64,000 bases of DNA from Brevinema andersonii (lineage in GTDB: Bacteria > Spirochaetota > DYKD01), in the NCBI GenBank assembly GCA_020722765.1, contig DYKD01000007.1, positions 1 through 64,000 of the forward strand, in the 5' to 3' direction. The position numbers and the translations under genes are program-made. A model generated the notes under the pieces. That model was not told where the DNA came from and searched no databases. It saw only the letters and a list, made by a program, of their open reading frames with translations. Within the stretch, counting starts at the first letter, position 1; each line of letters starts with the position of its first letter. Shown piece by piece: positions 1 to 64,000 of this stretch.

Positions 1-159
1 GGCGTTCCCAATCGAAAAATGTCATTTTTAAATAAAAGGATTCTTTATTGCTGGGATTCTTTACTAAAACTTTACTTTTTATAATTTTCATATTATATTC
101 TACGTCCTTGCATTTGAAGCTTTATTAATGCATTATACCTAAAATATGAGGTGACTTGA

Positions 160-1035
160 ATGAAATTCAATATCGTCGTTCTGGTCAAACAGGTTCCTGA
201 CACGAAACATGTCACGGGCCAGGCCATGAAAGAAGACGGCACTGTCAACCGTGCTGCTCTCCCTGCTATTTTCAACCCGGAAGATCTCCACGCTCTCGAA
301 GCTGCCTTAACTGTCAAAGACCAGAATCCTGGTTCCAAAGTGACAGTGCTCACAATGGGACCGCCCGCTGCTATACAGGTTTTGAAGGAATCGCTGTTCC
401 GTGGTGCTGATGAAGTCGCGCTCATCTCTGATAAGCGCTTTGCTGCCGCAGACACGCTTGCCACTTCCTACGCTATCAGTTGCGCCATCAAGAACAAGGT
501 TGGTAAAGTGGATTTCGTTTTTGCTGGACGCCAGGCTATCGACGGTGACACGGCGCAAGTCGGTCCGCAGACAGCTGAGAAACTATCCATGAACCAGATT
601 ACAAACATTACTGGATTTGAGAAGATCACAGACAAGGATATCACAGTCCGCCGTTCCATTGAAGGCGGATACGAGATTGTAAAATCGAAACTTCCTGTGC
701 TCTGCACTGTCACAGACGAAGGTTTCCAGCCTCGTCCTTGCTCTGCAAAACTTGTCATAGCAAACAAGAATGCCGCGCTCGATTTGGAAGACAAGTATGA
801 CGAGACTTATATAGAAAGTGCGCGCAAGATGGGTAAGACAGTGAAGATCGACATGTGGAATGTTGAAGTGATCGGCGCAGACCCTGCGGGGTGCGGACTC
901 TCAGGTTCACCCACGAAGGTCAAGAAGATCGAGAGCGTTGTCCTCAAAGGCACTGAGATCAAGATGATCCAGAATAACGAAGAGTCAATCAGCAAGATGG
1001 TGCACGAGCTCATCGCTGATCACACTTTGGGTTAA
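160..1035 (+). CDS. etfB: Electron transfer flavoprotein beta subunit
   Basis: EtfB pairs with EtfA to form the soluble ETF heterodimer that passes electrons between acyl-CoA dehydrogenases and a downstream acceptor. The 291-residue protein opens with the family pattern IVVLVKQVPDT and carries RQAIDGDTAQVGP near residues 124-136. That motif is the nucleotide-binding loop of the bifurcating-type ETFs; respiratory EtfB proteins have AIDDDCNQTG there. The start is supported by GAGGTGA seven to eight bases upstream. etfA follows after 11 bases and an acyl-CoA dehydrogenase after that, so the three form one operon. The family call is very safe; bifurcation is an inference. Confidence 0.97.
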   Translation: MKFNIVVLVKQVPDTKHVTGQAMKEDGTVNRAALPAIFNPEDLHALEAALTVKDQNPGSKVTVLTMGPPAAIQVLKESLFRGADEVALISDKRFAAADTLATSYAISCAIKNKVGKVDFVFAGRQAIDGDTAQVGPQTAEKLSMNQITNITGFEKITDKDITVRRSIEGGYEIVKSKLPVLCTVTDEGFQPRPCSAKLVIANKNAALDLEDKYDETYIESARKMGKTVKIDMWNVEVIGADPAGCGLSGSPTKVKKIESVVLKGTEIKMIQNNEESISKMVHELIADHTLG

Positions 1036-1046
1036 GGAGAAACAAC

Positions 1047-2063
1047 ATGAGTGACAAGAACAATGTCTGGGTATTCGTACAGCAGGACGATGGAAAGATC
1101 GTTGATGTTTCCCTTGAATTGATCTGCAAGGCACGCGACCTCGCCAACCAGCTCGGTGTGGGAGTGAACGGTGTTTTGATTGGTGATAACATGAAAGGTG
1201 AAGCTGAGAAGCTTTTCCCTTACCAGTGTGATGAGGTTTTTATTGTTGAAGACCCTAAGCTGAAACACTATCAACCCGTACCCTATACAAAAATCATGTG
1301 TGAGATGATCACGCGTTATGAGCCACAAATTGTTCTCTATGGAGCTACGACAACTGGCCGTGACCTTGGACCTCGCATTGCATCATACCTAAAAGTGGGC
1401 CTCACAGCGGATTGTACTGATCTCCAGATTGGTGAGCACCAGATCAAGGATATCACTTACAAGAATATATTGATGCAGATTCGTCCTGCTTTTGGTGGAA
1501 ACATCGTAGCGACAATCGTATCACCTGAGAAGAAACCTCAGATGGCAACTGTTCGTGAAGGGGTCATGAAAATTTCCGTTCCTAATAAGGGTTACAAAGG
1601 CAAAGTGACTCCGATTACGGATATCAAGATTTCTGCTGATGAGTACATGACAGAGATCATCAAGCGCGTGAAAGAAGCGAAGAAAGTGAATCTCAAGGGT
1701 GCGCGTGTCATCGTTGCTGGCGGTATCGGTGTTGGCTCCAAGGAAAATTTCGATCTCATCAAGGATTTGGCGCATGCTCTGGGCGGAGAGATTGGTGCTT
1801 CCCGTGCTGCTGTTGATGCAGGTTTTATTTCCAAAGATCACCAGGTTGGACAGACGGGCATCACTGTCCGTCCCAATCTTTATATCGCTTGCGGAATCTC
1901 TGGTTCCATCCAGCATCGTGCAGGTATGGCAGAGTCTGGAAAAATCATAGCGATAAACACTGACCCTGCAGCTCCCATATTCCAGGTTTCACATTATGGA
2001 ATAGTCGGCGATCTTACTGACGTCATTCCCAAGTTTATCAAGGCTTTCAAGGCCAAGGGTTAA
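1047..2063 (+). CDS. etfA: Electron transfer flavoprotein alpha subunit
   Basis: EtfA is the FAD-carrying partner of EtfB. The 338-residue length is typical. The C-terminal FAD domain is clear: GARVIVAGGIGVGSKENF begins it and the ETF-alpha signature follows, with YIACGISGSIQHRAGM and then AINTDPAAPIF near residues 275-310. No N-terminal ferredoxin domain is present, unlike some clostridial EtfA proteins. AAGGAG lies just before the ATG. It sits 11 bases after etfB and 12 bases before the acyl-CoA dehydrogenase, which implies co-transcription and stoichiometric production with its likely partner enzyme. Confidence 0.97.
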   Translation: MSDKNNVWVFVQQDDGKIVDVSLELICKARDLANQLGVGVNGVLIGDNMKGEAEKLFPYQCDEVFIVEDPKLKHYQPVPYTKIMCEMITRYEPQIVLYGATTTGRDLGPRIASYLKVGLTADCTDLQIGEHQIKDITYKNILMQIRPAFGGNIVATIVSPEKKPQMATVREGVMKISVPNKGYKGKVTPITDIKISADEYMTEIIKRVKEAKKVNLKGARVIVAGGIGVGSKENFDLIKDLAHALGGEIGASRAAVDAGFISKDHQVGQTGITVRPNLYIACGISGSIQHRAGMAESGKIIAINTDPAAPIFQVSHYGIVGDLTDVIPKFIKAFKAKG

Positions 2064-2075
2064 TGGAGGACAAAA

Positions 2076-3788
2076 ATGGAAAATTTCTATAAAGATAATG
2101 ATGATATACAGTTTCAGTTCAAGCATCTTGATTGGTCGGAACTTGTCCGCCTTCGTGAGGATGATTTTGCAGAAAAGGATAAGTTTGCAGATGCACCAGC
2201 CAATGTTGAAGATGCGGTTGATAATTATGATCGGGTGATTGACATTATTGGCGGATTGGCTGCCGAATACCTGGCTCCTTATGCTGCTGAGGTTGATGAG
2301 ACAGAGTGTCAGTTCAATAATGGAGTTGTCACCTATCCAAAGACCATCACAAAAGCTATGGAAATGTTTGCCAAAGCTGACCTGATGGGTTTTGTTCTTC
2401 CCCGCAAGTTCGGCGGATTGAACATGCCTGTCACTGTCATCTCGATGGCTGCGGAAATCCTTTCCCGCGCAGAGGGTTCATTTCTGAACTTTGGTCTGCA
2501 TCAGGATAACGCTGCTACCATTAACAAGTGGGCTTCTGAGGCAATTAAAAATAAGTTTCTTCCCCGTTTTTGTACTGGAGAAGTGGAATCTTCCATGGTT
2601 CTTACAGAGCCAGATGCAGGATCTGATTTACAGGCTGTTACACTCAAAGCACATCAAGGATCAGATGGAAAGTGGTATCTGAACGGTGTCAAACGCTTCA
2701 TTACTAACGGGTGCGCTCAGATGTCTCTGGTTCTTGCACGCTCTGAAGATGGTACAAAAGATGGTCGCGGTCTCTCTTTCTTTCTCCACGAGAGGGATGG
2801 CAAGACTATGAAGGTTCGCCGTATTGAGCATAAGCTCGGTATCCGCGGATCTGCGACTTGCGAACTCCAGTTCAATAATGCCCCTGCAGAACTTGTTGGT
2901 GACAGGAAGTTCGGTCTCATCAAGTACACGATGTGGCTCATGAACCAGGCTCGTCTTGGCATTTCTGGGCAGGCTTTAGGAATTGCAGAAGCTGCTTACA
3001 GGGAAGCTGACAAGTATGCGAAGGAACGAATCCAGTTCGGCAAACCGATCCGCACACTGACAGCTATCACTGAGATGCTGACAGATATGAAGATTGCCAT
3101 TGAAGCAGGTCGTGCTCTCTATTATGAGACATCAAGAATGGTTGATTTGAAAGAAGGATATGAGGAATATCTGGAGAAACATCCAGAGAAGGCTCCTGAG
3201 CTTCGCGAGAAAATAAAGTATTTCACAAAAATGGCTGCGCTCATGACTCCTATGACCAAAGCCTATACAACAGAGATGGCTAACAAGGTTACTTATGATG
3301 CGATTCAGATCCATGGTGGAACAGGTTACATGAGGGAGTTCAATGTTGAACGTCATGCCCGTGATGCAAGAATCACAAACATCTATGAAGGGACAACACA
3401 GTTACAGATTGTTGCTGCCATTGGTGGAACAGTAACTGGTGTAGCCAAGATGAAAATGGACGAGTTGGATAAGAACGATTTCGGTTATGCGGAATATATG
3501 CATAAGAAGATCCGCGATGCCAAGAAAGTTTTTGAAGATACGGTTGATTTTGTAGTAAAAAAGAATGATCCCAAGTTCCAGGATTTCCATTCCCGCAGAC
3601 TTGTGGAAATGGCAACAGACCTGATTCAAGGATATCTCTTCCTCCGTGATGGGAACCATAGTGATCGTAAGAAGGTTGTAGCAGAGACTTTCATTGACAA
3701 GATGGTTTATCGCGTCAGTATGAACGCAGAGTTCATCATGAAAGGCGATGCAGCGTTGTTAAAGAATGCTACGGAGATAATCGGATAA
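2076..3788 (+). CDS. Acyl-CoA dehydrogenase, long form
   Basis: A flavin enzyme that oxidises acyl-CoA to enoyl-CoA and hands electrons to the neighbouring ETF. Family landmarks are in order: SSMVLTEPDAGSD (flavin/substrate loop), then GTGYMREFNVERHARDARI and the catalytic-base segment IYEGT with Glu near residue 438. At 570 residues it is much longer than butyryl-CoA dehydrogenase (about 380). The extra length is an N-terminal segment and a helical C-terminal extension after the core, as in the long ACADs of many anaerobes. Substrate chain length cannot be read from sequence. It is last in the operon, followed by a strong terminator. Confidence 0.93.
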   Translation: MENFYKDNDDIQFQFKHLDWSELVRLREDDFAEKDKFADAPANVEDAVDNYDRVIDIIGGLAAEYLAPYAAEVDETECQFNNGVVTYPKTITKAMEMFAKADLMGFVLPRKFGGLNMPVTVISMAAEILSRAEGSFLNFGLHQDNAATINKWASEAIKNKFLPRFCTGEVESSMVLTEPDAGSDLQAVTLKAHQGSDGKWYLNGVKRFITNGCAQMSLVLARSEDGTKDGRGLSFFLHERDGKTMKVRRIEHKLGIRGSATCELQFNNAPAELVGDRKFGLIKYTMWLMNQARLGISGQALGIAEAAYREADKYAKERIQFGKPIRTLTAITEMLTDMKIAIEAGRALYYETSRMVDLKEGYEEYLEKHPEKAPELREKIKYFTKMAALMTPMTKAYTTEMANKVTYDAIQIHGGTGYMREFNVERHARDARITNIYEGTTQLQIVAAIGGTVTGVAKMKMDELDKNDFGYAEYMHKKIRDAKKVFEDTVDFVVKKNDPKFQDFHSRRLVEMATDLIQGYLFLRDGNHSDRKKVVAETFIDKMVYRVSMNAEFIMKGDAALLKNATEIIG

Positions 3789-4100
3789 ACTTCTCTTGCC
3801 CCTCTCCCATGGGGAATGTACGTTAGTATATCCTTTTCTGGAAGGGGAGGAATGATTGAGAAACCAATCAAAGGCTCGGCCGAAAGGTCGGGCCTTTTTT
3901 GTAATAAAAAAATGTTAAAACAGATGTGTTATTTGTATTTATAATGTATATTGATTGTTTTTCGGTTTTTTTAGCTACATTAACTTGCAGGAGTGTTAAA
4001 ATAAAAAAGAATAAAAAAAGATTATTTTTTGACAGAGTGTTTTTTTCATATGTAAATGAGTATTTTTTCTTTAAGCGAGGATTTTTGATAGGAGGATGGC
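3789..4100 (+). other. Intergenic region between the etf operon and the PEGA gene
   Basis: These 312 bases hold the etf terminator and then a very AT-rich stretch leading to the PEGA gene. A TTGACA at 4029-4034 could be a -35 box, but no good -10 box sits 16 to 18 bases downstream, so the promoter is uncertain. The track ORF 3926-4186 has no Shine-Dalgarno site, is low-complexity Phe/Lys-rich and overlaps the signal peptide of the next gene; I do not count it as a gene. An imperfect inverted repeat of C-rich and G-rich tracts lies at about 3796-3851. Confidence 0.5.
3873..3900 (+). terminator. Rho-independent terminator of the etf operon
   Basis: A nine-base-pair stem GGCTCGGCC/GGTCGGGCC (two G-U pairs in RNA) with a GAAA tetraloop is followed directly by six T residues. 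It lies about 85 bases after the acyl-CoA dehydrogenase stop codon. Confidence 0.93.
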
Positions 4101-6947
4101 ATGCTGAAAATGCGCAAAACGATCTTTTTTTTAGGAATGGTTTTTATGTTTGTCGGGATGAGTCCCTTTATTTTTGCAAAAGATGATGACAAAGAGGATA
4201 CTAAAGACAAGGTAAGCCAGGAACAAGGAGCCCAAGAAAAGGGTAATGCCTATGGTCGTGATCATCATGCTAAAGAAACAAATAAAAAACATGATTCCAG
4301 GGCTTTCAAGAAAGATGACAATAGTGATGATGACAAAGAGGGTGCTAAAGACAAGGTAAGTAAAGAGCAAGGAGCTCAAGGTAAAGGGAAAGCTTACGGC
4401 AGACCTGATAAAGCAGATGTTGCCCAAGAAGAGAAGAAACCCGTTATAACAGAACCTGTCATTATAAGAGAAAATCCAAAGATGGGTAATGAAAACAGAG
4501 TGGAGGAAGTAGTAAAAACCGTTGAAACAGTAACAGTCATCAAGGAAGAAAAAAAGGAAGTGGTTACGCCTATAATCCCTCCCAAAACAACAGCATTGAT
4601 CTCTTTCGAATCCCTACCTGCTGGTGCAGAAGTTTTTATCAATAACGCCCTTGCAGGGATCACTCCCTTTCAAAAGGAAGTGTTTTTTGGGAATCACCAG
4701 TTGGAATTCAGAAAAGCCGGATATAAGACTTTCAGGAATACTTCGTTCAATGTAGGATCAAGCACTATTCCTCTTTATAAAGCTTCACTAGAAAAGATGA
4801 AGGCGAGTTTTCAGATATTATCTTCACCACCTGGTGCAACTGTCGTTCTAAACGGACAGACAGTTGGTGTAACTCCCTATAATGCAGATAACCTTGAATG
4901 GGGAAATTATAAGGTTCTTGTCAAGCTTAATGGTTATATTCCTTCGGAAAGGATTGTTATTGCGGACGCTGAACAGATGACACCTGTAACCATCAATCTT
5001 GTCAAGGAGTCGGGAGCAGTAAAAATAATGAGCTTGCCAGACCAGGCAGATGTTCTTATTGACGGAGTACTGAAAGGGAAAACGCCACTTGTTGTGGATC
5101 AGCTGGCAGTCGGTCTTCACAGCGTGGTCTTGAAGAAACCAGGGTATTCTGATATGACTCGCGATATTGTCATAGAGTTTGGTGTTCAAAAGGATTTTTC
5201 GTTTACTCTTGTCAGTGACATGGGTGTTTTGGATGTGATGTCAGTTCCTGATTCAGCAGACCTGTATATCAATGGTTCGTATATAGGGAAGACTCCACAA
5301 AAAAATTTGACAATCGCCCGTGGTGCTCATCAGATCCTTTTAAGAAAAGAAGGGTATGCAGATCATTCTGAAGCTATAACCATCATTCCTGGCCTTCCTG
5401 CTGTAAAAAACATTTCGCTTGCACAACAGAAAGCCCTTCTTCTCATCCGGACAGAACCTGCTGGAGCGAAGATACTCATCTCTGGGACTGATTACGGAAT
5501 GTCTCCCTTTGTCTCTGATTCGTTTAATGCAGGAACCTATACCATTACCTTGTCCAAAGATAATTATAATCCACTTACTACGCAGGTGACTTTGCTTCCT
5601 GGTGATAAGAAAGAATTGGTTTTCAACCTGACACCTATAACAGTGGCCGTTGAACAGGTTCCTGTTCTGAAAGGGGTGCTTTCTCTTCAGTCAGTCCCTT
5701 CAGAGGCATCAATCGTTATGAACAATACTTTTGTAGGTAAGACGCCTTATGTCGCCATGTTGTTGCCTGGCTCCTATCAGGTAAAGCTTTCTTTAGCAGG
5801 TTTCAGTAATGTTTTTATTTCTACTGTCATCGAATCTGGGAAAGCTGCTTCCTATTCCATCTCGTTCAAACCTGTTCCTGTATATGTATCATTAGATTCA
5901 TCACCACAGGGAGCTAAGATATTTTTGAATGACAGGTTTTTAGGCATGACTCCTTTAAAAACTGATTTGAATGCCGGGAATTACATCCTCTTTGCTCAAA
6001 AGAGCAATTATATGAATTATGTGACGAATATTGTGGTTTTAGGGACTGAAGGCAGCCTATCGCGTATGATCACTCTCAAGAGTGCTGTTCGTGTTTTCAA
6101 ATATTCATCAGTGCCTGAAGGTGCAGAAGTATGGTACAAAAACAGGGTCGTTGGAATCACACCATTTGAATTTACTGATGTAAAAGATGGGATCTACGAC
6201 CTGACATTCAGGAAATCAGGTTATAGGGATTATGCAGTGAAATATGTTGTTGCTAATGGCCAGCCTGATGTGCTGAATGTTGTTCTTGAAGCAATGAAAG
6301 GCAACCTTCTGGTTATATCTGATCCTGCAGCTGCTGATGTTGTCCTTGACGGCAGAAGGGTCGGTTTGAGTGAGTCCTTATTAAAGGATATTCCTGCGGG
6401 ATATCACAGGTTATCTGTAAAAAAATTCGCATATTTTGATCATAACATGAATGTCCTGATTCCTGATAACATGACAGTCACTAACAAAGTGACACTTATA
6501 GAAAAGCCGAAAGGCAATCTTCAGATCAATTCAATGCCAACAGGTGCAAAAGTCTATTTCAATAACACATATCTTGGGATGTCCCCTTATTTGCTTCAAA
6601 GTTATCCTGAGGGAACGTATTCTCTTTTGCTTAAGATGAAAGGATATAAGCATTATAAGGTGAATGTCAACATTAGAGGGAACATGACTGAGACTGTTAA
6701 TGCAACACTTGTGGAGGGCAGTAATTGTTGTATTGGTGGTTGTTTCGGATCTTTTCTCGTGAAACCAGGTGTTTGGTACACGGGAGCTGCGTTACTGACA
6801 GGACTGGCAGGGTATTCATGGTATAAAATGGAAAAATCAGGTGTTAATGTTACAGAGTCCAACAATTACAGGGATGTGAGAGACTATTCAGCAGTTGGTG
6901 CTTTGGGATGTCTCGTCACAGGATTTGCCATGCGTCTGGTGTTTTAA
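4101..6947 (+). CDS. Secreted protein with ten PEGA repeats
   Basis: The 948-residue protein has a signal peptide (hydrophobic core FFLGMVFMFVGMSPFIFA), a charged region of about 135 residues, then ten tandem PEGA-type repeats of 65-80 residues. Each repeat follows the pattern of short beta strand, S.P.GA.V..N....G.TP, then G.Y.L...K.GY. The C-terminal 90 residues hold a Cys-rich turn (NCCIGGCFGS) and two hydrophobic stretches that could anchor it in a membrane. PEGA domains are surface-associated beta domains, often in S-layer or envelope proteins, with no known catalytic role. GGAGG sits six bases before the ATG. Location in the envelope is an inference; the ligand is unknown. Confidence 0.9.
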   Translation: MLKMRKTIFFLGMVFMFVGMSPFIFAKDDDKEDTKDKVSQEQGAQEKGNAYGRDHHAKETNKKHDSRAFKKDDNSDDDKEGAKDKVSKEQGAQGKGKAYGRPDKADVAQEEKKPVITEPVIIRENPKMGNENRVEEVVKTVETVTVIKEEKKEVVTPIIPPKTTALISFESLPAGAEVFINNALAGITPFQKEVFFGNHQLEFRKAGYKTFRNTSFNVGSSTIPLYKASLEKMKASFQILSSPPGATVVLNGQTVGVTPYNADNLEWGNYKVLVKLNGYIPSERIVIADAEQMTPVTINLVKESGAVKIMSLPDQADVLIDGVLKGKTPLVVDQLAVGLHSVVLKKPGYSDMTRDIVIEFGVQKDFSFTLVSDMGVLDVMSVPDSADLYINGSYIGKTPQKNLTIARGAHQILLRKEGYADHSEAITIIPGLPAVKNISLAQQKALLLIRTEPAGAKILISGTDYGMSPFVSDSFNAGTYTITLSKDNYNPLTTQVTLLPGDKKELVFNLTPITVAVEQVPVLKGVLSLQSVPSEASIVMNNTFVGKTPYVAMLLPGSYQVKLSLAGFSNVFISTVIESGKAASYSISFKPVPVYVSLDSSPQGAKIFLNDRFLGMTPLKTDLNAGNYILFAQKSNYMNYVTNIVVLGTEGSLSRMITLKSAVRVFKYSSVPEGAEVWYKNRVVGITPFEFTDVKDGIYDLTFRKSGYRDYAVKYVVANGQPDVLNVVLEAMKGNLLVISDPAAADVVLDGRRVGLSESLLKDIPAGYHRLSVKKFAYFDHNMNVLIPDNMTVTNKVTLIEKPKGNLQINSMPTGAKVYFNNTYLGMSPYLLQSYPEGTYSLLLKMKGYKHYKVNVNIRGNMTETVNATLVEGSNCCIGGCFGSFLVKPGVWYTGAALLTGLAGYSWYKMEKSGVNVTESNNYRDVRDYSAVGALGCLVTGFAMRLVF
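4182..4403 (+). repeat. Duplicated 78-bp segment in the PEGA gene N-terminus
   Basis: Two 78-base copies (4182-4259 and 4326-4403) encode the same pattern, DDDKE..KDKVS.EQGAQ.KG.AYGR. They are separated by 66 bases and have diverged by several synonymous and conservative changes, so the duplication is not recent. Confidence 0.85.
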
Positions 6948-6963
6948 CGGCCGATTTCATTTC

Positions 6964-7764
6964 TTACATCTTTTTCAGGTTGATCCGGATCTTTTTTTCA
7001 CCGAGGATAGACTGGGCAGCTTCGATGAAGAATAAAGAGCTGTCACTCAGCCAATATTCTGTTTCCCCTTTTTTTGATTCAAGATTCAGCATCCTTTTCT
7101 CTTTCAGATATCCCAATGTGATCCGTGCTGTTTCTGTAGCTGAATCCACTAGAGTCACATCTTTCATCACTTTTGAGATTATTTTCTTGAGCATGGGATA
7201 ATGCGTGCATCCAAGGACGAGTGTGTCTATTTTTTTCTTAAGTAAGGGCGTAAGATATTCCTCTGCTGTCATCTGTGCAATTTTGTTGTCTGTCCAGCCG
7301 CTTTCTACTAGAGGGACGAAGAGTGGGCATGCCTGCTGATAGACTTTGATGTTCGGATTAATCGCATGGATCGCTTTTTCATAACTGAGGCTTTTTACTG
7401 TAGCGACAGTGCCAATGACTCCGATAGAACCGTTTTTTGTTGTTTCCACGGCTTTTTTTGCACCTGGCTGGATGACTCCAAAAACAGGGAAATGGGTATA
7501 TTCATGTTTCAGATAATCTAATGCCAGCGCAGAGACAGTATTGCAAGCAACGACAAGCATCTTGATGTGGTGCTGGATCAGGAAATCCGTAATTTCAGTT
7601 GCAAAGTTTTTGATTGTGTGTTCTGATTTTGTCCCATAAGGTACACGTGCCGTGTCACCAAAATAGATGAATTTCTCATTAGGAAGAGATCTTTTCAGTT
7701 CCTTGAGGACAGTCAGTCCTCCAATACCTGAATCAAAAACACCGATCTTGTATGTATTGTTCAT
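6964..7764 (-). CDS. murI: Glutamate racemase
   Basis: MurI interconverts L- and D-glutamate and supplies D-Glu for the peptidoglycan stem peptide in the cytoplasm. The 266 residues contain all family hallmarks: GVFDSGIGGLTVLKEL at the N-terminus, the first catalytic cysteine in VVACNTVSAL (C74) and the second in LVLGCTHYPML (C185, with H187). The gene is the last of a minus-strand operon, starting one base after the cimA stop codon. It converges with the PEGA gene, with only 16 bases between their stops and no obvious terminator. Confidence 0.96.
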   Translation of the reverse strand: MNNTYKIGVFDSGIGGLTVLKELKRSLPNEKFIYFGDTARVPYGTKSEHTIKNFATEITDFLIQHHIKMLVVACNTVSALALDYLKHEYTHFPVFGVIQPGAKKAVETTKNGSIGVIGTVATVKSLSYEKAIHAINPNIKVYQQACPLFVPLVESGWTDNKIAQMTAEEYLTPLLKKKIDTLVLGCTHYPMLKKIISKVMKDVTLVDSATETARITLGYLKEKRMLNLESKKGETEYWLSDSSLFFIEAAQSILGEKKIRINLKKM

Positions 7765-7765
7765 A

Positions 7766-9340
7766 TCAATATTTTTTTAAAAGCATGTATTCTATGGAAT
7801 CTACAAGTGCTTGAAGGCTTGCTTCGATGATATTCGCTGAAACACCTACGGTCATCCATGTCTTGTCACCTTTCTTACTTTCAATCAGTACCCGAACGAG
7901 CGAGTCTGTTCCGCTCTTCTGCCCAAGAACCCGTACCTTGTAATCCACAAGCTGCATTTCCTGGATTTGTGGATATTGTTTTTCCAGCGCTTTTCGTAAG
8001 GCTCCATCAATGGCATTGACTGGACCGTTTCCTGTAGCAACCACGTATTCTTCTTTCCCTTTTACAGAGATCTTGATGACACCTTCTGAAACAATATTGT
8101 TATGTTCGGTCTTTTCAATGATGAGCCTGAAGTGTCTCATGTCGAATACAGGGGCGTATTTGCCAGTCACTTTGCGGATGATGAGCTCAAAGGATGCGTT
8201 GGCATTCTCAAATTCAAAACCTTCGTTCTCGAGTTTTTTGATGTGGGTTACGATCTGTTTGACTGCATCATCACCCATGGATTTATCACTGATACCGAGT
8301 TCCTGCAGTTTGTATACGATGTTGCTTTTCCCTGCAAGTTCAGATACAAGAACGCGTCTTCTGTTTCCGACATCTTCAGGAGCGATGTGTTCGTATGTAC
8401 TGGAGTTTTTCTGTACTGCACTGACATGGATTCCGCCTTTATGGGCAAAAGCGCTTTCACCAGTGTAGGGGAGGCGTTCGTCGTGGGGGAGGTTGGCTAC
8501 TTCAAAAACAAAGTGTGAGAGTTCTGTCAGTTTGCCCATGTTTTTTGCAGCAAAGAAAGTGTCATTGGTCTTGAATTTGATCGATGGCATGATGCCACAG
8601 AGATTGGCATTACCGCACCTTTCTCCAAAACCATTGATAGTCCCTTGTACCATGAAGGCGCCATACCGTATGGCCATCATGGAGTTGGCAATAGCACACC
8701 CGCTGTCATTGTGTGCGTGTATGCCAAAGGGGATGGACAGGTGAGGAGAGAGAACTGTAATCGTATCGCTGATTTCGTGTGGCAGGCAACCTCCATTTGT
8801 GTCGCAAAGGCAGATGCTGTCAGCACCACCTTTGATGGCTGCGGTGATTGTCTGTAATGCATATTCCTGATTCGCTTTGAATCCGTCAAAGAAATGTTCC
8901 GCATCATAGATCACTTCCCTGCCTTGTGATTTCAGATAAGCAATGGAATCAGTGATCATTTCAAGGTTTTTTTCCAAAGGGAGTTTGAGAGCGTCAATGA
9001 CATGCAAATCCCATGTCTTTCCAAAAATGACACATGTAGGTGTTTCTGCTTCTACCAGAGCTTGGAGGTTGGGGTCATCCTTAGGCTTGAATTTATGATA
9101 TCGGGTACTTCCAAAGGCTGTGATTCTTGTATGTTTCCATTTGATTTTCTTCGCTTTTTGGAAAAATTCTATGTCTTTGGGATTTGAGCCTGGCCATCCA
9201 CCTTCAACATAGTCAATGCCAAAATCATCAAGCCTCTGTGCTAAGAGCAGTTTGTCTTCTACTGTGAAATTGATTTTTTCAGCTTGCGATCCGTCTCTCA
9301 GTGTCGTATCAAAAATAAGGATGTTTCTTTTTTTTTCCAT
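7766..9340 (-). CDS. cimA: (R)-citramalate synthase
   Basis: This HMGL-like/LeuA-family enzyme condenses pyruvate with acetyl-CoA to citramalate, the threonine-independent route to 2-ketobutyrate and isoleucine. The N-terminal DTTLRDGSQAEKINFT and VEGGWPGSNPKD (rather than the LeuA pattern) match the long citramalate-synthase subfamily. HAHNDSGCAIANSM provides the metal-binding histidines. The C-terminal third is the LeuA-type allosteric domain, probably the isoleucine site. The 524-residue length is typical of the subfamily. AGGAGCG overlaps the lysC stop region and lies nine bases before the ATG, linking translation to lysC. Confidence 0.93.
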   Translation of the reverse strand: MEKKRNILIFDTTLRDGSQAEKINFTVEDKLLLAQRLDDFGIDYVEGGWPGSNPKDIEFFQKAKKIKWKHTRITAFGSTRYHKFKPKDDPNLQALVEAETPTCVIFGKTWDLHVIDALKLPLEKNLEMITDSIAYLKSQGREVIYDAEHFFDGFKANQEYALQTITAAIKGGADSICLCDTNGGCLPHEISDTITVLSPHLSIPFGIHAHNDSGCAIANSMMAIRYGAFMVQGTINGFGERCGNANLCGIMPSIKFKTNDTFFAAKNMGKLTELSHFVFEVANLPHDERLPYTGESAFAHKGGIHVSAVQKNSSTYEHIAPEDVGNRRRVLVSELAGKSNIVYKLQELGISDKSMGDDAVKQIVTHIKKLENEGFEFENANASFELIIRKVTGKYAPVFDMRHFRLIIEKTEHNNIVSEGVIKISVKGKEEYVVATGNGPVNAIDGALRKALEKQYPQIQEMQLVDYKVRVLGQKSGTDSLVRVLIESKKGDKTWMTVGVSANIIEASLQALVDSIEYMLLKKY

Positions 9341-9351
9341 TGTGTACGCTC

Positions 9352-10587
9352 CTATCTCTTCAGTTTGTGTAGTTCAAATCCTTTATGGAGAGCTTTGACT
9401 GCCTGATCAATCTTTGAGCTGTCTATCACAGCGGAAATCTTGATTTCGGAAGTGCTGATCATCTGAAGGTTGATCCCTTCTTTTGAAAGAATCTGGAACA
9501 TCTGTGAAGCGATACCCGAGTGCGCTTTCATACCAATTCCAACAATGGATACAATTGCGATATCCTTGTCAACTGTTACTTCCCCTGCTTTTAAGGATTT
9601 TGATATTTTCTCTGTGATTGTGATAGCTTCGGGCAGGTCGGTTTTTAGTATAGTAAAGGAGATGTCGTTGACATCTTTCCTGCTTGAAGATTGGACTATC
9701 ATATTCACGCCAATGTTCTTGTCTGCAAGGTCTGAGAAAAGCCGCGCTGCGATTCCTGGCCTGTCTGGAAGGTTGGAAACTGTAATGCGGGCTTCATCTT
9801 TTTTTGCTGATACTCCAGTGACAACTATCTTTTCCATTGATTTGTCCTCCTTGATGCAATATGTTCCTATATTGTTGATAAGCGATTTTTCAAATGACGA
9901 TTTGACAACGAGCTTCACGTTGTATTTTTTAGCAAAAATGACAGACCTGTGGTGGAGGACTTTCGCTCCAGTGCTTGCAAGTTCCAAAACTTCGGAAAGG
10001 CTGATGGTGTTGAGCCTTTTTGCTTCAGGAACAATTCTAGGATCTGCTGTGTAGACTCCATCCACATCTGTATAGATTTCACAAAGGTCGGATTTAAGTG
10101 CGGCAGCAATAGCCACTGCTGTAGTGTCAGAGCCTCCACGACCAAGCGTGGTTATGTTGCCTTCAGGGTCAACACCTTGGAAGCCTGCAACAATGACAAT
10201 CCTTTTTTTCTTTAGATGATCCATGATAGGTTTTGTTGCGATGTTCTCTATTTTCGCTTTTGTAAAGGCCCTGTCTGTCACGATTCCGACCTGGGCACCA
10301 GTCATGGAAATAGCGTCTGAGCCAAGTTTTTTTATTGCCATGGCAAGAAGAGCTATGGAAACCTGTTCCCCTGTTGATACGAGCATGTCCAGTTCTCTGC
10401 GGTCAGGATTTTCATTGACAGCATGAGCAAGGTTGATTAGCCTGTCGGTCTCACCAGACATGGCTGAAACAACTACAACAATCTTATCCCCACGTTTCTG
10501 ATAAGCAATAGCTCTCTTGGCGACATTCATGATCCGTTCAGGTGACCCGACTGAGGTGCCACCATATTTTTGGACGATCAGAGCCAT
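9352..10587 (-). CDS. lysC: Aspartate kinase
   Basis: Aspartokinase phosphorylates L-aspartate, the first step to lysine, meso-diaminopimelate, threonine and methionine. The 411-residue protein begins VQKYGGTSVGSPERI (ATP/aspartate site). It has GRGGSDTTAVAIAAAL near residue 150 and two C-terminal ACT domains (about 265-335 and 345-410) for feedback control. The length fits the monofunctional class. AGGAGAG is six bases before the ATG. It leads the lysC-cimA-murI operon, whose products converge on cell wall and branched-chain amino acids. The short leader argues against a lysine riboswitch. Confidence 0.95.
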   Translation of the reverse strand: MALIVQKYGGTSVGSPERIMNVAKRAIAYQKRGDKIVVVVSAMSGETDRLINLAHAVNENPDRRELDMLVSTGEQVSIALLAMAIKKLGSDAISMTGAQVGIVTDRAFTKAKIENIATKPIMDHLKKKRIVIVAGFQGVDPEGNITTLGRGGSDTTAVAIAAALKSDLCEIYTDVDGVYTADPRIVPEAKRLNTISLSEVLELASTGAKVLHHRSVIFAKKYNVKLVVKSSFEKSLINNIGTYCIKEDKSMEKIVVTGVSAKKDEARITVSNLPDRPGIAARLFSDLADKNIGVNMIVQSSSRKDVNDISFTILKTDLPEAITITEKISKSLKAGEVTVDKDIAIVSIVGIGMKAHSGIASQMFQILSKEGINLQMISTSEIKISAVIDSSKIDQAVKALHKGFELHKLKR

Positions 10588-10622
10588 AAGGGACTCTCCT
10601 GTGTGGAAAAATATTGAGAGAC

Positions 10623-10651
10623 AATATATAGAATCTCCTGTCTTGAGTCAA
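10623..10651 (-). promoter_or_regulatory. Sigma70-type promoter for lysC-cimA-murI
   Basis: On the minus strand, TTGACT (10651-10646) and TATATT (10628-10623) are separated by exactly 17 bases. The predicted start of transcription leaves a leader of only about 30 bases before the lysC ATG. Confidence 0.8.
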
Positions 10652-10679
10652 TATTTTCACATATAAAACCGCATGAAAT

Positions 10680-10708
10680 TTGAAAATTCAATTTTGATGA
10701 ATTAAATT
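10680..10708 (+). promoter_or_regulatory. Promoter of the XRE-cupin regulator gene
   Basis: TTGAAA (10680-10685) and TAAATT (10703-10708) are 17 bases apart. A dyad AATTCA-N7-TGAATT (10685-10703) fills the spacer, so a bound repressor would cover the polymerase site. Confidence 0.6.
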
Positions 10709-10712
10709 ACAT

Positions 10713-10733
10713 CATGTTTATTATTCAAACATG
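10713..10733. promoter_or_regulatory. Operator-like dyad at the XRE gene start
   Basis: The inverted repeat CATGTTT-N7-AAACATG sits at the expected transcription start and overlaps the track start codon. Its seven-base spacer is the same as in the dyad 10 bases upstream, although the arm sequences differ. Autoregulation by the adjacent HTH protein is an inference. Confidence 0.5.
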
Positions 10734-10754
10734 AAGAGGTTGTCGGAGGTTCTT

Positions 10755-11318
10755 GTGCAAGATATAGGCAGGAGGATTAGGAAAATCCGGTTGCGCCAGG
10801 ACCGAACTCTGGAGGAGGTTGCTCAAGCTTCTTTGCTGACACGTAGCATGATGTCCAAGGTTGAGAATGGGAAAGCGCTTCCTGCTGTTGCAGCACTTGT
10901 CCGTATTGCAGCAGCGTTGGGTGTTCCTGCGGCGGCACTGCTGGATGAGGGCTCTTCAACATCCACGATCTATCAGAAATCCATCATTAAAGATATTCCT
11001 GTTTTCACTGAAAAAGGATACTATTTTACCGCAATCGCTGGAAAAAGACCAGTAAAACTGATGCATCCTTTCCTTTTCCGTGCCAAGAAAGGAGAGGTAA
11101 AGCGTCATAAATTGAGTCATGCAGGTGAAGAATTTATTTATATGTTGGAAGGTGTCATGAAATACAAGGTGGGTGCTGTTGAGTATGTCCTTTCAGCTGG
11201 CGATACGCTCTATTTTGATGCTGAAGAGGATCATTCCCTTGTACCTATGACTGACGAAGTTTTATATATTGCTGTGATGTGTGATGATAATACTATGAAG
11301 AAGCAGGAAATCGACTGA
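10755..11318 (+). CDS. XRE-family regulator with C-terminal cupin
   Basis: A one-component DNA-binding regulator. The N-terminal 70 residues form an XRE helix-turn-helix (IGRRIRKIRLRQDRTLEEVAQ, then TRSMMSKVENGKALP). The C-terminal half is a cupin with KRHKLSHAGEEFIYMLEG and SAGDTLYFDAEEDHSL, a small beta barrel likely to sense a ligand. I place the start at GTG 10755 because GGAGG lies five bases before it. The track ATG at 10731 has no Shine-Dalgarno site and lies about 16 bases from the predicted transcription start. Family members control amino-acid, polyamine or phosphonate genes; the target here is unknown, and lysC lies divergently next door. Confidence 0.88.
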   Translation: MQDIGRRIRKIRLRQDRTLEEVAQASLLTRSMMSKVENGKALPAVAALVRIAAALGVPAAALLDEGSSTSTIYQKSIIKDIPVFTEKGYYFTAIAGKRPVKLMHPFLFRAKKGEVKRHKLSHAGEEFIYMLEGVMKYKVGAVEYVLSAGDTLYFDAEEDHSLVPMTDEVLYIAVMCDDNTMKKQEID

Positions 11319-11334
11319 TCCTCGCACGAAAAAA

Positions 11335-11384
11335 GTGCCAGGTCTGTTTTTTTTTCCCATTGCTAAATTTGGCAGACCTGGTAC
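11335..11384. repeat. Palindromic element GTGCCAGGTCTG...CAGACCTGGTAC
   Basis: Two 12-base arms, complementary except for one G-U position, flank a 26-base loop containing a run of nine T. A-rich sequence lies outside the left arm and T-rich sequence outside the right, so it could also end transcription of the XRE gene. From memory it resembles the REP-like elements linked to IS200-type tyrosine transposases; no transposase is present here and I could not check this. Confidence 0.6.
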
Positions 11385-11530
11385 TGTTTCTTTTGAGTGC
11401 AAGCCCTCCCATAAGGATTTGTGAGATATAAAATGTGGGATTCAGGAAAGGAATGTCTGATAGCTTTTATGGCAGGTGTTGTCAGTAATGTATCGCCAAT
11501 TCCAGCAAATTTGGAGAGTATGATTTTCAT
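11363..11530 (-). pseudogene. Truncated heptosyltransferase (GT9) N-terminus
   Basis: Too short for the ORF track. The minus strand reads MKIILSKFAGIGDTLLTTPA and continues IKAIRHSFPESHILYLTNPYG. This is the exact opening of glycosyltransferase family 9 (ADP-heptose:LPS heptosyltransferase-like) proteins, including the IGDTLLTTP nucleotide-binding turn. After about 41 residues the similarity stops, the frame runs into the palindromic element and ends at TAG after 55 codons. A full GT9 protein has about 320-380 residues, so nearly 90% is gone. AAGGAT sits before the ATG. The rest of the gene is not found nearby, so this is a deletion or rearrangement scar. Confidence 0.8.
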
Positions 11531-11654
11531 TATTTATCCTTAACCATGAGTATATGAGCATTTGCAAGTATAATCTAATAGATACAGAGGAATATGTCAA
11601 ATCCAAACTGATGATTCGAATTTTGAAGGGGGTTACAAAAAATTCGATAAACGC

Positions 11655-11683
11655 TTGACTTTATCAAAATTTATTATTATTAT
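11655..11683 (+). promoter_or_regulatory. Promoter of the LolA-like/ABC operon
   Basis: TTGACT (11655-11660) and TATTAT (11678-11683) are 17 bases apart; an overlapping TATAAA lies three bases further on. The predicted transcription start falls inside the palindrome at 11688-11706. Confidence 0.7.
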
Positions 11684-11687
11684 AAAG

Positions 11688-11706
11688 TAGTTTATGATAT
11701 AAACTA
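11688..11706. promoter_or_regulatory. Operator-like palindrome TAGTTTAT-GAT-ATAAACTA
   Basis: A perfect eight-base inverted repeat with a three-base centre lies between the -10 box and the ribosome binding site (AAGAGG). Its size and position suit a dimeric winged-helix repressor, and the second gene of the operon encodes one. Autoregulation is an inference. Confidence 0.6.
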
Positions 11707-11717
11707 AAGAGGTTGCC

Positions 11718-12395
11718 ATGAATAACCGTGTGCAGAAGATTGACAGGATTTTGAAGGATATTGAATCCTTGAGAGGGATGATAAGAAAAAAATCAAGTTA
11801 TCTCCAGCAGATTGACTTGCCATATCATCTTAAATTTATCGCTTTAATGACTGGGGTTTCAATAATTTCTTTTTCTTTATGGATGTTTTTCCTGTTAAAG
11901 ACATTCATAGAATTTGAAAAAATCCCACTTTATTTGAAGACTCTATATTTTACCCTTGTTTCGGTTATTACCATTTTAATCGGTTTTTTCAAATCAAAAT
12001 CTTTGGCTTCTGGAGCTAAACAAATTGATGAAAAATACAGGTTTTTTTCAATTTTCAAGGAATTCCTAGCCATTCCAGAACTGAAACACTCATATTTGTT
12101 ATGGTTGCTTACTGTGGTGGTTTTTCTTCCTTTATTAACATTCCATTTTGGAAGCGCTATTATTTTACCTCTTTTAGGACTTCTTTTCGGAGTGATTTGC
12201 GTATTTTTAGGTGGGATTTTCAGTGCGAAACCATATTTTTTTATTGGTTATTGGTTTCTGCTTTCTGGAATGCTTCCATTGTTTTTCCCTTTTTTAGATA
12301 TATGCATCATGGTTGCAGTTACTTGGGGTGGTGGTTTTTTGATATTTGGTCTGATATCCTGGTTCAGAAAGAAGGATGTTAAGAAGGCACGATAA
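11718..12395 (+). CDS. Polytopic membrane protein of unknown function
   Basis: I do not recognise a family. The 225-residue protein has a charged N-terminal segment of about 35 residues with coiled-coil character (RVQKIDRILKDIESLRGMIRKK). About six hydrophobic segments follow (around 42-62, 75-92, 128-145, 147-170, 172-190 and 195-215), and a basic tail. It is the first gene of the operon behind an operator-like palindrome and overlaps the regulator gene by one base (TAATG). Small membrane proteins encoded with a winged-helix regulator can sense stress or ligands, but no evidence of function is visible here. Confidence 0.8.
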   Translation: MNNRVQKIDRILKDIESLRGMIRKKSSYLQQIDLPYHLKFIALMTGVSIISFSLWMFFLLKTFIEFEKIPLYLKTLYFTLVSVITILIGFFKSKSLASGAKQIDEKYRFFSIFKEFLAIPELKHSYLLWLLTVVVFLPLLTFHFGSAIILPLLGLLFGVICVFLGGIFSAKPYFFIGYWFLLSGMLPLFFPFLDICIMVAVTWGGGFLIFGLISWFRKKDVKKAR

Positions 12396-12712
12396 TGACA
12401 AGGAAGGATAAATCAAAATTATTGTACGAACCTGTCCGTTTCAGGATAGTCACTTTTCTTGCAGCAGAAGAAGCGAAAGAAATCTCTTTTAACATGATCA
12501 AAGACGGCTTGAAACTTACAGCAGGAAACCTTTCCATCCAATTAAAAAAATTGGAACATGAGAATCTGATAAAAACAAGCAGGGAATTCAGGGACAACAA
12601 ACCATTGACGACTGTCTATATCACAAAGAAAGGTTATTCTTTGTTGACAGGACATCTGGAAGAAATGAGTCATATATTAGAAAAACTTAAAAAACAGGAG
12701 GCTCATGAATGA
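12395..12712 (+). CDS. Winged-helix transcriptional regulator (HTH_34/MarR-like)
   Basis: The 105-residue protein is a single winged-helix domain: YEPVRFRIVTFLA, then LTAGNLSIQLKKLEHENLI as the recognition helix region, then TTVYITKKGYSLL as the wing. This pattern matches the small ArsR/PadR/MarR-like group with a C-terminal helix for dimerisation. No metal-binding cysteines are seen. It overlaps the upstream gene by one base and the LolA-like gene by four (ATGA). It probably controls its own operon through the palindrome at 11688-11706. Confidence 0.88.
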   Translation: MTRKDKSKLLYEPVRFRIVTFLAAEEAKEISFNMIKDGLKLTAGNLSIQLKKLEHENLIKTSREFRDNKPLTTVYITKKGYSLLTGHLEEMSHILEKLKKQEAHE

Positions 12713-13452
12713 AAACCATAACTTTCATCGTATTCCTATTGAATGTTGTTGTTTGCAGCTTTAATCTTCAATCCATGACTGCTGAAGATGTAATCAATAA
12801 GGTTGATGCCAACCAGGAATTCAAAAATGAAAAATTTTCAGCACGCATGGTCATCAGCAAGAACAAGAGACAGTTAATCAAGTCTTTCACAGGTTACAGT
12901 CAGAAGGTTGGAAGTAAGTCTTTTATGGTGTTTACTAATCCTGAAGACAAAGGTGTTAAATATCTCAAGCTGGAAAACGAGCTTTATATCTATCTTCCAG
13001 ATGCACAGGACACAGTGAAAATATCCGGTCATATGTTACGTCAAGGGATGATGGGCAGTGACATTTCTTATGAAGACATGCTGACAAGCGATTCACTTCA
13101 GGACAAATATGTTTCAGTCATCGTCGGGAAGTCTAATTACAAAGGACGAAACTGTTATCATGTACGGATGACAGCTCAAAAGGATAATGTTACTTACTAT
13201 ATGCGGGAAGCATACATTGACAGTTCTCAATTTGTGGTCTTAAAAGTGAGTTTGTATGCTAAGAGCGGACGTATCCTAAAGCAGATGTTGTTTGATGATA
13301 TCAGACAGATTGGTGGGAGGTATATTGCAAACAAAATGTCCATTCAAGATATGACACGGAAAGGATCTCTGACGCAGTTGGAATTTTCGTCCATTGAATT
13401 TGATGCTCAGTTGCCAGCTGATCTTTTCACTAGAAATAACCTGTTACGATAG
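12709..13452 (+). CDS. LolA-like outer membrane lipoprotein-sorting protein
   Basis: A periplasmic protein of 247 residues with a signal peptide (TITFIVFLLNVVVCSFNLQS). It has the features of the LolA_like family: AEDVINKVDANQEFKNEKFSARMVI, then YLPDAQDTVKISGHMLRQGMMGSDISYEDM and a C-terminal set of beta strands. LolA folds as an open beta barrel that carries lipids or lipoproteins across the periplasm. This family is regularly encoded beside MacB/FtsX-type ABC transporters, as here. AGGAGG precedes the ATG by seven bases. The cargo is unknown; it need not be a lipoprotein. Confidence 0.88.
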   Translation: MKTITFIVFLLNVVVCSFNLQSMTAEDVINKVDANQEFKNEKFSARMVISKNKRQLIKSFTGYSQKVGSKSFMVFTNPEDKGVKYLKLENELYIYLPDAQDTVKISGHMLRQGMMGSDISYEDMLTSDSLQDKYVSVIVGKSNYKGRNCYHVRMTAQKDNVTYYMREAYIDSSQFVVLKVSLYAKSGRILKQMLFDDIRQIGGRYIANKMSIQDMTRKGSLTQLEFSSIEFDAQLPADLFTRNNLLR

Positions 13453-13462
13453 GAATGTGATT

Positions 13463-14506
13463 ATGATGAAAAGAATAATTATCCTATTTCTTGTTTTTTT
13501 TACGGGTTTTTGTTTTTCAGATGTGCAGATCAATGGAAAATTTAATCATGATTCTGTGATAGTAAAAACTACAAACGATTTTAATTATACTGGAATAGCT
13601 GAATTTCGATTGATTATGACACGTATTTCAGACGATTGGCGTTTTTATTCAGATATTGGCTTGACTTCATATCTTGGAAATGCCGCAGTTCTTCCTTTCC
13701 CTGGTCTTTTTGATGTAAAATCACTGTTTATCAAATATGATTCAGGAATAGGGCAGTTTATAATAGGCCGTGCATATATTAACCTGGGACTTCCTGCTTT
13801 GTTTAATCCTTTTGAATTGAACAAAAATATCAGGTTTTCAGAACTATCCTATGAGAAGACAGGTATTGATGGGTTAAGCTATGATCTTGGTTTCGGTGAA
13901 TTGTCTGGAATAAGACTGTTTTTTATACCAGACAAGGATGCAAGTCTTATATCTGCGGGAGGAGATATTCGCATACATTCAACTTTCATAGATATGGGAT
14001 TTGTAGTCTCAAGAAAAAATGTGAATAACCATACCATAGGAACATATTTCCAGACTGATCTGATTTTAGACTTGAAAAGTGCCTGTGCCATTCATTTTGA
14101 TGAATCATTGAATTCCAAAGGTTCAGAAATTTCATTGAATTTGGATTATAGCTTGTTTGCAAATACAGTTGTCATCAATTCTGCATTTTATTACGCTGAA
14201 AAAGGTGCGACAAAATTATCAGATTACATCGTGTTACATGAAGATGATAGGTATATGACAGCAAGATACTATCTCTACATAGGTTCAGTATTCCAACCAG
14301 ATGAGTTCATGTCTGTCAACCTGGATTCATTCGTGAATATTATAGATAGCAGCTCTCTGCTTGTTCCATCTTTTACATACTTGCTTTCTAACGGACTGAC
14401 TGCATCCTTGTATGTCCCTTTTGTTTTTGGTTTTGCAAATGAGGAATTTTCAACTAAAAAATATGGTATCTTTAGTGTGGATTTACGTCTTGTTGCTAAA
14501 TTGTAA
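13463..14506 (+). CDS. Predicted outer-membrane beta-barrel protein
   Basis: No family recognised. I start at ATG 13463 rather than the track start, because the extension lies inside the previous gene while MKRIIILFLVFFTGFCFSD is a clear signal peptide with AGGA eight bases upstream. The 347-residue product is rich in alternating polar/hydrophobic strands, aromatic residues and glycine turns (AEFRLIMTRISDDWRFYSDIG), typical of outer-membrane barrels. It has almost no helical hydrophobic segments after the signal. It sits between the LolA-like protein and the ABC ATPase, so it may be the outer-membrane end of the same system. Confidence 0.75.
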   Translation: MMKRIIILFLVFFTGFCFSDVQINGKFNHDSVIVKTTNDFNYTGIAEFRLIMTRISDDWRFYSDIGLTSYLGNAAVLPFPGLFDVKSLFIKYDSGIGQFIIGRAYINLGLPALFNPFELNKNIRFSELSYEKTGIDGLSYDLGFGELSGIRLFFIPDKDASLISAGGDIRIHSTFIDMGFVVSRKNVNNHTIGTYFQTDLILDLKSACAIHFDESLNSKGSEISLNLDYSLFANTVVINSAFYYAEKGATKLSDYIVLHEDDRYMTARYYLYIGSVFQPDEFMSVNLDSFVNIIDSSSLLVPSFTYLLSNGLTASLYVPFVFGFANEEFSTKKYGIFSVDLRLVAKL

Positions 14507-14523
14507 AGTTTTAGGAGGTTATT

Positions 14524-15192
14524 ATGTTGTTAGAAATCAATGATGTGTCAAAAACGTATCATGTAGGAAAGGTTGAAGTCAAGGCATTATCTTCAATCAA
14601 CCTGAAAATTGATAAAGGTGAATTTTCTGCATTTTGTGGTCCTTCCGGTTCTGGAAAAACGACACTTCTGAATATAATTGGATGTATTGACAATGCTGAC
14701 ACAGGTATCATGCGGTTAGATGGAAAAGACCTGGCAGGACGTTCTCCTGATGATTTTGCTCTCCTGAGAAGGGAATATTTCGGATTCATATTCCAGACAT
14801 ATAACCTTATTCCCGTTCTAACTGTTTTTGAAAATGTAGAGTTGCCATTACGGCTTATGAAACATTTTTCAGAATCAGAAATCACAGATAAAGTAATGAC
14901 AGTCCTGAAAAAGGTTGGTTTAGAGGAGATGGCATTCAGGAAACCAATGGAACTTTCAGGAGGGCAACAACAGCGGGTTTCTATAGCTAGGGCTCTTGTG
15001 AAAGGTCCTAAGCTGATTTTGGCAGATGAGCCTACTGCCAATCTTGATTCAAAGACAGGAGAATCAATCATCAATCTGATGGAAGAGATGAACCAGTCAG
15101 AAAAAGCGACATTTATTTTTTCTACGCATGATCCTTTGGTTATGAAACATGCTCGAAGGATAATCAATCTACATGACGGTATGATCCAATAA
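14524..15192 (+). CDS. ABC transporter ATP-binding protein (LolD/MacB type)
   Basis: The 222-residue ATPase has Walker A GPSGSGKTTLLN (about residue 39), a Q-loop at FIFQTYNLIPVLTVFENVELPL, signature LSGGQQQRVSIARAL, Walker B LILADEPTANLD and an H-loop STHD. The EFSAFCGPSGSG and ENVELPL patterns place it in the LolD/MacB/FtsE group, which drives mechanical extraction of lipoproteins or peptides rather than transport through a channel. AGGAGG lies upstream of the ATG. Both downstream permeases are of the matching FtsX/MacB type. Confidence 0.95.
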   Translation: MLLEINDVSKTYHVGKVEVKALSSINLKIDKGEFSAFCGPSGSGKTTLLNIIGCIDNADTGIMRLDGKDLAGRSPDDFALLRREYFGFIFQTYNLIPVLTVFENVELPLRLMKHFSESEITDKVMTVLKKVGLEEMAFRKPMELSGGQQQRVSIARALVKGPKLILADEPTANLDSKTGESIINLMEEMNQSEKATFIFSTHDPLVMKHARRIINLHDGMIQ

Positions 15193-15211
15193 TTCTAAAA
15201 GGAGGCCCTGT

Positions 15212-16441
15212 GTGAAATACCTCATCTCACTTGCATGGAAAAATATTTTACGATATAAACGTAGGACGATCCTTACTTTTGTACTGCTGTCTGTCAGCAT
15301 GATGATGTATATCATCATGGACGGTATGTTTGCAGGCATGGATAAGATGACCATGGATAATTATGTGAATTTTGAAACAGGCCATTTCAAAATCTTAAGT
15401 GAAAGATATGATGAAGATGCGCCATTATCAATGAGTAATTTCATGAAAGATCCAGATTCAGTGATGGATAAGCTTCGAGATAAAAAATATGTCTCTGCAA
15501 TGACAAAAAGAGTCCAATTCATGGCAGAAGCTGACAATGGGATTGATGCTACCCCCTGTGTTGTAACTGGAATTGACAAGGTGACAGACAGTGCTGTTTT
15601 TACTACGACAAATTTCATCATGGATGGCAGTTTTCCCCAGGAAGAAGGAGTTGCTGTGTTAGGATTTGAGCTTGCAAAAAGTCTAGGTCTGGAAGTAGGC
15701 AGTTTATTTTATCTGACATTCAGGAATGAACAGGGAATGATAGACTCTGTGTCCTTTACAGTGAGTGGTCTGATTAATGCCCCTTCACCCATGGTGAATT
15801 CTTCAGGTGTGTATGTTTCCCTTCAAGAAGCATTGAGACTATTAAACACGGATGGAGCTACAGAAATCACTGTCATGATAAATGACCCTGAAAAATATAA
15901 GGATTATCTACCTGACCTTACTGGAACTTTAGCAGGATACAAAATCAAGAACTGGAAAGAGATGTCTAAGGATGTCACTTCCCTCATGGATACAAAAAAG
16001 AAATTTTCATATCTGTTCGTCATGGCTCTTCTCGTCATTGCTGTGGTAGGGATAGTTAACACTATGCTCATGTCGATATTTGAAAAAACCAAGGAAATCG
16101 GGATGCTCAAGGCAATAGGAATGAGAGACAAAGATATTGAACGGCTTTTCATGATAGAAGGTTTTCTTCTAGGTGCAATAGGAGGACTTTTCGGGATTCT
16201 CCTCGGTTCTTTAGTCAACTGGAATTTTGTAGTCAATGGGATCGATTTCGGTTCTATGGTTAAAGGATCTGAAGAGATGATGAATAGTCTCAGGATGCAG
16301 GATGTGTTATACTCAGCATGGAGCATCAAGACCTTGTTGACAAGCTTCATATTATGTGCAGGTCTTGGCACTCTTGCCAGTTATTATCCTGCCAGGAAAG
16401 CCACTAAGATGCAGGCAGTCGAATGCTTGCGTGTAATCTAG
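15212..16441 (+). CDS. ABC transporter permease, FtsX/MacB type (first)
   Basis: The 409-residue permease has one N-terminal membrane helix (KRRTILTFVLLSVSMMMYIIM), a large periplasmic domain of about 230 residues and three C-terminal helices starting at FSYLFVMALLVIAVVGIVNTMLMSIFEKTKEIGMLKAIGM, the FtsX signature. It ends PARKATKMQAVECLRV, as in LolC/MacB proteins. The start is GTG with AGGAGG six bases upstream. It overlaps no neighbour and lies 19 bases after the ATPase gene. It probably pairs with the next gene as a heterodimer, like LolC with LolE. Confidence 0.93.
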   Translation: MKYLISLAWKNILRYKRRTILTFVLLSVSMMMYIIMDGMFAGMDKMTMDNYVNFETGHFKILSERYDEDAPLSMSNFMKDPDSVMDKLRDKKYVSAMTKRVQFMAEADNGIDATPCVVTGIDKVTDSAVFTTTNFIMDGSFPQEEGVAVLGFELAKSLGLEVGSLFYLTFRNEQGMIDSVSFTVSGLINAPSPMVNSSGVYVSLQEALRLLNTDGATEITVMINDPEKYKDYLPDLTGTLAGYKIKNWKEMSKDVTSLMDTKKKFSYLFVMALLVIAVVGIVNTMLMSIFEKTKEIGMLKAIGMRDKDIERLFMIEGFLLGAIGGLFGILLGSLVNWNFVVNGIDFGSMVKGSEEMMNSLRMQDVLYSAWSIKTLLTSFILCAGLGTLASYYPARKATKMQAVECLRVI

Positions 16442-16449
16442 GAGGAATT

Positions 16450-17685
16450 ATGTTGTTAAGACTGAAATTCGCTTTCAGAAATGTTCTTCGTAACAAGCGT
16501 AGGACATTGCTTTCTGCGCTTTCTATCTTTTTTGCTTCAGTAATTGTGGTCATAGCTATAGGTTGGTTTTCAGGCATTATGGAAATGATGTTTCAGAATT
16601 ATACAAAATATCAGACAGGAGACTTACGTGTCGTTTCTGAATATTATCCTTCACGTGAAAAATTCATGCCTGTGGATGAAATCATACAGGATTCCGATCC
16701 TTTGATAAGTGAACTGAAAAGTCTCAAGGGTGTGAAGAAAGTGGAGGAGCGTGCAAGATTCGGGATAATGCTTGCATCAGGTGACAGGACAGTCCATGCT
16801 ATAGGGATGGGAATCGATTTTAAAACGAGTGAATTTGATATCAGATCATCATTGGTTGATGATTCAGGAAACAGGTTTACAGATCCTCAATTAAAGGAGG
16901 AAGGATTGTATATTGGCCAGCAATTGGCTGAAAAACTGAAAGTAAAACCAGGTGATGTCCTTCTGCTTGCAGCACGTACTTCTGAAGGAGGAATCAATGG
17001 AATTAAGTTAAAAATCAATGGAATGTTCAGGATGGGTATGTATGCATATGACAGCAAGTTTTTTTTCATTACTTTGACTGATGCAAAACGTCTATTAAAA
17101 CTGGGGGAGGCCACTACTGAAGTTTTCATTTATAAAGATAAAAAAATCAATGAAAAAAACATTTTAGAAGCAGTAAGGAAGATTTTACCTTCTGGTATTA
17201 TTGTCCAGACACCGGCTGAACAGATAGGTGCGTATTACAGTGCTTTGGAAATGTCACAGACAGTGTATAAGGTGTTTCTTTTATTCATATTGTTTCTTGC
17301 CTCATTTGTGGTCATTAATACGATGATAATGTCGATTTTTGAAAGGATCAAAGAGATAGGGACATTGAAAGCTATAGGTATGACTGACAAGGAATGGTTT
17401 GTCAATTTCACATTGGAAGGTGCCATAATAGGAGGGATGGGAGGGATTACTGGTACAATAATAGGAGCATTGCTTGTGATTATCATGTATTATACAGGAG
17501 TTGACATGGCTGATGCAGTAAAAGGACTAGATATGCCGATTGAATCCATCATAAGACCCAAAATAGGTATTGGAGGTTTTTTATTCAGCCTTATTGCATC
17601 TGTGTTAGTACCGACTTTAGCAGCTATGATTCCTTCCCGCTATGTGAAACAATTTACACCTGCTGAAGCATTAAGAAAAGTATAG
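16450..17685 (+). CDS. ABC transporter permease, FtsX/MacB type (second)
   Basis: This second permease (411 residues) shares the layout of its neighbour: basic N-terminus FRNVLRNKRRTLLSAL, one helix, a periplasmic domain, then FVVINTMIMSIFERIKEIGTLKAIGM and two more helices, ending PSRYVKQFTPAEALRKV. The two are clearly paralogous but well diverged, which fits a heterodimeric LolC/LolE-like transporter. I move the start from 16423 to ATG 16450 because AGGAGG lies four to five bases before it and the longer form runs back into the first permease. The operon ends 15 bases later in a hairpin. Confidence 0.93.
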   Translation: MLLRLKFAFRNVLRNKRRTLLSALSIFFASVIVVIAIGWFSGIMEMMFQNYTKYQTGDLRVVSEYYPSREKFMPVDEIIQDSDPLISELKSLKGVKKVEERARFGIMLASGDRTVHAIGMGIDFKTSEFDIRSSLVDDSGNRFTDPQLKEEGLYIGQQLAEKLKVKPGDVLLLAARTSEGGINGIKLKINGMFRMGMYAYDSKFFFITLTDAKRLLKLGEATTEVFIYKDKKINEKNILEAVRKILPSGIIVQTPAEQIGAYYSALEMSQTVYKVFLLFILFLASFVVINTMIMSIFERIKEIGTLKAIGMTDKEWFVNFTLEGAIIGGMGGITGTIIGALLVIIMYYTGVDMADAVKGLDMPIESIIRPKIGIGGFLFSLIASVLVPTLAAMIPSRYVKQFTPAEALRKV

Positions 17686-17700
17686 AGTAAAAATAATGAC

Positions 17701-17726
17701 AGGGAACAGTTTTTTAACTGTTCCCT
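17701..17726. terminator. Hairpin between convergent genes
   Basis: A perfect 11-base-pair stem AGGGAACAGTT/AACTGTTCCCT with a TTTT loop follows the second permease gene. No T-run follows directly on the plus strand, so it may be a weak or bidirectional terminator. Confidence 0.65.
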
Positions 17727-17741
17727 GCGACATGAAAGTTT

Positions 17742-18026
17742 TTAAACTTGTTTCTTTTTAGGTTTTTGCTGGGAAAACTTGATTGATCCCCAAACAAATC
17801 CAATGACCAGGATGATGATTGCCCAACCCCACCACGGGACTGAACCAAAAACTGTGATAACAAGAAAGAAAACCAAGAAAAAAACGAGTGTTAGGACAAC
17901 ATAGCTTACCCACCAGACCCAAAGAGGTTTGTCTGCAAGGAAATTGCCCACACGTTGTTCCAGTTCCTTTTTCGTCTTGAGAATCTTCTGATTCTTTTTT
18001 GAAGAAGAACTCTTCTTTTTCGCCAT
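17742..18026 (-). CDS. Small membrane protein, unknown
   Basis: A 94-residue protein with a lysine/serine-rich N-terminus (AKKKSSSSKKNQKILKTKKELEQR), then two hydrophobic segments (about 37-60 and 65-84) separated by a Trp-rich turn VPWWGW, and a basic tail. The layout suggests a small two-helix inner-membrane protein with both ends in the cytoplasm. AGGAGGAGG lies before the ATG, so translation is likely strong. It follows the SRPBCC-like gene by 11 bases in the same operon. I recognise no family. Confidence 0.75.
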   Translation of the reverse strand: MAKKKSSSSKKNQKILKTKKELEQRVGNFLADKPLWVWWVSYVVLTLVFFLVFFLVITVFGSVPWWGWAIIILVIGFVWGSIKFSQQKPKKKQV

Positions 18027-18037
18027 AATGCCTCCTC

Positions 18038-18589
18038 CTATAAAAGTGTATTCTGTTTTAAATTGTTTGTAAAAAGTGTTATGTATTCCATGAAAGATGA
18101 AAACTCAGCATTTTTATTTTTTACACCTAGTTTAATGAGTATTTTTGTGAAAGGATTGTTCAGATGGAGACTTCTGATGAAGATGGTACTTGTACCACCT
18201 GTTTGCGCTGGTAGGATGATGACTGTAAGCGAGCCAGGTTCTCGGGATTCCTGTTTATAGTATTTTACAACTTTTCTGCCAGGATTCCATTCTCTTATTT
18301 CGTATGTGTCAAAACTGTCATCATTATATATTTCTTTATAAATTGTCTTATTTGTTCCTGAGGCAATCTTTTCAATATTGACGATATTTGTCCTCCAGAC
18401 AAGTTGGAAGTCATTATCTGCAAGCCTATCCCAGATAAGGGCTGGTGGATAGTTCAAGTCCAATACAATTTTTTTATTGATTTGTGAGGGTAGAAACAGA
18501 CCGATAATCAGTATTATTAAGAGAAGAAGAACCGGAATACCAACTATAAAAGTTAAAGGCATTGTGTTGATTTTTTTTTTGTTCTTCAT
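18038..18589 (-). CDS. Membrane-anchored SRPBCC (START-like) domain protein
   Basis: The protein has 183 residues from the ATG at 18589; the track begins three codons earlier at a GTG that overlaps the ribosome site GAGGTGG. An N-terminal membrane anchor (PLTFIVGIPVLLLLIILIIGLFL) precedes a domain with VLDLNYPPALIWDRLADNDFQLVW, YEIREWNPGRKVVKYYK and a C-terminal amphipathic helix. This pattern matches the polyketide cyclase/START-like fold that binds hydrophobic ligands. The ligand is unknown. A -35/-10 pair (18635-18630, 18612-18607) with a 17-base spacer precedes it on the minus strand. Confidence 0.7.
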   Translation of the reverse strand: MKNKKKINTMPLTFIVGIPVLLLLIILIIGLFLPSQINKKIVLDLNYPPALIWDRLADNDFQLVWRTNIVNIEKIASGTNKTIYKEIYNDDSFDTYEIREWNPGRKVVKYYKQESREPGSLTVIILPAQTGGTSTIFIRSLHLNNPFTKILIKLGVKNKNAEFSSFMEYITLFTNNLKQNTLL

Positions 18590-18606
18590 AGATACCACCT
18601 CTGTAT

Positions 18607-18635
18607 AATTTAATTAAAGTAATGTATTTAGTCAA
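18607..18635 (-). promoter_or_regulatory. Promoter of the SRPBCC-like gene pair
   Basis: On the minus strand TTGACT (18635-18630) and TAAATT (18612-18607) are 17 bases apart and end 18 bases before the start codon. Confidence 0.55.
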
Positions 18636-18774
18636 AACTAACAATTGAAGATTTGTCAGCATAATGTCACTTATAGTTGTATTTTGTATTCTTTAAAATA
18701 GAATAAATATTTTTTTTTAGGATAATAGGTTTTGATAATATATAATTATGAATATTGAAATAAAGGACGGTGCT

Positions 18775-19734
18775 ATGAAAAGAAAATTATTATTGGTATT
18801 TATCATCGTGCTAGGATTAAGCATAAGTCTTTATACGCAAGAGATTCAAAATGTTGAAAGCAATCAGAATGTTCAAGTGACTGATCAGGAAACTGTCTCA
18901 GACTCGACAAATGACAATAAAGCTCCTATGACAACCAAACAGGAGCAACAGACGAATGAGGTTATCAATGAGGCTCCTGCTGTGGTTGTTCCAGAAACAT
19001 CATTGAGTTTCAGCGTTTTCGGGAATACGCGTACATATCTGGATGTCTATTCAAGGATCATTACCAGAATTCTTGAGTTGTCACCGGACTTTGTAGTGAA
19101 TACAGGCAACTGTGTAAATACATATAACAATGATAATGAGTGGTTGAAATTCAAGAAAGCGTCAAAACCATTGTTCAGTTCAACAAAGTATTATGCTCTT
19201 CCTGGAAAACTTGATTTCTTATCATCAGATTTTTATAAGATATTCAATCTTCAAAAGACAAAAGCATACATCTCTATTCCACAAAATGATGTTCTTTTCA
19301 TTTTTTTGGATTCCAATATGTTGAAAAAAGAAGATGATGAACAATATGAATGGATCAAAAAGACATTGGAAGATTCTTCTACATCAAAATTCAAGATATT
19401 ATTCATACATTCCCCGCTATATTCTTCTGGAGAATCGGGAGGATTTAAGCAGATGCAAACTTTGATCCGACCATTAATTGATACCTACAGAATCGATGTC
19501 GTTTTTTCCGGTCAGGAAGCCAGTTATGAACGGCTCAGTATTTCCAATACACATTATATAGTGACTGGTGGCGCAGGAGCACCACTTACTGGAGAGGGAG
19601 TGAAGCTTGATAAGAGTGTGATTTTCAAACGGGAAAACCATTTCTGTCATGTCAAGATCAAAGGGAAGGAACTGGCATTTACAGCGGAAGGCATTGATGG
19701 ATCAGTACTTGATTCATTCACATTGACAAAATGA
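18775..19734 (+). CDS. Secreted metallophosphoesterase-fold protein lacking metal ligands
   Basis: Signal peptide KLLLVFIIVLGLSISLYTQ, then a low-complexity Gln/Asn/Thr linker and a calcineurin-like domain from about residue 75. All five motif positions can be found, but four are changed: FGNTR (usually GD), TGNCV at 111-112 (usually GD), PGKLD at 143-147 (usually GNHD) and SGQEASYER at 245 (usually GHxHxYER). Only the motif IHSPLYS keeps its histidine (H212). The fold framework is intact, so this looks like a pseudo-enzyme rather than a decaying gene. The start at 18775 is chosen for AAGGAC upstream. Binding or scaffold roles are inference. Confidence 0.8.
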   Translation: MKRKLLLVFIIVLGLSISLYTQEIQNVESNQNVQVTDQETVSDSTNDNKAPMTTKQEQQTNEVINEAPAVVVPETSLSFSVFGNTRTYLDVYSRIITRILELSPDFVVNTGNCVNTYNNDNEWLKFKKASKPLFSSTKYYALPGKLDFLSSDFYKIFNLQKTKAYISIPQNDVLFIFLDSNMLKKEDDEQYEWIKKTLEDSSTSKFKILFIHSPLYSSGESGGFKQMQTLIRPLIDTYRIDVVFSGQEASYERLSISNTHYIVTGGAGAPLTGEGVKLDKSVIFKRENHFCHVKIKGKELAFTAEGIDGSVLDSFTLTK

Positions 19735-19735
19735 C

Positions 19736-22498
19736 TTAATGTCCTGCTGGTTTAAGCTTCCCATGCCGTAAAAAATATTTGTCCCGGAGGATAATCCTCT
19801 TCTTGTTGGCATTTACAAAAATAATATCATCAGCCCGACCAGGGTCTCCTAGATAAACAGCTGCAAGATATTCCTTTTCTTTGTTTCCAATTTCACTGAT
19901 GTCAATGGCAGGGAAGCGTATGATCTGGTCAATTCTGATCATATCCACATCACCAATCCGGTTATACCATGCGATATCTTCCCAGTAGTTTTTATTGTTT
20001 TGGAGTGTTGTCTGCAATGTTTTTCGTATAATACCAGACAAGGTATCCCTGAATTTCACCGTGTAAATGAAATCTCCTGATTTTTCGACTTTTTTCTTCT
20101 TCAATGTCAATGACAATGGCATGCTGAGGGGAATGCTTTCATTCTCTTTGTTATCTACTGATTTTACGATAAACAGGTATTCATCTCTTGGAAGATTTGT
20201 AAATATGACAAAATTTGTAAAAATAACCTGAAAATTTGTTGTTTTACCTCTGGTGTTTTTGTTGAAAGAATACTCATGTCTGGAAATGCCATTTTCATCA
20301 GTCGCTGACCATGTAAAAGAAAGGGAAGGGATCGTTTTCAGATTGGTCTTTTTATTTATCTGTTCTATTGGTTCACTGATCATAAGATTGCTGATGGTTG
20401 GACCTTTTTCATCCCTATACACTGAAAATGGAAACATACCATTCGTACTCCAGTTCCCTGATGGATCAACAGATTGGACTTTGAAAAACCAGTCGCCATT
20501 CCTGATTTTTGTGATTTTGATCTGGTTTGTACGTATTCTTATCTGCTTGGGAGGATTTTCATTTGGATCTTTTGTCAATATCCATGAATATCCTTTGATA
20601 CCGAACTGGTCATAACTTGACCAAATAAATTCAATCGAATTGTTTGAAGTGACAGTATATCCTGGTATGGTAAGGGAGGATACGTCTGGTTTTGTAGGTC
20701 TGATATCATCTCCTTTCACTATGATATTGAAACTCTGGGGGAATCCCCAGTTTCCTGCCATGTCTACACATTTCACATTCAAGAAATGACTGCCAACTGG
20801 AAGTCCTGATATGTCCAACCTGTTTGTTGTACTGTTAATCCTGTTTGGCGGATTTTCCTTTGTCTTGCTGATAGTATAACTATATCCTTGTATCTTGTCT
20901 TCATCACGAGAGTTGATATAGAAGTCTCCTGCTGTCTTAAAGGATCCCCATCCATCTGCAAAATCAGGGGATTCGATTGATGTGATTTCAGGTCCTCGTG
21001 TGTCAAGGATTAATTTGAATCTTTTAGTTTCACTCCAGTTGCCTGCATTATCAATTACTTTTATATGGAAATAATAGGTGCCATCAGCAACAAGATGAAG
21101 AGCCGTAGAAAAATTCGTGGATTCTATATTCATAATGTCGGGTTCTGAAAAAGGATTTTGGTCGAATATCGTAGCAAATCCCCTGATGCCGGAAATATCC
21201 GGCATGGGTTTCACTGCAAAACGCACCATGCGCTCACGTGATGCAACTCCATCCTCGTGTGTAGATGAATAAAGGTCTGGAGGCAGGATATATCTGTCAG
21301 GGATTCTAATGATGATATAAGAAGATTTTGTCTTTTTCTCTTCTGATTGCCAGGCGACAAGGATGTCGTTTTTTATTTTGATAGCTGATGGTTTCTTGTT
21401 GTTACGATGGTTGTCACTTAACTGTATTTCAACTCCTTTTTTCTCTCCTGTATTGCTGTCAATTCCCATATACATGACATGATCGTTTTTCCCTTTGTAT
21501 TCATGCCAAAAAAGGGCCAATGAGCCGTTATCATTTATCGGCATAGGCCAGTGAGTATTGTTTTTTGTATGGATAATCTGTTTTTCATCTTTCCAGAGGA
21601 TCTCTTTGTTATCCTGTATTTCACCCATCCTTGAATGGATTTCCCAGGTGTTGCTGATATTTTTTTCCCAAAACAAGAAAAGCTTGCCATTCTGGTTTGT
21701 CTCTTCAGGTCTAGCAGGTGTGAATATCAACGTCGGTCTGATATCATCAAACCTATTGACTGTGAGCCTTTTTGGCAGACTCCATGTTCGCCCTCTGTCA
21801 GGGCTATGTAAAAGAAAAAGTTCATCATTGATGATTTCCTCGCCACCACCAGAACGGTTCTGCAATGCAAGATAGATAGAATCATTCCTGCATACGACAG
21901 ACGGGAAAAAGTCGCCTCTGTTTTTTGCATCCCTGTTTTCTATATTCTGAAGAATAGGTCTGGGGGGCGACCAGGTTTTCCCTTGATCTATACTTTGTGT
22001 GAGGTAAAGCGTAAATTTCCCATTGTATTCCATATGAGAAAAAAGATGGGCTGTCCCCGCAGTATCAATAACAAGTGTAGGTACAAAAATGGACTCTTTG
22101 TCTGGCAAAATCCTGGCAGTTGTCCATGTTTTCCCAGCATCATCACTTCTTAGGATATGAAGCCGTGTCTTTACATCATTCATGACTATCAAAATGCTGT
22201 TTTGAAAAGTTCCACAGGACAGTGGGAAAAAAATAAGGTTGCTTGATTTATAAATTGTCCGAATAGGACCTGTGAGTCTGTGATTCGTGTTAAGTTCCTG
22301 CCAGCAGATCTCACTTCTGTTTGAGATGTTATTGACAAAAACAATGGCCGTTTTCCCATTGACATGTATCCATTGTGGAAAATGAATATTTATTTTTTCA
22401 GGGATGGTCATTGGCTCATCCCACCCAGAAATTTGGGAATATAATGTGCAGGATAAGTTAAATAGGAAGACTATAATTAAAAATGAAAAATATCTCAA
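19736..22498 (-). CDS. Large secreted Asp-box/beta-repeat protein with C-terminal LysM
   Basis: The 920-residue exported protein starts at TTG with AGGAG eight bases upstream. Its signal region FSFLIIVFLFNLSCTLYSQ may end in a relaxed lipobox. The N-terminal 400 residues carry at least three sialidase-type Asp boxes (SDDAGKTW, SIDQGKTW, SPDRGRTW), suggesting a beta propeller. Next come four Ig-like repeats with the pattern F.V...D.AGNWS. The last 100 residues form a LysM-like domain (YTVKFRDTLSGIIRK...IRIDQIIRFP), which would bind peptidoglycan. No sialidase catalytic set is evident. It converges with the pseudo-phosphoesterase gene, the stops being one base apart. Confidence 0.8.
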   Translation of the reverse strand: MRYFSFLIIVFLFNLSCTLYSQISGWDEPMTIPEKINIHFPQWIHVNGKTAIVFVNNISNRSEICWQELNTNHRLTGPIRTIYKSSNLIFFPLSCGTFQNSILIVMNDVKTRLHILRSDDAGKTWTTARILPDKESIFVPTLVIDTAGTAHLFSHMEYNGKFTLYLTQSIDQGKTWSPPRPILQNIENRDAKNRGDFFPSVVCRNDSIYLALQNRSGGGEEIINDELFLLHSPDRGRTWSLPKRLTVNRFDDIRPTLIFTPARPEETNQNGKLFLFWEKNISNTWEIHSRMGEIQDNKEILWKDEKQIIHTKNNTHWPMPINDNGSLALFWHEYKGKNDHVMYMGIDSNTGEKKGVEIQLSDNHRNNKKPSAIKIKNDILVAWQSEEKKTKSSYIIIRIPDRYILPPDLYSSTHEDGVASRERMVRFAVKPMPDISGIRGFATIFDQNPFSEPDIMNIESTNFSTALHLVADGTYYFHIKVIDNAGNWSETKRFKLILDTRGPEITSIESPDFADGWGSFKTAGDFYINSRDEDKIQGYSYTISKTKENPPNRINSTTNRLDISGLPVGSHFLNVKCVDMAGNWGFPQSFNIIVKGDDIRPTKPDVSSLTIPGYTVTSNNSIEFIWSSYDQFGIKGYSWILTKDPNENPPKQIRIRTNQIKITKIRNGDWFFKVQSVDPSGNWSTNGMFPFSVYRDEKGPTISNLMISEPIEQINKKTNLKTIPSLSFTWSATDENGISRHEYSFNKNTRGKTTNFQVIFTNFVIFTNLPRDEYLFIVKSVDNKENESIPLSMPLSLTLKKKKVEKSGDFIYTVKFRDTLSGIIRKTLQTTLQNNKNYWEDIAWYNRIGDVDMIRIDQIIRFPAIDISEIGNKEKEYLAAVYLGDPGRADDIIFVNANKKRIILRDKYFLRHGKLKPAGH

Positions 22499-22661
22499 AC
22501 AAATATCTCCTGATACTTTTTTATCGGTTTTACATAAAAATCAATAAGTATTATTTTCACTTATAATTGATGTAAAGGAGTATATAGGAAGAACGATAAA
22601 GTTGATTTTCAAGATGCTTTTGAATATATTAAAAGCCTCAAATTTCATGATTGGAGATGTT

Positions 22662-24614
22662 ATGGGCAAGAATATCATTGAAAAAATTATAGAAAAACAT
22701 TTGATAGAAGGGGAGATGATTCCAGGAAAAGAAATATCCATACGGATCGACCAGACACTGACTCAGGATGCTACTGGAACAATGGCATATCTGGAATTTG
22801 AAACGCTTCGTATTCCACAAGTCAAGACTGAACTTTCAGTCAGCTATGTTGATCATAATACCCTTCAGGTAGGATATGAAAATGCTGATGATCATGCATA
22901 TCTCCAGTCTGTCGCTGCGAAACATGGGATATTCTTTTCCAAGGCCGGAAACGGAATTTGTCATCAAGTCCATCTTGAGCGGTTTGGAGTTCCAGGAAAG
23001 ACAATGATTGGCTCTGATAGTCATACTCCCACATGTGGCGGTCTAGGAATGATGGCTATTGGTGCAGGCGGGCTTGATGTGGCTGTAGCTATGGCAGGAG
23101 GGGCTTTCCATCTTACAATGCCTGAAGTCATCAAGGTTGATCTCAAAGGGAAATTCAAACCAGGTGTTTCTGCAAAAGATGTCATTTTAAAAGTACTTTC
23201 CATACTTTCAACAAAAGGAAATGTCGGAAAAGTCATTGAGTATGCTGGTCCAGCCTTGAAAAATCTTACTGTTCCTGAACGTGCAACGATTACAAACATG
23301 GGTGCAGAATTAGGCGTGACGACTTCAATCTTCCCTTCAGATGAACAGACAAAGCGTTTTATGAAAGCGCAAAAACGTGAAAAGGATTGGACAAGCCTGA
23401 AGAGTGATGCGGACGCATCTTATGGTAGAGTGATAGAAATTGATCTCTCGGTTTTGGAACCTATGATCGCTCTCCCGCATAGTCCTGATAACGTAAAAAA
23501 AGTGAAGGAGATTTCTGGATTGAAAGTGCAGCAAGTAGCTATTGGGAGTTGTACAAATTCCTCATATCAGGATCTCATGACTGTAGCCTCCATATTGGAT
23601 GGAAAAAAGGTCAATCCCAATACAAGTCTGATTATAGCGCCTGGATCACGTCAGGTTTTCCAGATGGTGGATCGTGATGGCGGTATTTCCAAAATGATTC
23701 AGGCAGGAGCAAGGTTGATGGAGTTTACCTGCGGTTTCTGTATTGGAAATGGACAGTCCCCATGTTCAAAAGGAGTCAGTGCACGAACAAATAACAGGAA
23801 TTTCAAAGGCCGTAGCGGGACAGATGATGCGAATATCTATCTCGTTAGCCCTGAAACAGCTGCAGTAGCCGCCATTTTTGGAGAATTTCGTGATCCCGTG
23901 AGTAGTGGAATCAGGTTTTCCAAACCACGTATGCCGGACAGTTTTATGATCGATGATTCCATGGTCTATCCACCTTCAAAAAATCCATCTGAGATTTCCA
24001 TAATACGTGGACCTAATATTGGTGAGCCTCCCTATTCGGAAGTGACAAAAGATTCTTATTCCGGTGTGGTTACACTAAAGGTAGGAGACAAAGTCACTAC
24101 TGATGACATCATGCCAGCAGGACAAAGGTTGAAATACAGGTCGAATATTCCCAAATATGCGGAATTCGTTTTTGAAAAGATGAAGCCTTCTTTTTCAAAA
24201 GATTGTATAGAAAACAAGAAAGCAGGATTGGTAAATATGATTATTGCTGGTGAGAGCTACGGGCAGGGATCAAGCAGGGAGCATGCTGCTATCTGTCCTA
24301 TGTTTCTTGGTGTAAAATTCGTACTTGCAAAATCCATGGAACGCATACATAGGACCAATCTGATAAATTTCGGGATTATTCCTTTGTTATTCAAGAATCC
24401 TGATGATTATGAGAAGATTTCAGAAGGTGACAAGTTTGATAATATCAGCGGATTGATTTCTGCTTTAAAGGACAAGGATTCATTCATTCTGATTGATACG
24501 AGCAAAGGTATTTCCATTGAATGCCTGTTGGATATTTCAGCCCGAAACAGGGCTATTCTCATGGCAGGCGGGCTGCTCAATTCTATTGTAAAAAAAACGC
24601 CTGAATCTCATTGA
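22662..24614 (+). CDS. Aconitate hydratase
   Basis: Aconitase isomerises citrate and isocitrate using a [4Fe-4S] cluster. The 650-residue protein has the order IDQTLTQDATGTMA, GSDSHTPTCGGLGMMAIGAGG, the cluster cysteine in IGSCTNSSYQDL, and the pair in CGFCIGNGQSP. The swivel domain carries GESYGQGSSREHAA. This is the shorter bacterial aconitase type, not the 890-residue AcnA or AcnB. The track start (TTG 22602) lacks a ribosome site; I use ATG 22662, which has GGAG seven bases upstream and begins MGKNIIEKIIEKHL, as family members do. It probably serves 2-oxoglutarate and glutamate synthesis. Confidence 0.93.
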   Translation: MGKNIIEKIIEKHLIEGEMIPGKEISIRIDQTLTQDATGTMAYLEFETLRIPQVKTELSVSYVDHNTLQVGYENADDHAYLQSVAAKHGIFFSKAGNGICHQVHLERFGVPGKTMIGSDSHTPTCGGLGMMAIGAGGLDVAVAMAGGAFHLTMPEVIKVDLKGKFKPGVSAKDVILKVLSILSTKGNVGKVIEYAGPALKNLTVPERATITNMGAELGVTTSIFPSDEQTKRFMKAQKREKDWTSLKSDADASYGRVIEIDLSVLEPMIALPHSPDNVKKVKEISGLKVQQVAIGSCTNSSYQDLMTVASILDGKKVNPNTSLIIAPGSRQVFQMVDRDGGISKMIQAGARLMEFTCGFCIGNGQSPCSKGVSARTNNRNFKGRSGTDDANIYLVSPETAAVAAIFGEFRDPVSSGIRFSKPRMPDSFMIDDSMVYPPSKNPSEISIIRGPNIGEPPYSEVTKDSYSGVVTLKVGDKVTTDDIMPAGQRLKYRSNIPKYAEFVFEKMKPSFSKDCIENKKAGLVNMIIAGESYGQGSSREHAAICPMFLGVKFVLAKSMERIHRTNLINFGIIPLLFKNPDDYEKISEGDKFDNISGLISALKDKDSFILIDTSKGISIECLLDISARNRAILMAGGLLNSIVKKTPESH

Positions 24615-24616
24615 TA

Positions 24617-25516
24617 ATGAATAGCAGGTATCATTCATTTAGTTCGTATCTTAAAAAGCGTTTCCATGAAAAAGTCTGGAAGGTGACAGTAGATGCAGGG
24701 TTTACCTGTCCGAATAGGGACGGTACCAAAGGGAATACAGGCTGTATTTATTGCAATGACAAAGGGAGCGGTTCCGGTTCAAAACTTCCTATTCAAGATC
24801 AGGTCAGATCCCAAATTAGGGCTTTGGAATCAAAAGGAATCAAAAGGTATTTTGTTTATTTTCAGGCCTTTTCCAACACTTATGGGTCTGTTGCTTTTAT
24901 GAAAAGGACTTATGATAGTGCTTTGGTTGATGATCGGATAGTGGGGTTGAGTATTGGTACGCGTCCAGATTGTATTGATCAGGAGAAAGTTGAACTGATA
25001 AAAAAATACAATCAAAAACTGGATGTCTGGGTAGAACTTGGCTTGCAGAGTATCCATGAAAAGTCGCTTGTTTTTATTGGTCGTGAACATTCACTTCTTG
25101 ATTTTGAAAAGTCAGTCATCCTTTTGAAAAGTGAGGGGATCAAGGTTTGTGTACATCTGATTTTTGGGTTGCCTGGAGAATCACATGAAGAGATGCTGGC
25201 AACAGTGAAATATCTTGTCCCACTAGGTGTGGAAGCAGTGAAATTTCATTCCCTTTATATGGAAAAAGGGACACGCCTTCATACGACGTATCAGGAACGG
25301 CCTTTTGTTTTTCAGACACAGGAAGAATATTGCAGGATCGTTGTTGATGCATTAAAGATCTTACCTGCGGATATTGTCATTCAAAGACTGACGGGGGATG
25401 GGGATCCCCATCTTACCATTGCACCTGACTGGGCATTAAAAAAAAATGAGACATTAGGAATGATTCAAGCCCTGCTTGAAAGGGACAATATTTACCAAGG
25501 ATGTGCATCTGCATGA
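24617..25516 (+). CDS. Radical SAM protein, YhcC/TIGR01212 type
   Basis: A radical SAM enzyme of about 300 residues. The cluster cysteines lie in CPNRDGTKGNTGCIYC (C-x11-C-x2-C), the arrangement special to the YhcC group rather than the standard CxxxCxxC. Other family markers are RYHSFSSYLKKRFHEKVWKV at the start, YFQAFSNTYG, IGTRPDC, WVELGLQSIHEKSL and HLIFGLPGESHEEM. The reaction of this group is not established as far as I know. I prefer ATG 24617 to the track TTG 24611; neither has a strong ribosome site, so translation may be coupled to aconitase, whose stop overlaps. Confidence 0.9.
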   Translation: MNSRYHSFSSYLKKRFHEKVWKVTVDAGFTCPNRDGTKGNTGCIYCNDKGSGSGSKLPIQDQVRSQIRALESKGIKRYFVYFQAFSNTYGSVAFMKRTYDSALVDDRIVGLSIGTRPDCIDQEKVELIKKYNQKLDVWVELGLQSIHEKSLVFIGREHSLLDFEKSVILLKSEGIKVCVHLIFGLPGESHEEMLATVKYLVPLGVEAVKFHSLYMEKGTRLHTTYQERPFVFQTQEEYCRIVVDALKILPADIVIQRLTGDGDPHLTIAPDWALKKNETLGMIQALLERDNIYQGCASA

Positions 25517-26988
25517 AACATACTATACTGTTTCTCTCATTTATGGTTTTTTTAGCGGATTGTTCCCAAAAGATTAACCCTCAGTTTTCCCAGAATCGGG
25601 CGCTTCTTATCAAAGAGAAGCTTCAAGAAAAAATAAGTACAAGACTGGAAGAGAAAACTTATCATGGTGTCAAGGTGTCCATCAATATCATGACATCTGA
25701 TAAAAAGAATATCCTTTTCCAAAAGGATGTTGACTCTCCCTATATTACTGCATCAGTTTTTAAGATTGTATCATCTGGAATCGCTTTGGAAAAATTTGGT
25801 CCTGACAAGAGATTCCAGACACTGCTCTGTTCAGATTCCAAATTAAAAGGGGAAACATGGGAAGGCAATCTGTATCTTGTTGGAAAAGGCGACTCATCCC
25901 TTATGAAAGAAGACCTTGAGAAAATGGCAGAATCTGTGAAAGAGTCAGGAATCAGGAACATTGATGGAGACCTGATTTATGACTCTTCTTATTTTGATGA
26001 AGAAAAGAACAGGTTTGGGAATCATGCTCGGAATTTATATGCTCCTCCTTCAGCACTCATTGTGAATTATGGATGGATTGATGTCAATGTTAAAAAAGGT
26101 CCCCCGCTGTCATTGGAAATCAATCCAAAGACTTCCTATGCCAGATTGTCCTATGATTTAGAATGGTCTTCAAAAGATGAATGGGGCAGGCCTTCCCTCA
26201 CATACAAGATGCGTGATTGGGGTGATGAGTTTTCAGTCAGAGGTGTCTATGCTGCAAAAGACCGACAATACCATTATTTATGGTTGGGGGCTTCCCGTCC
26301 TGCCTTATACACGGCTACACTTTTTAAGGAAGCGCTTGAAAAAAAAGACGTTAAATTGAAAGGGAAGATACGAACAGGTAAAATGCCAAAAAATGCAACA
26401 GTTTTCCTAACCTATGAAGGTAAGTTGCTAAAAGATATTGTCACTGTGATGAATCAGGAAAGTAACAATGTCATTGCAGAGATGATTAACAAATCCTTAG
26501 GTGCGGAGTTTGTATCTGTTCCTGGTACAAGGCAAAAGGGGTTGAATGTCATACGTCAGTTTTTTATCAACGACCTCGGTTTTATACCTGGTTCTTTTTC
26601 TATAGGGGATTCAAGCGGGCTTTCCATCAGTAACAGGTTGTCAACAAGTCAAGTCTGTTCTATCCTTACTCATTTTTATAGGAACAGGGGTGTTCGTGAC
26701 ACTTTCATTGCAACATTAGCCAGGCAAGGCCACCATCCCCATGCCATGAATCCAGTACCTCCTGATGAAATAAGAGTTTATGTGAAGACAGGAACACTTT
26801 CAGTACAAGGTGTCAACACTGTAGCAGGATATATTTTCATTGCATCAGAAAAAGCCCCCATTGTCTTTTCAATAATGGCTAATAGAGTCAAACCAGGACC
26901 GATGACTTATTCTGGAACGCTTACAAACCCGTTGCTTTCAGATGTCATAGAAGCGATCAAATCCTCATTATCTCAGGAAGTAAAATGA
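25513..26988 (+). CDS. dacB: D-alanyl-D-alanine carboxypeptidase, PBP4 type, lipoprotein
   Basis: Peptidase S13 family enzyme that trims or cleaves peptidoglycan cross-links in the periplasm. The signal sequence ends in a lipobox-like FLADC, so it is probably lipid-anchored. The penicillin-binding motifs are in order: SVFK (S81), SNN in NQESNNVIAEM and KTG in YVKTGTLSVQG. The 491-residue length and the insert between SxxK and SxN fit the family. ATG 25513 has AAGGA upstream; the track ATG 25501 is an alternative. It overlaps the radical SAM gene slightly and the next gene by four bases, so all belong to one transcript. Confidence 0.92.
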   Translation: MKHTILFLSFMVFLADCSQKINPQFSQNRALLIKEKLQEKISTRLEEKTYHGVKVSINIMTSDKKNILFQKDVDSPYITASVFKIVSSGIALEKFGPDKRFQTLLCSDSKLKGETWEGNLYLVGKGDSSLMKEDLEKMAESVKESGIRNIDGDLIYDSSYFDEEKNRFGNHARNLYAPPSALIVNYGWIDVNVKKGPPLSLEINPKTSYARLSYDLEWSSKDEWGRPSLTYKMRDWGDEFSVRGVYAAKDRQYHYLWLGASRPALYTATLFKEALEKKDVKLKGKIRTGKMPKNATVFLTYEGKLLKDIVTVMNQESNNVIAEMINKSLGAEFVSVPGTRQKGLNVIRQFFINDLGFIPGSFSIGDSSGLSISNRLSTSQVCSILTHFYRNRGVRDTFIATLARQGHHPHAMNPVPPDEIRVYVKTGTLSVQGVNTVAGYIFIASEKAPIVFSIMANRVKPGPMTYSGTLTNPLLSDVIEAIKSSLSQEVK

Positions 26989-29657
26989 AAAAATTATTAA
27001 CATCGTTCAAGAACTTATTTGCAAAACAGGAATCGCATCTCTACGAAAACCCTCTCGATGCTCCGGGTAAGGGACAATACTTCGGAGTCTTTTTTCTCGC
27101 TTTTGCGGCATTGGCTTTTGAGATCATCCTGACACGCGTGCTCTCATACAGGTATTGGTATCATTATGCAAGCCTGATTATCGCCATAGCAATGCTGGGA
27201 AATGGTATGGCAGGTACCTTTTCCACTTTTTTCAGGAAACGTGGCAGGGAGACCCGCTACGTTTTGTTCTTCTTATCCCTGTTATTTGCTGTTTCCATCC
27301 CCTTGGTAATACAGTTTTCAAATATCATACAATATATTCCCAATCTTTATCAGTCTCCAACACAGAGCGTTTCTCCTTCACCTGATGCAAATATTTTTAA
27401 TCTAATAAAACATGTGTTTCTTGATGCGATCCATGATTTTAGATTGACTGATTTGAATACCAAAGAGCAGCTAAAGCTCTATTTCCTTTTTATGTTTCCT
27501 TTTCTCATTGTTGGGATTACTCTCACTTTTACTTTTAGCGCTTATCAGAAAAATATCAATAAATTCTATTTCGCAGATCTGGCAGGTGCAGGCTTAGGCG
27601 TTTTGTCTGTCCTGATTCTCATGCCTGTGATAGGATTGGAACGGATGGTCTGGCTCATAGGTTTTTTTGGAGCAGTCTCAGCCATGTTTTTTGCTACCCG
27701 ACTGAATAAATTGTTTTTTATTCCGACGTTTTTGATAGCATTGTATCTTCTGCTTCCTGTATTTGGAATCATTCCTCATAACATTGATATTCCTACAACC
27801 AAAACTGACAAGAAAAATGTGCGTGTTTTTGCAGAATACTGGGATAATATTGCCAGGATTTCCTTATGGAAAAAGAATGACAATTATGTGACAATCAATA
27901 TGGATTGGTCTTGCCTGACAATCATCCAGAATCATGCAAAAGGTCTGGCTATGCGTCAAAAATTGTATGAGAACCATTACATCCCTTTCCTGTTGCGTCC
28001 TGATGGCTCTTCCTGTATTGTCGGTTCCGGTGGTGGACGTGATATCAATGCCCATTTGGATATGAATAAACTTTATGGAAAGGATAAAGACAATGTCAAG
28101 GTTTATGCTGTTGAACTGAATCCGACCATGATGAAAATACTTAATTCTACAAATATCTTCACGCTCCCTGGTGTCATGTGGAATCCTAAAAATATGGATA
28201 TCAATGTTACCAATATTTTCCATTTTTCTGGAAAACTCGCCAAAGATTCACGTGTCAAGATGATGAATGATGAAGGACGTAATTTTATACGTTCCCACAA
28301 GATGAAATATGATATCATTGTCCAGAACAATGCTTATACTTTTTCTGCTGTAAGTTCCGGAGCTTTTTCCTTGGCTGAAAATTATCTGATGACAGTGGAG
28401 GCTTTTGAGGAATATTTCGATCATCTGAATCCTGAGGGTATTCTTTATTTTTCCCGTCCATATTTTGAAGCAATAAGAATGGCAAGTATTGCCAGGGAAC
28501 TTTTCAAGAGAAGAGGGAAGCTTGATGAATTTCCTGAGAGTATTGCTATCTTTCTTAATCCTGACCAAAGAGGATACAATGTCCAACAGTTCTATTTGAA
28601 AAAAGGCAGATTTACCAAGGAAGAGATCAGGCTTTTACAAGAACAATATGACAAGCAAGCTGAACAGGATAATTTTACTAATGACGTGGTCGTTTATGCT
28701 CCTTATATCAGGAAAAACATCTGGGATAATCGCCCTCTTTCTATTAAAGACCAGACAAGATTGAATAATAGCGCTCACATGAAAAGCATAATTTTAGCTC
28801 CTGATGAAGATTCACTAAAAAATATTTACGACAATTCCTTGACAGATATTCGGCCTCCCACAGATGATTGGCCTTTTTTCAGCCAACGTGCAAAGTGGAA
28901 AGATTTCATTGAAAACCAAAGCCCTGCACTGAAAAAAATCGAGGCTTTCTTTCCCCAATCCATTATGAGCATCAAGCAGGCATTGGTGATAGTATCCATC
29001 ATTTCCATCTTATTCATCCTTGTCCCGATGTTCTTTTATAGGGAAGCGGGTCTGAAAGATCTTGGTGGCAGGGGAGTCCGTGGTTTTTCAGGTAAAATCC
29101 AGTTCCTATATTTTTTTGCCATGATCGGATTAGGGTTCATGTTCATGGAAATCCATATGATGCAAAAACTCGGGTTAGTGTTTGGAACTCCTGTTTTTGC
29201 CATAGCCTTTGTCCTGGCAGGGACTCTGATTTTTTCAGGTGTTGGAAGTTTCCTTTCTGGTGCGTTTTCTGACAAAAAAAAGTCCCTGCTCATTGCACTT
29301 TCCTTGATCGTGTTAGTGATGATTGTTTATCTGATAATCGGACAAGCAACACTCCGGGGTGTCATGGGTTCATCCATGCTGATGAGAATCTCAGTCTCCT
29401 CCCTTTTCATAATTCCTCTTGCTGTAGGAATGGGAATGATGTTCCCTTCTGCTGTCAGCTGGTTGTCTTGTCATTATCCCAGGACAATCGCATGGGGCTG
29501 GGCTGTAAACGGTTTTTTTTCGGTCATAGCCTCACTTCTTGCAAATATCATGGCTGTTTTCTTGGGTTTGAATATGTTGGTCTGGCTCGCACTTTTCTTT
29601 TACACTAGTGGAGTTCTTATGTTCCTTCTGATTCCTCCAAAAAAAATCGAAGTCTAA
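26985..29657 (+). CDS. Polytopic membrane protein with spermidine-synthase-like domain
   Basis: The 890-residue protein has about seven N-terminal membrane helices, a cytoplasmic Rossmann methyltransferase-like domain (about residues 290-660) and about seven C-terminal helices. The soluble domain has the nucleotide-binding loop IVGSGGGRDINAHL, then VKVYAVELNPTMM, and the family end motif DDWPFFSQRAKWK. Such membrane spermidine-synthase-like proteins are widespread and mostly uncharacterised; true aminopropyl transfer is doubtful because the helices surround the domain. The ATG overlaps the dacB stop (ATGA). Confidence 0.85.
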   Translation: MKKLLTSFKNLFAKQESHLYENPLDAPGKGQYFGVFFLAFAALAFEIILTRVLSYRYWYHYASLIIAIAMLGNGMAGTFSTFFRKRGRETRYVLFFLSLLFAVSIPLVIQFSNIIQYIPNLYQSPTQSVSPSPDANIFNLIKHVFLDAIHDFRLTDLNTKEQLKLYFLFMFPFLIVGITLTFTFSAYQKNINKFYFADLAGAGLGVLSVLILMPVIGLERMVWLIGFFGAVSAMFFATRLNKLFFIPTFLIALYLLLPVFGIIPHNIDIPTTKTDKKNVRVFAEYWDNIARISLWKKNDNYVTINMDWSCLTIIQNHAKGLAMRQKLYENHYIPFLLRPDGSSCIVGSGGGRDINAHLDMNKLYGKDKDNVKVYAVELNPTMMKILNSTNIFTLPGVMWNPKNMDINVTNIFHFSGKLAKDSRVKMMNDEGRNFIRSHKMKYDIIVQNNAYTFSAVSSGAFSLAENYLMTVEAFEEYFDHLNPEGILYFSRPYFEAIRMASIARELFKRRGKLDEFPESIAIFLNPDQRGYNVQQFYLKKGRFTKEEIRLLQEQYDKQAEQDNFTNDVVVYAPYIRKNIWDNRPLSIKDQTRLNNSAHMKSIILAPDEDSLKNIYDNSLTDIRPPTDDWPFFSQRAKWKDFIENQSPALKKIEAFFPQSIMSIKQALVIVSIISILFILVPMFFYREAGLKDLGGRGVRGFSGKIQFLYFFAMIGLGFMFMEIHMMQKLGLVFGTPVFAIAFVLAGTLIFSGVGSFLSGAFSDKKKSLLIALSLIVLVMIVYLIIGQATLRGVMGSSMLMRISVSSLFIIPLAVGMGMMFPSAVSWLSCHYPRTIAWGWAVNGFFSVIASLLANIMAVFLGLNMLVWLALFFYTSGVLMFLLIPPKKIEV

Positions 29658-29669
29658 AAGGAGATTTTC

Positions 29670-30164
29670 ATGCAGGAAAAAATCATCATTGCGGCTGTTG
29701 CTAGAAATAATGTCATTGGAAACGGTAATACCATACCTTGGCACATCAGTGAGGATTTCAAGAGGTTCAAAAGACTTACAACAGGATTTCCCATTATCAT
29801 GGGTTCAAAAACCTGGATGTCACTTCCTAAAAGACCTTTACTTGACAGGGAAAACATCGTAATTTCACGAAACCCTGATTTTAAAGCTGATGGTGCTACT
29901 GTATTTTCATCTCTTGAAAAAGCAATTGAACATTGCAAGGAAGCCAAGAAAATATTTTTTATTGGCGGAGCCTCAGTATATGAACAGGCAATGAAATTTT
30001 CTGATGTGATGGAAATTACTCGTCTGGAAAATAAATTTGAAGGGGATGCTTTTTTCCCGAAAATAGATAATAATGAATGGCAAATTGTGGGACATCCTGA
30101 ATCCTATGAAGATCCAAAATACGGGAAGTATTCTTTTATCCGTTATTTGAAAGTTGTCAAATAA
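29670..30164 (+). CDS. folA: Dihydrofolate reductase
   Basis: DHFR reduces dihydrofolate to tetrahydrofolate with NADPH. The 164-residue protein has IAAVARNNVIGNGNTIPWHI (the Met20 loop with Trp), an acidic residue at the substrate site in SEDFKRFKRLTTG, PIIMGSKTWMSLP and the cofactor motif IFFIGGASVYEQAM. AAGGAG lies eight bases before the ATG. No thymidylate synthase gene is adjacent. The following ABC-F remnant begins directly at its stop codon. Confidence 0.95.
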   Translation: MQEKIIIAAVARNNVIGNGNTIPWHISEDFKRFKRLTTGFPIIMGSKTWMSLPKRPLLDRENIVISRNPDFKADGATVFSSLEKAIEHCKEAKKIFFIGGASVYEQAMKFSDVMEITRLENKFEGDAFFPKIDNNEWQIVGHPESYEDPKYGKYSFIRYLKVVK

Positions 30165-30732
30165 ATGGGAGTGCTTCTCAGCTGTCAAGATGTTTCCAAA
30201 TCTTTCGGAACACGCAATCTTTTTTCAAGTCTTTCTTTCGGATTGAACGAAGGGGAGTGTACTGGTCTCATTGGACCTAATGGTTCAGGAAAATCGACTT
30301 TGCTTAAAATTATTGCAGGAGAGGATACTCCGGATACTGGTTCAATAACAGCAAAAAAAAGGATTCGAATCGCTTATCTGCCACAGACTGAAGACTTATC
30401 CAGTATTCCGGAAAATACGACTGTCATTCAATATCTATCTTCTTATATTTTAACCAAAGGTTATTCTGAACAAGAAGCGTCCACCATTTCCAGAATCGGA
30501 TTAGATAAGGCACGATTTGCTGATGTCAATCAACTTGTTAAAGTCCTTTCTGGTGGATGGAAAAAGAGGCTATAGTGACACATGACAGACGTTTTTTGGG
30601 ACGTACACAACAAAAGAACTGAGAGAATTAGAAAATATCGAAGACCAGATTAAAGCAGGTGAGGAAGTCGTACTTGAACTGGAAAAATCACTTGAGGATC
30701 CTTCCATAGCTGCCCACTCTCCCTGCCCGTGA
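30165..30732 (+). pseudogene. Wrecked ABC-F ATPase gene (Uup type)
   Basis: The first 136 codons encode a normal ABC-F start: LLSCQDVSKSFGTRNLFSSL, Walker A GPNGSGKSTLLK, YLPQTED and LSGGWKKR, then a stop. The next bases read VTHDRRFLGRT in another frame, the H-loop end of an ABC domain. A third fragment, TKELRELENIEDQIKAGEEV...ELEKSLEDPS, matches the C-terminal coiled coil of Uup proteins. An intact Uup has about 620-650 residues; here Walker B and nearly all of the rest is missing. Several internal deletions must have occurred. The gene lies between intact folA and rlmD-like genes. Confidence 0.88.
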
Positions 30733-30934
30733 CCAACATATTAAAAAAATAGCCAATTTTTATTTCTATTTTTTTTTGAGAAACCGATATTAAGTGGACA
30801 TATTACTACCATGCAATATGTAAATGTGGAATCCATAATCTCAATTGTCGTCTCATCGCATTGCGTTTCCTTGGCTTTGCTTGTACTCATCAGGCACATC
30901 CAAATGACGGCATCTCACCAGATTTCGGGTTTTA
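30733..30934. other. Unexplained intergenic segment, possible remnant
   Basis: About 200 bases after the ABC-F wreck with no clear gene. On the minus strand an open frame of 49 codons runs from ATG 30890 to TAA 30741 (MSTSKAKETQCDETTIEIMD...). It has only a weak ribosome site, and I recognise no family. No good promoter or ribosome site for the following methyltransferase gene is visible in it. Confidence 0.4.
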
Positions 30935-32341
30935 ATGCGTAAAAAATCAGTTAGTATCCAACTTCAAAATATCTCTTTTGATAGACTATTTGTAAATGGT
31001 TCCGCTTCTGCCTTATTTGATAAAGGACAAGTTCATGTCCCTTTCGCTCTCCCTGGTGATATTGCAGATGTCAATGTTACGAGCAGGATAGGGAATGAAT
31101 ATTTTGGGAAAATATCATTCTTTCATGAACAATCTTCATTAAGACAAGAAGCCTCTTGTAAACATTTTGGTATTTGCGGCGGATGTCAATGGCAACATAT
31201 CAATTATGATGAACAGTTAAAAGTAAAACAGAGTTGGGTTCAAAACCTTTTTTCAGATGTCATAGCCAAAGACTCTTCCTTTTTACAGGCTATTGTTCCT
31301 GCACCTGATCCCTATTTTTATCGAAACAAGATGGAATATACGTTTTCAAACAGGCCTTGGACTGAAGCTGTGTTGGAAGATAAATCACAATACAAAGTTG
31401 AAAAAAATGTTGTTGGTTTTCATGTACCGGGCAGGTTTGATAAGATTATGAATGTTGAAAAATGTTTTCTGCAGGCAGACCCTTCCAACAGTATCCGTGA
31501 TTTCATCCAAAAAATATCGTTTGAAAAAGGGTATGATCATTTTGATAGCAGGATTTTAAAAGGTTTCCTGCGCAATCTTATCATACGTTGTACTCATGAT
31601 GGACAGTTCATGGTCATTCTGTCAGTTGGACGGGATGAACCTCTCTGGATTGAAAAAATCCTGTCAGGTCTCAAATCAAATTTTCCAGATCTTGCTTCCA
31701 TCTATTATGTGATCAACCTTAAACCTAATCCTACTTTAAGTGACCAGGAACATATCCTTTTTCATGGCACTCCTGAGATTACGGAAAATATCAATGGGCT
31801 TTCTTTTATCATTGGACCGAAATCCTTTTTTCAATCCAATACCAAACAGACTGAATCCCTCTATGACCTGGTCCTTAAGATGGCGAATCCTAAGAAAACA
31901 GATGTGATTTATGATTTGTATACTGGAGCTGGGACCATCGCCTGTGTTTTGGCTTCCCACTGCAAGGAAGTGATAGGAATAGAATCCGTTGAAGAAGCGG
32001 TTCAGAATGCACGTATGAACGCTAAAAAAAATGACATTATGAATGCTGAATTCTATTCAGGTGATACAAAAGACCTGTTTACTGAAAAGCTTTTTGAAAA
32101 ACACGGCTCCCCTGATATTGTTGTTCTCGATCCTCCTCGTCCTGGACTTCATGAGGATGTATTGGCATCTCTTCTCTCTGAGTCACCTGAGAAAATCGTC
32201 TATGTAAGCTGTAATCCTGAAACGCAACTCCGCGATGTGAACATCCTTCGTGAGACATACAAGGTTTCACTGATTGCACCTGTTGATATGGTTCCTCAGA
32301 CCAGACATGTTGAAAACGTAATATTGTTGGAAAAAAGATGA
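30935..32341 (+). CDS. RNA 5-methyluridine methyltransferase, RlmD/TrmA family
   Basis: A class I SAM-dependent RNA (uracil-5) methyltransferase of 468 residues. An N-terminal TRAM-like RNA-binding domain (FDKGQVHVPFALPGDIADV) is followed by the iron-sulfur cysteines in CKHFGICGGCQW. The catalytic domain has DLYTGAGTIACVLA for SAM, VVLDPPRPGL, and the nucleophile in YVSCNPETQLRD. The family also includes RlmC, RlmCD and TrmA-like enzymes, so the exact 23S rRNA or tRNA target is not certain. It has no strong ribosome binding site, perhaps because the upstream region has been rearranged. Confidence 0.9.
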   Translation: MRKKSVSIQLQNISFDRLFVNGSASALFDKGQVHVPFALPGDIADVNVTSRIGNEYFGKISFFHEQSSLRQEASCKHFGICGGCQWQHINYDEQLKVKQSWVQNLFSDVIAKDSSFLQAIVPAPDPYFYRNKMEYTFSNRPWTEAVLEDKSQYKVEKNVVGFHVPGRFDKIMNVEKCFLQADPSNSIRDFIQKISFEKGYDHFDSRILKGFLRNLIIRCTHDGQFMVILSVGRDEPLWIEKILSGLKSNFPDLASIYYVINLKPNPTLSDQEHILFHGTPEITENINGLSFIIGPKSFFQSNTKQTESLYDLVLKMANPKKTDVIYDLYTGAGTIACVLASHCKEVIGIESVEEAVQNARMNAKKNDIMNAEFYSGDTKDLFTEKLFEKHGSPDIVVLDPPRPGLHEDVLASLLSESPEKIVYVSCNPETQLRDVNILRETYKVSLIAPVDMVPQTRHVENVILLEKR

Positions 32342-32421
32342 TTATACCTGTTGTCCCTAAAGCCTGAAAATAAGACCTCTTTAAGCTAAAAAAAACGAAT
32401 TCTCTTATATATTTGTTAAAT

Positions 32422-32450
32422 TTGACAAAACATTCCAAACAGTATAATAT
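32422..32450 (+). promoter_or_regulatory. Promoter of carAB
   Basis: TTGACA (32422-32427) is followed after 17 bases by TAATAT (32445-32450), with an overlapping TATAAT two bases earlier. The leader to carA is about 85 bases. It can fold ATTCTT-TCCTCT-AAGAAT inside an outer CCTG/CAGG pair but has no T-run, so no attenuator is evident. Confidence 0.8.
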
Positions 32451-32542
32451 ATGACGCCTGTAGATGATTCTTTCCTCTAAGAATGTCCTCCAACAGGCAC
32501 TATGGCTATATTTAATCGGTCTTTGCGTTAAAAGGATTTTTT

Positions 32543-33706
32543 ATGCCTAAAGGAATCATTGTACTTGAAAACGGCTCCTCCTTTTTAGGAGAAACCTTCG
32601 GTTATACTGGAACCAAATTCGGCGAGTTCGTTTTCAATACTGCACTTTCCGGTTATCAGGAAATTTTGACAGATCCCTCCTATAAAGGGCAGTTTGTTGT
32701 AATGACTTATCCGCATATCGGTAATTATGGGACTTCCCCTGAAGATGCTGAATCTGATTCTGTCTTTCTTGAAGGTTTCATAGCCAAAGAATTCAGTAGT
32801 ATTGTGAGTAATTACAGGTCGCAAAAGAGTTTGCAGGATTATTTAACTGAAAAAAAAGTAATAGCCATTCAAGGTGTCGATACCCGTGCTATTACAAAAC
32901 TTATTCGAGAAAAAGGCTCCATGATGGGTGCTATTTCCAATACGGAACTTGACCCTGAAAAACTCCTCGAACAGATAAAAAAAGCACCTTCCATCGTTGG
33001 TGTAGACATGATCAAAGAAGTGACAACTAAGAAGATTTTCAAATGGGATCCCTCCAAGAATCAGGCGAAGTCCCTTCACCCCAACACTTCTGTTTATGAC
33101 GCATTCACAAAATTAAAAGATTATCATTACGGTTTTCATATCGTATGTATTGATTGTGGTGTGAAGTGGAATATGCTCCGTATCCTGTCCCTCATGGGGT
33201 GTGAAGTGACTGTTGTTCCAGCCACATCAAAAATCGATGAAATACGGAAATTGAAACCAGACGGTGTGATAATATCCAATGGTCCAGGAGACCCTTCAGC
33301 TGTCCCATACCTCGTACAACTTGTAAAAGATGTCATTGATGCAGGTCTGCCAACTTTCGGAATCTGTTTTGGACACCAACTGATTGGTCAGGCCTTTGGG
33401 GGGAAGACATTCAAATTGAAATTCGGGCATCATGGGGCCAACCATCCTGTAAAAGATCTTTTGACAGGCAAAGTGGAGATCACATCACAGAACCATAATT
33501 TCTGTGTAGACTATGAGAGTCTTGATAAGACAAAGATAGAGATAACACATATGCATTTGAATGATGATACTGTTGAAGGATTCCGTCACAAGGAAAAACC
33601 GGTTTTCAGCGTGCAATATCATCCTGAAAGTTCTCCGGGTCCCAGTGATTCACGATACCTGTTCAAACGGTTCCTTGATATGGTCAAGGAGGCCCGCCAT
33701 GCCTAA
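32543..33706 (+). CDS. carA: Carbamoyl phosphate synthase small (glutaminase) subunit
   Basis: CarA hydrolyses glutamine and channels ammonia to CarB for pyrimidine and arginine synthesis. The 387-residue protein has the N-terminal CarA domain ([28 protein letters not shown]) and a class I amidotransferase domain. The nucleophile lies in [16 protein letters not shown], and His-Glu in [17 protein letters not shown] is upstream. The gene overlaps carB by eight bases, so translation is coupled. No second carbamoyl phosphate synthase is in the window. Confidence 0.97.
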
Positions 33707-36700
33707 ACGGACAGACATCAGGAAAATCATGATCATCAGTTCAGGTCCTATTGTCATTGGACAGGCATGTGAGTTCGATTATTCCGGAACACAGGCTGTT
33801 AAGGCACTTAGAAAAGAAGGATATGAGATCATCCTGTTGAACTCAAACCCGGCAACAATCATGACAGATCCTGAACTTGCAGACAAGACATATATCGAAC
33901 CCATCACACCTGAAATTGCAGCAGCGATCATTGAAAAAGAAAGACCAGACGCATTGTTACCGACACTTGGTGGTCAGACAGCATTAAACACAGCACGAGC
34001 TCTTGGTAAGATGGGAGTGTTTGAAAAATATGGCGTTGAACTGTTGGGCGCCAATCTGGAATCCATTGAAAAGGCAGAAGACCGTGATCTTTTCAAGGAA
34101 GCCATGAAAAAAATCGGGATTGGTGTGCCTGAGAGTGGTTTGGCGACAACAATCGAAGAAGCTGAAAAAGTCCTTTCAAAGATTGGATTTCCGCTCATCA
34201 TTAGACCTGCCTTCACTTTGGGAGGTTCTGGCGGAAGCATTGTTTATAACATGGATGAGTTTTATGATAAGATCAAATGGGGATTGGATGCTAGTCCTAT
34301 CCATCAGATTCTTATTGAACAATCCCTTTTAGGTTGGAAAGAATATGAATTGGAAGTGATGCGTGACCATGTAGGAAATACGGTCATCATCTGTTCTATC
34401 GAGAATTTTGATCCCATGGGTATTCATACAGGAGATTCCATTACTGTCGCTCCTGCACAGACATTGTCAGACAAAGAATACCAGGTCTTGCGGAACATGT
34501 CTATTGCCATTATGAAAGAGATCAATGTGAGCACAGGTGGATCCAATGTCCAATTCGCTGTAAATCCTGATAATGGTTCTGTCATGATCATTGAGATGAA
34601 TCCCCGTGTTTCACGGAGTTCGGCTCTTGCTTCAAAAGCAACAGGTTTTCCAATAGCGAAAATAGCAGCTTTGCTTGCTGTAGGTTATACCCTTGATGAG
34701 TTAAAAAACGATATTACAAAAAAGACAGTCGCAAGTTTTGAACCCACAATCGATTATGTTGTCACAAAAATCCCGCGTTGGACTTTTGAAAAATTTCCTG
34801 AAGCTGATAATGAGCTCACCACACAGATGAAGTCCGTAGGTGAAGCTATGGCCATTGGTAGGACATTCAAGGAATCTTTGCAGAAAGCATTGCGTTCATT
34901 GGAAATCGGAAGGGCAGGGTTGGGGGCTGATGGGAAAGACAAGTTTTATTCCTGGGTTGACAAGTTCACTCCGGATGAAGTCCATCGGTTCATCAGGAAA
35001 AAGCTTATCAAGCCTACAGAAGAACGGATTTTTTATGTCAGATATGCGTTTCAATACGGGTTTTCCATGGATGAGATTTTTGAATGTTCAAAAATCGACA
35101 GATGGTTTCTCCAACAGATCAAGGAAATAGTTGATCTTGAGACTGCTATCAAGGAATATTCCATAGATGATATCTCTGATGACCTGCTCAGGAAAGCGAA
35201 AGAACATGGTTTTTCAGATAAACAGCTTGCCATAATCATGAATACACAGGAAGAGATAGTGCGGGAGAAACGTTTTAAGAAGAATATCCTGCCAGTATAT
35301 AAGCTGGTTGATACAAGTTCCGCAGAATTTGAAGCCTATACACCATACTACTATTCAAGTTATGAGCAGGAAAATGAGATAAGACCTTCAACAAAACCGT
35401 CTGTTATGATTTTGGGTAGCGGTCCCAACCGTATTGGTCAAGGCATTGAATTCGATTACTGTTGTGTCCACTGTGCTTATGCATTGAAGGAAGAAGGTTT
35501 TGATACGATCATGGTGAATTGCAATCCTGAGACTGTCTCTACGGATTATGACACCTCTGATTATCTGTTTTTTGAACCTCTTACCTTTGAAGATGTGAAT
35601 CACATCCATAAGAACATGAAACCGACTGGTACTGTGATCCAGTTCGGTGGACAGACTCCCCTGAAGCTGGCTCTTTCACTTCAGAAGGAAAGCATTGATA
35701 TCTTTGGAACATCCCCGACAAGTATTGACATTGCAGAAGACAGGAAGCTATTTTCTGAATTCATAACGAAACTGGATATCAAGCAACCAGAAAATGGAAT
35801 GGCCTATTCACGTGATATGGCTTTGGAAATCGCTAACAGGATTGGATATCCTGTGCTTCTTCGTCCCTCGTATGTCCTAGGTGGACGTTCCATGGAAATT
35901 ATCTATAATGATATTGAACTGGACCGATATATCAAGTCAGCAGTGGAAGTCTCTGAAAACAGGCCAGTCCTTATTGACAGATTCCTTGAAAACGCTGTTG
36001 AAATCGACGTGGATGCTGTTGGAGATGGTGAAGAAGTCTATGTGGGTGCTGTGATGGAACATATTGAAGAGGCTGGCATCCATAGCGGTGATAGTGCCTG
36101 TGTGCTCCCTCCAAAATCCATCAAAAAAGAGATCGTTCAGAAAATTGAAGAATATACCACCAAGATGGCTTTGAAACTGAAAGTAAAAGGTCTGATCAAC
36201 GTTCAATTTGCACTGAAGGATGAAGAGATTTATGTTCTGGAAGTGAATCCTAGGGCTTCACGGACTGCCCCTTTTGTAAGTAAAGCTACAGGAGTGCCAC
36301 TGGCAAAACTTGCTGCAAGAATTGCAACTGGCAGGAAGCTGAAAGAATTCAAGTTGAAAAAGAGGAATCTCGATTATTATTGTGTAAAAGAAGTTGTCAT
36401 GCCGTTCATCAAGTTCCAGAATGTCGATACGATACTAGGTCCTGAAATGAAATCGACTGGCGAGGTTATGGGTGTTGATGCTGATTTTGGCATGGCTTTC
36501 GCAAAAGCCCAGATTGCTGCTGGCTCTAATCTTCCTTTGGAAGGTACAGTTTTCATCAGTGTCCGTGACAAAGATAAAAAAATGGTTTTAGATACTGCAA
36601 GGAAACTTCAACAAGCTGGTTTTAAGCTGATTGCGACTTCAGGGACACATCGATTTTTAAATGAAAATAACGTAAAAAATGACCTTGTCAAGAAAGTTAC

Positions 36701-36935
36701 GGAAGGTCGTCCCAATGTCACAGATGCTATCAAAAACAAAGATGTAGCACTTGTCATAAACACGTCTGAAGGAGCCCAGGCTAAAAAGGATTCTTTTCAG
36801 ATTAGGCGCACAGCCCTGAATTTCGGGGTCCCTTATGTTACTACTATTTCCGCTTCTAATGCCACCTGTGAGGCTATCCTCTCAATGAAGAAAAGGCCTA
36901 TGGATGTTAAAGCCCTTCAAGATTGGTATAAATAG
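33699..36935 (+). CDS. carB: Carbamoyl phosphate synthase large subunit
   Basis: CarB makes carbamoyl phosphate from bicarbonate, ammonia and two ATP. The 1078-residue protein contains the duplicated ATP-grasp halves: [20 protein letters not shown] starts the first and [20 protein letters not shown] the second. It ends in the MGS-like allosteric domain ([11 protein letters not shown]...[11 protein letters not shown]) where nucleotides or ornithine act in other species. I correct the track start (33561) to ATG 33699, which follows AAGGAGG and gives the usual [17 protein letters not shown] beginning. It overlaps the carA end by eight bases. Confidence 0.97.
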
Positions 36936-36946
36936 TCTCCCCCCCC

Positions 36947-36975
36947 TTGACAAATTGGGAAGAAGGACTTAAATT
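36947..36975 (+). promoter_or_regulatory. Promoter of groES
   Basis: TTGACA (36947-36952) and TAAATT (36970-36975) are 17 bases apart, preceded by a run of nine C. No CIRCE element (TTAGCACTC-N9-GAGTGCTAA) is seen, so HrcA control is unlikely here. Confidence 0.75.
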
Positions 36976-37014
36976 TGAACACGAAAAAATGAATTTCCTA
37001 GGAGGATTGATATT

Positions 37015-37287
37015 ATGAATTTACAGCCTTTAGATGACAGATTATTGGTTGAACCTGCTGAAGGGCAGGAAGCAAAATCTGCTGGTGGGATCATTATTCC
37101 AGATACAGCTAAAGAGAAACCCCGCATGGGAACTATCAAAGCTGTAGGTACAGATGAAGAATTAAAGAAAATCGTCAAAGAAGGCGATAAGATTCTTTAT
37201 GGTAAGTACACTGGCGATGAGATTGAAATGGATCATAAGAAATACCTTATCATCAAACGTGATGATATTTTAGCCATTGTCAAGTGA
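37015..37287 (+). CDS. groES: Co-chaperonin GroES
   Basis: GroES caps the GroEL folding chamber. The 90-residue protein has the full fold: LQPLDDRLLVEPAEGQEAKSAGGIIIPDTAKEKP (with the mobile GGI loop), then GDKILYGKYTGDEIEMDHKKYLIIKRDDILAIV. AGGAGG lies before the ATG. It is a single-gene unit with its own promoter and terminator; groEL does not follow, which is less common but known in several phyla. Confidence 0.96.
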   Translation: MNLQPLDDRLLVEPAEGQEAKSAGGIIIPDTAKEKPRMGTIKAVGTDEELKKIVKEGDKILYGKYTGDEIEMDHKKYLIIKRDDILAIVK

Positions 37288-37294
37288 ATTTTAA

Positions 37295-37325
37295 AAGGCT
37301 GTCCGTAAGGACGGCCTTTTTTTTT
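37295..37325 (+). terminator. Rho-independent terminator of groES
   Basis: A ten-base-pair stem AAGGCTGTCC/GGACGGCCTT with a GTAA loop is followed by a run of T to 37325. Confidence 0.95.
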
Positions 37326-37465
37326 GCTTTAAATATTAATAATGTGTATTATTGATACGGTTGTTTTTAGGAGGATCTTATAGAAGTTTTCTTTTCTATT
37401 CATTTTTTTTTATAGGTCGATAAATATATAAAATTCGGGCAGATGCCCACGTTGGAGGAGTCATC

Positions 37466-37609
37466 ATGATTCATGATATCAAACAGAACATGCCAGATTT
37501 CATAAAGGAACAGGTAAGTCATTGGGAATCTTGGATTAGAAAAAATCCCAATTCTAAGATTAAGGGCGATGTTTTAAGTGGTTTGAACAAGCTTCGTGGT
37601 ATGATGTAG
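37466..37609 (+). CDS. 47-residue small protein
   Basis: Below the ORF-track cut-off. GGAGGAG (37454-37460) sits five to six bases before ATG, an excellent ribosome site. The product, starting MIHDIKQNMPDFIKEQVSHW and ending GLNKLRGMM, is soluble, helical and slightly basic. A hairpin GGGCA/TGCCC lies just upstream. It stands alone between the groES terminator and a convergent gene that ends 13 bases away. I do not recognise it; the composition is protein-like, which together with the ribosome site makes it likely to be real. Confidence 0.65.
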   Translation: MIHDIKQNMPDFIKEQVSHWESWIRKNPNSKIKGDVLSGLNKLRGMM

Positions 37610-37621
37610 GGAATTTACAGG

Positions 37622-38710
37622 TTAAAGAGCTTTAACCAAAAGACCTTTTACAACTATCAATCCAGGGGAGGTTTTTACTTTTTCAAGGTTGACTTCCCCT
37701 AGATCGATCATTACACCCGGATATTTTGTCTTAAGATTTGTGAAAAAAATCCCCATACTTGTTGCAAAAGAACTGTCAATAACCGATGAATCAGGAATGA
37801 GGAATACAAGTTTGGAGTCTTTAGTGATCGGTTTAATCCGGGAAACTGAGTTGATCGTATCAATAATTCTTTTCTGTACGACTGGGGCTGTTGATTGCGT
37901 TACTGCACCTTCGACATTTACATAACTTCCAAAATATTTTGTTTTTTCTTCTTCAGTAATATCCTTGATTTCACCGTTACAGACAATCTTTTCACCAGTA
38001 GGTCTACAGATGATTCGGGCAGGTTCCAGGTTTTCAGTCAGGATTTTTGATGCATTTTTTTGCATGTTGTCCTGTTTTATCTTGCTGAGCCGGCTATCAA
38101 TAGTAGCGATCAGTGTTTCAAGTTTTTTAAGTTCTGCATGGATGTTCTGACCTTCCTGGTAAGTGAGTGTGTGCAGATTGATGAATTGTTTTGCCTTTTC
38201 TGGGTTTTTGGCGATATTATTGATAAAGATATTTGCTCGCTCATCATGGGTCTTTAACCCTTCGAAAAGCAAAGCTGGATTTTTGATGGCTTCTTCCTTG
38301 AATTTTGTCTCATTTGGATCAAGTAACAGTATCAAGTTAATGGTCTGTTTTTCATGGGAGGGAGTATGAGCCAAGATGCAAAAAGAGATAAGAAAGGTAT
38401 TGAAAATTTTTAGTTGATCAGGATCAATCTCTTGAGGCAATCCTAGGTCTGCACGGTAATCCATGACCATAAGGTAGGGCATCCCATTTTTCATGATGAA
38501 ATTGCCGAAATGCTTCCTTAGATTGACTGTGTTCTTATTTGAATGGATGTCTTTTTTGACTTCATCAAAGTCATTCAAGAGAGTTGACTCGTTCTCCAGT
38601 TCCTTTTTTCGTGTAGTAAGGAATCCCTTGATAATCTGGGCTACAGGTCTGTTTTTTAGAAGAATGATACTTTTCTTGTACATGGAACCTCTTGCTTCTA
38701 CATAACCCAT
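37622..38710 (-). CDS. Unknown cytoplasmic protein
   Basis: No family recognised. The track ORF begins at 38815, but the minus strand reads TTGACA-N17-TATACT at that very place, a near-consensus promoter. The true start must therefore be further in: ATG 38710 (MGYVEARGSMYKKS) or ATG 38683, which has AGAGG four bases upstream. The protein has about 360 residues and no signal or membrane segment. It has a Lys/Glu-rich middle with coiled-coil character (ELKKLETLIATIDSRLSKIKQD) and a compact C-terminal alpha/beta segment (KLVFLIPDSSVID...). It is divergent from the orphan ATPase gene, so the two may be co-regulated. Confidence 0.7.
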   Translation of the reverse strand: MGYVEARGSMYKKSIILLKNRPVAQIIKGFLTTRKKELENESTLLNDFDEVKKDIHSNKNTVNLRKHFGNFIMKNGMPYLMVMDYRADLGLPQEIDPDQLKIFNTFLISFCILAHTPSHEKQTINLILLLDPNETKFKEEAIKNPALLFEGLKTHDERANIFINNIAKNPEKAKQFINLHTLTYQEGQNIHAELKKLETLIATIDSRLSKIKQDNMQKNASKILTENLEPARIICRPTGEKIVCNGEIKDITEEEKTKYFGSYVNVEGAVTQSTAPVVQKRIIDTINSVSRIKPITKDSKLVFLIPDSSVIDSSFATSMGIFFTNLKTKYPGVMIDLGEVNLEKVKTSPGLIVVKGLLVKAL

Positions 38711-38786
38711 GTTTGTTCTTTTATCTGATTTCTTCCCATGAGACTGTGAAGTTTGTCTCATGATATGGTGAAATGAATACGTTTGA

Positions 38787-38815
38787 AGTATAATTTTTTT
38801 TGTTTGAATTGTCAA
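38787..38815 (-). promoter_or_regulatory. Promoter of the unknown gene at 37622-38710
   Basis: On the minus strand TTGACA (38815-38810) and TATACT (38792-38787) are 17 bases apart. It overlaps the first codons of the track ORF, which argues for a downstream start codon. Confidence 0.75.
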
Positions 38816-38843
38816 TATTCGATATAAACATATCTTTTATGGT

Positions 38844-38872
38844 TTGACAAAAAAATGATAAAATCGTATAAT
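38844..38872 (+). promoter_or_regulatory. Promoter of the orphan ATPase gene
   Basis: A perfect consensus: TTGACA (38844-38849), 17 bases, TATAAT (38867-38872). It is back to back with the promoter of the divergent gene, with 28 bases between their -35 boxes. Confidence 0.85.
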
Positions 38873-38933
38873 ATAAGTCAATGTTTGTTAAATAACTTAA
38901 CATGAGATTAGTGTTAGTGGGAAAGGTGCTGAT

Positions 38934-39863
38934 ATGCCAAGTATAAGTGATGACAAGAAATTACTCAGTATAGTCAAAAGATTGAAGATTATCATGTCTG
39001 AAACCGAGACCTATGGTCGAATTCTTGTCAAAAATTCGGAATTTTCAGGACTTTATCATAATTTTCTCCTAGCTTGCAATAACTGCATGAAACTTATCAA
39101 ATCTTCAGAAGTCAATCATTTGGAGTTAAGAAAACTCGTGGATGGTGAATATAGGAGATTATTAAACATCATGAAAGACCTTTTTTTAAAGGTCGTTCTG
39201 GGGTCTAAAACAGATTATTTTTCATTGGATCAATGGAAACTGAAAAATCCTGTTACACTTTTTTTTGGAAATTATTTCATCCTAAACCAGCATTACAGGC
39301 TTTTAAAAGATATCATTACCCTTTATTTCATCAGTACCTATAAGAATTCTTACAGTCTCGTTGTTGACGAAGCCTCCCCGCTCTTTGATATACAGAATTC
39401 CAGGTTTTTCGAATTTCCAAGTGACTTGGAAGCGACGCGTGATTATACAAAAAAAATCATATCTGAGATAGAATCGTCTGTAGGTTCATTTCCACTTGGT
39501 ATTTTGGAAGAACAGATCGCTGAAATCATCAAGAATGCCATCAAGCATGGCAATCAATGTGATTATCAGAAAAAAATTAAAGTCTGGTTTTCATCTTCCA
39601 AAGAGCTATTTAAGATCATTGTAGAGGATGAAGGAGCGGGCTTTCAATTGTTGGAAAAATGGAATGATTTCAATAGGGAACGTAATGAAGCTCTAAAAAA
39701 AGGTAATATGGAAGAAATGATGAAATATATCCAATACAAGGGACCTCATTCTGATGCTGACGATGGGGGGAACTCGTTATTTGCGGCACTGGAATACTGG
39801 GATTCCGGACTTGTTTATAATGCTAAAAGAAATAAGGTTGCAGCAGTCAAGTATCTATATTGA
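38934..39863 (+). CDS. GHKL (histidine-kinase-like) ATPase without kinase core
   Basis: The C-terminal 140 residues of this 309-residue protein form an ATP-binding GHKL fold: N box EEQIAEIIKNAIKHGN, G1 VEDEGAGF and a G2-like DDGGNSLFAALEYW. No phospho-accepting histidine box, receiver or membrane segment is seen. The N-terminal 150 residues are helical and unlike any domain I recognise. This layout resembles anti-sigma/RsbW-type or spirochaetal orphan ATPases that act by protein binding. AAAGG lies ten bases before the ATG, and a consensus promoter precedes it. The partner is unknown; the divergent gene is one candidate. Confidence 0.8.
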   Translation: MPSISDDKKLLSIVKRLKIIMSETETYGRILVKNSEFSGLYHNFLLACNNCMKLIKSSEVNHLELRKLVDGEYRRLLNIMKDLFLKVVLGSKTDYFSLDQWKLKNPVTLFFGNYFILNQHYRLLKDIITLYFISTYKNSYSLVVDEASPLFDIQNSRFFEFPSDLEATRDYTKKIISEIESSVGSFPLGILEEQIAEIIKNAIKHGNQCDYQKKIKVWFSSSKELFKIIVEDEGAGFQLLEKWNDFNRERNEALKKGNMEEMMKYIQYKGPHSDADDGGNSLFAALEYWDSGLVYNAKRNKVAAVKYLY

Positions 39864-39904
39864 AATGGTCTGTTTTTTTCTTCGGGAAACCTGTTTTCAA
39901 TCAT

Positions 39905-39932
39905 TTGACTTCTTATCCAGAGTGGGTATATT
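39905..39932 (+). promoter_or_regulatory. Promoter of gatB-dnaE
   Basis: TTGACT (39905-39910) and TATATT (39927-39932) are 16 bases apart, 41 bases before the gatB start. Confidence 0.65.
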
Positions 39933-39973
39933 TTCTTTCGTAAAAATTCATATCTTTTATTTAGGAGTTTTTG

Positions 39974-41407
39974 ATGGAATTCGAAGCTGTCATCGGTCTT
40001 GAAGTACATGTGGAACTGAATACGAAAAGCAAGATTTTTTGCAGTTGTTCGACTGAATTTGGAAAAACTCCCAATTCCAATGTATGCCCCGTCTGTGCAG
40101 GAATGCCGGGAGTCCTTCCTGTTCTGAACGCAGAAGCCCTGAAAAAAGCGATATTAGCCGGATTATCCCTAAATGGTACAATCCCTGAGTTTTCACGATT
40201 TGACAGGAAACAGTATTTTTATCCTGATCTTCCTAAAGGCTATCAGATTTCCCAGCTTGATTATCCTGTTATGAAGGATGGATTTGTCAATATCAATGTG
40301 AACGGGAAAGAGAAAAAAATAAGGATCAATAGGTTGCATATGGAAGAGGATGCTGGCAAACTTGTCCATTTAGAAGATTCCTCAGAAGCAGGAAGCCTTG
40401 TTGATTTGAACAGGGCAGGCGTACCTCTTGTTGAAATTGTCAGTGAACCTGATCTTTCTTCACCAGAGGAGGCGTACCTTTATCTTGTAGAACTCAAAAA
40501 AATAATGAAATACATTGATGTTTCGGATTGCAATATGGAAGAGGGCAGCCTCCGCTGTGATGCCAATGTCTCAGTGCGCCCAAAAGGCGAGACAAAACTT
40601 GGTACAAAAGCGGAAATAAAAAATGTCAATTCATTTAAATTTGTTGAAAAAGCCATTGAATATGAGATCAAACGTCAGGTCAGATTGATCGAAGAAGGTG
40701 GTCGGGTTGTCCAAGAAACACGTCTATATGATTCAGATGAGAATAAGACGTATTCCATGCGTAGCAAGGAAGAAGCGAATGATTATAGGTATTTCCCTGA
40801 ACCAGACCTTGTCCCATTGAAGAATGATAAGGCATTTGTTGATTCCATTCGAAAGAATCTACCGGAACTTCATTATCAAGTCAAGGATAAATTAATCCGG
40901 AAATATGGTCTTTCAGATTATGATGCTGAGTTCATTTCCAACGAAAAACCGTTGGCTGATTATTTCCAGGTTGTTTTGAAACATTATGACCAGCCAAAGA
41001 ATGTTGCAAACTGGTTGATGGGGGATATCTCGAAATATCTCAACGATAACAGGATTGAGTTCGGTTCATTGGGGCTTAACCCTGAATATCTTGCAAAGAT
41101 GTTGAAGATGATTGATTCCAGTCTCATCAGTTCCAAAATCGGGAAAACCCTTCTTGTGGATATGATTATGAGTGGGAAGGATCCTGATGCCCTCGTTAAG
41201 GAAAAGGGGTTAGTTCAGATTTCAGATTCAGGTGAACTTGAAAAAATCATCGATGAGGTGCTTGGAGCTAACACAGAAAATGTTGCTAGTTATAAAGCCG
41301 GGAAAACAGGGCTCCTTGGAAGCTTTGTAGGACAGGTCATGAAAAAAACACAAGGGAAAGCGAATCCAAAACTTGTCAATGAAATCCTCTTGAAGAAGCT
41401 CTCCTGA
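39974..41407 (+). CDS. gatB: Asp-tRNA(Asn)/Glu-tRNA(Gln) amidotransferase subunit B
   Basis: GatB is the tRNA-binding and kinase subunit of GatCAB, which converts misacylated Glu-tRNA(Gln) or Asp-tRNA(Asn) to the correct form. The 477-residue protein begins FEAVIGLEVHVELNTKSKIFC. It has the zinc ligands in CSCSTEFG...NVCPVCAGMPG, the DLPKGYQISQ segment and a C-terminal YqeY-like helical domain ending GQVMKKTQGKANPKLVNEIL. TTAGGAG precedes ATG 39974; the track used the TTG one codon earlier. gatA and gatC are not in the window. dnaE follows by one base. Confidence 0.97.
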   Translation: MEFEAVIGLEVHVELNTKSKIFCSCSTEFGKTPNSNVCPVCAGMPGVLPVLNAEALKKAILAGLSLNGTIPEFSRFDRKQYFYPDLPKGYQISQLDYPVMKDGFVNINVNGKEKKIRINRLHMEEDAGKLVHLEDSSEAGSLVDLNRAGVPLVEIVSEPDLSSPEEAYLYLVELKKIMKYIDVSDCNMEEGSLRCDANVSVRPKGETKLGTKAEIKNVNSFKFVEKAIEYEIKRQVRLIEEGGRVVQETRLYDSDENKTYSMRSKEEANDYRYFPEPDLVPLKNDKAFVDSIRKNLPELHYQVKDKLIRKYGLSDYDAEFISNEKPLADYFQVVLKHYDQPKNVANWLMGDISKYLNDNRIEFGSLGLNPEYLAKMLKMIDSSLISSKIGKTLLVDMIMSGKDPDALVKEKGLVQISDSGELEKIIDEVLGANTENVASYKAGKTGLLGSFVGQVMKKTQGKANPKLVNEILLKKLS

Positions 41408-41408
41408 T

Positions 41409-44400
41409 ATGGACGTTTTCAAGGATTTCGTACATCTTCATGTTCATTCCGCATTCAGTCTGCTGGATGGTATGATTACGCCAGCTCGACTTGCCAAACG
41501 CGCTCGTGAATTGGGAATGAGTTCCATCGCCTTGACTGATCATGGGAACATGTTCGGAATCCTTGAATTTTACAATGAATGCAAGAAACCCAAAGATAAG
41601 GATGCAAAACCGATTAAGCCTATCTTAGGTTGTGAAGTTTATATTGCACCAGTTGATAGAACCATAAAAAAATCCGGTGTTGGCGATGATGATGAGAATT
41701 ATTATCATTTGATCCTGTTGGCTAAGGATCTCACTGGATATAGAAATCTTCTTAAAATCGTCTCTGATGCATGGTTGGTTGGAAAGTATTATAAACCGCG
41801 TACAGATAAATCTGTTCTAAGGCAGTATAGTGAAGGGATTATTGCGCTTTCCAGTTGCCTTGGAGGTGAAATCCCTTCTCTTCTTAAAAAGAATGACGTT
41901 GTCGGAGCTGAAAAAGCCGCTTATGAGTATTTTGAGATTTTTAAAGGGGATTTCTATCTTGAAATGCAGAATAACAGTATTCCAGAACAATGGCCTGTAA
42001 ACCGAGGTCTGGCTGATATTGGACGAAAACTGGGTATTCCTCTTGTAGCTACAAATGATATCCATTTTTTAAACAAAGAAGATTCTGAAGCACATAGAAT
42101 TCTACTAGGGGTGGGCACAAAAAAGACTGTTTCTGAGATGGATGCTGGTAAAGGCATGAAACTTCCAGCGGAAGTCTATTTTACAACACAGGAAGAGATG
42201 TGTGAGGCTTTCAAGGATTATCCTGACGCCATTATGAATACAAAAAAAATAGCAGATATGTGCAATGTTGACATTGACATGAAAACACTGCATTTCCCAA
42301 AATTTCCTGTTCCTGATGGATATACTCTCGAATCCTTTTTTGAAGAAAGGATTTGGGAAGGACTTAAAGAGCGGTTCACCGAAATCACTCCTGCAATCAA
42401 GGAACGTACAGATTTTGAGATAAAGACCATTAAGGATATGAAGTTTCCCGGGTATTTTCTTATAGTATGGGATTTTATCAAATATGCAAAGGAACATGGT
42501 ATCCCTGTCGGCCCAGGACGTGGTTCTGCGGCTGGGAGCATTGTTTCGTATGCCTTGCGTATTACAGATGTCGATCCGTTGAAACATGACCTGCTGTTTG
42601 AACGGTTTCTTAATCCTGCACGTTTAAGCATGCCTGATATAGATATTGATTTTGCGGATGACCGCCGTGAAGAGGTCGTTCAATATGTCCGTCAGAAATA
42701 TGGTGATAAGAACGTCTCTCAAATCGCTGCTATTGGATATATAGGTGCAAAAACAGCGATTCGTGATATTGCACGCGTCCTTGAAATTCCTCTTTCAGAA
42801 GCGAATATGATTGCGAAACTTATTCCCGGTGAGCTTGATATGACTTTGGATAAGGCTTTTAAAGATGTGCCTGAACTCGCACAGATAGAAAGGTCTAATC
42901 CTATGTATGCCAAATTGTTCTCTATTGCAAAAAAACTGGAAGGGATTCCCAGACAGGCTTCCAAACATCCTGCTGGTGTTGTTATTGCAGATACGGAAAT
43001 TTCCAATTATGTACCTCTTTTTATGGATAAAGATGACAATGTCGTTTCTCAGCTTGACAAGGACTGGGTGGAAAAAGTTGGGCTAATCAAGATGGACTTC
43101 CTTGGTTTGCGTACATTAAGTGTCATCCGTGATGCCCTTGAAGAAATTGAAAAACATGAAGGAATCAAAATCGATATAAATCATTTGGATATAAATGATA
43201 AGAAAGTATACTCTTTGCTACAAAAAGGGTATACCATTGGTGTGTTTCAAATGGAAAAATCCGGTTTCACAAAGGTTCTTATCAACCTTAAACCTACAGA
43301 ATTCGAAGATATCATAGCTTTGCTTGCCCTCTATCGTCCAGGACCTCTCAATTCAGGCATGGTCGATTCATTTATAAAAAGGAAGCATAAAAAAGAGGAA
43401 GTGGATTATCAGCATCCAAACCTGAAAGGGATTCTGAAAGAGACCTATGGTGTCATTGTTTATCAGGAACAGGTCATGCAAATCACTCAAGTCATGAGCG
43501 GGTTTGATCTGGCACAAGCTGACAATATCCGCAGGGTTATAAGCAAGAAAAAAGCTGAGGACATGGCTCAGGCCCGTAAGCAACTGCTTGAAGGTGCGCA
43601 AAAAAAAGGATTTGATGTAAATGTTGCTGATAAGATCATTTCCAATATTGAAAAATTCGCAGAATATGGATTTAACAAGTCTCATTCTGCGGCGTATGCC
43701 TATGTTGCATATCAGACAGCTTGGTTAAAAACCTATTATCCAGTGGAATTTATTGCAGCACTTCTGACCAATGAAATGGGCGATACTGTAAAAGTCATTC
43801 AAGTCATGAATGAATGCAAGCTTTTGAAAATTAAAGTTCTTCGTCCAGACATCAATCATGGAGCAGCTCATTTTACTGTACAGAAAGATGAGAACGGGAA
43901 CAAAGTCATAGCATTCTGTCTTGCGGCTATAAAAGGTGTAGGAGAGAAAGCTGTTGAAAATATTGTCCATGAACGTGAAACGAACGGTCTCTTCAAGAGT
44001 CTTGTTGATTTTTGTAAAAGGGTAGATCTCAGGTTGGTCAATAAGAAAGTGATAGAAACTCTTATAAAAGCGGGTGTTTTTGACAGCATTGAACAAAATC
44101 GAAATAGGGCTTTCAAGAATTTGGAAGAGATCATCGTTTTTGTACAAAAAATCAAGGAGCAGGAGAGTGTTGGACAGAACAGTCTGTTCGGTGATTCTGA
44201 TAATACCACCCATTTCCATTACAAGGAAATAGGTGATTGGGAAAACCATGAAAAGATTGCCTATGAGAAGGAAGTCCTTGGATTTTATGTATCAAGCCAT
44301 CCTTTGGATAATTTCAAGGAACAATTAGAACATTTCCAAGCCGGGTCAACATTGGACATACGTGATGCAGATGTGCCAGAAGGTGCAAAAATCCGTCTGG

Positions 44401-44936
44401 TTGGGTTGATTGCTGATTTGAGGGAAGATACGATCCATGCAAGAAATAACAGGACTTATTCGAAGATAACTATCAAATTGGAAGATTATGATGGGATTGT
44501 CAATGTGGAACTGTTTGACAAGACAGCCGATAAATATAGATCTCTTCTTAAAATGAACCAGCTTATATATATAGAAGGTATGAAAAAGACATTCAATGAC
44601 AATTCGTATGTCTCTTGCTCCAAACTTCTTACTGGGGACAAGCTGAATCAAAATGCCATCAATGAGATGCATGTCAAGATTGAAGTGATTGGACTTGATG
44701 AAGAACTGTTGTCCCAGTTGAAAGCTAAAATAGAAGAGCATAAAGGTAAGGTTCAGGTTATACTTCATTTTGTGAAACCTGATACAGAAGGCCGGATGAG
44801 CATTCAGAATGACAAGGAAATTGGTGTGCTTCGGATATCTGACAAGTTGAAATGCGCTCCTACAACAGAATTAAGGCATTTTCTAACACATCAATTTGGG
44901 GAAAACTGCTATTGGTTTGATTACCAAATTTCATGA
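41409..44936 (+). CDS. dnaE: DNA polymerase III alpha subunit
   Basis: The replicative polymerase, 1175 residues, DnaE1-like. The order is: PHP domain (FVHLHVHSAFSLLDGM and LTDHGNMFG, with metal-binding residues kept), palm domain with the catalytic acid pair in MPDIDIDFADDRRE (about 410-423) and the GPGRGSAAGS loop. Then comes the fingers region ALYRPGPLNSGM, the HhH motif, and a C-terminal OB fold (AKIRLVGLIADLREDT). It is not PolC: no internal exonuclease domain is present. A TGATATG junction ties it closely to gatB. Confidence 0.97.
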   Translation: MDVFKDFVHLHVHSAFSLLDGMITPARLAKRARELGMSSIALTDHGNMFGILEFYNECKKPKDKDAKPIKPILGCEVYIAPVDRTIKKSGVGDDDENYYHLILLAKDLTGYRNLLKIVSDAWLVGKYYKPRTDKSVLRQYSEGIIALSSCLGGEIPSLLKKNDVVGAEKAAYEYFEIFKGDFYLEMQNNSIPEQWPVNRGLADIGRKLGIPLVATNDIHFLNKEDSEAHRILLGVGTKKTVSEMDAGKGMKLPAEVYFTTQEEMCEAFKDYPDAIMNTKKIADMCNVDIDMKTLHFPKFPVPDGYTLESFFEERIWEGLKERFTEITPAIKERTDFEIKTIKDMKFPGYFLIVWDFIKYAKEHGIPVGPGRGSAAGSIVSYALRITDVDPLKHDLLFERFLNPARLSMPDIDIDFADDRREEVVQYVRQKYGDKNVSQIAAIGYIGAKTAIRDIARVLEIPLSEANMIAKLIPGELDMTLDKAFKDVPELAQIERSNPMYAKLFSIAKKLEGIPRQASKHPAGVVIADTEISNYVPLFMDKDDNVVSQLDKDWVEKVGLIKMDFLGLRTLSVIRDALEEIEKHEGIKIDINHLDINDKKVYSLLQKGYTIGVFQMEKSGFTKVLINLKPTEFEDIIALLALYRPGPLNSGMVDSFIKRKHKKEEVDYQHPNLKGILKETYGVIVYQEQVMQITQVMSGFDLAQADNIRRVISKKKAEDMAQARKQLLEGAQKKGFDVNVADKIISNIEKFAEYGFNKSHSAAYAYVAYQTAWLKTYYPVEFIAALLTNEMGDTVKVIQVMNECKLLKIKVLRPDINHGAAHFTVQKDENGNKVIAFCLAAIKGVGEKAVENIVHERETNGLFKSLVDFCKRVDLRLVNKKVIETLIKAGVFDSIEQNRNRAFKNLEEIIVFVQKIKEQESVGQNSLFGDSDNTTHFHYKEIGDWENHEKIAYEKEVLGFYVSSHPLDNFKEQLEHFQAGSTLDIRDADVPEGAKIRLVGLIADLREDTIHARNNRTYSKITIKLEDYDGIVNVELFDKTADKYRSLLKMNQLIYIEGMKKTFNDNSYVSCSKLLTGDKLNQNAINEMHVKIEVIGLDEELLSQLKAKIEEHKGKVQVILHFVKPDTEGRMSIQNDKEIGVLRISDKLKCAPTTELRHFLTHQFGENCYWFDYQIS

Positions 44937-45051
44937 TTTTTTACGTATAGGGATCTTTCTGCGTATTTTTTATTGGGTCTTATATAAACCAAGTTTTCAT
45001 CATCACATTTTACAGATTTCATTCTTTCCTTAATTCTTGTTTTGAAGTGCT

Positions 45052-45789
45052 CTATGCGAAGTAATGTACCATATTTTTGAAAAAAAGGTCTCCTGCAGCG
45101 ATGATGCCCTCCTCTTTCTTTTTGGTGTTCTGTCCTGTGAGGCAGTTCCGTTCAGGATGTGGCATCATCCCCATAATATGACCTGTAGGATCTGTAATGC
45201 CCGCAATAGAACGTAGGGAACCGTTAGGATTGTCAACATAAGTCGCTAAGATTTGCCCGTTTTGTTCAAGTCTGTCCAGAAGCGTTTTGTCAGCATAAAA
45301 TTTCCCTTCTGCATGTGCAATGGGAAGTTCAATCTCTTCAGACATCCCTTTTGTGAATATCGTGTTCCTGTTTATTTTCAGCTTGTTCCATTGGCAAATG
45401 AATCTGCCTGAATCATTGTTCATCAGAGTGGCAGTCTGTTCCTTGTAATTATTGTCAAGACCCGGTAATAATCCGGTTTTTACCAGAATCTGGAATCCAT
45501 TACAAATCCCTATGATCAGTTTTTTATCCTTAATAAACCGTAGAATCTGGTCTTGGAAATGGGCATGGATAAGTCCAGCTATGATTTTTCCTGCTGAAAT
45601 ATAATCACCATACGAGAATCCACCAGGAAAAGCGAGAATCTGGAATTTCTTCAGGATTTGAGGATTGGCAATCACTTTGTTTATATGGATTTTTTCTGTC
45701 AATGCTCCATGTTTCTTGAATGCGAAGTCTGTTTCAAAATCACAGTTTGTACCTGCTGTTCTGAGAATCAATACCTTTGGTTTCGTCAT
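45052..45789 (-). CDS. purQ: Phosphoribosylformylglycinamidine synthase, glutaminase subunit
   Basis: PurQ supplies ammonia to PurL in step four of purine synthesis. The 245-residue class I amidotransferase has KVLILRTAGTNCDFETDFAF at the start, the nucleophile in IIGICNGFQILVKTGLLPG, and MGMMPHPERN with the catalytic His-Glu. It follows purL by 20 bases with AGAGGAAAAAC as ribosome site. With PurS and PurL it forms the three-part enzyme instead of the single large PurL of proteobacteria. Confidence 0.96.
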   Translation of the reverse strand: MTKPKVLILRTAGTNCDFETDFAFKKHGALTEKIHINKVIANPQILKKFQILAFPGGFSYGDYISAGKIIAGLIHAHFQDQILRFIKDKKLIIGICNGFQILVKTGLLPGLDNNYKEQTATLMNNDSGRFICQWNKLKINRNTIFTKGMSEEIELPIAHAEGKFYADKTLLDRLEQNGQILATYVDNPNGSLRSIAGITDPTGHIMGMMPHPERNCLTGQNTKKKEEGIIAAGDLFFKNMVHYFA

Positions 45790-45809
45790 GTTTTTCCTCT
45801 GTAAAAATC

Positions 45810-48236
45810 TTAGATGATTTCCTTTGTCCAGGCTTTTTTCAAATCAGAAATATTCTCATTCAGTATGATGGTCCCTTCTAATCCTTCCACAACCAGTTTC
45901 CCGCTGTTGTCAGTTGAACCAATGGCTGCGCAAGGAGACCCTTTCATGGTATTTTCAAATGCGGCCCTGTTGACAGGTTTTACTTCTACTACGAAACGAG
46001 AATTGGATTCTGAGAATAGGATTTGCCAATCCTGTTTTATAGACTTTTCTGTTGGTACTGCACGAAGATTGACTTTTACACCGCGTTCGCCTGAAAAAGC
46101 CATTTCTGCGATAGTTCCAGCCAGACCATTCTCAGAACAGTCATGAGCACTTTCAACCAGATTCCCTTTTATGGCTGTATAAAATGATTCGTATGATTTA
46201 AGTGCTTGTTCAAATTCAACACTAGGTACGATACCATCATCCTTTTTTATATTCCTATAAAACGCACTTCCACCTAGCTCATTTTTTGTTAATCCAACCA
46301 CATAAACAAGATTCCCATTCCCTTTGAAATAGGCTTGAGTCAAGCAATCGGAGTCTGTTACAGAAATGGCAGAAATGAGCAGGGTAGGTGGAATGGAAAT
46401 GACCTTGTTCCCAATAGCAAATTCATTATAAAAACTGTCTTTTCCAGAAATGAAAGGGAGGCTATAGGCAACGGCGGCATCATAACATCCTTGCGCAGCC
46501 ATGACGAGGGATGCGAGTTGCTCGTCCCGTGTCGGATTCCCCCAGCAGAAATTATCTAGAATGGCAGTGTGCTTTGGATTTCCTCCAGAAACAACAATTT
46601 GTCTGAACGCTTCATCTATGACAGATAAGGCCATCTTATAGGGGTTTTTCAAACCATAATAAACATTGATCCCATTTGAGACAAGTACAGTCTTTTCTGG
46701 TTTGTCTAAAAATGGGGTGACTGCGGCTGCATCTCCTGGTCCATCATTCTTTACACCCTGTAATGGTTTTAAAAATGTTCCACCACCAACTTCATGGTCA
46801 TACTGACGGATTATGGATTCTTTGCTAGCACTGTTTGGTTCGGAGAGAAGTTCTTTCAAGACAATCCCATAATCAACACTCTTTGTGAGAGGTGATTCTT
46901 TTTCAATTTCAGGTCTGTAATCGACCTTTGCATGGCGTTTGGGAACTCCCTCATGCAAGAATTTCATATCCATATCGCCAATAAGCTCTTTCTTATAATA
47001 AAGACGCAATCTTTTCAGTTTTGTTGTCTTTCCGATGACAGTGGCTTCTACATCTTCGGAAGCGCAAAGTTTCAGGAATTTTGCTGTTTTTTTCGGAGAA
47101 ACAATGAACACCATCCGTTCCTGTGATTCCGAGAGGAAGATTTCCCAGGGTTTCAATCCTGCATATTTCAGAGGAGCCTTGTCCAGGAAAATATCAGCGC
47201 CTGTAGCTTTTGCTATCTCTCCTGCTGCTGACGAGAATCCTCCTGCACCACAATCTGTCACATTGATATAAAGATCCTTATCTCTCGCTTTCAGCATTAT
47301 GTCCAATGTCCGTTTTTCTTCGATAGGATTCCCTATCTGTACTGCTTGTGAGGAAACAGTCTCGGATTCTGTTGTAAGTTCAGCTGAGGAGAATGTTGCA
47401 CCATGGATGCCATCGCGTCCTGTACGACCACCGACACTGATGATGTCATATCCTCCTTTGGTTATCTTATCGATCTTGTTGTTTGGAATCATTCCTGCGG
47501 TACCGCAATAGACAAGCGGATTCCCAAGGTAGTTTTCATGGAAATTGACAGAACCGTTCACTGTGGGGATGCCCATGCGGTTGCCATAATCCCTGACACC
47601 TGCAACAACACCTTTCAGGATGCGTTTTGGATGCAGGATGCCTTGTGGAACTTCGGAGTGAGGAAGGTCAGGATAAGCGAAACAGAAGATATCTGTATTG
47701 AAAAGCGGTTTTGCTCCAAGACCACAGCCAAGTATATCGCGGATGACTCCACCAATCCCAGTATTGGCACCACCGTATGGATCAAGAGCAGAGGGGTGAT
47801 TGTGAGTCTCAACTTTGAACGCAACAGAATGGGTCTTGTCAAATTTGATGATACCTGCATTGTCTACAAAAACAGAAAGGCAGATATCCTTTTTCCCCAT
47901 CTTTTTTCGTACTGTCTCTGTCGCTTTTCTGATTGTATCCTTGAAAAGATTCTTGTAAATCCGCTTTTCACCCTGTATGGTCATCTCAACGCTGCTTGTA
48001 AAGACCTTATGTTTGCAATGTTCAGACCAGGTCTGTGCGATTGTCTCAAGTTCGATGTCTGTAGGCTCACGTTTCAGTTTCTTGAAATGAGCTTGGACCG
48101 CTGTCATTTCTTCCATATTTAAGGAGAGAGTCATTGCTTTGCTGAGGGTAAGCAGTTCCTTGTCTGAAAGTCCGCTCAGTCTTATTATTTTTACATCAGG
48201 GTTTTTTATTAGCATGTTTTTTCCTTTTTTGCTCAT
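45810..48236 (-). CDS. purL: Phosphoribosylformylglycinamidine synthase, synthase subunit
   Basis: The ATP-dependent core of FGAM synthase. At 808 residues it is longer than typical small PurL (about 720-760) but lacks the fused glutaminase. Key segments are TWSEHCKHKVFTS, VETHNHPSALDPYGGANTGIGG, VTDCGAGGFSSAAGEIA and AHDCSENGLAGTIAEMAF. The start at 48236 overlaps the purS stop (ATGA) and has AGGA upstream; ATG 48215 (MLIKNPD) with AAAGGA is an alternative giving 801 residues. The operon order is purS-purL-purQ. Confidence 0.95.
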   Translation of the reverse strand: MSKKGKNMLIKNPDVKIIRLSGLSDKELLTLSKAMTLSLNMEEMTAVQAHFKKLKREPTDIELETIAQTWSEHCKHKVFTSSVEMTIQGEKRIYKNLFKDTIRKATETVRKKMGKKDICLSVFVDNAGIIKFDKTHSVAFKVETHNHPSALDPYGGANTGIGGVIRDILGCGLGAKPLFNTDIFCFAYPDLPHSEVPQGILHPKRILKGVVAGVRDYGNRMGIPTVNGSVNFHENYLGNPLVYCGTAGMIPNNKIDKITKGGYDIISVGGRTGRDGIHGATFSSAELTTESETVSSQAVQIGNPIEEKRTLDIMLKARDKDLYINVTDCGAGGFSSAAGEIAKATGADIFLDKAPLKYAGLKPWEIFLSESQERMVFIVSPKKTAKFLKLCASEDVEATVIGKTTKLKRLRLYYKKELIGDMDMKFLHEGVPKRHAKVDYRPEIEKESPLTKSVDYGIVLKELLSEPNSASKESIIRQYDHEVGGGTFLKPLQGVKNDGPGDAAAVTPFLDKPEKTVLVSNGINVYYGLKNPYKMALSVIDEAFRQIVVSGGNPKHTAILDNFCWGNPTRDEQLASLVMAAQGCYDAAVAYSLPFISGKDSFYNEFAIGNKVISIPPTLLISAISVTDSDCLTQAYFKGNGNLVYVVGLTKNELGGSAFYRNIKKDDGIVPSVEFEQALKSYESFYTAIKGNLVESAHDCSENGLAGTIAEMAFSGERGVKVNLRAVPTEKSIKQDWQILFSESNSRFVVEVKPVNRAAFENTMKGSPCAAIGSTDNSGKLVVEGLEGTIILNENISDLKKAWTKEII

Positions 48237-48715
48237 TTTGTTTTCCTGATCGTGAAAGATTCAATGATAGGATTTGCAAGTACTCGTGTTCCAATGCGTT
48301 CCATATCAGAAAAACTGATTCCACCTTTGATGATGAATTTTTTCCCTGTCATTACAGATTCGACTTTTTTAAATCCAAGATTATGCATCATAACCAGTGC
48401 TGTATCGCCTATGTTGTCTGTTACACCATGGTGGAACAGTTTCATGGCTTCCCAGTCGCCTACATCATGTGATGGATATGCTGTTTGTTCAATCCTTTTG
48501 TATTTTGTGACTTTGTATGTTTCAATAATGGGATCAAGAAGCACTTTCTGGGCGATGGCTTCAGCGTCAGACTGTGAAATCTCACCAGTGAGAATATAGA
48601 CCTGGCTTATTCTCACGTCTTTGACATCAATTTTCAGGTCATGGATGCTATGTAGCAGATCTTGCGCTTCTGCGTCCACAATCTCTTTTTTACGTCTGGT
48701 TTCAACAAGGTACAT
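48233..48715 (-). CDS. purS: Tandem-duplicated PurS
   Basis: PurS normally has about 80 residues and bridges PurL and PurQ as a dimer. This protein has 160 residues and contains two PurS-like halves: the first has VYILTGEIS...KVLLDPIIETYKV and the second KKFIIKGGISFSDMERIGTRVLANPIIESFTI. The first half opens YLVETRRKKEIVDAEAQDLL. The halves have diverged strongly apart from the DPIIE/NPIIE end. A fused pair would mimic the PurS dimer or the N-terminal domain of large PurL. It begins the pur operon 24 bases after the predicted transcription start. Confidence 0.88.
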   Translation of the reverse strand: MYLVETRRKKEIVDAEAQDLLHSIHDLKIDVKDVRISQVYILTGEISQSDAEAIAQKVLLDPIIETYKVTKYKRIEQTAYPSHDVGDWEAMKLFHHGVTDNIGDTALVMMHNLGFKKVESVMTGKKFIIKGGISFSDMERIGTRVLANPIIESFTIRKTK

Positions 48716-48745
48716 GATCGCCTCGCATTATGAAATGAGGGGGAT

Positions 48746-48774
48746 AATATAGGGAAATACGGATGATTTGTCAA
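48746..48774 (-). promoter_or_regulatory. Promoter of purSLQ
   Basis: On the minus strand TTGACA (48774-48769) and TATATT (48751-48746) are 17 bases apart. No PurR-like operator or purine riboswitch is seen in the short leader. Confidence 0.8.
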
Positions 48775-48886
48775 ATTGATGCTTTAACATTGTCAGCTAA
48801 GAAATAGGATATAACCGTATGTCTATCCATGGGTTTTATGATTGCTAATTTTGAATAAAAATGGTTTATTGTTAATTCTAATTTTT

Positions 48887-48913
48887 TTGACTTTTTATTT
48901 TAAAGGGTATAAT
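48887..48913 (+). promoter_or_regulatory. Likely promoter of the V-ATPase operon
   Basis: TATAAT (48908-48913) is preceded by TTGACT (48887-48892) with a slightly short 15-base spacer. It lies about 140 bases before atpE, leaving a long leader with no obvious known RNA element. Confidence 0.6.
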
Positions 48914-49055
48914 TTTAGCGCGTTTTAAATATACTGTTCGTAGGAATATGAAGGGTATCCCTGATCTTTGGGAATGCCTCATACAATACAGTCTGTTATG
49001 AATGTATTAGTCGGTCATATCTTGAAAAAAATCCCAAGACAGGGAGTGTCACTTT

Positions 49056-49667
49056 ATGGATAATAAAATTCAGGAATTAGCACAATCAATCTACAAGGAA
49101 GGTGTTGAAAAAGCGGAAGTGGAGTCGCATCGGATCATTGACGATGCAAAAAAACAGGCTTCCGCCATCATCCAAAAAGCAGAGCAGGAAGCCCAGTCCA
49201 TACTTGCAGATGCTACAAAAAAATCACAGGATCTCAAGACAAATACGGATTCAGAAATCCAGCTTTCCGCACGGCAGGCGGTTTCAGGGTTAAAACAGAA
49301 AATCACTGACCTCATACTTTTTTCTGCGGTTGATAGCCCTTTAAAATCACTTCTCACAGATCCAGCAGTCTTAAAAGACCTTCTTACGACTGTGCTCCAG
49401 AATTTTAAGCTGGGTACGGGTAATCCTGATCTCCAAGTTCTTCTTCCTCAATCCAAACAAAAAGATCTTGATACAATGATGGTCAATACAATCAAAGAAC
49501 TTATTTCTAAAGGATGGGAAGTCAAATATTCGGATGCGTTCCAAGCAGGATTCCAGATCGCTCCCAGGAACGGAGCCTATAAAATCAGCCTTACAGATAC
49601 GGATTTTGCAGAGTTTTTCAAATCCTATCTGAGACCTAAAACACGCGACATCGTATTTGGAAAATAA
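49056..49667 (+). CDS. atpE: V/A-type ATP synthase subunit E
   Basis: Peripheral stalk subunit. The 203-residue protein has the long N-terminal coiled coil typical of subunit E (ELAQSIYKEGVEKAEVESHR, then IIQKAEQEAQSILADATKKS) and a small C-terminal alpha/beta domain that binds the catalytic head. AGGGAG precedes the ATG. First gene of a seven-gene operon; subunit G, its usual coiled-coil partner, is not encoded here. A-rich linkers of three bases separate it from the next gene. Confidence 0.85.
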   Translation: MDNKIQELAQSIYKEGVEKAEVESHRIIDDAKKQASAIIQKAEQEAQSILADATKKSQDLKTNTDSEIQLSARQAVSGLKQKITDLILFSAVDSPLKSLLTDPAVLKDLLTTVLQNFKLGTGNPDLQVLLPQSKQKDLDTMMVNTIKELISKGWEVKYSDAFQAGFQIAPRNGAYKISLTDTDFAEFFKSYLRPKTRDIVFGK

Positions 49668-49670
49668 ACA

Positions 49671-50483
49671 ATGTCCAGCCAGTATGTTTTTTTTGTAACA
49701 GGCCTACCTGATGTTGCCTTGGATGCAGGGAAGCCTTCCCAGATATCCCTTGATTTCATTTCTGAGATTGAGGACAGGCTTGATAGGGAAGACCGCTCTT
49801 TATTTGAAACCATACGTAGACCGATTGATAATGTAAACCTTATTCGAATCCTTGAAAACAGGAATGAAGAGTTTGATCCTAGAGGAACTTTTACAAAAGA
49901 GGACATAGATCTCCTGGTCAAAGGGACTGTTTCAGGTCCAGATTATATGGACGCATTTCTCAAAGCACGTCGTGAATCACGTAATCTCTTCCCTGGGTTG
50001 AATTCTGAAGACACATTGGCATGGTTGTTCCAGGAAGAAATCGATATGCACCCGAATGCCTTTATCCGTGAATGGGGTGAATTTGAATCGGATATTAGAA
50101 ATGTCCTTGCAGTCTTAAATGCCCGAAAGACAAATATCGATCCCTCATCTGTTGTCGTTGGAAAAAAAGGTGTTGCGGAAACCGTCCTTAAAAGCTCTTC
50201 CCAAGATCTTTCTCTTACCCAGTCCCATCCTTGGGTTGAAAAACTTGTCAATGCACAGAATCTGATGCAACGGGACAAGATTGCAGATCAGATCCGTTGG
50301 GATTGGCTTAATGATATGCGTATTTTTTCTCATTTCCAGATTGAAGCCCTGTTATCCTATTTGTTACAGTTATTCATTATGGAACGGTGGTTGAAACTTG
50401 ATCCTGTAGAAGGGAAAAAGCTTCTCAACAAATTGTCAGTTGATCTTTCTTCTGGATTGGAGCGTTTTTTACCAGCATCATAG
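49671..50483 (+). CDS. DUF2764-like V-ATPase-associated protein
   Basis: The 270-residue protein has no signal or membrane segment and opens with YVFFVTGLPDVALDAGKPSQ. It holds the position between subunits E and A that DUF2764 proteins occupy in Borrelia, Chlamydia and Bacteroidetes ATPase operons. It is rich in charged helices, with DKIADQIRWDWLNDM near residue 205. Because these operons lack a recognisable subunit C, it probably replaces C (the d-like central-stalk adapter), but that is an inference from context. It starts three bases after atpE. Confidence 0.75.
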   Translation: MSSQYVFFVTGLPDVALDAGKPSQISLDFISEIEDRLDREDRSLFETIRRPIDNVNLIRILENRNEEFDPRGTFTKEDIDLLVKGTVSGPDYMDAFLKARRESRNLFPGLNSEDTLAWLFQEEIDMHPNAFIREWGEFESDIRNVLAVLNARKTNIDPSSVVVGKKGVAETVLKSSSQDLSLTQSHPWVEKLVNAQNLMQRDKIADQIRWDWLNDMRIFSHFQIEALLSYLLQLFIMERWLKLDPVEGKKLLNKLSVDLSSGLERFLPAS

Positions 50484-50540
50484 AAGATTTTTATTTTTTT
50501 ATATTTGATAGTAATGTTTTCTTTTCAAATGGAGTAGAAC

Positions 50541-52298
50541 ATGGCCACTAAAGGTAAAGTCGTAGGCATTGTTGCCAACCTCGTCACTGTCCAGGTTGAC
50601 GGTCCTGTAGGACAGAATGAGATCTGTTATATCCAGGTAGGAAATGAAAAGCTTATGGCTGAAGTCATCAAGATAAGTGGGGATAAGGCTTTCGTCCAGG
50701 TTTTTGAAAGTACTCGTGGATTGACTGTCGGATGTGAAGCTGAATTTACTGGACACATGCTTGAAGTACAACTAGGGCCTGGAATGCTTTCCCGCAAATA
50801 TGATGGTCTACAGAATGACCTTGAAGCAATGGAAGGTGTTTTTCTCCAAAGAGGGAATTACACATCTCCTATCGATTATGAAAAAACATGGTCTTTCAGA
50901 CCGATCGCAAAAACGGGTGATGTTGTAAGAGCTTCAGATTGGCTTGGTGAAGTCGATGAAGGTTGGGTCAAACATAAGATCATGGTCCCTTTCAATTTTG
51001 AAGGGAAATTTACTGTCAAGTCTGTAAAACCTGCTGGTACATACAAAACTTCGGATAGCATTGCTGTTATAGTTGATAGTGCAGGAGTTGAAAAAAATGT
51101 TTCCATGGTCATGCGTTGGCCTGTAAAGGTTGAAGTCATGGCCTATCAGGAAAAGCTGAGACCTTCCAAGATTCTGGAAACAGGTGTCCGTTCCATAGAT
51201 ACACTTAATCCATTGACAGAAGGTGGAACGGGATTCATCCCTGGACCTTTCGGTTGTGGAAAAACAGTCCTCCAGCATGCCATTTCAAAACAGGCCGAAG
51301 CTGACATCATCATCATTGTCGCCTGCGGTGAACGTGCTAACGAAGTCGTAGAGATTTTTACGGAATTTCCGGAGCTGGATGATCCACGCACAGGACGAAA
51401 ACTTATGGAAAGGACCATCATTATTTGCAATACATCAAACATGCCTGTTGCAGCACGAGAGGCCTCAGTCTATACAGGAATGACAATTGCGGAATATTAT
51501 AGGACAATGGGTTTGAAAGTGCTTCTTCTTGCAGATTCGACTTCACGTTGGGCACAAGCGCTCCGTGAGATGGCAAACCGTATGGAAGAGCTCCCTGGCC
51601 CTGATGCTTTTCCCATGGATCTTCCTGCCATTATTTCTAATTTCTATTCACGTGCGGGTTTTACGAAATTGTATAATGGGCAGACCGGTTCCATAACTTT
51701 TGTAGGTACTGTTTCTCCTGCTGGGGGAAACCTCAAGGAACCTGTGACTGAATCGACAAAAAAAGCTGCTCGCTGTTTTTATGCCCTTGCCCAGTCACGT
51801 GCTGACAGTAAACGGTATCCTGCCATTGACCCGATTGACAGTTATTCAAAATATCTTGAATATCCCGAAGTGATTGAATATTTAGATAATTCCGTTGGGG
51901 CAGGTTGGGTAAAAAGTGTCATGCGTCTGAAAGACATCCTTCTTAGAGGCAAAGAAGCACGTGACCAGATCAATATCCTGGGAGATGACAGCGTTCCATT
52001 GGAATATCATCAGACATTTTATAAATCTGAGATTATTGATTTCATTATCCTTCAACAGGATGCTTTTGATAAGGTAGATATGTCTACTCCTATGAAACGG
52101 CAGTATTATATGGTGAATAAAGTGCTTGGAATCTGTGATGAAAAGCTTGGATTCGACGGATTCGAACAGGTTTCAATTTTCTTCAAAAAAGCCATCAATA
52201 TCCTTCGCCAAATGAATTATCAGGAGTTTCAAAGCGATAAGTTCAGGTCCCTGGAAGCTGAACTTGAACAGCATATTTCCAGCAGGAGAGTGTCATGA
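50541..52298 (+). CDS. atpA: V/A-type ATP synthase catalytic subunit A
   Basis: The catalytic subunit, 585 residues, with Walker A in GPFGCGKTVLQHAI (about residue 232), the family insert between residues 115 and 185, VACGERANEVVEIFTEFPEL containing the catalytic glutamate region, and LLADSTSRWAQALREM. It hydrolyses or makes ATP in the cytoplasmic head with subunit B. It overlaps atpB by four bases (ATGA). The 57-base gap before it has a weak ribosome site. Confidence 0.97.
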   Translation: MATKGKVVGIVANLVTVQVDGPVGQNEICYIQVGNEKLMAEVIKISGDKAFVQVFESTRGLTVGCEAEFTGHMLEVQLGPGMLSRKYDGLQNDLEAMEGVFLQRGNYTSPIDYEKTWSFRPIAKTGDVVRASDWLGEVDEGWVKHKIMVPFNFEGKFTVKSVKPAGTYKTSDSIAVIVDSAGVEKNVSMVMRWPVKVEVMAYQEKLRPSKILETGVRSIDTLNPLTEGGTGFIPGPFGCGKTVLQHAISKQAEADIIIIVACGERANEVVEIFTEFPELDDPRTGRKLMERTIIICNTSNMPVAAREASVYTGMTIAEYYRTMGLKVLLLADSTSRWAQALREMANRMEELPGPDAFPMDLPAIISNFYSRAGFTKLYNGQTGSITFVGTVSPAGGNLKEPVTESTKKAARCFYALAQSRADSKRYPAIDPIDSYSKYLEYPEVIEYLDNSVGAGWVKSVMRLKDILLRGKEARDQINILGDDSVPLEYHQTFYKSEIIDFIILQQDAFDKVDMSTPMKRQYYMVNKVLGICDEKLGFDGFEQVSIFFKKAINILRQMNYQEFQSDKFRSLEAELEQHISSRRVS

Positions 52299-53632
52299 GC
52301 AATAGCGCAACAGTAAGGACAAAAGCCTTCCAGAAAATTTATACGAAAGTTGAAAATATAACCAAAGCCACATGTACAATCACTGCAACAGGGATCAGTA
52401 ATGAAGAAATGGCTTACGTCGATGGAAGACCAGCACAGGTCGTCAAGATAAACGGTGACAAGATCACTCTCCAGGTTTTTCCAGGAACACAGGGTATTGC
52501 CACAGACGCAGAGACAATATTTACAGGGAAGCCTCCTGTCATAAAGGTTAGCGAAGATATGCGTGGCAGGTTTTTCAATGCCTATGGAGATCCTATTGAT
52601 GGCGGTCCTGCAGTGGAAGGTGAGGAGCGTGAAATTGGCGGTCCTTCTGCCAATCCTGTAAGAAGGAAACAACCCTCTGAACTGATTGCTACAGGTATCG
52701 CAGGAATCGATTTGAATAATACGCTTGTTACTGGCCAGAAAATCCCGTTTTTTGCTGATTCTGACCAGCCCTTCAACCAGGTCATGGCGGATGTCGCGCT
52801 CCGTGCGAAAGCGGATATCATCATTTTAGGTGGAATGGGAATGTCCAATGATGATTATCTTTATTTCCGTTCTGTATTTGAAAACGCTGGTGCTTTGAAC
52901 CGTATCATCTGTTTTATGAATACGACGGAAAACCCGCCTGTTGAACGTCTTCTTGTTCCTGATATGTGTCTGACAACTGCCGAATATTTTGCTGTTTCAA
53001 AAAACGCGAAAGTGCTTGTCTTGCTTACAGACATGACCTTGTTCGCTGATGCTCTCGCTATTGTTTCAAACCGTATGGACCAGATTCCTTCCAAAGATTC
53101 CATGCCCGGATCCCTTTATTCCGATCTGGCTAAGATATATGAAAAGGCAGTCCAGTTCCCGGCTGGTGGATCCATAACCATTGTTGCTGTAACCACATTG
53201 TCTGGTGGGGATATTACCCATGCTATCCCTGATAATACTGGATACATCACAGAAGGACAGCTTTACCTTCGCAGAGATACGGATATTGCTAAAGTTATCA
53301 TAGATCCGTTCCGTTCCTTATCCCGATTGAAGCAGCTTGTTATAGGGAAGAAAACCCGCAAGGATCATCCACAAGTCATGAACGCCTGTATCCGTCTTTA
53401 TGCCGATGCTGCAAATTCTAAGACAAAAATGGAAAACGGTTTTGACCTTACGGATTATGACAAGCGTTGTCTTGATTTTGCAAAAGATTATTCACAGGCC
53501 CTTCTTGCGATTGATGTCAATATTGAAGTTGAAGCCATGTTGGATACGGCATGGAACCTGTTTGCCAAATATTTTACCAAAGAAGAAGTCGCTATCAAAC
53601 AGGAATTTGTAGATCTGTATTGGAAGAAATAA
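52295..53632 (+). CDS. atpB: V/A-type ATP synthase regulatory subunit B
   Basis: The non-catalytic nucleotide-binding subunit, 445 residues. It has TGIAGIDLNNTLVTGQKIPFF in place of a Walker A motif, as expected for B subunits, and VLVLLTDMTLFADALAIVSNRMDQIPSKDSMPGSL. The last segment holds the arginine-bearing interface with A. AGGAGAG precedes the ATG, which overlaps atpA. Confidence 0.96.
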   Translation: MSNSATVRTKAFQKIYTKVENITKATCTITATGISNEEMAYVDGRPAQVVKINGDKITLQVFPGTQGIATDAETIFTGKPPVIKVSEDMRGRFFNAYGDPIDGGPAVEGEEREIGGPSANPVRRKQPSELIATGIAGIDLNNTLVTGQKIPFFADSDQPFNQVMADVALRAKADIIILGGMGMSNDDYLYFRSVFENAGALNRIICFMNTTENPPVERLLVPDMCLTTAEYFAVSKNAKVLVLLTDMTLFADALAIVSNRMDQIPSKDSMPGSLYSDLAKIYEKAVQFPAGGSITIVAVTTLSGGDITHAIPDNTGYITEGQLYLRRDTDIAKVIIDPFRSLSRLKQLVIGKKTRKDHPQVMNACIRLYADAANSKTKMENGFDLTDYDKRCLDFAKDYSQALLAIDVNIEVEAMLDTAWNLFAKYFTKEEVAIKQEFVDLYWKK

Positions 53633-53635
53633 GAT

Positions 53636-54244
53636 ATGGCATTGAAATTTCAATATAATAAGACCTATCTTCAACAGCTAAATAAGGAATTGAAGGTACG
53701 GTTGAATGCTTTGCCCACTTTGCAGTCAAAAGAGGCTGCATTGCGTCTTGAAGTCATTAAAGCCAAAGAAGAAGTTCATTCCTTTGACAATGATTTGCAA
53801 TCGCTTCATGAAAAGATGGATGCTGACATCCGTCTCTGGGTTGAGTTCCCACAGGATCTCGTCAAAGTCAGGGAAATCAAGACAAAAACAAGAAAAATAG
53901 CAGGGATTCGTACACCGGATTTGCAAGCAATCGATTTTGAAATACGGGATGTAAGTTATTTTGCAGAAAACGGTTGGATCCCAGGTGGAATCAAGGCATT
54001 GCAGGAACTTGTCATCTTGAAAGTGCGACGTGAGATTGCACATCACAGGATGGTTGTGTTGGAATATAACAGGAAAAAAACGACCCAAAAAGTGAATCTC
54101 TACGAGAAAGTCCAGATCCCAGAATATAGGGATGCTATCCTCCGTATAAAGAGATTTATGGAAGATGAGGATAACCTTTCTAAAGCTTCCCAGAAAATCC
54201 TCAAAGCCCGACTTGCTTATGCTGAAGAGGAGGGCGTTTCATGA
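53636..54244 (+). CDS. atpD: V/A-type ATP synthase subunit D
   Basis: The central rotor shaft. The 202-residue protein is mostly two long helices that form an antiparallel coiled coil: KFQYNKTYLQQLNKELKVRL at the N-terminus and REIAHHRMVVLEYNRKKTTQKVNL at the C-terminus, with a small domain in between. Family members share the N-terminal NKTYL.L...L pattern. It overlaps the atpI start by four bases. Confidence 0.92.
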   Translation: MALKFQYNKTYLQQLNKELKVRLNALPTLQSKEAALRLEVIKAKEEVHSFDNDLQSLHEKMDADIRLWVEFPQDLVKVREIKTKTRKIAGIRTPDLQAIDFEIRDVSYFAENGWIPGGIKALQELVILKVRREIAHHRMVVLEYNRKKTTQKVNLYEKVQIPEYRDAILRIKRFMEDEDNLSKASQKILKARLAYAEEEGVS

Positions 54245-56157
54245 TTGTCAGAATGAAAAAACTGGCTGTCTTGCTGTATCATAGGCAACGCGATGATTTC
54301 GTCAAAGATCTCCAAGGATTAGGGCTTGTCCATATTGAAGAAAAATCAGATTCTTTTTCGCATGATTTGATTGTTTTTTCAAATGAATTGAAATCTTATG
54401 AACAGGCCATTGTCTCTTTGACACTTCATGAAAAAGCAAGAGGAATAAAACTGTTGCCAAAACAACAGCAGGGGAGGGAGCCTTCTGAAATCCTTGCTGA
54501 ATTCCAAAAATGGGACAAGGAAAAAACAGGTCTGGAACAGAAGATTTCAAGTCTTGAAAAAGACCAGGAGATATTGGCTAACTGGGGAGATTTTGATCCA
54601 CAGACCATTTCGAAGCTTTCTGAAACAGGAATCAAGACACGGTTTTTTACTGTTCCCCTCAAGGCTCTGAATCGCCTTTTGGAAGCTGTTCCAGGTCTTA
54701 CAGAAGTGAACAGATTAAAAGAGCATTCCCTCTGTGTCCTTTTTGAAAAGAATAAGGATTCTGTTGTTGATGCAGAAGAGACAGTGCTTCCTCAAATACG
54801 TCTTTCAGATTGTGATAAACTGGTCACAGAATATAAAAATCAACTAGAAAAAATTCTTACTCAAATAGATGATTTGCTCGTCTGGAAAGGGATGCTTGTC
54901 AATCAAGCCAATTTGCTGTCTGATAGTGTCGCTTATGAGACGGCAAAGTTGTCTTTTTCTGAAGAGGCAAAAGGCAAGGTCCTGTATTTGGAAGGATGGA
55001 TTCCAGCGAATAAGGAAAAACTCGTAAACGACAAGATTTCTGAATATCGGGCAGTTGCCCGGTTTTCTGATCCAAAACCAAATGAGAATGTTCCTGTAAT
55101 GATGAAAAACGGTTTATTCTCCCGTCTTTTTGAACCCATTCTTAAAATTTTCAGTATACCGGATTATTTTGAACTTGACCCAACACCTTACTTTGCACCT
55201 TTCTTTATGCTTTTTGTAGGTTTATGTCTGGGAGATCTTGCTTATGGCTCTATCATTTTTTTCTTAGCTTTGGCCATTGTTCTTTTTGGTCCAAAAAAAA
55301 TCAGATCTATGGCTGGTCTGGGTGTTGTTCTTGGTTTTTCCGTTATGGTCAGTGGTGTTCTTCTCAATTCGGCTTTTGGAGCAACTATTTTTGGAGGTCC
55401 TGGAGTTTCTGGCGCCAGCCTCCTGCCTACAGGGGCTGATAGATTTGCTCTCCTCTCATCAATCAAAAATGATAAAGGCACGTTTTATCCTATGATGGGA
55501 ATTTCTCTTTTTATTGGATATCTCCAAATTCATGTCGCTTTGATTCTCAACGCCATCAATAAGATCCGTTTAGGTAATCCTGGTGGAGCCTTGAGACCAG
55601 TTGCTGATATTCTTCTTATCACTGGCTCCATTGCAATAGCAACACATACAAATGCTTTCAATCTCCAAATTTCGGTTTTCACGCCTTTTGGCATTCCCAT
55701 TGGGCAAATTCCCTTGCTCATTCCTTTTCCCGTGACTCAAGCCATGTTTTTTTTAGGATTGCTTCTTTTTATTGTTTTTGATGAATGGGGGCAACCCTTC
55801 TTTAAAAAATTCGGCTGGAGCCTTTTCAACCTTTACCTTTTCATCAGTGGAGCGTTAGGAAATCTCTTGTCTTATATGCGACTTTTTGCACTCGGTCTTT
55901 CCAGCAGTATGTTAGCCATGGTTTTCAATTCTCTCGCATTCGGTTTCATCACTGTGGATGGTGTGGTCAATCCCGCTTCCCCCATGATTATGGCTACTAT
56001 CGTTCTTCTGGTTGTTGGTCATTCCATAAATTTTGGTCTGGCGATTTTAGGTTCTTTTGTCCATCCAATGCGTCTCACATTTCTTGAGTTCTTTTCAACA
56101 CTCGGATTTAAAGGCAACGGGCGAGCATTCAAGCCTCTCGTTAAAGCCACTAAATAA
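54241..56157 (+). CDS. atpI: V/A-type ATP synthase subunit I (a-subunit)
   Basis: The stator membrane subunit that forms the ion half-channels. Its 638 residues divide into a cytoplasmic coiled-coil half (1-310) and a membrane half with about eight helices. The last helices contain the essential arginine in NLLSYMRLFALGLSSSMLAMVFN, and VVGHSINFGLAILGSFVHPMRLTFLEFF follows, both family signatures. The ATG overlaps atpD (ATGA). Confidence 0.95.
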   Translation: MIVRMKKLAVLLYHRQRDDFVKDLQGLGLVHIEEKSDSFSHDLIVFSNELKSYEQAIVSLTLHEKARGIKLLPKQQQGREPSEILAEFQKWDKEKTGLEQKISSLEKDQEILANWGDFDPQTISKLSETGIKTRFFTVPLKALNRLLEAVPGLTEVNRLKEHSLCVLFEKNKDSVVDAEETVLPQIRLSDCDKLVTEYKNQLEKILTQIDDLLVWKGMLVNQANLLSDSVAYETAKLSFSEEAKGKVLYLEGWIPANKEKLVNDKISEYRAVARFSDPKPNENVPVMMKNGLFSRLFEPILKIFSIPDYFELDPTPYFAPFFMLFVGLCLGDLAYGSIIFFLALAIVLFGPKKIRSMAGLGVVLGFSVMVSGVLLNSAFGATIFGGPGVSGASLLPTGADRFALLSSIKNDKGTFYPMMGISLFIGYLQIHVALILNAINKIRLGNPGGALRPVADILLITGSIAIATHTNAFNLQISVFTPFGIPIGQIPLLIPFPVTQAMFFLGLLLFIVFDEWGQPFFKKFGWSLFNLYLFISGALGNLLSYMRLFALGLSSSMLAMVFNSLAFGFITVDGVVNPASPMIMATIVLLVVGHSINFGLAILGSFVHPMRLTFLEFFSTLGFKGNGRAFKPLVKATK

Positions 56158-56183
56158 AACGAACTTTTCAAGGAGGTTCATCA

Positions 56184-56648
56184 ATGGATCCAGTCCAATT
56201 AGGTAATATTTTGGCATTTGCAGGTAGTGGTCTCATGCTTGGTCTTGCAGGAGCTGGCTCAGCGATGGGAACATCAATGGCTGGAATGGCCACTCTGGGT
56301 ATGATCAAGAAAAAACCTGAACTTTTTGGTATGGGGATTGTGCTTACTGCCGTTCCAGGAACACAAGGTATTTATGGTTTTGTAGGCTTTTTTCTTAGTC
56401 TACAAGTCATGGCAGGAGATATGAGCATCATGAAAGGTGCTGTGATTCTTGGTTCTGGTTTAGGACTTGGTTTTGCGGGTCTCCTCTCTGGTTGGTACCA
56501 AGGCCGTGTCTGTGCTGATGGTATCAATTCCATTGCAGCAGGGCATTCCGATGCTTTTGGTAAGACCATGATGTTGGCGGCTTTCCCGGAATTTTATGCT
56601 ATTCTTGCATTGATTGGTCTTATCCTTATGCAGGGAAGCATCGCTTAA
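56184..56648 (+). CDS. atpK: V/A-type ATP synthase subunit K (proteolipid ring)
   Basis: The rotor-ring proteolipid, 154 residues with four helices (two fused hairpins). The ion-binding glutamate is kept only in the second hairpin (E136 in AAFPEFYAIL). The Na+-site residues known from Enterococcus hirae NtpK are present at matching places: T60 and Q61 in VPGTQGIYGF, Y64, Q106 in SGWYQGRV and E136; L61 of NtpK is V57 here. This predicts Na+ rather than H+ coupling. AAGGAGG precedes the ATG. Last gene of the operon. Confidence 0.95.
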   Translation: MDPVQLGNILAFAGSGLMLGLAGAGSAMGTSMAGMATLGMIKKKPELFGMGIVLTAVPGTQGIYGFVGFFLSLQVMAGDMSIMKGAVILGSGLGLGFAGLLSGWYQGRVCADGINSIAAGHSDAFGKTMMLAAFPEFYAILALIGLILMQGSIA

Positions 56649-56701
56649 TATTTTTCGAAAAAATGATTTTTCGTATCTGACCCAACCCCTACTCGAAAAT
56701 C

Positions 56702-56729
56702 TTTCCAGCGGGTCATGACCCGCTGGAAA
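56702..56729. terminator. Long perfect palindrome between convergent genes
   Basis: TTT-CCAGCGGGTC-AT-GACCCGCTGG-AAA is self-complementary with essentially no loop and is GC-rich in an AT-rich gap. It sits between the atpK and response-regulator stops. A weaker A/T hairpin lies at 56656-56673. A bidirectional terminator is the simplest reading, although no T-run follows directly. Confidence 0.6.
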
Positions 56730-56746
56730 AGATGCGTAATGTTCCA

Positions 56747-57511
56747 TTATCCAAGATTCGCATATTTTCCAGTGAAGATATCGTTAAGGACAGACTGAAC
56801 TTCCTTGTCATCCAAAGGGATTTTTAGGAAGAAAGGGAATTTATTGGAAATGAACCTATCCTGTTTGGGCATAGTCCATTCTGAAGAGAGAAATACGAAT
56901 TTTATCGGTGAAAAGTTCTTTTCTATTGCGAGCTTAAGGAAATCTTCAGGCGTCATGAAGTCATTATCAATATCAAAAAAAATGATATCCCAGTTCTTGA
57001 GGTAGAATTTTTCAATCAGTTCAAAAGGATTTTGTATTTCAGTGAATTCGGAAGGGATTTTTGCAAAGTGTTTCTTGATCCCGAACCGGATGTTTGCACT
57101 CTTCTCCATGATCATGATGTTTTTTTTGTCTGAGGCGTCTGCGGATTTATTGGATGAGGCATTCTGTTCTACAAGTTCGTAGAGGTTCTTATAGTTTATC
57201 GGTTTTTTTACAATGAGACTACCTAGTTCACGTGCCTTTCTGACATCAGTGTCATTTTCAGAATTGACAAGCAGTATGGTTTTGATTTCAGGCCAGCGAA
57301 TCTTGATTTGCTGTAGGACTTCCAGCCCCATGATGTCTGAGAACTGATAGTCTGCTATGACTATATCAGGGTGCATCTGTACTGCATCCTTGATGGCAGG
57401 CATGGGATCCTGATAAGCTGCTATGAAAGCGCCTGTCCTTTCCAGGCTTTTCTTGATTCCAAGAAGTAGAACATTCATTCCACAAACAATAAAAATTTTT
57501 TTCTGACGCAT
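56747..57511 (-). CDS. Protein with two receiver-like domains
   Basis: The start is moved from 57571 to ATG 57511 because a consensus promoter overlaps the longer start; this gives 254 residues. The first receiver (1-120) has the phospho-acceptor region HPDIVIADYQFSD and the lysine in LIVKKPI. The second (130-250) has WDIIFFDIDND and FFLKIP. Both lack the usual N-terminal acidic pair (FIVCGMN and IMIMEKS instead), so Mg2+ binding and phosphorylation are doubtful. No output domain is present. It may act as a phosphate-independent binding module. Confidence 0.8.
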   Translation of the reverse strand: MRQKKIFIVCGMNVLLLGIKKSLERTGAFIAAYQDPMPAIKDAVQMHPDIVIADYQFSDIMGLEVLQQIKIRWPEIKTILLVNSENDTDVRKARELGSLIVKKPINYKNLYELVEQNASSNKSADASDKKNIMIMEKSANIRFGIKKHFAKIPSEFTEIQNPFELIEKFYLKNWDIIFFDIDNDFMTPEDFLKLAIEKNFSPIKFVFLSSEWTMPKQDRFISNKFPFFLKIPLDDKEVQSVLNDIFTGKYANLG

Positions 57512-57543
57512 AAACCTACCATGATGAATATAATCTGCAACTA

Positions 57544-57572
57544 TTTTAATGAAAAATGCGGTCTTTGTCAAT
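57544..57572 (-). promoter_or_regulatory. Promoter of the double-receiver gene
   Basis: On the minus strand TTGACA (57572-57567) and TAAAAT (57549-57544) are 17 bases apart. The track start codon at 57571 lies in the -35 box and is therefore unlikely. Confidence 0.75.
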
Positions 57573-57620
57573 TATTTAATAATTGGAATTATCCTTATTT
57601 TTAAATTATATTTATGAACT

Positions 57621-60260
57621 ATGAAAAATATAATAATAAAAAACAAATTCTATCATTCACTTGTCCTTTACTTCCTCATTGTGCTATCATTCATCTTAGC
57701 TGTGTTTTTGCTTAAACCTCACAAATCAGGAGTTTTGGATAATTTTGACATTACTGCTGGTGTTGAGCTTATCAAATTGAAGGATGGGATGACCATCATC
57801 CTGAAAAATGATCCTAATGCCAAAACCACGGCTGTGCGTGCCTATTTTAGGGCAGGCAGTATTTTTGAAAGTGATTATCTTGGAAGTGGAATCGGGCATC
57901 TTATTGAACACATGCTTTTTAAAGGGACTGACCGTTACAAAGTCGGTGAAATCAGCAAAACCATGCAGTCTCTGGGTGGACAAGAAAACGCATATACTTC
58001 CTTTGAAAATGTCTGTTATCACGTTTCAGTACCTGCGGAGAATTCTGTCAAAGCTGTTTCTATCATGGCGAATGCGGTTTTTCATTCATCTTTTGATCCT
58101 CATGAACTGGAAAAGGAAACAAAGGTTGTCCTCAATGAATTGAAAATGGGGGATGATGATCTTGACAGCTCTTTGACTGAGCTTTTTTTTAATGAAACAT
58201 ACTTGAGGCTCCCTTATAAATATCCGGTCATAGGGATTGAATCCATCCTTCGCGGAATTACCCGTACGGATATTCTTGATTATTATCATAAACGGTTTGT
58301 TCCTGAAAATTCTGTTTTTGTCTGTGTTGGTAACTTTGACAGGGATCAGGTCATTAAGGCGATTACAGATGAGACAGCAAGGTTGATCCATCGCTCTTCC
58401 CCTGATACTGCCTTTGAACCCGAACCTGAACAGCTTGCATTCAAATATGTTGAACAGTTCAGAGAAGATGCCGTCACGACAAGGTTGATTGCTGGGTATA
58501 AGACAATAGGCCTTCTCCATTCTGATCTTTATGCGTTGGATCTTCTGTCTTCCATGTTGGGAGGAGGGCAGGTTTCAGTCCTTAACAAAATAATGAAAAA
58601 AGAGAAGGGGCTTGTCCAGGATGTTTCAGCTTTTTCTTATACACCGTCATTGCAAGGTGTATTTGGATTCAGCCTTTCCCTGCCTGATGAAAAAATGGCG
58701 AAAGCTACAAATGAACTTTTTAGGATTATTGATCATTTGCCTTCCTATCTGAAAAAATCTGATATGGAACGGGTCAAAAAACAGGTTCTCGCTGATACCA
58801 TTGCCAATCTTCAGACTGTTGAAGGGCAGGCTGCCCGTTTGGGTAATGATTTTGTCAATTCAGGAGATATTCATTTTTCGGCTGTATATGCAAAGCGTAT
58901 GAGTGAGGTCACACTTAAAGATCTGGAACGTGTCTGGAAACGATATTTTCATAAGGATGCCATGACAGTTACAGCTATCAGGCCTTTGACTTCAAAATCG
59001 ACCCAACAGCTTGCGAAGAAAGAAGGACTCAAAAATCTGCCAATGGAGAAACGTATCCTTAAGAATGGTCTGCGTATAGTATTCATTGAAAAGAAAGGTC
59101 TTCCGCTTATAAATATGAAATTTCTCACTTCAGGAGGACTCCTTCTTGATTCAATACCAGGAATTGGAAGATTTGTAAATGAAATGATTTTGAAAGGATC
59201 AAAAAAATATCCAGGAGTTTCACAATTTCAGAAAATAGAGAGTACAGGTGGCTGGATCGCTAATTATTATGGAAATAACTCCGCAGGCGTGACAGTGAAT
59301 GTTTTGGATAGATATCTTGACATAGGGCTGGATGTCCTTTTCGATTCTGTTCAGAACGCTTTATTTTCAAAAAAGGAGTTTGAAGCTCTTAAAGTCGACA
59401 CATTGCAAGCCATCCAAAATCAGAATGAAGATGTTTTTACTGAAGGCATCAATCTCCTGAAAAAAACGATGTTTGGGGATCATCCTTACGCCTATTCAAG
59501 ACTGGGAGTCACTACAGCCATCTCTCAAATGAAAAAAAGTGATGCTGAAAAATATTACAAGGACAATTACAATTCCAGTAATTCTGTCCTTGTCATTGTC
59601 GGGGATCTGTCGGAAAAACAGAAAAAGAATGTAATGGCTAAGTTTTCATCATTTAGAAGAGGAAATAGGAAAGTTGATTCCGCTCCTGAAGTCATTCCCC
59701 TTCAAATGAACAAAATGGTAATAAAGACAAATAATAAGAACAGGTCGATTGTCCTGCTTGCTTATCCCATCCCTCCCTTGGTCAATGATTCACGATATGC
59801 AATTGAAGTCTTGGATGGCATTATTTCTGGTCTGGGGTCTAGGCTGTTTTATCAGCTACGTGATATAGAGCATCTTGGCTATAATGTCGGGACAACCCCG
59901 GTTCTCCTTCTTAAGGACGGACTCCTGCTTTTTTATATTGGTACTTCAAAACCGTTGATTGAAAAAGCGCAACAGGGTCTTTTCAGGGAAATAGGGAAGT
60001 TTAATACATTGACAGATGAGGAGATGGCAGCATCAAAGAAAAGTCTGATTGCTGAATACAGAAAAAATTCCCAGGCTTATGATTCCTTGGCATTGAATGC
60101 GGGATTATTTGAATTGTATTATGATGATATCAAACTTTATGATTCCTATGAATCAAAGATAAATGACTTGTCCAAAGAGCAGATTCTAAACCAGGTTTCC
60201 AGCATATTTTCAAAGCCGTTTGGACTTGTGATTATGGAAGGACGGGCAGGTGAGAAGTAG
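57621..60260 (+). CDS. M16 family zinc peptidase, membrane-anchored
   Basis: A pitrilysin-type metallopeptidase of 879 residues with an N-terminal membrane anchor (LVLYFLIVLSFILAVFLL), so the body faces the periplasm. The first M16 repeat has the zinc motif HLIEH (H93, E96, H97) in GSGIGHLIEHMLFKGT and a later ELEKETKVVLNELKMGDDD with the distal glutamate. The second repeat (from about residue 475) lacks HxxEH, as usual for the inactive half. The substrate is unknown. The next gene overlaps its end. Confidence 0.93.
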   Translation: MKNIIIKNKFYHSLVLYFLIVLSFILAVFLLKPHKSGVLDNFDITAGVELIKLKDGMTIILKNDPNAKTTAVRAYFRAGSIFESDYLGSGIGHLIEHMLFKGTDRYKVGEISKTMQSLGGQENAYTSFENVCYHVSVPAENSVKAVSIMANAVFHSSFDPHELEKETKVVLNELKMGDDDLDSSLTELFFNETYLRLPYKYPVIGIESILRGITRTDILDYYHKRFVPENSVFVCVGNFDRDQVIKAITDETARLIHRSSPDTAFEPEPEQLAFKYVEQFREDAVTTRLIAGYKTIGLLHSDLYALDLLSSMLGGGQVSVLNKIMKKEKGLVQDVSAFSYTPSLQGVFGFSLSLPDEKMAKATNELFRIIDHLPSYLKKSDMERVKKQVLADTIANLQTVEGQAARLGNDFVNSGDIHFSAVYAKRMSEVTLKDLERVWKRYFHKDAMTVTAIRPLTSKSTQQLAKKEGLKNLPMEKRILKNGLRIVFIEKKGLPLINMKFLTSGGLLLDSIPGIGRFVNEMILKGSKKYPGVSQFQKIESTGGWIANYYGNNSAGVTVNVLDRYLDIGLDVLFDSVQNALFSKKEFEALKVDTLQAIQNQNEDVFTEGINLLKKTMFGDHPYAYSRLGVTTAISQMKKSDAEKYYKDNYNSSNSVLVIVGDLSEKQKKNVMAKFSSFRRGNRKVDSAPEVIPLQMNKMVIKTNNKNRSIVLLAYPIPPLVNDSRYAIEVLDGIISGLGSRLFYQLRDIEHLGYNVGTTPVLLLKDGLLLFYIGTSKPLIEKAQQGLFREIGKFNTLTDEEMAASKKSLIAEYRKNSQAYDSLALNAGLFELYYDDIKLYDSYESKINDLSKEQILNQVSSIFSKPFGLVIMEGRAGEK

Positions 60261-60489
60261 TTTTTTACCGCTATTCATATTTCTTTTCATTGTCATGATG
60301 GTACTTGGCCTGGTTTTTAAGGCTTTTTTATGGTTATTCATACTTGCAGTCAAATATTGGTATATCGTAGCAGCTTTGATTTTTGTATTCATGCTTTTGG
60401 ACATTATCAGGAAAAAGAAGAAAGAAGAGGATTCAAAAGATTATATTGAAACACAGTATCGTGTGGTTGATGATGATGAGGTAAAATGA
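60250..60489 (+). CDS. Small membrane protein, unknown
   Basis: The 79-residue product starts at GTG with AAGGACGGG upstream and overlaps the M16 gene by 11 bases. It has two adjacent hydrophobic segments (FLPLFIFLFIVMMVLGLVF and AVKYWYIVAALIFVFMLLD), then a highly charged tail (RKKKKEEDSKDYIETQYRVV). No family recognised. The overlap suggests translational coupling and possibly a role near the peptidase. Confidence 0.72.
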   Translation: MRSSFLPLFIFLFIVMMVLGLVFKAFLWLFILAVKYWYIVAALIFVFMLLDIIRKKKKEEDSKDYIETQYRVVDDDEVK

Positions 60490-60492
60490 TAT

Positions 60493-60684
60493 ATGGATGA
60501 GCAGCAGCTATTGTCACATGCACAGCGGGAACACTCCTATTTCGAATGGATGTTTACGCTTGATAACATAAATCTTACTGGAAATTTTTTCTGTATAAAA
60601 GATATCCGTGAGATTGTATATATCCTTTTTTATGACAAGATCAATCTGGAACTGACAAAAGAAAAAAATAAAGGGTCCGTATGA
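60493..60684 (+). CDS. 63-residue hypothetical protein before lepA
   Basis: A short soluble protein, MDEQQLLSHAQREHSYFEWM at its start, with an aromatic-rich centre (NLTGNFFCIKDIREIVYILF) and a charged C-terminus. GAGGT lies about ten bases before the ATG, and its stop overlaps the lepA start (ATGA). The position in a tightly packed operon supports it; I recognise no homologue. Confidence 0.6.
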   Translation: MDEQQLLSHAQREHSYFEWMFTLDNINLTGNFFCIKDIREIVYILFYDKINLELTKEKNKGSV

Positions 60685-62465
60685 ACCATATCCGCAATTT
60701 TTCAATCATTGCTCATATTGACCATGGGAAATCAACCTGTGCGGACAGGCTTCTGGAAATAGGCGGACTTGTTGATAAGGATGACAAGGTGACGCAGGTT
60801 CTTGACAACATGGAACTTGAAAAAGAACGTGGAATAACAATCAAGTCACAGAATGCCACATTTGATTATGTTTTGGATGGGGAAAACTATACTTTGAACC
60901 TCATTGATACCCCAGGACATATTGATTTCAATTATGAAGTGTCGCGAAGCTTGAAAGCCTGCGAAGGTGTGATTTTGCTTGTGGATTGCACACAGGGAGT
61001 TCAAGCGCAGACTTTGGGAAATTACAATCTTGCAGCTGAAAACAAGCTCGAAGTCGTTGCTGCCATAAATAAGGTGGATCTTCCCATCGCTGAAATTGAC
61101 AAGACACTTGCTGAAATAGAAGAGGCTTTTATTATTCCCAAGGAAGAGGTCTTGCAAATCAGTGCAAAATCCGGTCTTGGTGTGGAAGAACTTCTTCATG
61201 CAGTCATCAAACAAATTCCTCCGCCCACAGGTGACCCGGGAAAACCTTTGAAAGCCCTGATTTTCGATTCACAGTATGATACTTACAGAGGAGCCGTCAT
61301 AAAAGCCCGCGTATTTGATGGTGAACTCAAAGCAGGAGACCAGATCATCATGATGTCCACTGGACAAAAATATGATGTGACTGAAGTCGGTATCTTCCAG
61401 ATCAAGATGCAGAAAAAAGAAAAACTTTCTGCAGGAGAAGTCGGTTATGTTATTGCTGGAATAAAGGATATTTCCGATACTAAAATCGGGGATACCATCA
61501 CTCATGCCTTTCGTTCTTGTGATGAGGCTCTTCCTGGCTTCAAGGATGTCAAACCCACTGTGTTTGCAGGAATTTATCCGGTCAGTGCTGAAGAGTATGA
61601 GCTCCTTTCAGACGCACTTCAAAAACTCAAACTTAATGATGACTCTCTCACATTCCGTCCAGATAATTCAGTCGCTTTGGGATTTGGTTACAGGTGTGGG
61701 TTCCTCGGTCTTCTTCATATGGATATCATACAGGAACGGTTGCGCCGTGAATTCAACATCAACATCATCTCGACAGCACCTAATGTCGTTTATAGGATCA
61801 CTCCACAAAACAAGGAATCCTATGAAATCCATAATCCTAGTGAGTTCCCTGATGATAAGCTGGATAAGACGGAAGAGCCTTATATCCGTGCGACAATCAT
61901 TTCTCCTTCTGATTATATTGGTAACATCATGAAACTGATAGATGAATACCGTGGGATTTTTTTGGAAACAACATATCTGCATCCGACAATCGTCAAGATC
62001 ACTTCTGAACTTCCATTTTCAGAGATTGTCTATGATTTTAATGACAGGCTCAAATCACATTCAAGAGGGTACGCTTCTTTTGATTATGACCTGATTGGAT
62101 ACAAGGAATCCCATCTTTCACGTATAGATATCCTGGTGAATACCAGTGTAGTGGATGCGCTTTCCCTCATTGTCCATCGGGACAAGGCCTATGAAAAAGG
62201 CAAGGTTGTTGTAGAAAAACTTCGCAAAGCCATTCCCCGTCAGATGTTTGATGTCCCCATCCAGGCTGCAGTAGGTGGTAAGATTATAGCGCGGGAGACC
62301 ATCAAAGCCCTGAGGAAAGATGTTCTTGCCAAATGCTATGGTGGCGACATTTCCAGAAAGCGGAAACTATTGGAAAAGCAGAAAGAAGGCAAGAAGAGGA
62401 TGAAGAAAGTGGGAAGTGTGGATATCCCGCAGGAGGCTTTCCTTTCGATATTGGAGAGGGAATAG
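60681..62465 (+). CDS. lepA: Elongation factor 4 (LepA)
   Basis: A ribosome-associated GTPase linked to back-translocation and translation under stress. The 594-residue protein has G1 AHIDHGKSTCADRLLE, where Cys replaces the usual Leu after GKST. It also has G2 RGITIKSQ, G3 DTPGHIDFNYE and G4 NKVDLP. The LepA-specific C-terminal part includes SHSRGYASFDYDLIGY and YGGDISRKRKLLEKQKEGKKRMK. It starts at the overlap with the small gene before it. Confidence 0.97.
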   Translation: MNHIRNFSIIAHIDHGKSTCADRLLEIGGLVDKDDKVTQVLDNMELEKERGITIKSQNATFDYVLDGENYTLNLIDTPGHIDFNYEVSRSLKACEGVILLVDCTQGVQAQTLGNYNLAAENKLEVVAAINKVDLPIAEIDKTLAEIEEAFIIPKEEVLQISAKSGLGVEELLHAVIKQIPPPTGDPGKPLKALIFDSQYDTYRGAVIKARVFDGELKAGDQIIMMSTGQKYDVTEVGIFQIKMQKKEKLSAGEVGYVIAGIKDISDTKIGDTITHAFRSCDEALPGFKDVKPTVFAGIYPVSAEEYELLSDALQKLKLNDDSLTFRPDNSVALGFGYRCGFLGLLHMDIIQERLRREFNINIISTAPNVVYRITPQNKESYEIHNPSEFPDDKLDKTEEPYIRATIISPSDYIGNIMKLIDEYRGIFLETTYLHPTIVKITSELPFSEIVYDFNDRLKSHSRGYASFDYDLIGYKESHLSRIDILVNTSVVDALSLIVHRDKAYEKGKVVVEKLRKAIPRQMFDVPIQAAVGGKIIARETIKALRKDVLAKCYGGDISRKRKLLEKQKEGKKRMKKVGSVDIPQEAFLSILERE

Positions 62466-62501
62466 TTATAAAATGAAGTTTAAAATTAAAGGTGATTATC
62501 T

Positions 62502-63572
62502 ATGAAAATTCTTGTCACTGGTGGTGCTGGTTTTATAGGCAGTAATTTTATCCTTAGTATGTTAAAGAAATACGGTCAGAAGAATTTATACGTCAACTTA
62601 GATAGTTTAACATATGCAGGGAACCTCGACAACCTGTCGGCTATTAACAGGAACAAATATCATGTCTTCGTAAAGGGTGAAATAACAGATAAAAAGCTGG
62701 TGGACTCCCTTTTCAACAAGTATCAATTTGATGCTGTAGTTAATTTTGCGGCAGAATCGCATGTTGATAGATCCATTTTAGACCCTCAGATTTTTCTTAA
62801 AACAAATATTCTTGGTACAGAAACATTGCTTTCTACTGCAAAAAAACATTGGAAAACAGGGGAGCATTGGAAAAAAGGTGTCAAATTTCTACAGGTTTCT
62901 ACAGATGAAGTGTATGGTTCTTTAGGTAAAAAAGGCTACTTTACAGAAAAAACACCACTTGATCCACATAGCCCTTATTCCGCTTCCAAAGCTTCAGCAG
63001 ATATGATTGTCAGGGCTTTTAATGATACGTATGGAATGCCTGTCAATATTACTAGATGTTCAAACAATTATGGACCATTCCAATTTCCAGAAAAACTGAT
63101 ACCCCTGATGATAAACAATGCATTAAATCATAAGAGCCTTCCTGTTTATGGAGATGGCAAGAATGTCCGTGATTGGTTGTATGTTGAAGACCATTGTGAG
63201 GCGATTGATCTCGTCCTAAAAAAAGCGAAACCAGGAACTACATATAATGTTGGAGGAAGCAATGAACGGGAGAATATTTTCATTGTAAAACTTGTATTAA
63301 AAACACTCTCCAAATTGACAGGAGATAAGGATATTAATGAATCATTGATAACTTATGTGAAAGATCGTCTTGGACATGATAGACGTTATGCCATCGATGC
63401 CTCTCTTATCAGGAAAGATCTTGGTTGGAAACCAAAGGTCATGTTTGAACAAGGAATTGTAAAAACAATAAAATGGTATCTGAATAATAAAAAATGGTTG
63501 GATAATGTCATTTCTGGAACTTATATGAGTTTTTACCAGAAAAATTATTTCAATAGAAAAAGAATTCACTGA
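62502..63572 (+). CDS. rfbB: dTDP-glucose 4,6-dehydratase
   Basis: An NAD+-dependent SDR enzyme that makes dTDP-4-keto-6-deoxyglucose, the precursor of L-rhamnose and other deoxysugars of surface polysaccharides. The 356-residue protein has the Rossmann loop GGAGFIGSNFI, VNFAAESHVDRSI, the catalytic STDEVYG and YSASKAS. It ends DRLGHDRRYAIDASLIRKDLGW, a family signature. AGGTGA lies before the ATG. A likely epimerase gene follows by 12 bases, so a sugar-nucleotide or polysaccharide locus probably starts here and continues beyond the window. Confidence 0.93.
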   Translation: MKILVTGGAGFIGSNFILSMLKKYGQKNLYVNLDSLTYAGNLDNLSAINRNKYHVFVKGEITDKKLVDSLFNKYQFDAVVNFAAESHVDRSILDPQIFLKTNILGTETLLSTAKKHWKTGEHWKKGVKFLQVSTDEVYGSLGKKGYFTEKTPLDPHSPYSASKASADMIVRAFNDTYGMPVNITRCSNNYGPFQFPEKLIPLMINNALNHKSLPVYGDGKNVRDWLYVEDHCEAIDLVLKKAKPGTTYNVGGSNERENIFIVKLVLKTLSKLTGDKDINESLITYVKDRLGHDRRYAIDASLIRKDLGWKPKVMFEQGIVKTIKWYLNNKKWLDNVISGTYMSFYQKNYFNRKRIH

Positions 63573-63584
63573 AAAGAGGTTTAT

Positions 63585-64000
63585 ATGGAATTTGTTGAAG
63601 GCATTATCCACGATGTAATTGTCAAAGAGGTTAAACCGTATGTGGATTCACGGGGCTCTTTGGCAGAAGTATGGCGCGAGGATGAGATGAGAAATATCGT
63701 CAAGCCTGCCATGAGTTATATCTCTTACACGAATCCTGATACGGCACGAGGTCCTCATGAGCATGTAACTCAGACGGATTATTTTGTTTTTTTGGGTTCT
63801 TCAGAATTCGAGGTCAGGTTATGGGATAACCGTAAAGCTTCTCCCACCTTTGGTAAAAAGATGATTTTTATCTGTAAAAAAAAGGAAATCAAGGTGGTGA
63901 CTGTGCCACCTGGAGTCATTCATGGGTATAAGAATATAGGCAAAGAAATGGGACTGATAATCAACCTGCCGGACCAATTATATGCGGGAGAGAATAAGAA
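63585..64000 (+). CDS. dTDP-4-dehydrorhamnose 3,5-epimerase-like protein, partial
   Basis: The gene is cut by the window end after 138 codons. It has AGAGG before ATG and begins MEFVEGIIHDVIVKEVKPYV. It carries DSRGSLAEVWRED, then GPHEHVTQTDYFVFLG and VPPGVIHGYKNIG, the RmlC-type cupin pattern with a histidine near the active site. RmlC has about 180 residues, so roughly 40 are missing. It could be a 3,5-epimerase or a 3,4-ketoisomerase-like cupin; position after rfbB supports a sugar-nucleotide role. Confidence 0.82.
   Translation, partial: MEFVEGIIHDVIVKEVKPYVDSRGSLAEVWREDEMRNIVKPAMSYISYTNPDTARGPHEHVTQTDYFVFLGSSEFEVRLWDNRKASPTFGKKMIFICKKKEIKVVTVPPGVIHGYKNIGKEMGLIINLPDQLYAGENK

Follow-up and report, generated by a model that had tools for sequence, protein, structure and literature searches.

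Inactive scaffolds built on the metallophosphoesterase (MPE) fold are known in eukaryotes. In VPS29 of the retromer, the phosphoesterase fold serves as an interaction scaffold (PMC4256932), and PMC7539009 cites Collins 2005 under a title that says the same. GAP50 of Plasmodium, reported as an active phosphatase, uses the purple acid phosphatase (PAP) fold as the membrane anchor of a protein machine (PMC8949495). Pseudophosphatases are described as acting by competition, allostery or scaffolding (PMC10211241), and those reviewed in the literature examined are mainly eukaryotic. A literature search for an exported bacterial pseudo-MPE found no paper, which is weak evidence of novelty as subscription journals lay mostly outside the search.

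The closest described relatives of the protein reported here belong to the PAP-like bacterial and archaeal branch of PF00149 (YGDTR / TGDLV / GNHE / FHHPxYS / SGHDHNYER). They share its fold, motif surroundings and YER tail, with identities of up to ~32%, but intact members carry all seven ligand/catalytic residues and this protein only one.

The gene, its motifs and the predicted fold

The window (the whole 64-kb stretch of DNA analyzed) carries the gene of a degenerate MPE, predicted to be exported, at 18775..19734 on the plus strand, as are all features of the gene given below. It encodes 319 aa (stop included in the coordinates) in an open, uninterrupted frame, and its GC3 is 0.347 compared to 0.327–0.361 in neighboring genes. 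The ATG at 18775 was favored over an in-frame ATG at 18748 because a putative ribosome-binding site, AAAGGA (18762..18767), sits 7 nt upstream of the former. Residues 1–21 (18775..18837), a low-confidence region of the model, consist of KRK and then a hydrophobic run, and probably form a signal peptide or signal anchor; there is no lipobox Cys. The protein is likely to be exported via this N-terminal signal sequence. A Q/V/E/N/T-rich linker follows (aa 22–75; 18838..18999), probably disordered, with low pLDDT blocks to about residue 70, and then the MPE-fold domain (aa 76–319; 19000..19731).

The PF00149 profile matches the protein with an E-value of 3.6e-7 (31.2 bits, curated cut-off 21.5). 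An AlphaFold2 model, built from 63 sequences (the window protein and relatives on named contigs), has a full-length pTM of 0.78 and block-mean pLDDT values of 88–98 over residues 81–319; most of residues 75–319 are above 90, and 230 residues score at least 90. The best structure matches in the PDB are the PAPs 7ov2, 1qfc and 1xzw (Foldseek E ~1e-17, TMq 0.63–0.69), so the comparison with metallophosphoesterases proposed in the original prediction gave a confident model with PAPs at the top. GAP50 (3tgh) is also among the matches, VPS29 appears far down (TMq 0.40–0.41), and a PDB sequence search returned PAPs and GAP50 again. The profile score, the confident model and the PAP matches together place the protein, as modeled, in the PF00149 fold superfamily.

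The PAPs (pig 7ov2, sweet potato 1xzw and kidney bean 4dhl) are thus the best PDB matches in both fold and sequence, but the window protein differs from them in its lost ligands and low identity (~18%), and in having Asn115 where PAPs have their Tyr ligand (GDxxY, the third residue past the Asp of motif 2); of the 94 intact relatives aligned, just 22 have Tyr in this column. The suggestion of a PAP-like pseudo-enzyme stands for the fold and fails for the Tyr ligand, and the protein is predicted to be PAP-like in fold only. Likeness to GAP50 is likewise one of fold reuse: GAP50 is eukaryotic and has reported acid phosphatase activity (PMC8949495), whereas the metal centre of the window protein appears to be gone. 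VPS29 is cytosolic, eukaryotic and distant from it within the superfamily.

Motifs were compared with a reference set of 84 complete intact relatives from many phyla, among which 25 positions are at least 85% conserved and the motifs read GDTR, TGDLV, GNHE, HHPxYS and SGHDHNYER. In the window protein, motif 1 is FGNTR (residues 82–86; 19018..19032), with D to N at 84, and motif 2 is TGNCV (residues 110–114; 19102..19116), with GD to GN at 112. In motif 3, PGKLD (residues 143–147; 19201..19215), GNH[ED] has become GKLD through N145K and H146L, and the acidic residue is kept. Motif 4, IHSPLYS (residues 211–217; 19405..19425), retains the ligand His212. Motif 5, FSGQEASYER (residues 244–253; 19504..19533), has GQEA for GHxH, so that both His are lost and YER is kept. 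All five motifs had been read correctly from the sequence, including the near-total loss of ligands (both GD Asp to Asn, GNHD to GKLD, GHxH to GQEA), to which we add that H212, the motif 4 His, is the sole metal ligand left.

The seven ligand/catalytic positions are thus N84, N112, K145, L146, H212, Q247 and A249, where all 84 complete intact relatives have D, D, N, H, H, H and H. Whereas the window protein keeps one of these seven, it keeps 15 of the 18 other conserved positions (Fisher p = 0.0029; the hypergeometric value is the same). An active metallophosphoesterase would carry the full ligand/catalytic set over the five motifs, and by this alignment only one-seventh of it remains; the catalytic motif is, on the same reading, absent, as the definition of a pseudoenzyme requires. 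The observation of a degenerate exported MPE is confirmed and is more than chance.

Ligand-less relatives in Spirochaetota

With the window protein as sole query, no orthologue of it was found in GTDB genome contigs or viral contigs, no phage match was found, and plasmid matches were only 22–32% identical. Among the genomes searched for relatives, none is closer than phylum level. Since the nearest homologues are intact but at most about 34% identical, no known orthologue exists from which the gene could have decayed recently; such recent decay had been named beforehand as the finding that would overturn the prediction. The proposed search for the same substitutions in orthologues yielded no true orthologue, but ligand-less relatives occur elsewhere in Spirochaetota.

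The largest such group is a family of degenerate MPE lipoproteins, present in 39 of 393 Spirochaetota genomes; these score above 230 bits, and the next match reaches 88 bits. A full ligand set was seen in none of the 30 members read (L174–L203). Like the window protein they show a GNT / TGN / GxxD / H / non-His pattern, with Asn at 84 in 26 members, Asn at 112 in 19, Asp at 147 always and His at 212 in 26; they differ in their lipobox Cys, in SPF and GGxxxMGI motifs, and in being linked to glyA in several loci. By the lipobox Cys and by profile score (63.6 bits compared to 230–384 for members), the window protein would lie outside this family. The family is old. In five loci (L072, L073, L074, L076 and L085, the context of L184, L185, L178, L179 and L190, respectively), glyA lies directly upstream of the lipoprotein gene. 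In four of the five a short ORF of ~93–103 aa comes after it, and a comM-type gene is nearby in four; the glyA locus is a conserved neighborhood around a protein without metal ligands.

A second group comprises degenerate MPEs of Brevinematales (L018–L021, L130 and L136) together with one f25 protein. The Brevinematales proteins resemble the window protein in being exported and ligand-less, in keeping the motif 4 His, and in mostly having GN in motif 1 and GN in motif 2 (23–25% identity), but differ in an extra N-terminal beta domain, an adjoining purD gene and GMDN in place of GQEA. In the predicted structure of L136, the N-terminal beta domain accompanies the MPE fold, and in three loci (L066, L067 and L068) the Brevinematales gene directly follows purD. 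A further protein, encoded at L030:1393-3615 (+), combines a degenerate MPE-like domain (GN, GN, GNNE, without GHxH) with a glycosyltransferase-like domain, a membrane region lying between the two.

Pairwise NG86 dN/dS values, where dS was measurable (values of dS above ~1.6 being near saturation), were 0.07–0.18 in the lipoprotein and Brevinematales groups, which are therefore maintained. The purifying selection that had been predicted is thus seen in two related groups; the window gene has no close relative in the collections searched, and its own selection would be read only from its conserved scaffold (p = 0.003).

Trees were computed with the seven ligand/catalytic columns taken out. The window protein, the Brevinematales group and the lipoprotein family stand apart in them; the best tree has four changes to the ligand-less state, the starred branches force two, and an earlier tree agrees. 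Approximately unbiased (AU) tests did not reject a single clade of window and Brevinematales proteins (p = 0.28), of window protein and lipoproteins (p = 0.195) or of all three groups (p = 0.075), long branches limiting the resolution. About four separate ligand losses appear to be favored over a single origin. It is conceivable, though we put it forward only tentatively, that exported PAP-like MPEs of Spirochaetota have several times independently become metal-free binding proteins, each mostly by Asp to Asn changes in the motifs, the lineages being the window protein, Brevinematales, the glyA-linked lipoproteins and the MPE-glycosyltransferase fusion. If true, these proteins would make up a class of pseudophosphatases that bacteria maintain outside the cytoplasm.

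The original prediction considered an exported degenerate MPE unusual in a bacterium. Within Spirochaetota this view needs correcting, as such proteins recur in dozens of genomes. Among named relatives from many phyla of both prokaryotic domains, only two Brevinematales loci were ligand-less; rarity outside Spirochaetota is indicative only, as it rests on 80 named loci and a search pattern that was not neutral, even if some degenerate letters were allowed. Two further ligand-loss flags among the named relatives were incomplete rows and were not counted. A maintained, phylum-wide family points to extracytoplasmic reuse of the MPE fold in metal-free form, and the intact relatives, several ligand-less groups and predicted structures provide a ready comparative set for asking what the metal-free fold binds. 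They also carry a warning for annotation: some PF00149 matches in Spirochaetota, the window protein included, would be named phosphoesterases despite their missing ligands.

Proposed function and alternatives

We consider it probable that the gene product is an exported pseudo-metallophosphoesterase, metal-free and maintained for a putative binding role. The N-terminal signal sequence would take the protein through the inner membrane. Its folded domain, of the calcineurin/PAP type, would then sit in the periplasm or on the cell surface, at the end of a flexible linker ~50 residues long. A dinuclear metal centre is not expected, given the replacement of both Asp, of the bridging Asn, of both His in GHxH and of the catalytic His in GNH, and the domain would therefore most likely act through binding. 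A candidate ligand is a phosphorylated or anionic molecule, held unhydrolysed in a polar, metal-free pocket (N84, N112, K145, H212 and Q247); alternatively, the ligand may be a protein partner. Absence of metal and of activity is what the replaced residues predict.

The polar pocket also fits an unlikely but not negligible alternative, a changed enzyme running a metal-independent or mononuclear reaction with migrated residues. Migrated catalytic residues are known from other pseudoenzymes (PMC10211241), and the protein keeps H212, an acidic side chain at 147 and YER. Shared new chemistry would, however, be expected to leave a common residue set, and no new set is common to the three ligand-less groups: position 145 is Lys in the window protein (with L146), Gly or Val in Brevinematales and mostly Glu or Asp in the lipoproteins, an argument that does not touch chemistry private to the window protein.

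The gene might also be a decaying, functionless relic that has lost catalysis and is drifting to loss. It is confined to a single lineage with no orthologue found, and five of the six ligand/catalytic changes need one nucleotide each (H249A needs at least two). Yet neutral drift would be expected to strike ligand and scaffold alike, and losses of 6/7 compared to 3/18 speak against it, as do the intact frame, the confidently predicted fold, the normal GC3 and the purifying selection in related ligand-less groups; we rate a relic as slightly less likely still. The claim that the scaffold was kept while the metal chemistry was lost is sustained by the same position counts, predicted fold and selection in related groups.

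Less probable again is a role in regulating an active paralogue, in which the protein would pair with an intact PAP-like enzyme of its own cell or compete with it. This is a known mode for pseudophosphatases (PMC10211241), and two of the Brevinematales genomes encode both a degenerate copy and an intact relative (580–590 aa). In the window genome, however, a search finds one such protein at E ≤ 1e-3, namely itself, and the eight other PF00149 proteins did not emerge as relatives; their motifs look canonical where a simple pattern could read them. The assembly is ~92% complete, so that an intact paralogue could be missing. That a normal enzyme was merely distorted by errors of assembly or sequencing is hardly credible, even in a genome split over 371 contigs, given six substitutions in four separate motifs, an open frame and like substitutions in dozens of independent assemblies.

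Neighboring genes

For the pseudo-metallophosphoesterase with a putative binding role, the gene context names no partner. The gene stands alone, with a divergent neighbor on one side and a convergent one on the other, and no operon or neighborhood shared with other degenerate MPE genes was found for it. ABC ATPases that grouped across neighborhoods probably reflect general ABC similarity and not shared context. No RNA families were found in the 64-kb window, and scans for consensus promoters and terminators around the gene gave no more matches than in shuffled sequences. The divergent neighbor (18038-18598) is a small membrane-associated ORF without a Pfam match. The convergent neighbor (19736-22498, minus strand) has its end 2 bp away from that of the MPE gene and encodes an exported protein of 920 aa that carries BNR repeats, Ig-like/PKD domains and, at its C-terminus, a weak LysM. 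Further upstream, 12709-17685 (plus strand) is an apparent operon for a LolA-like protein, an exported protein without a Pfam match, an ABC ATPase and two FtsX/MacB-type permeases.
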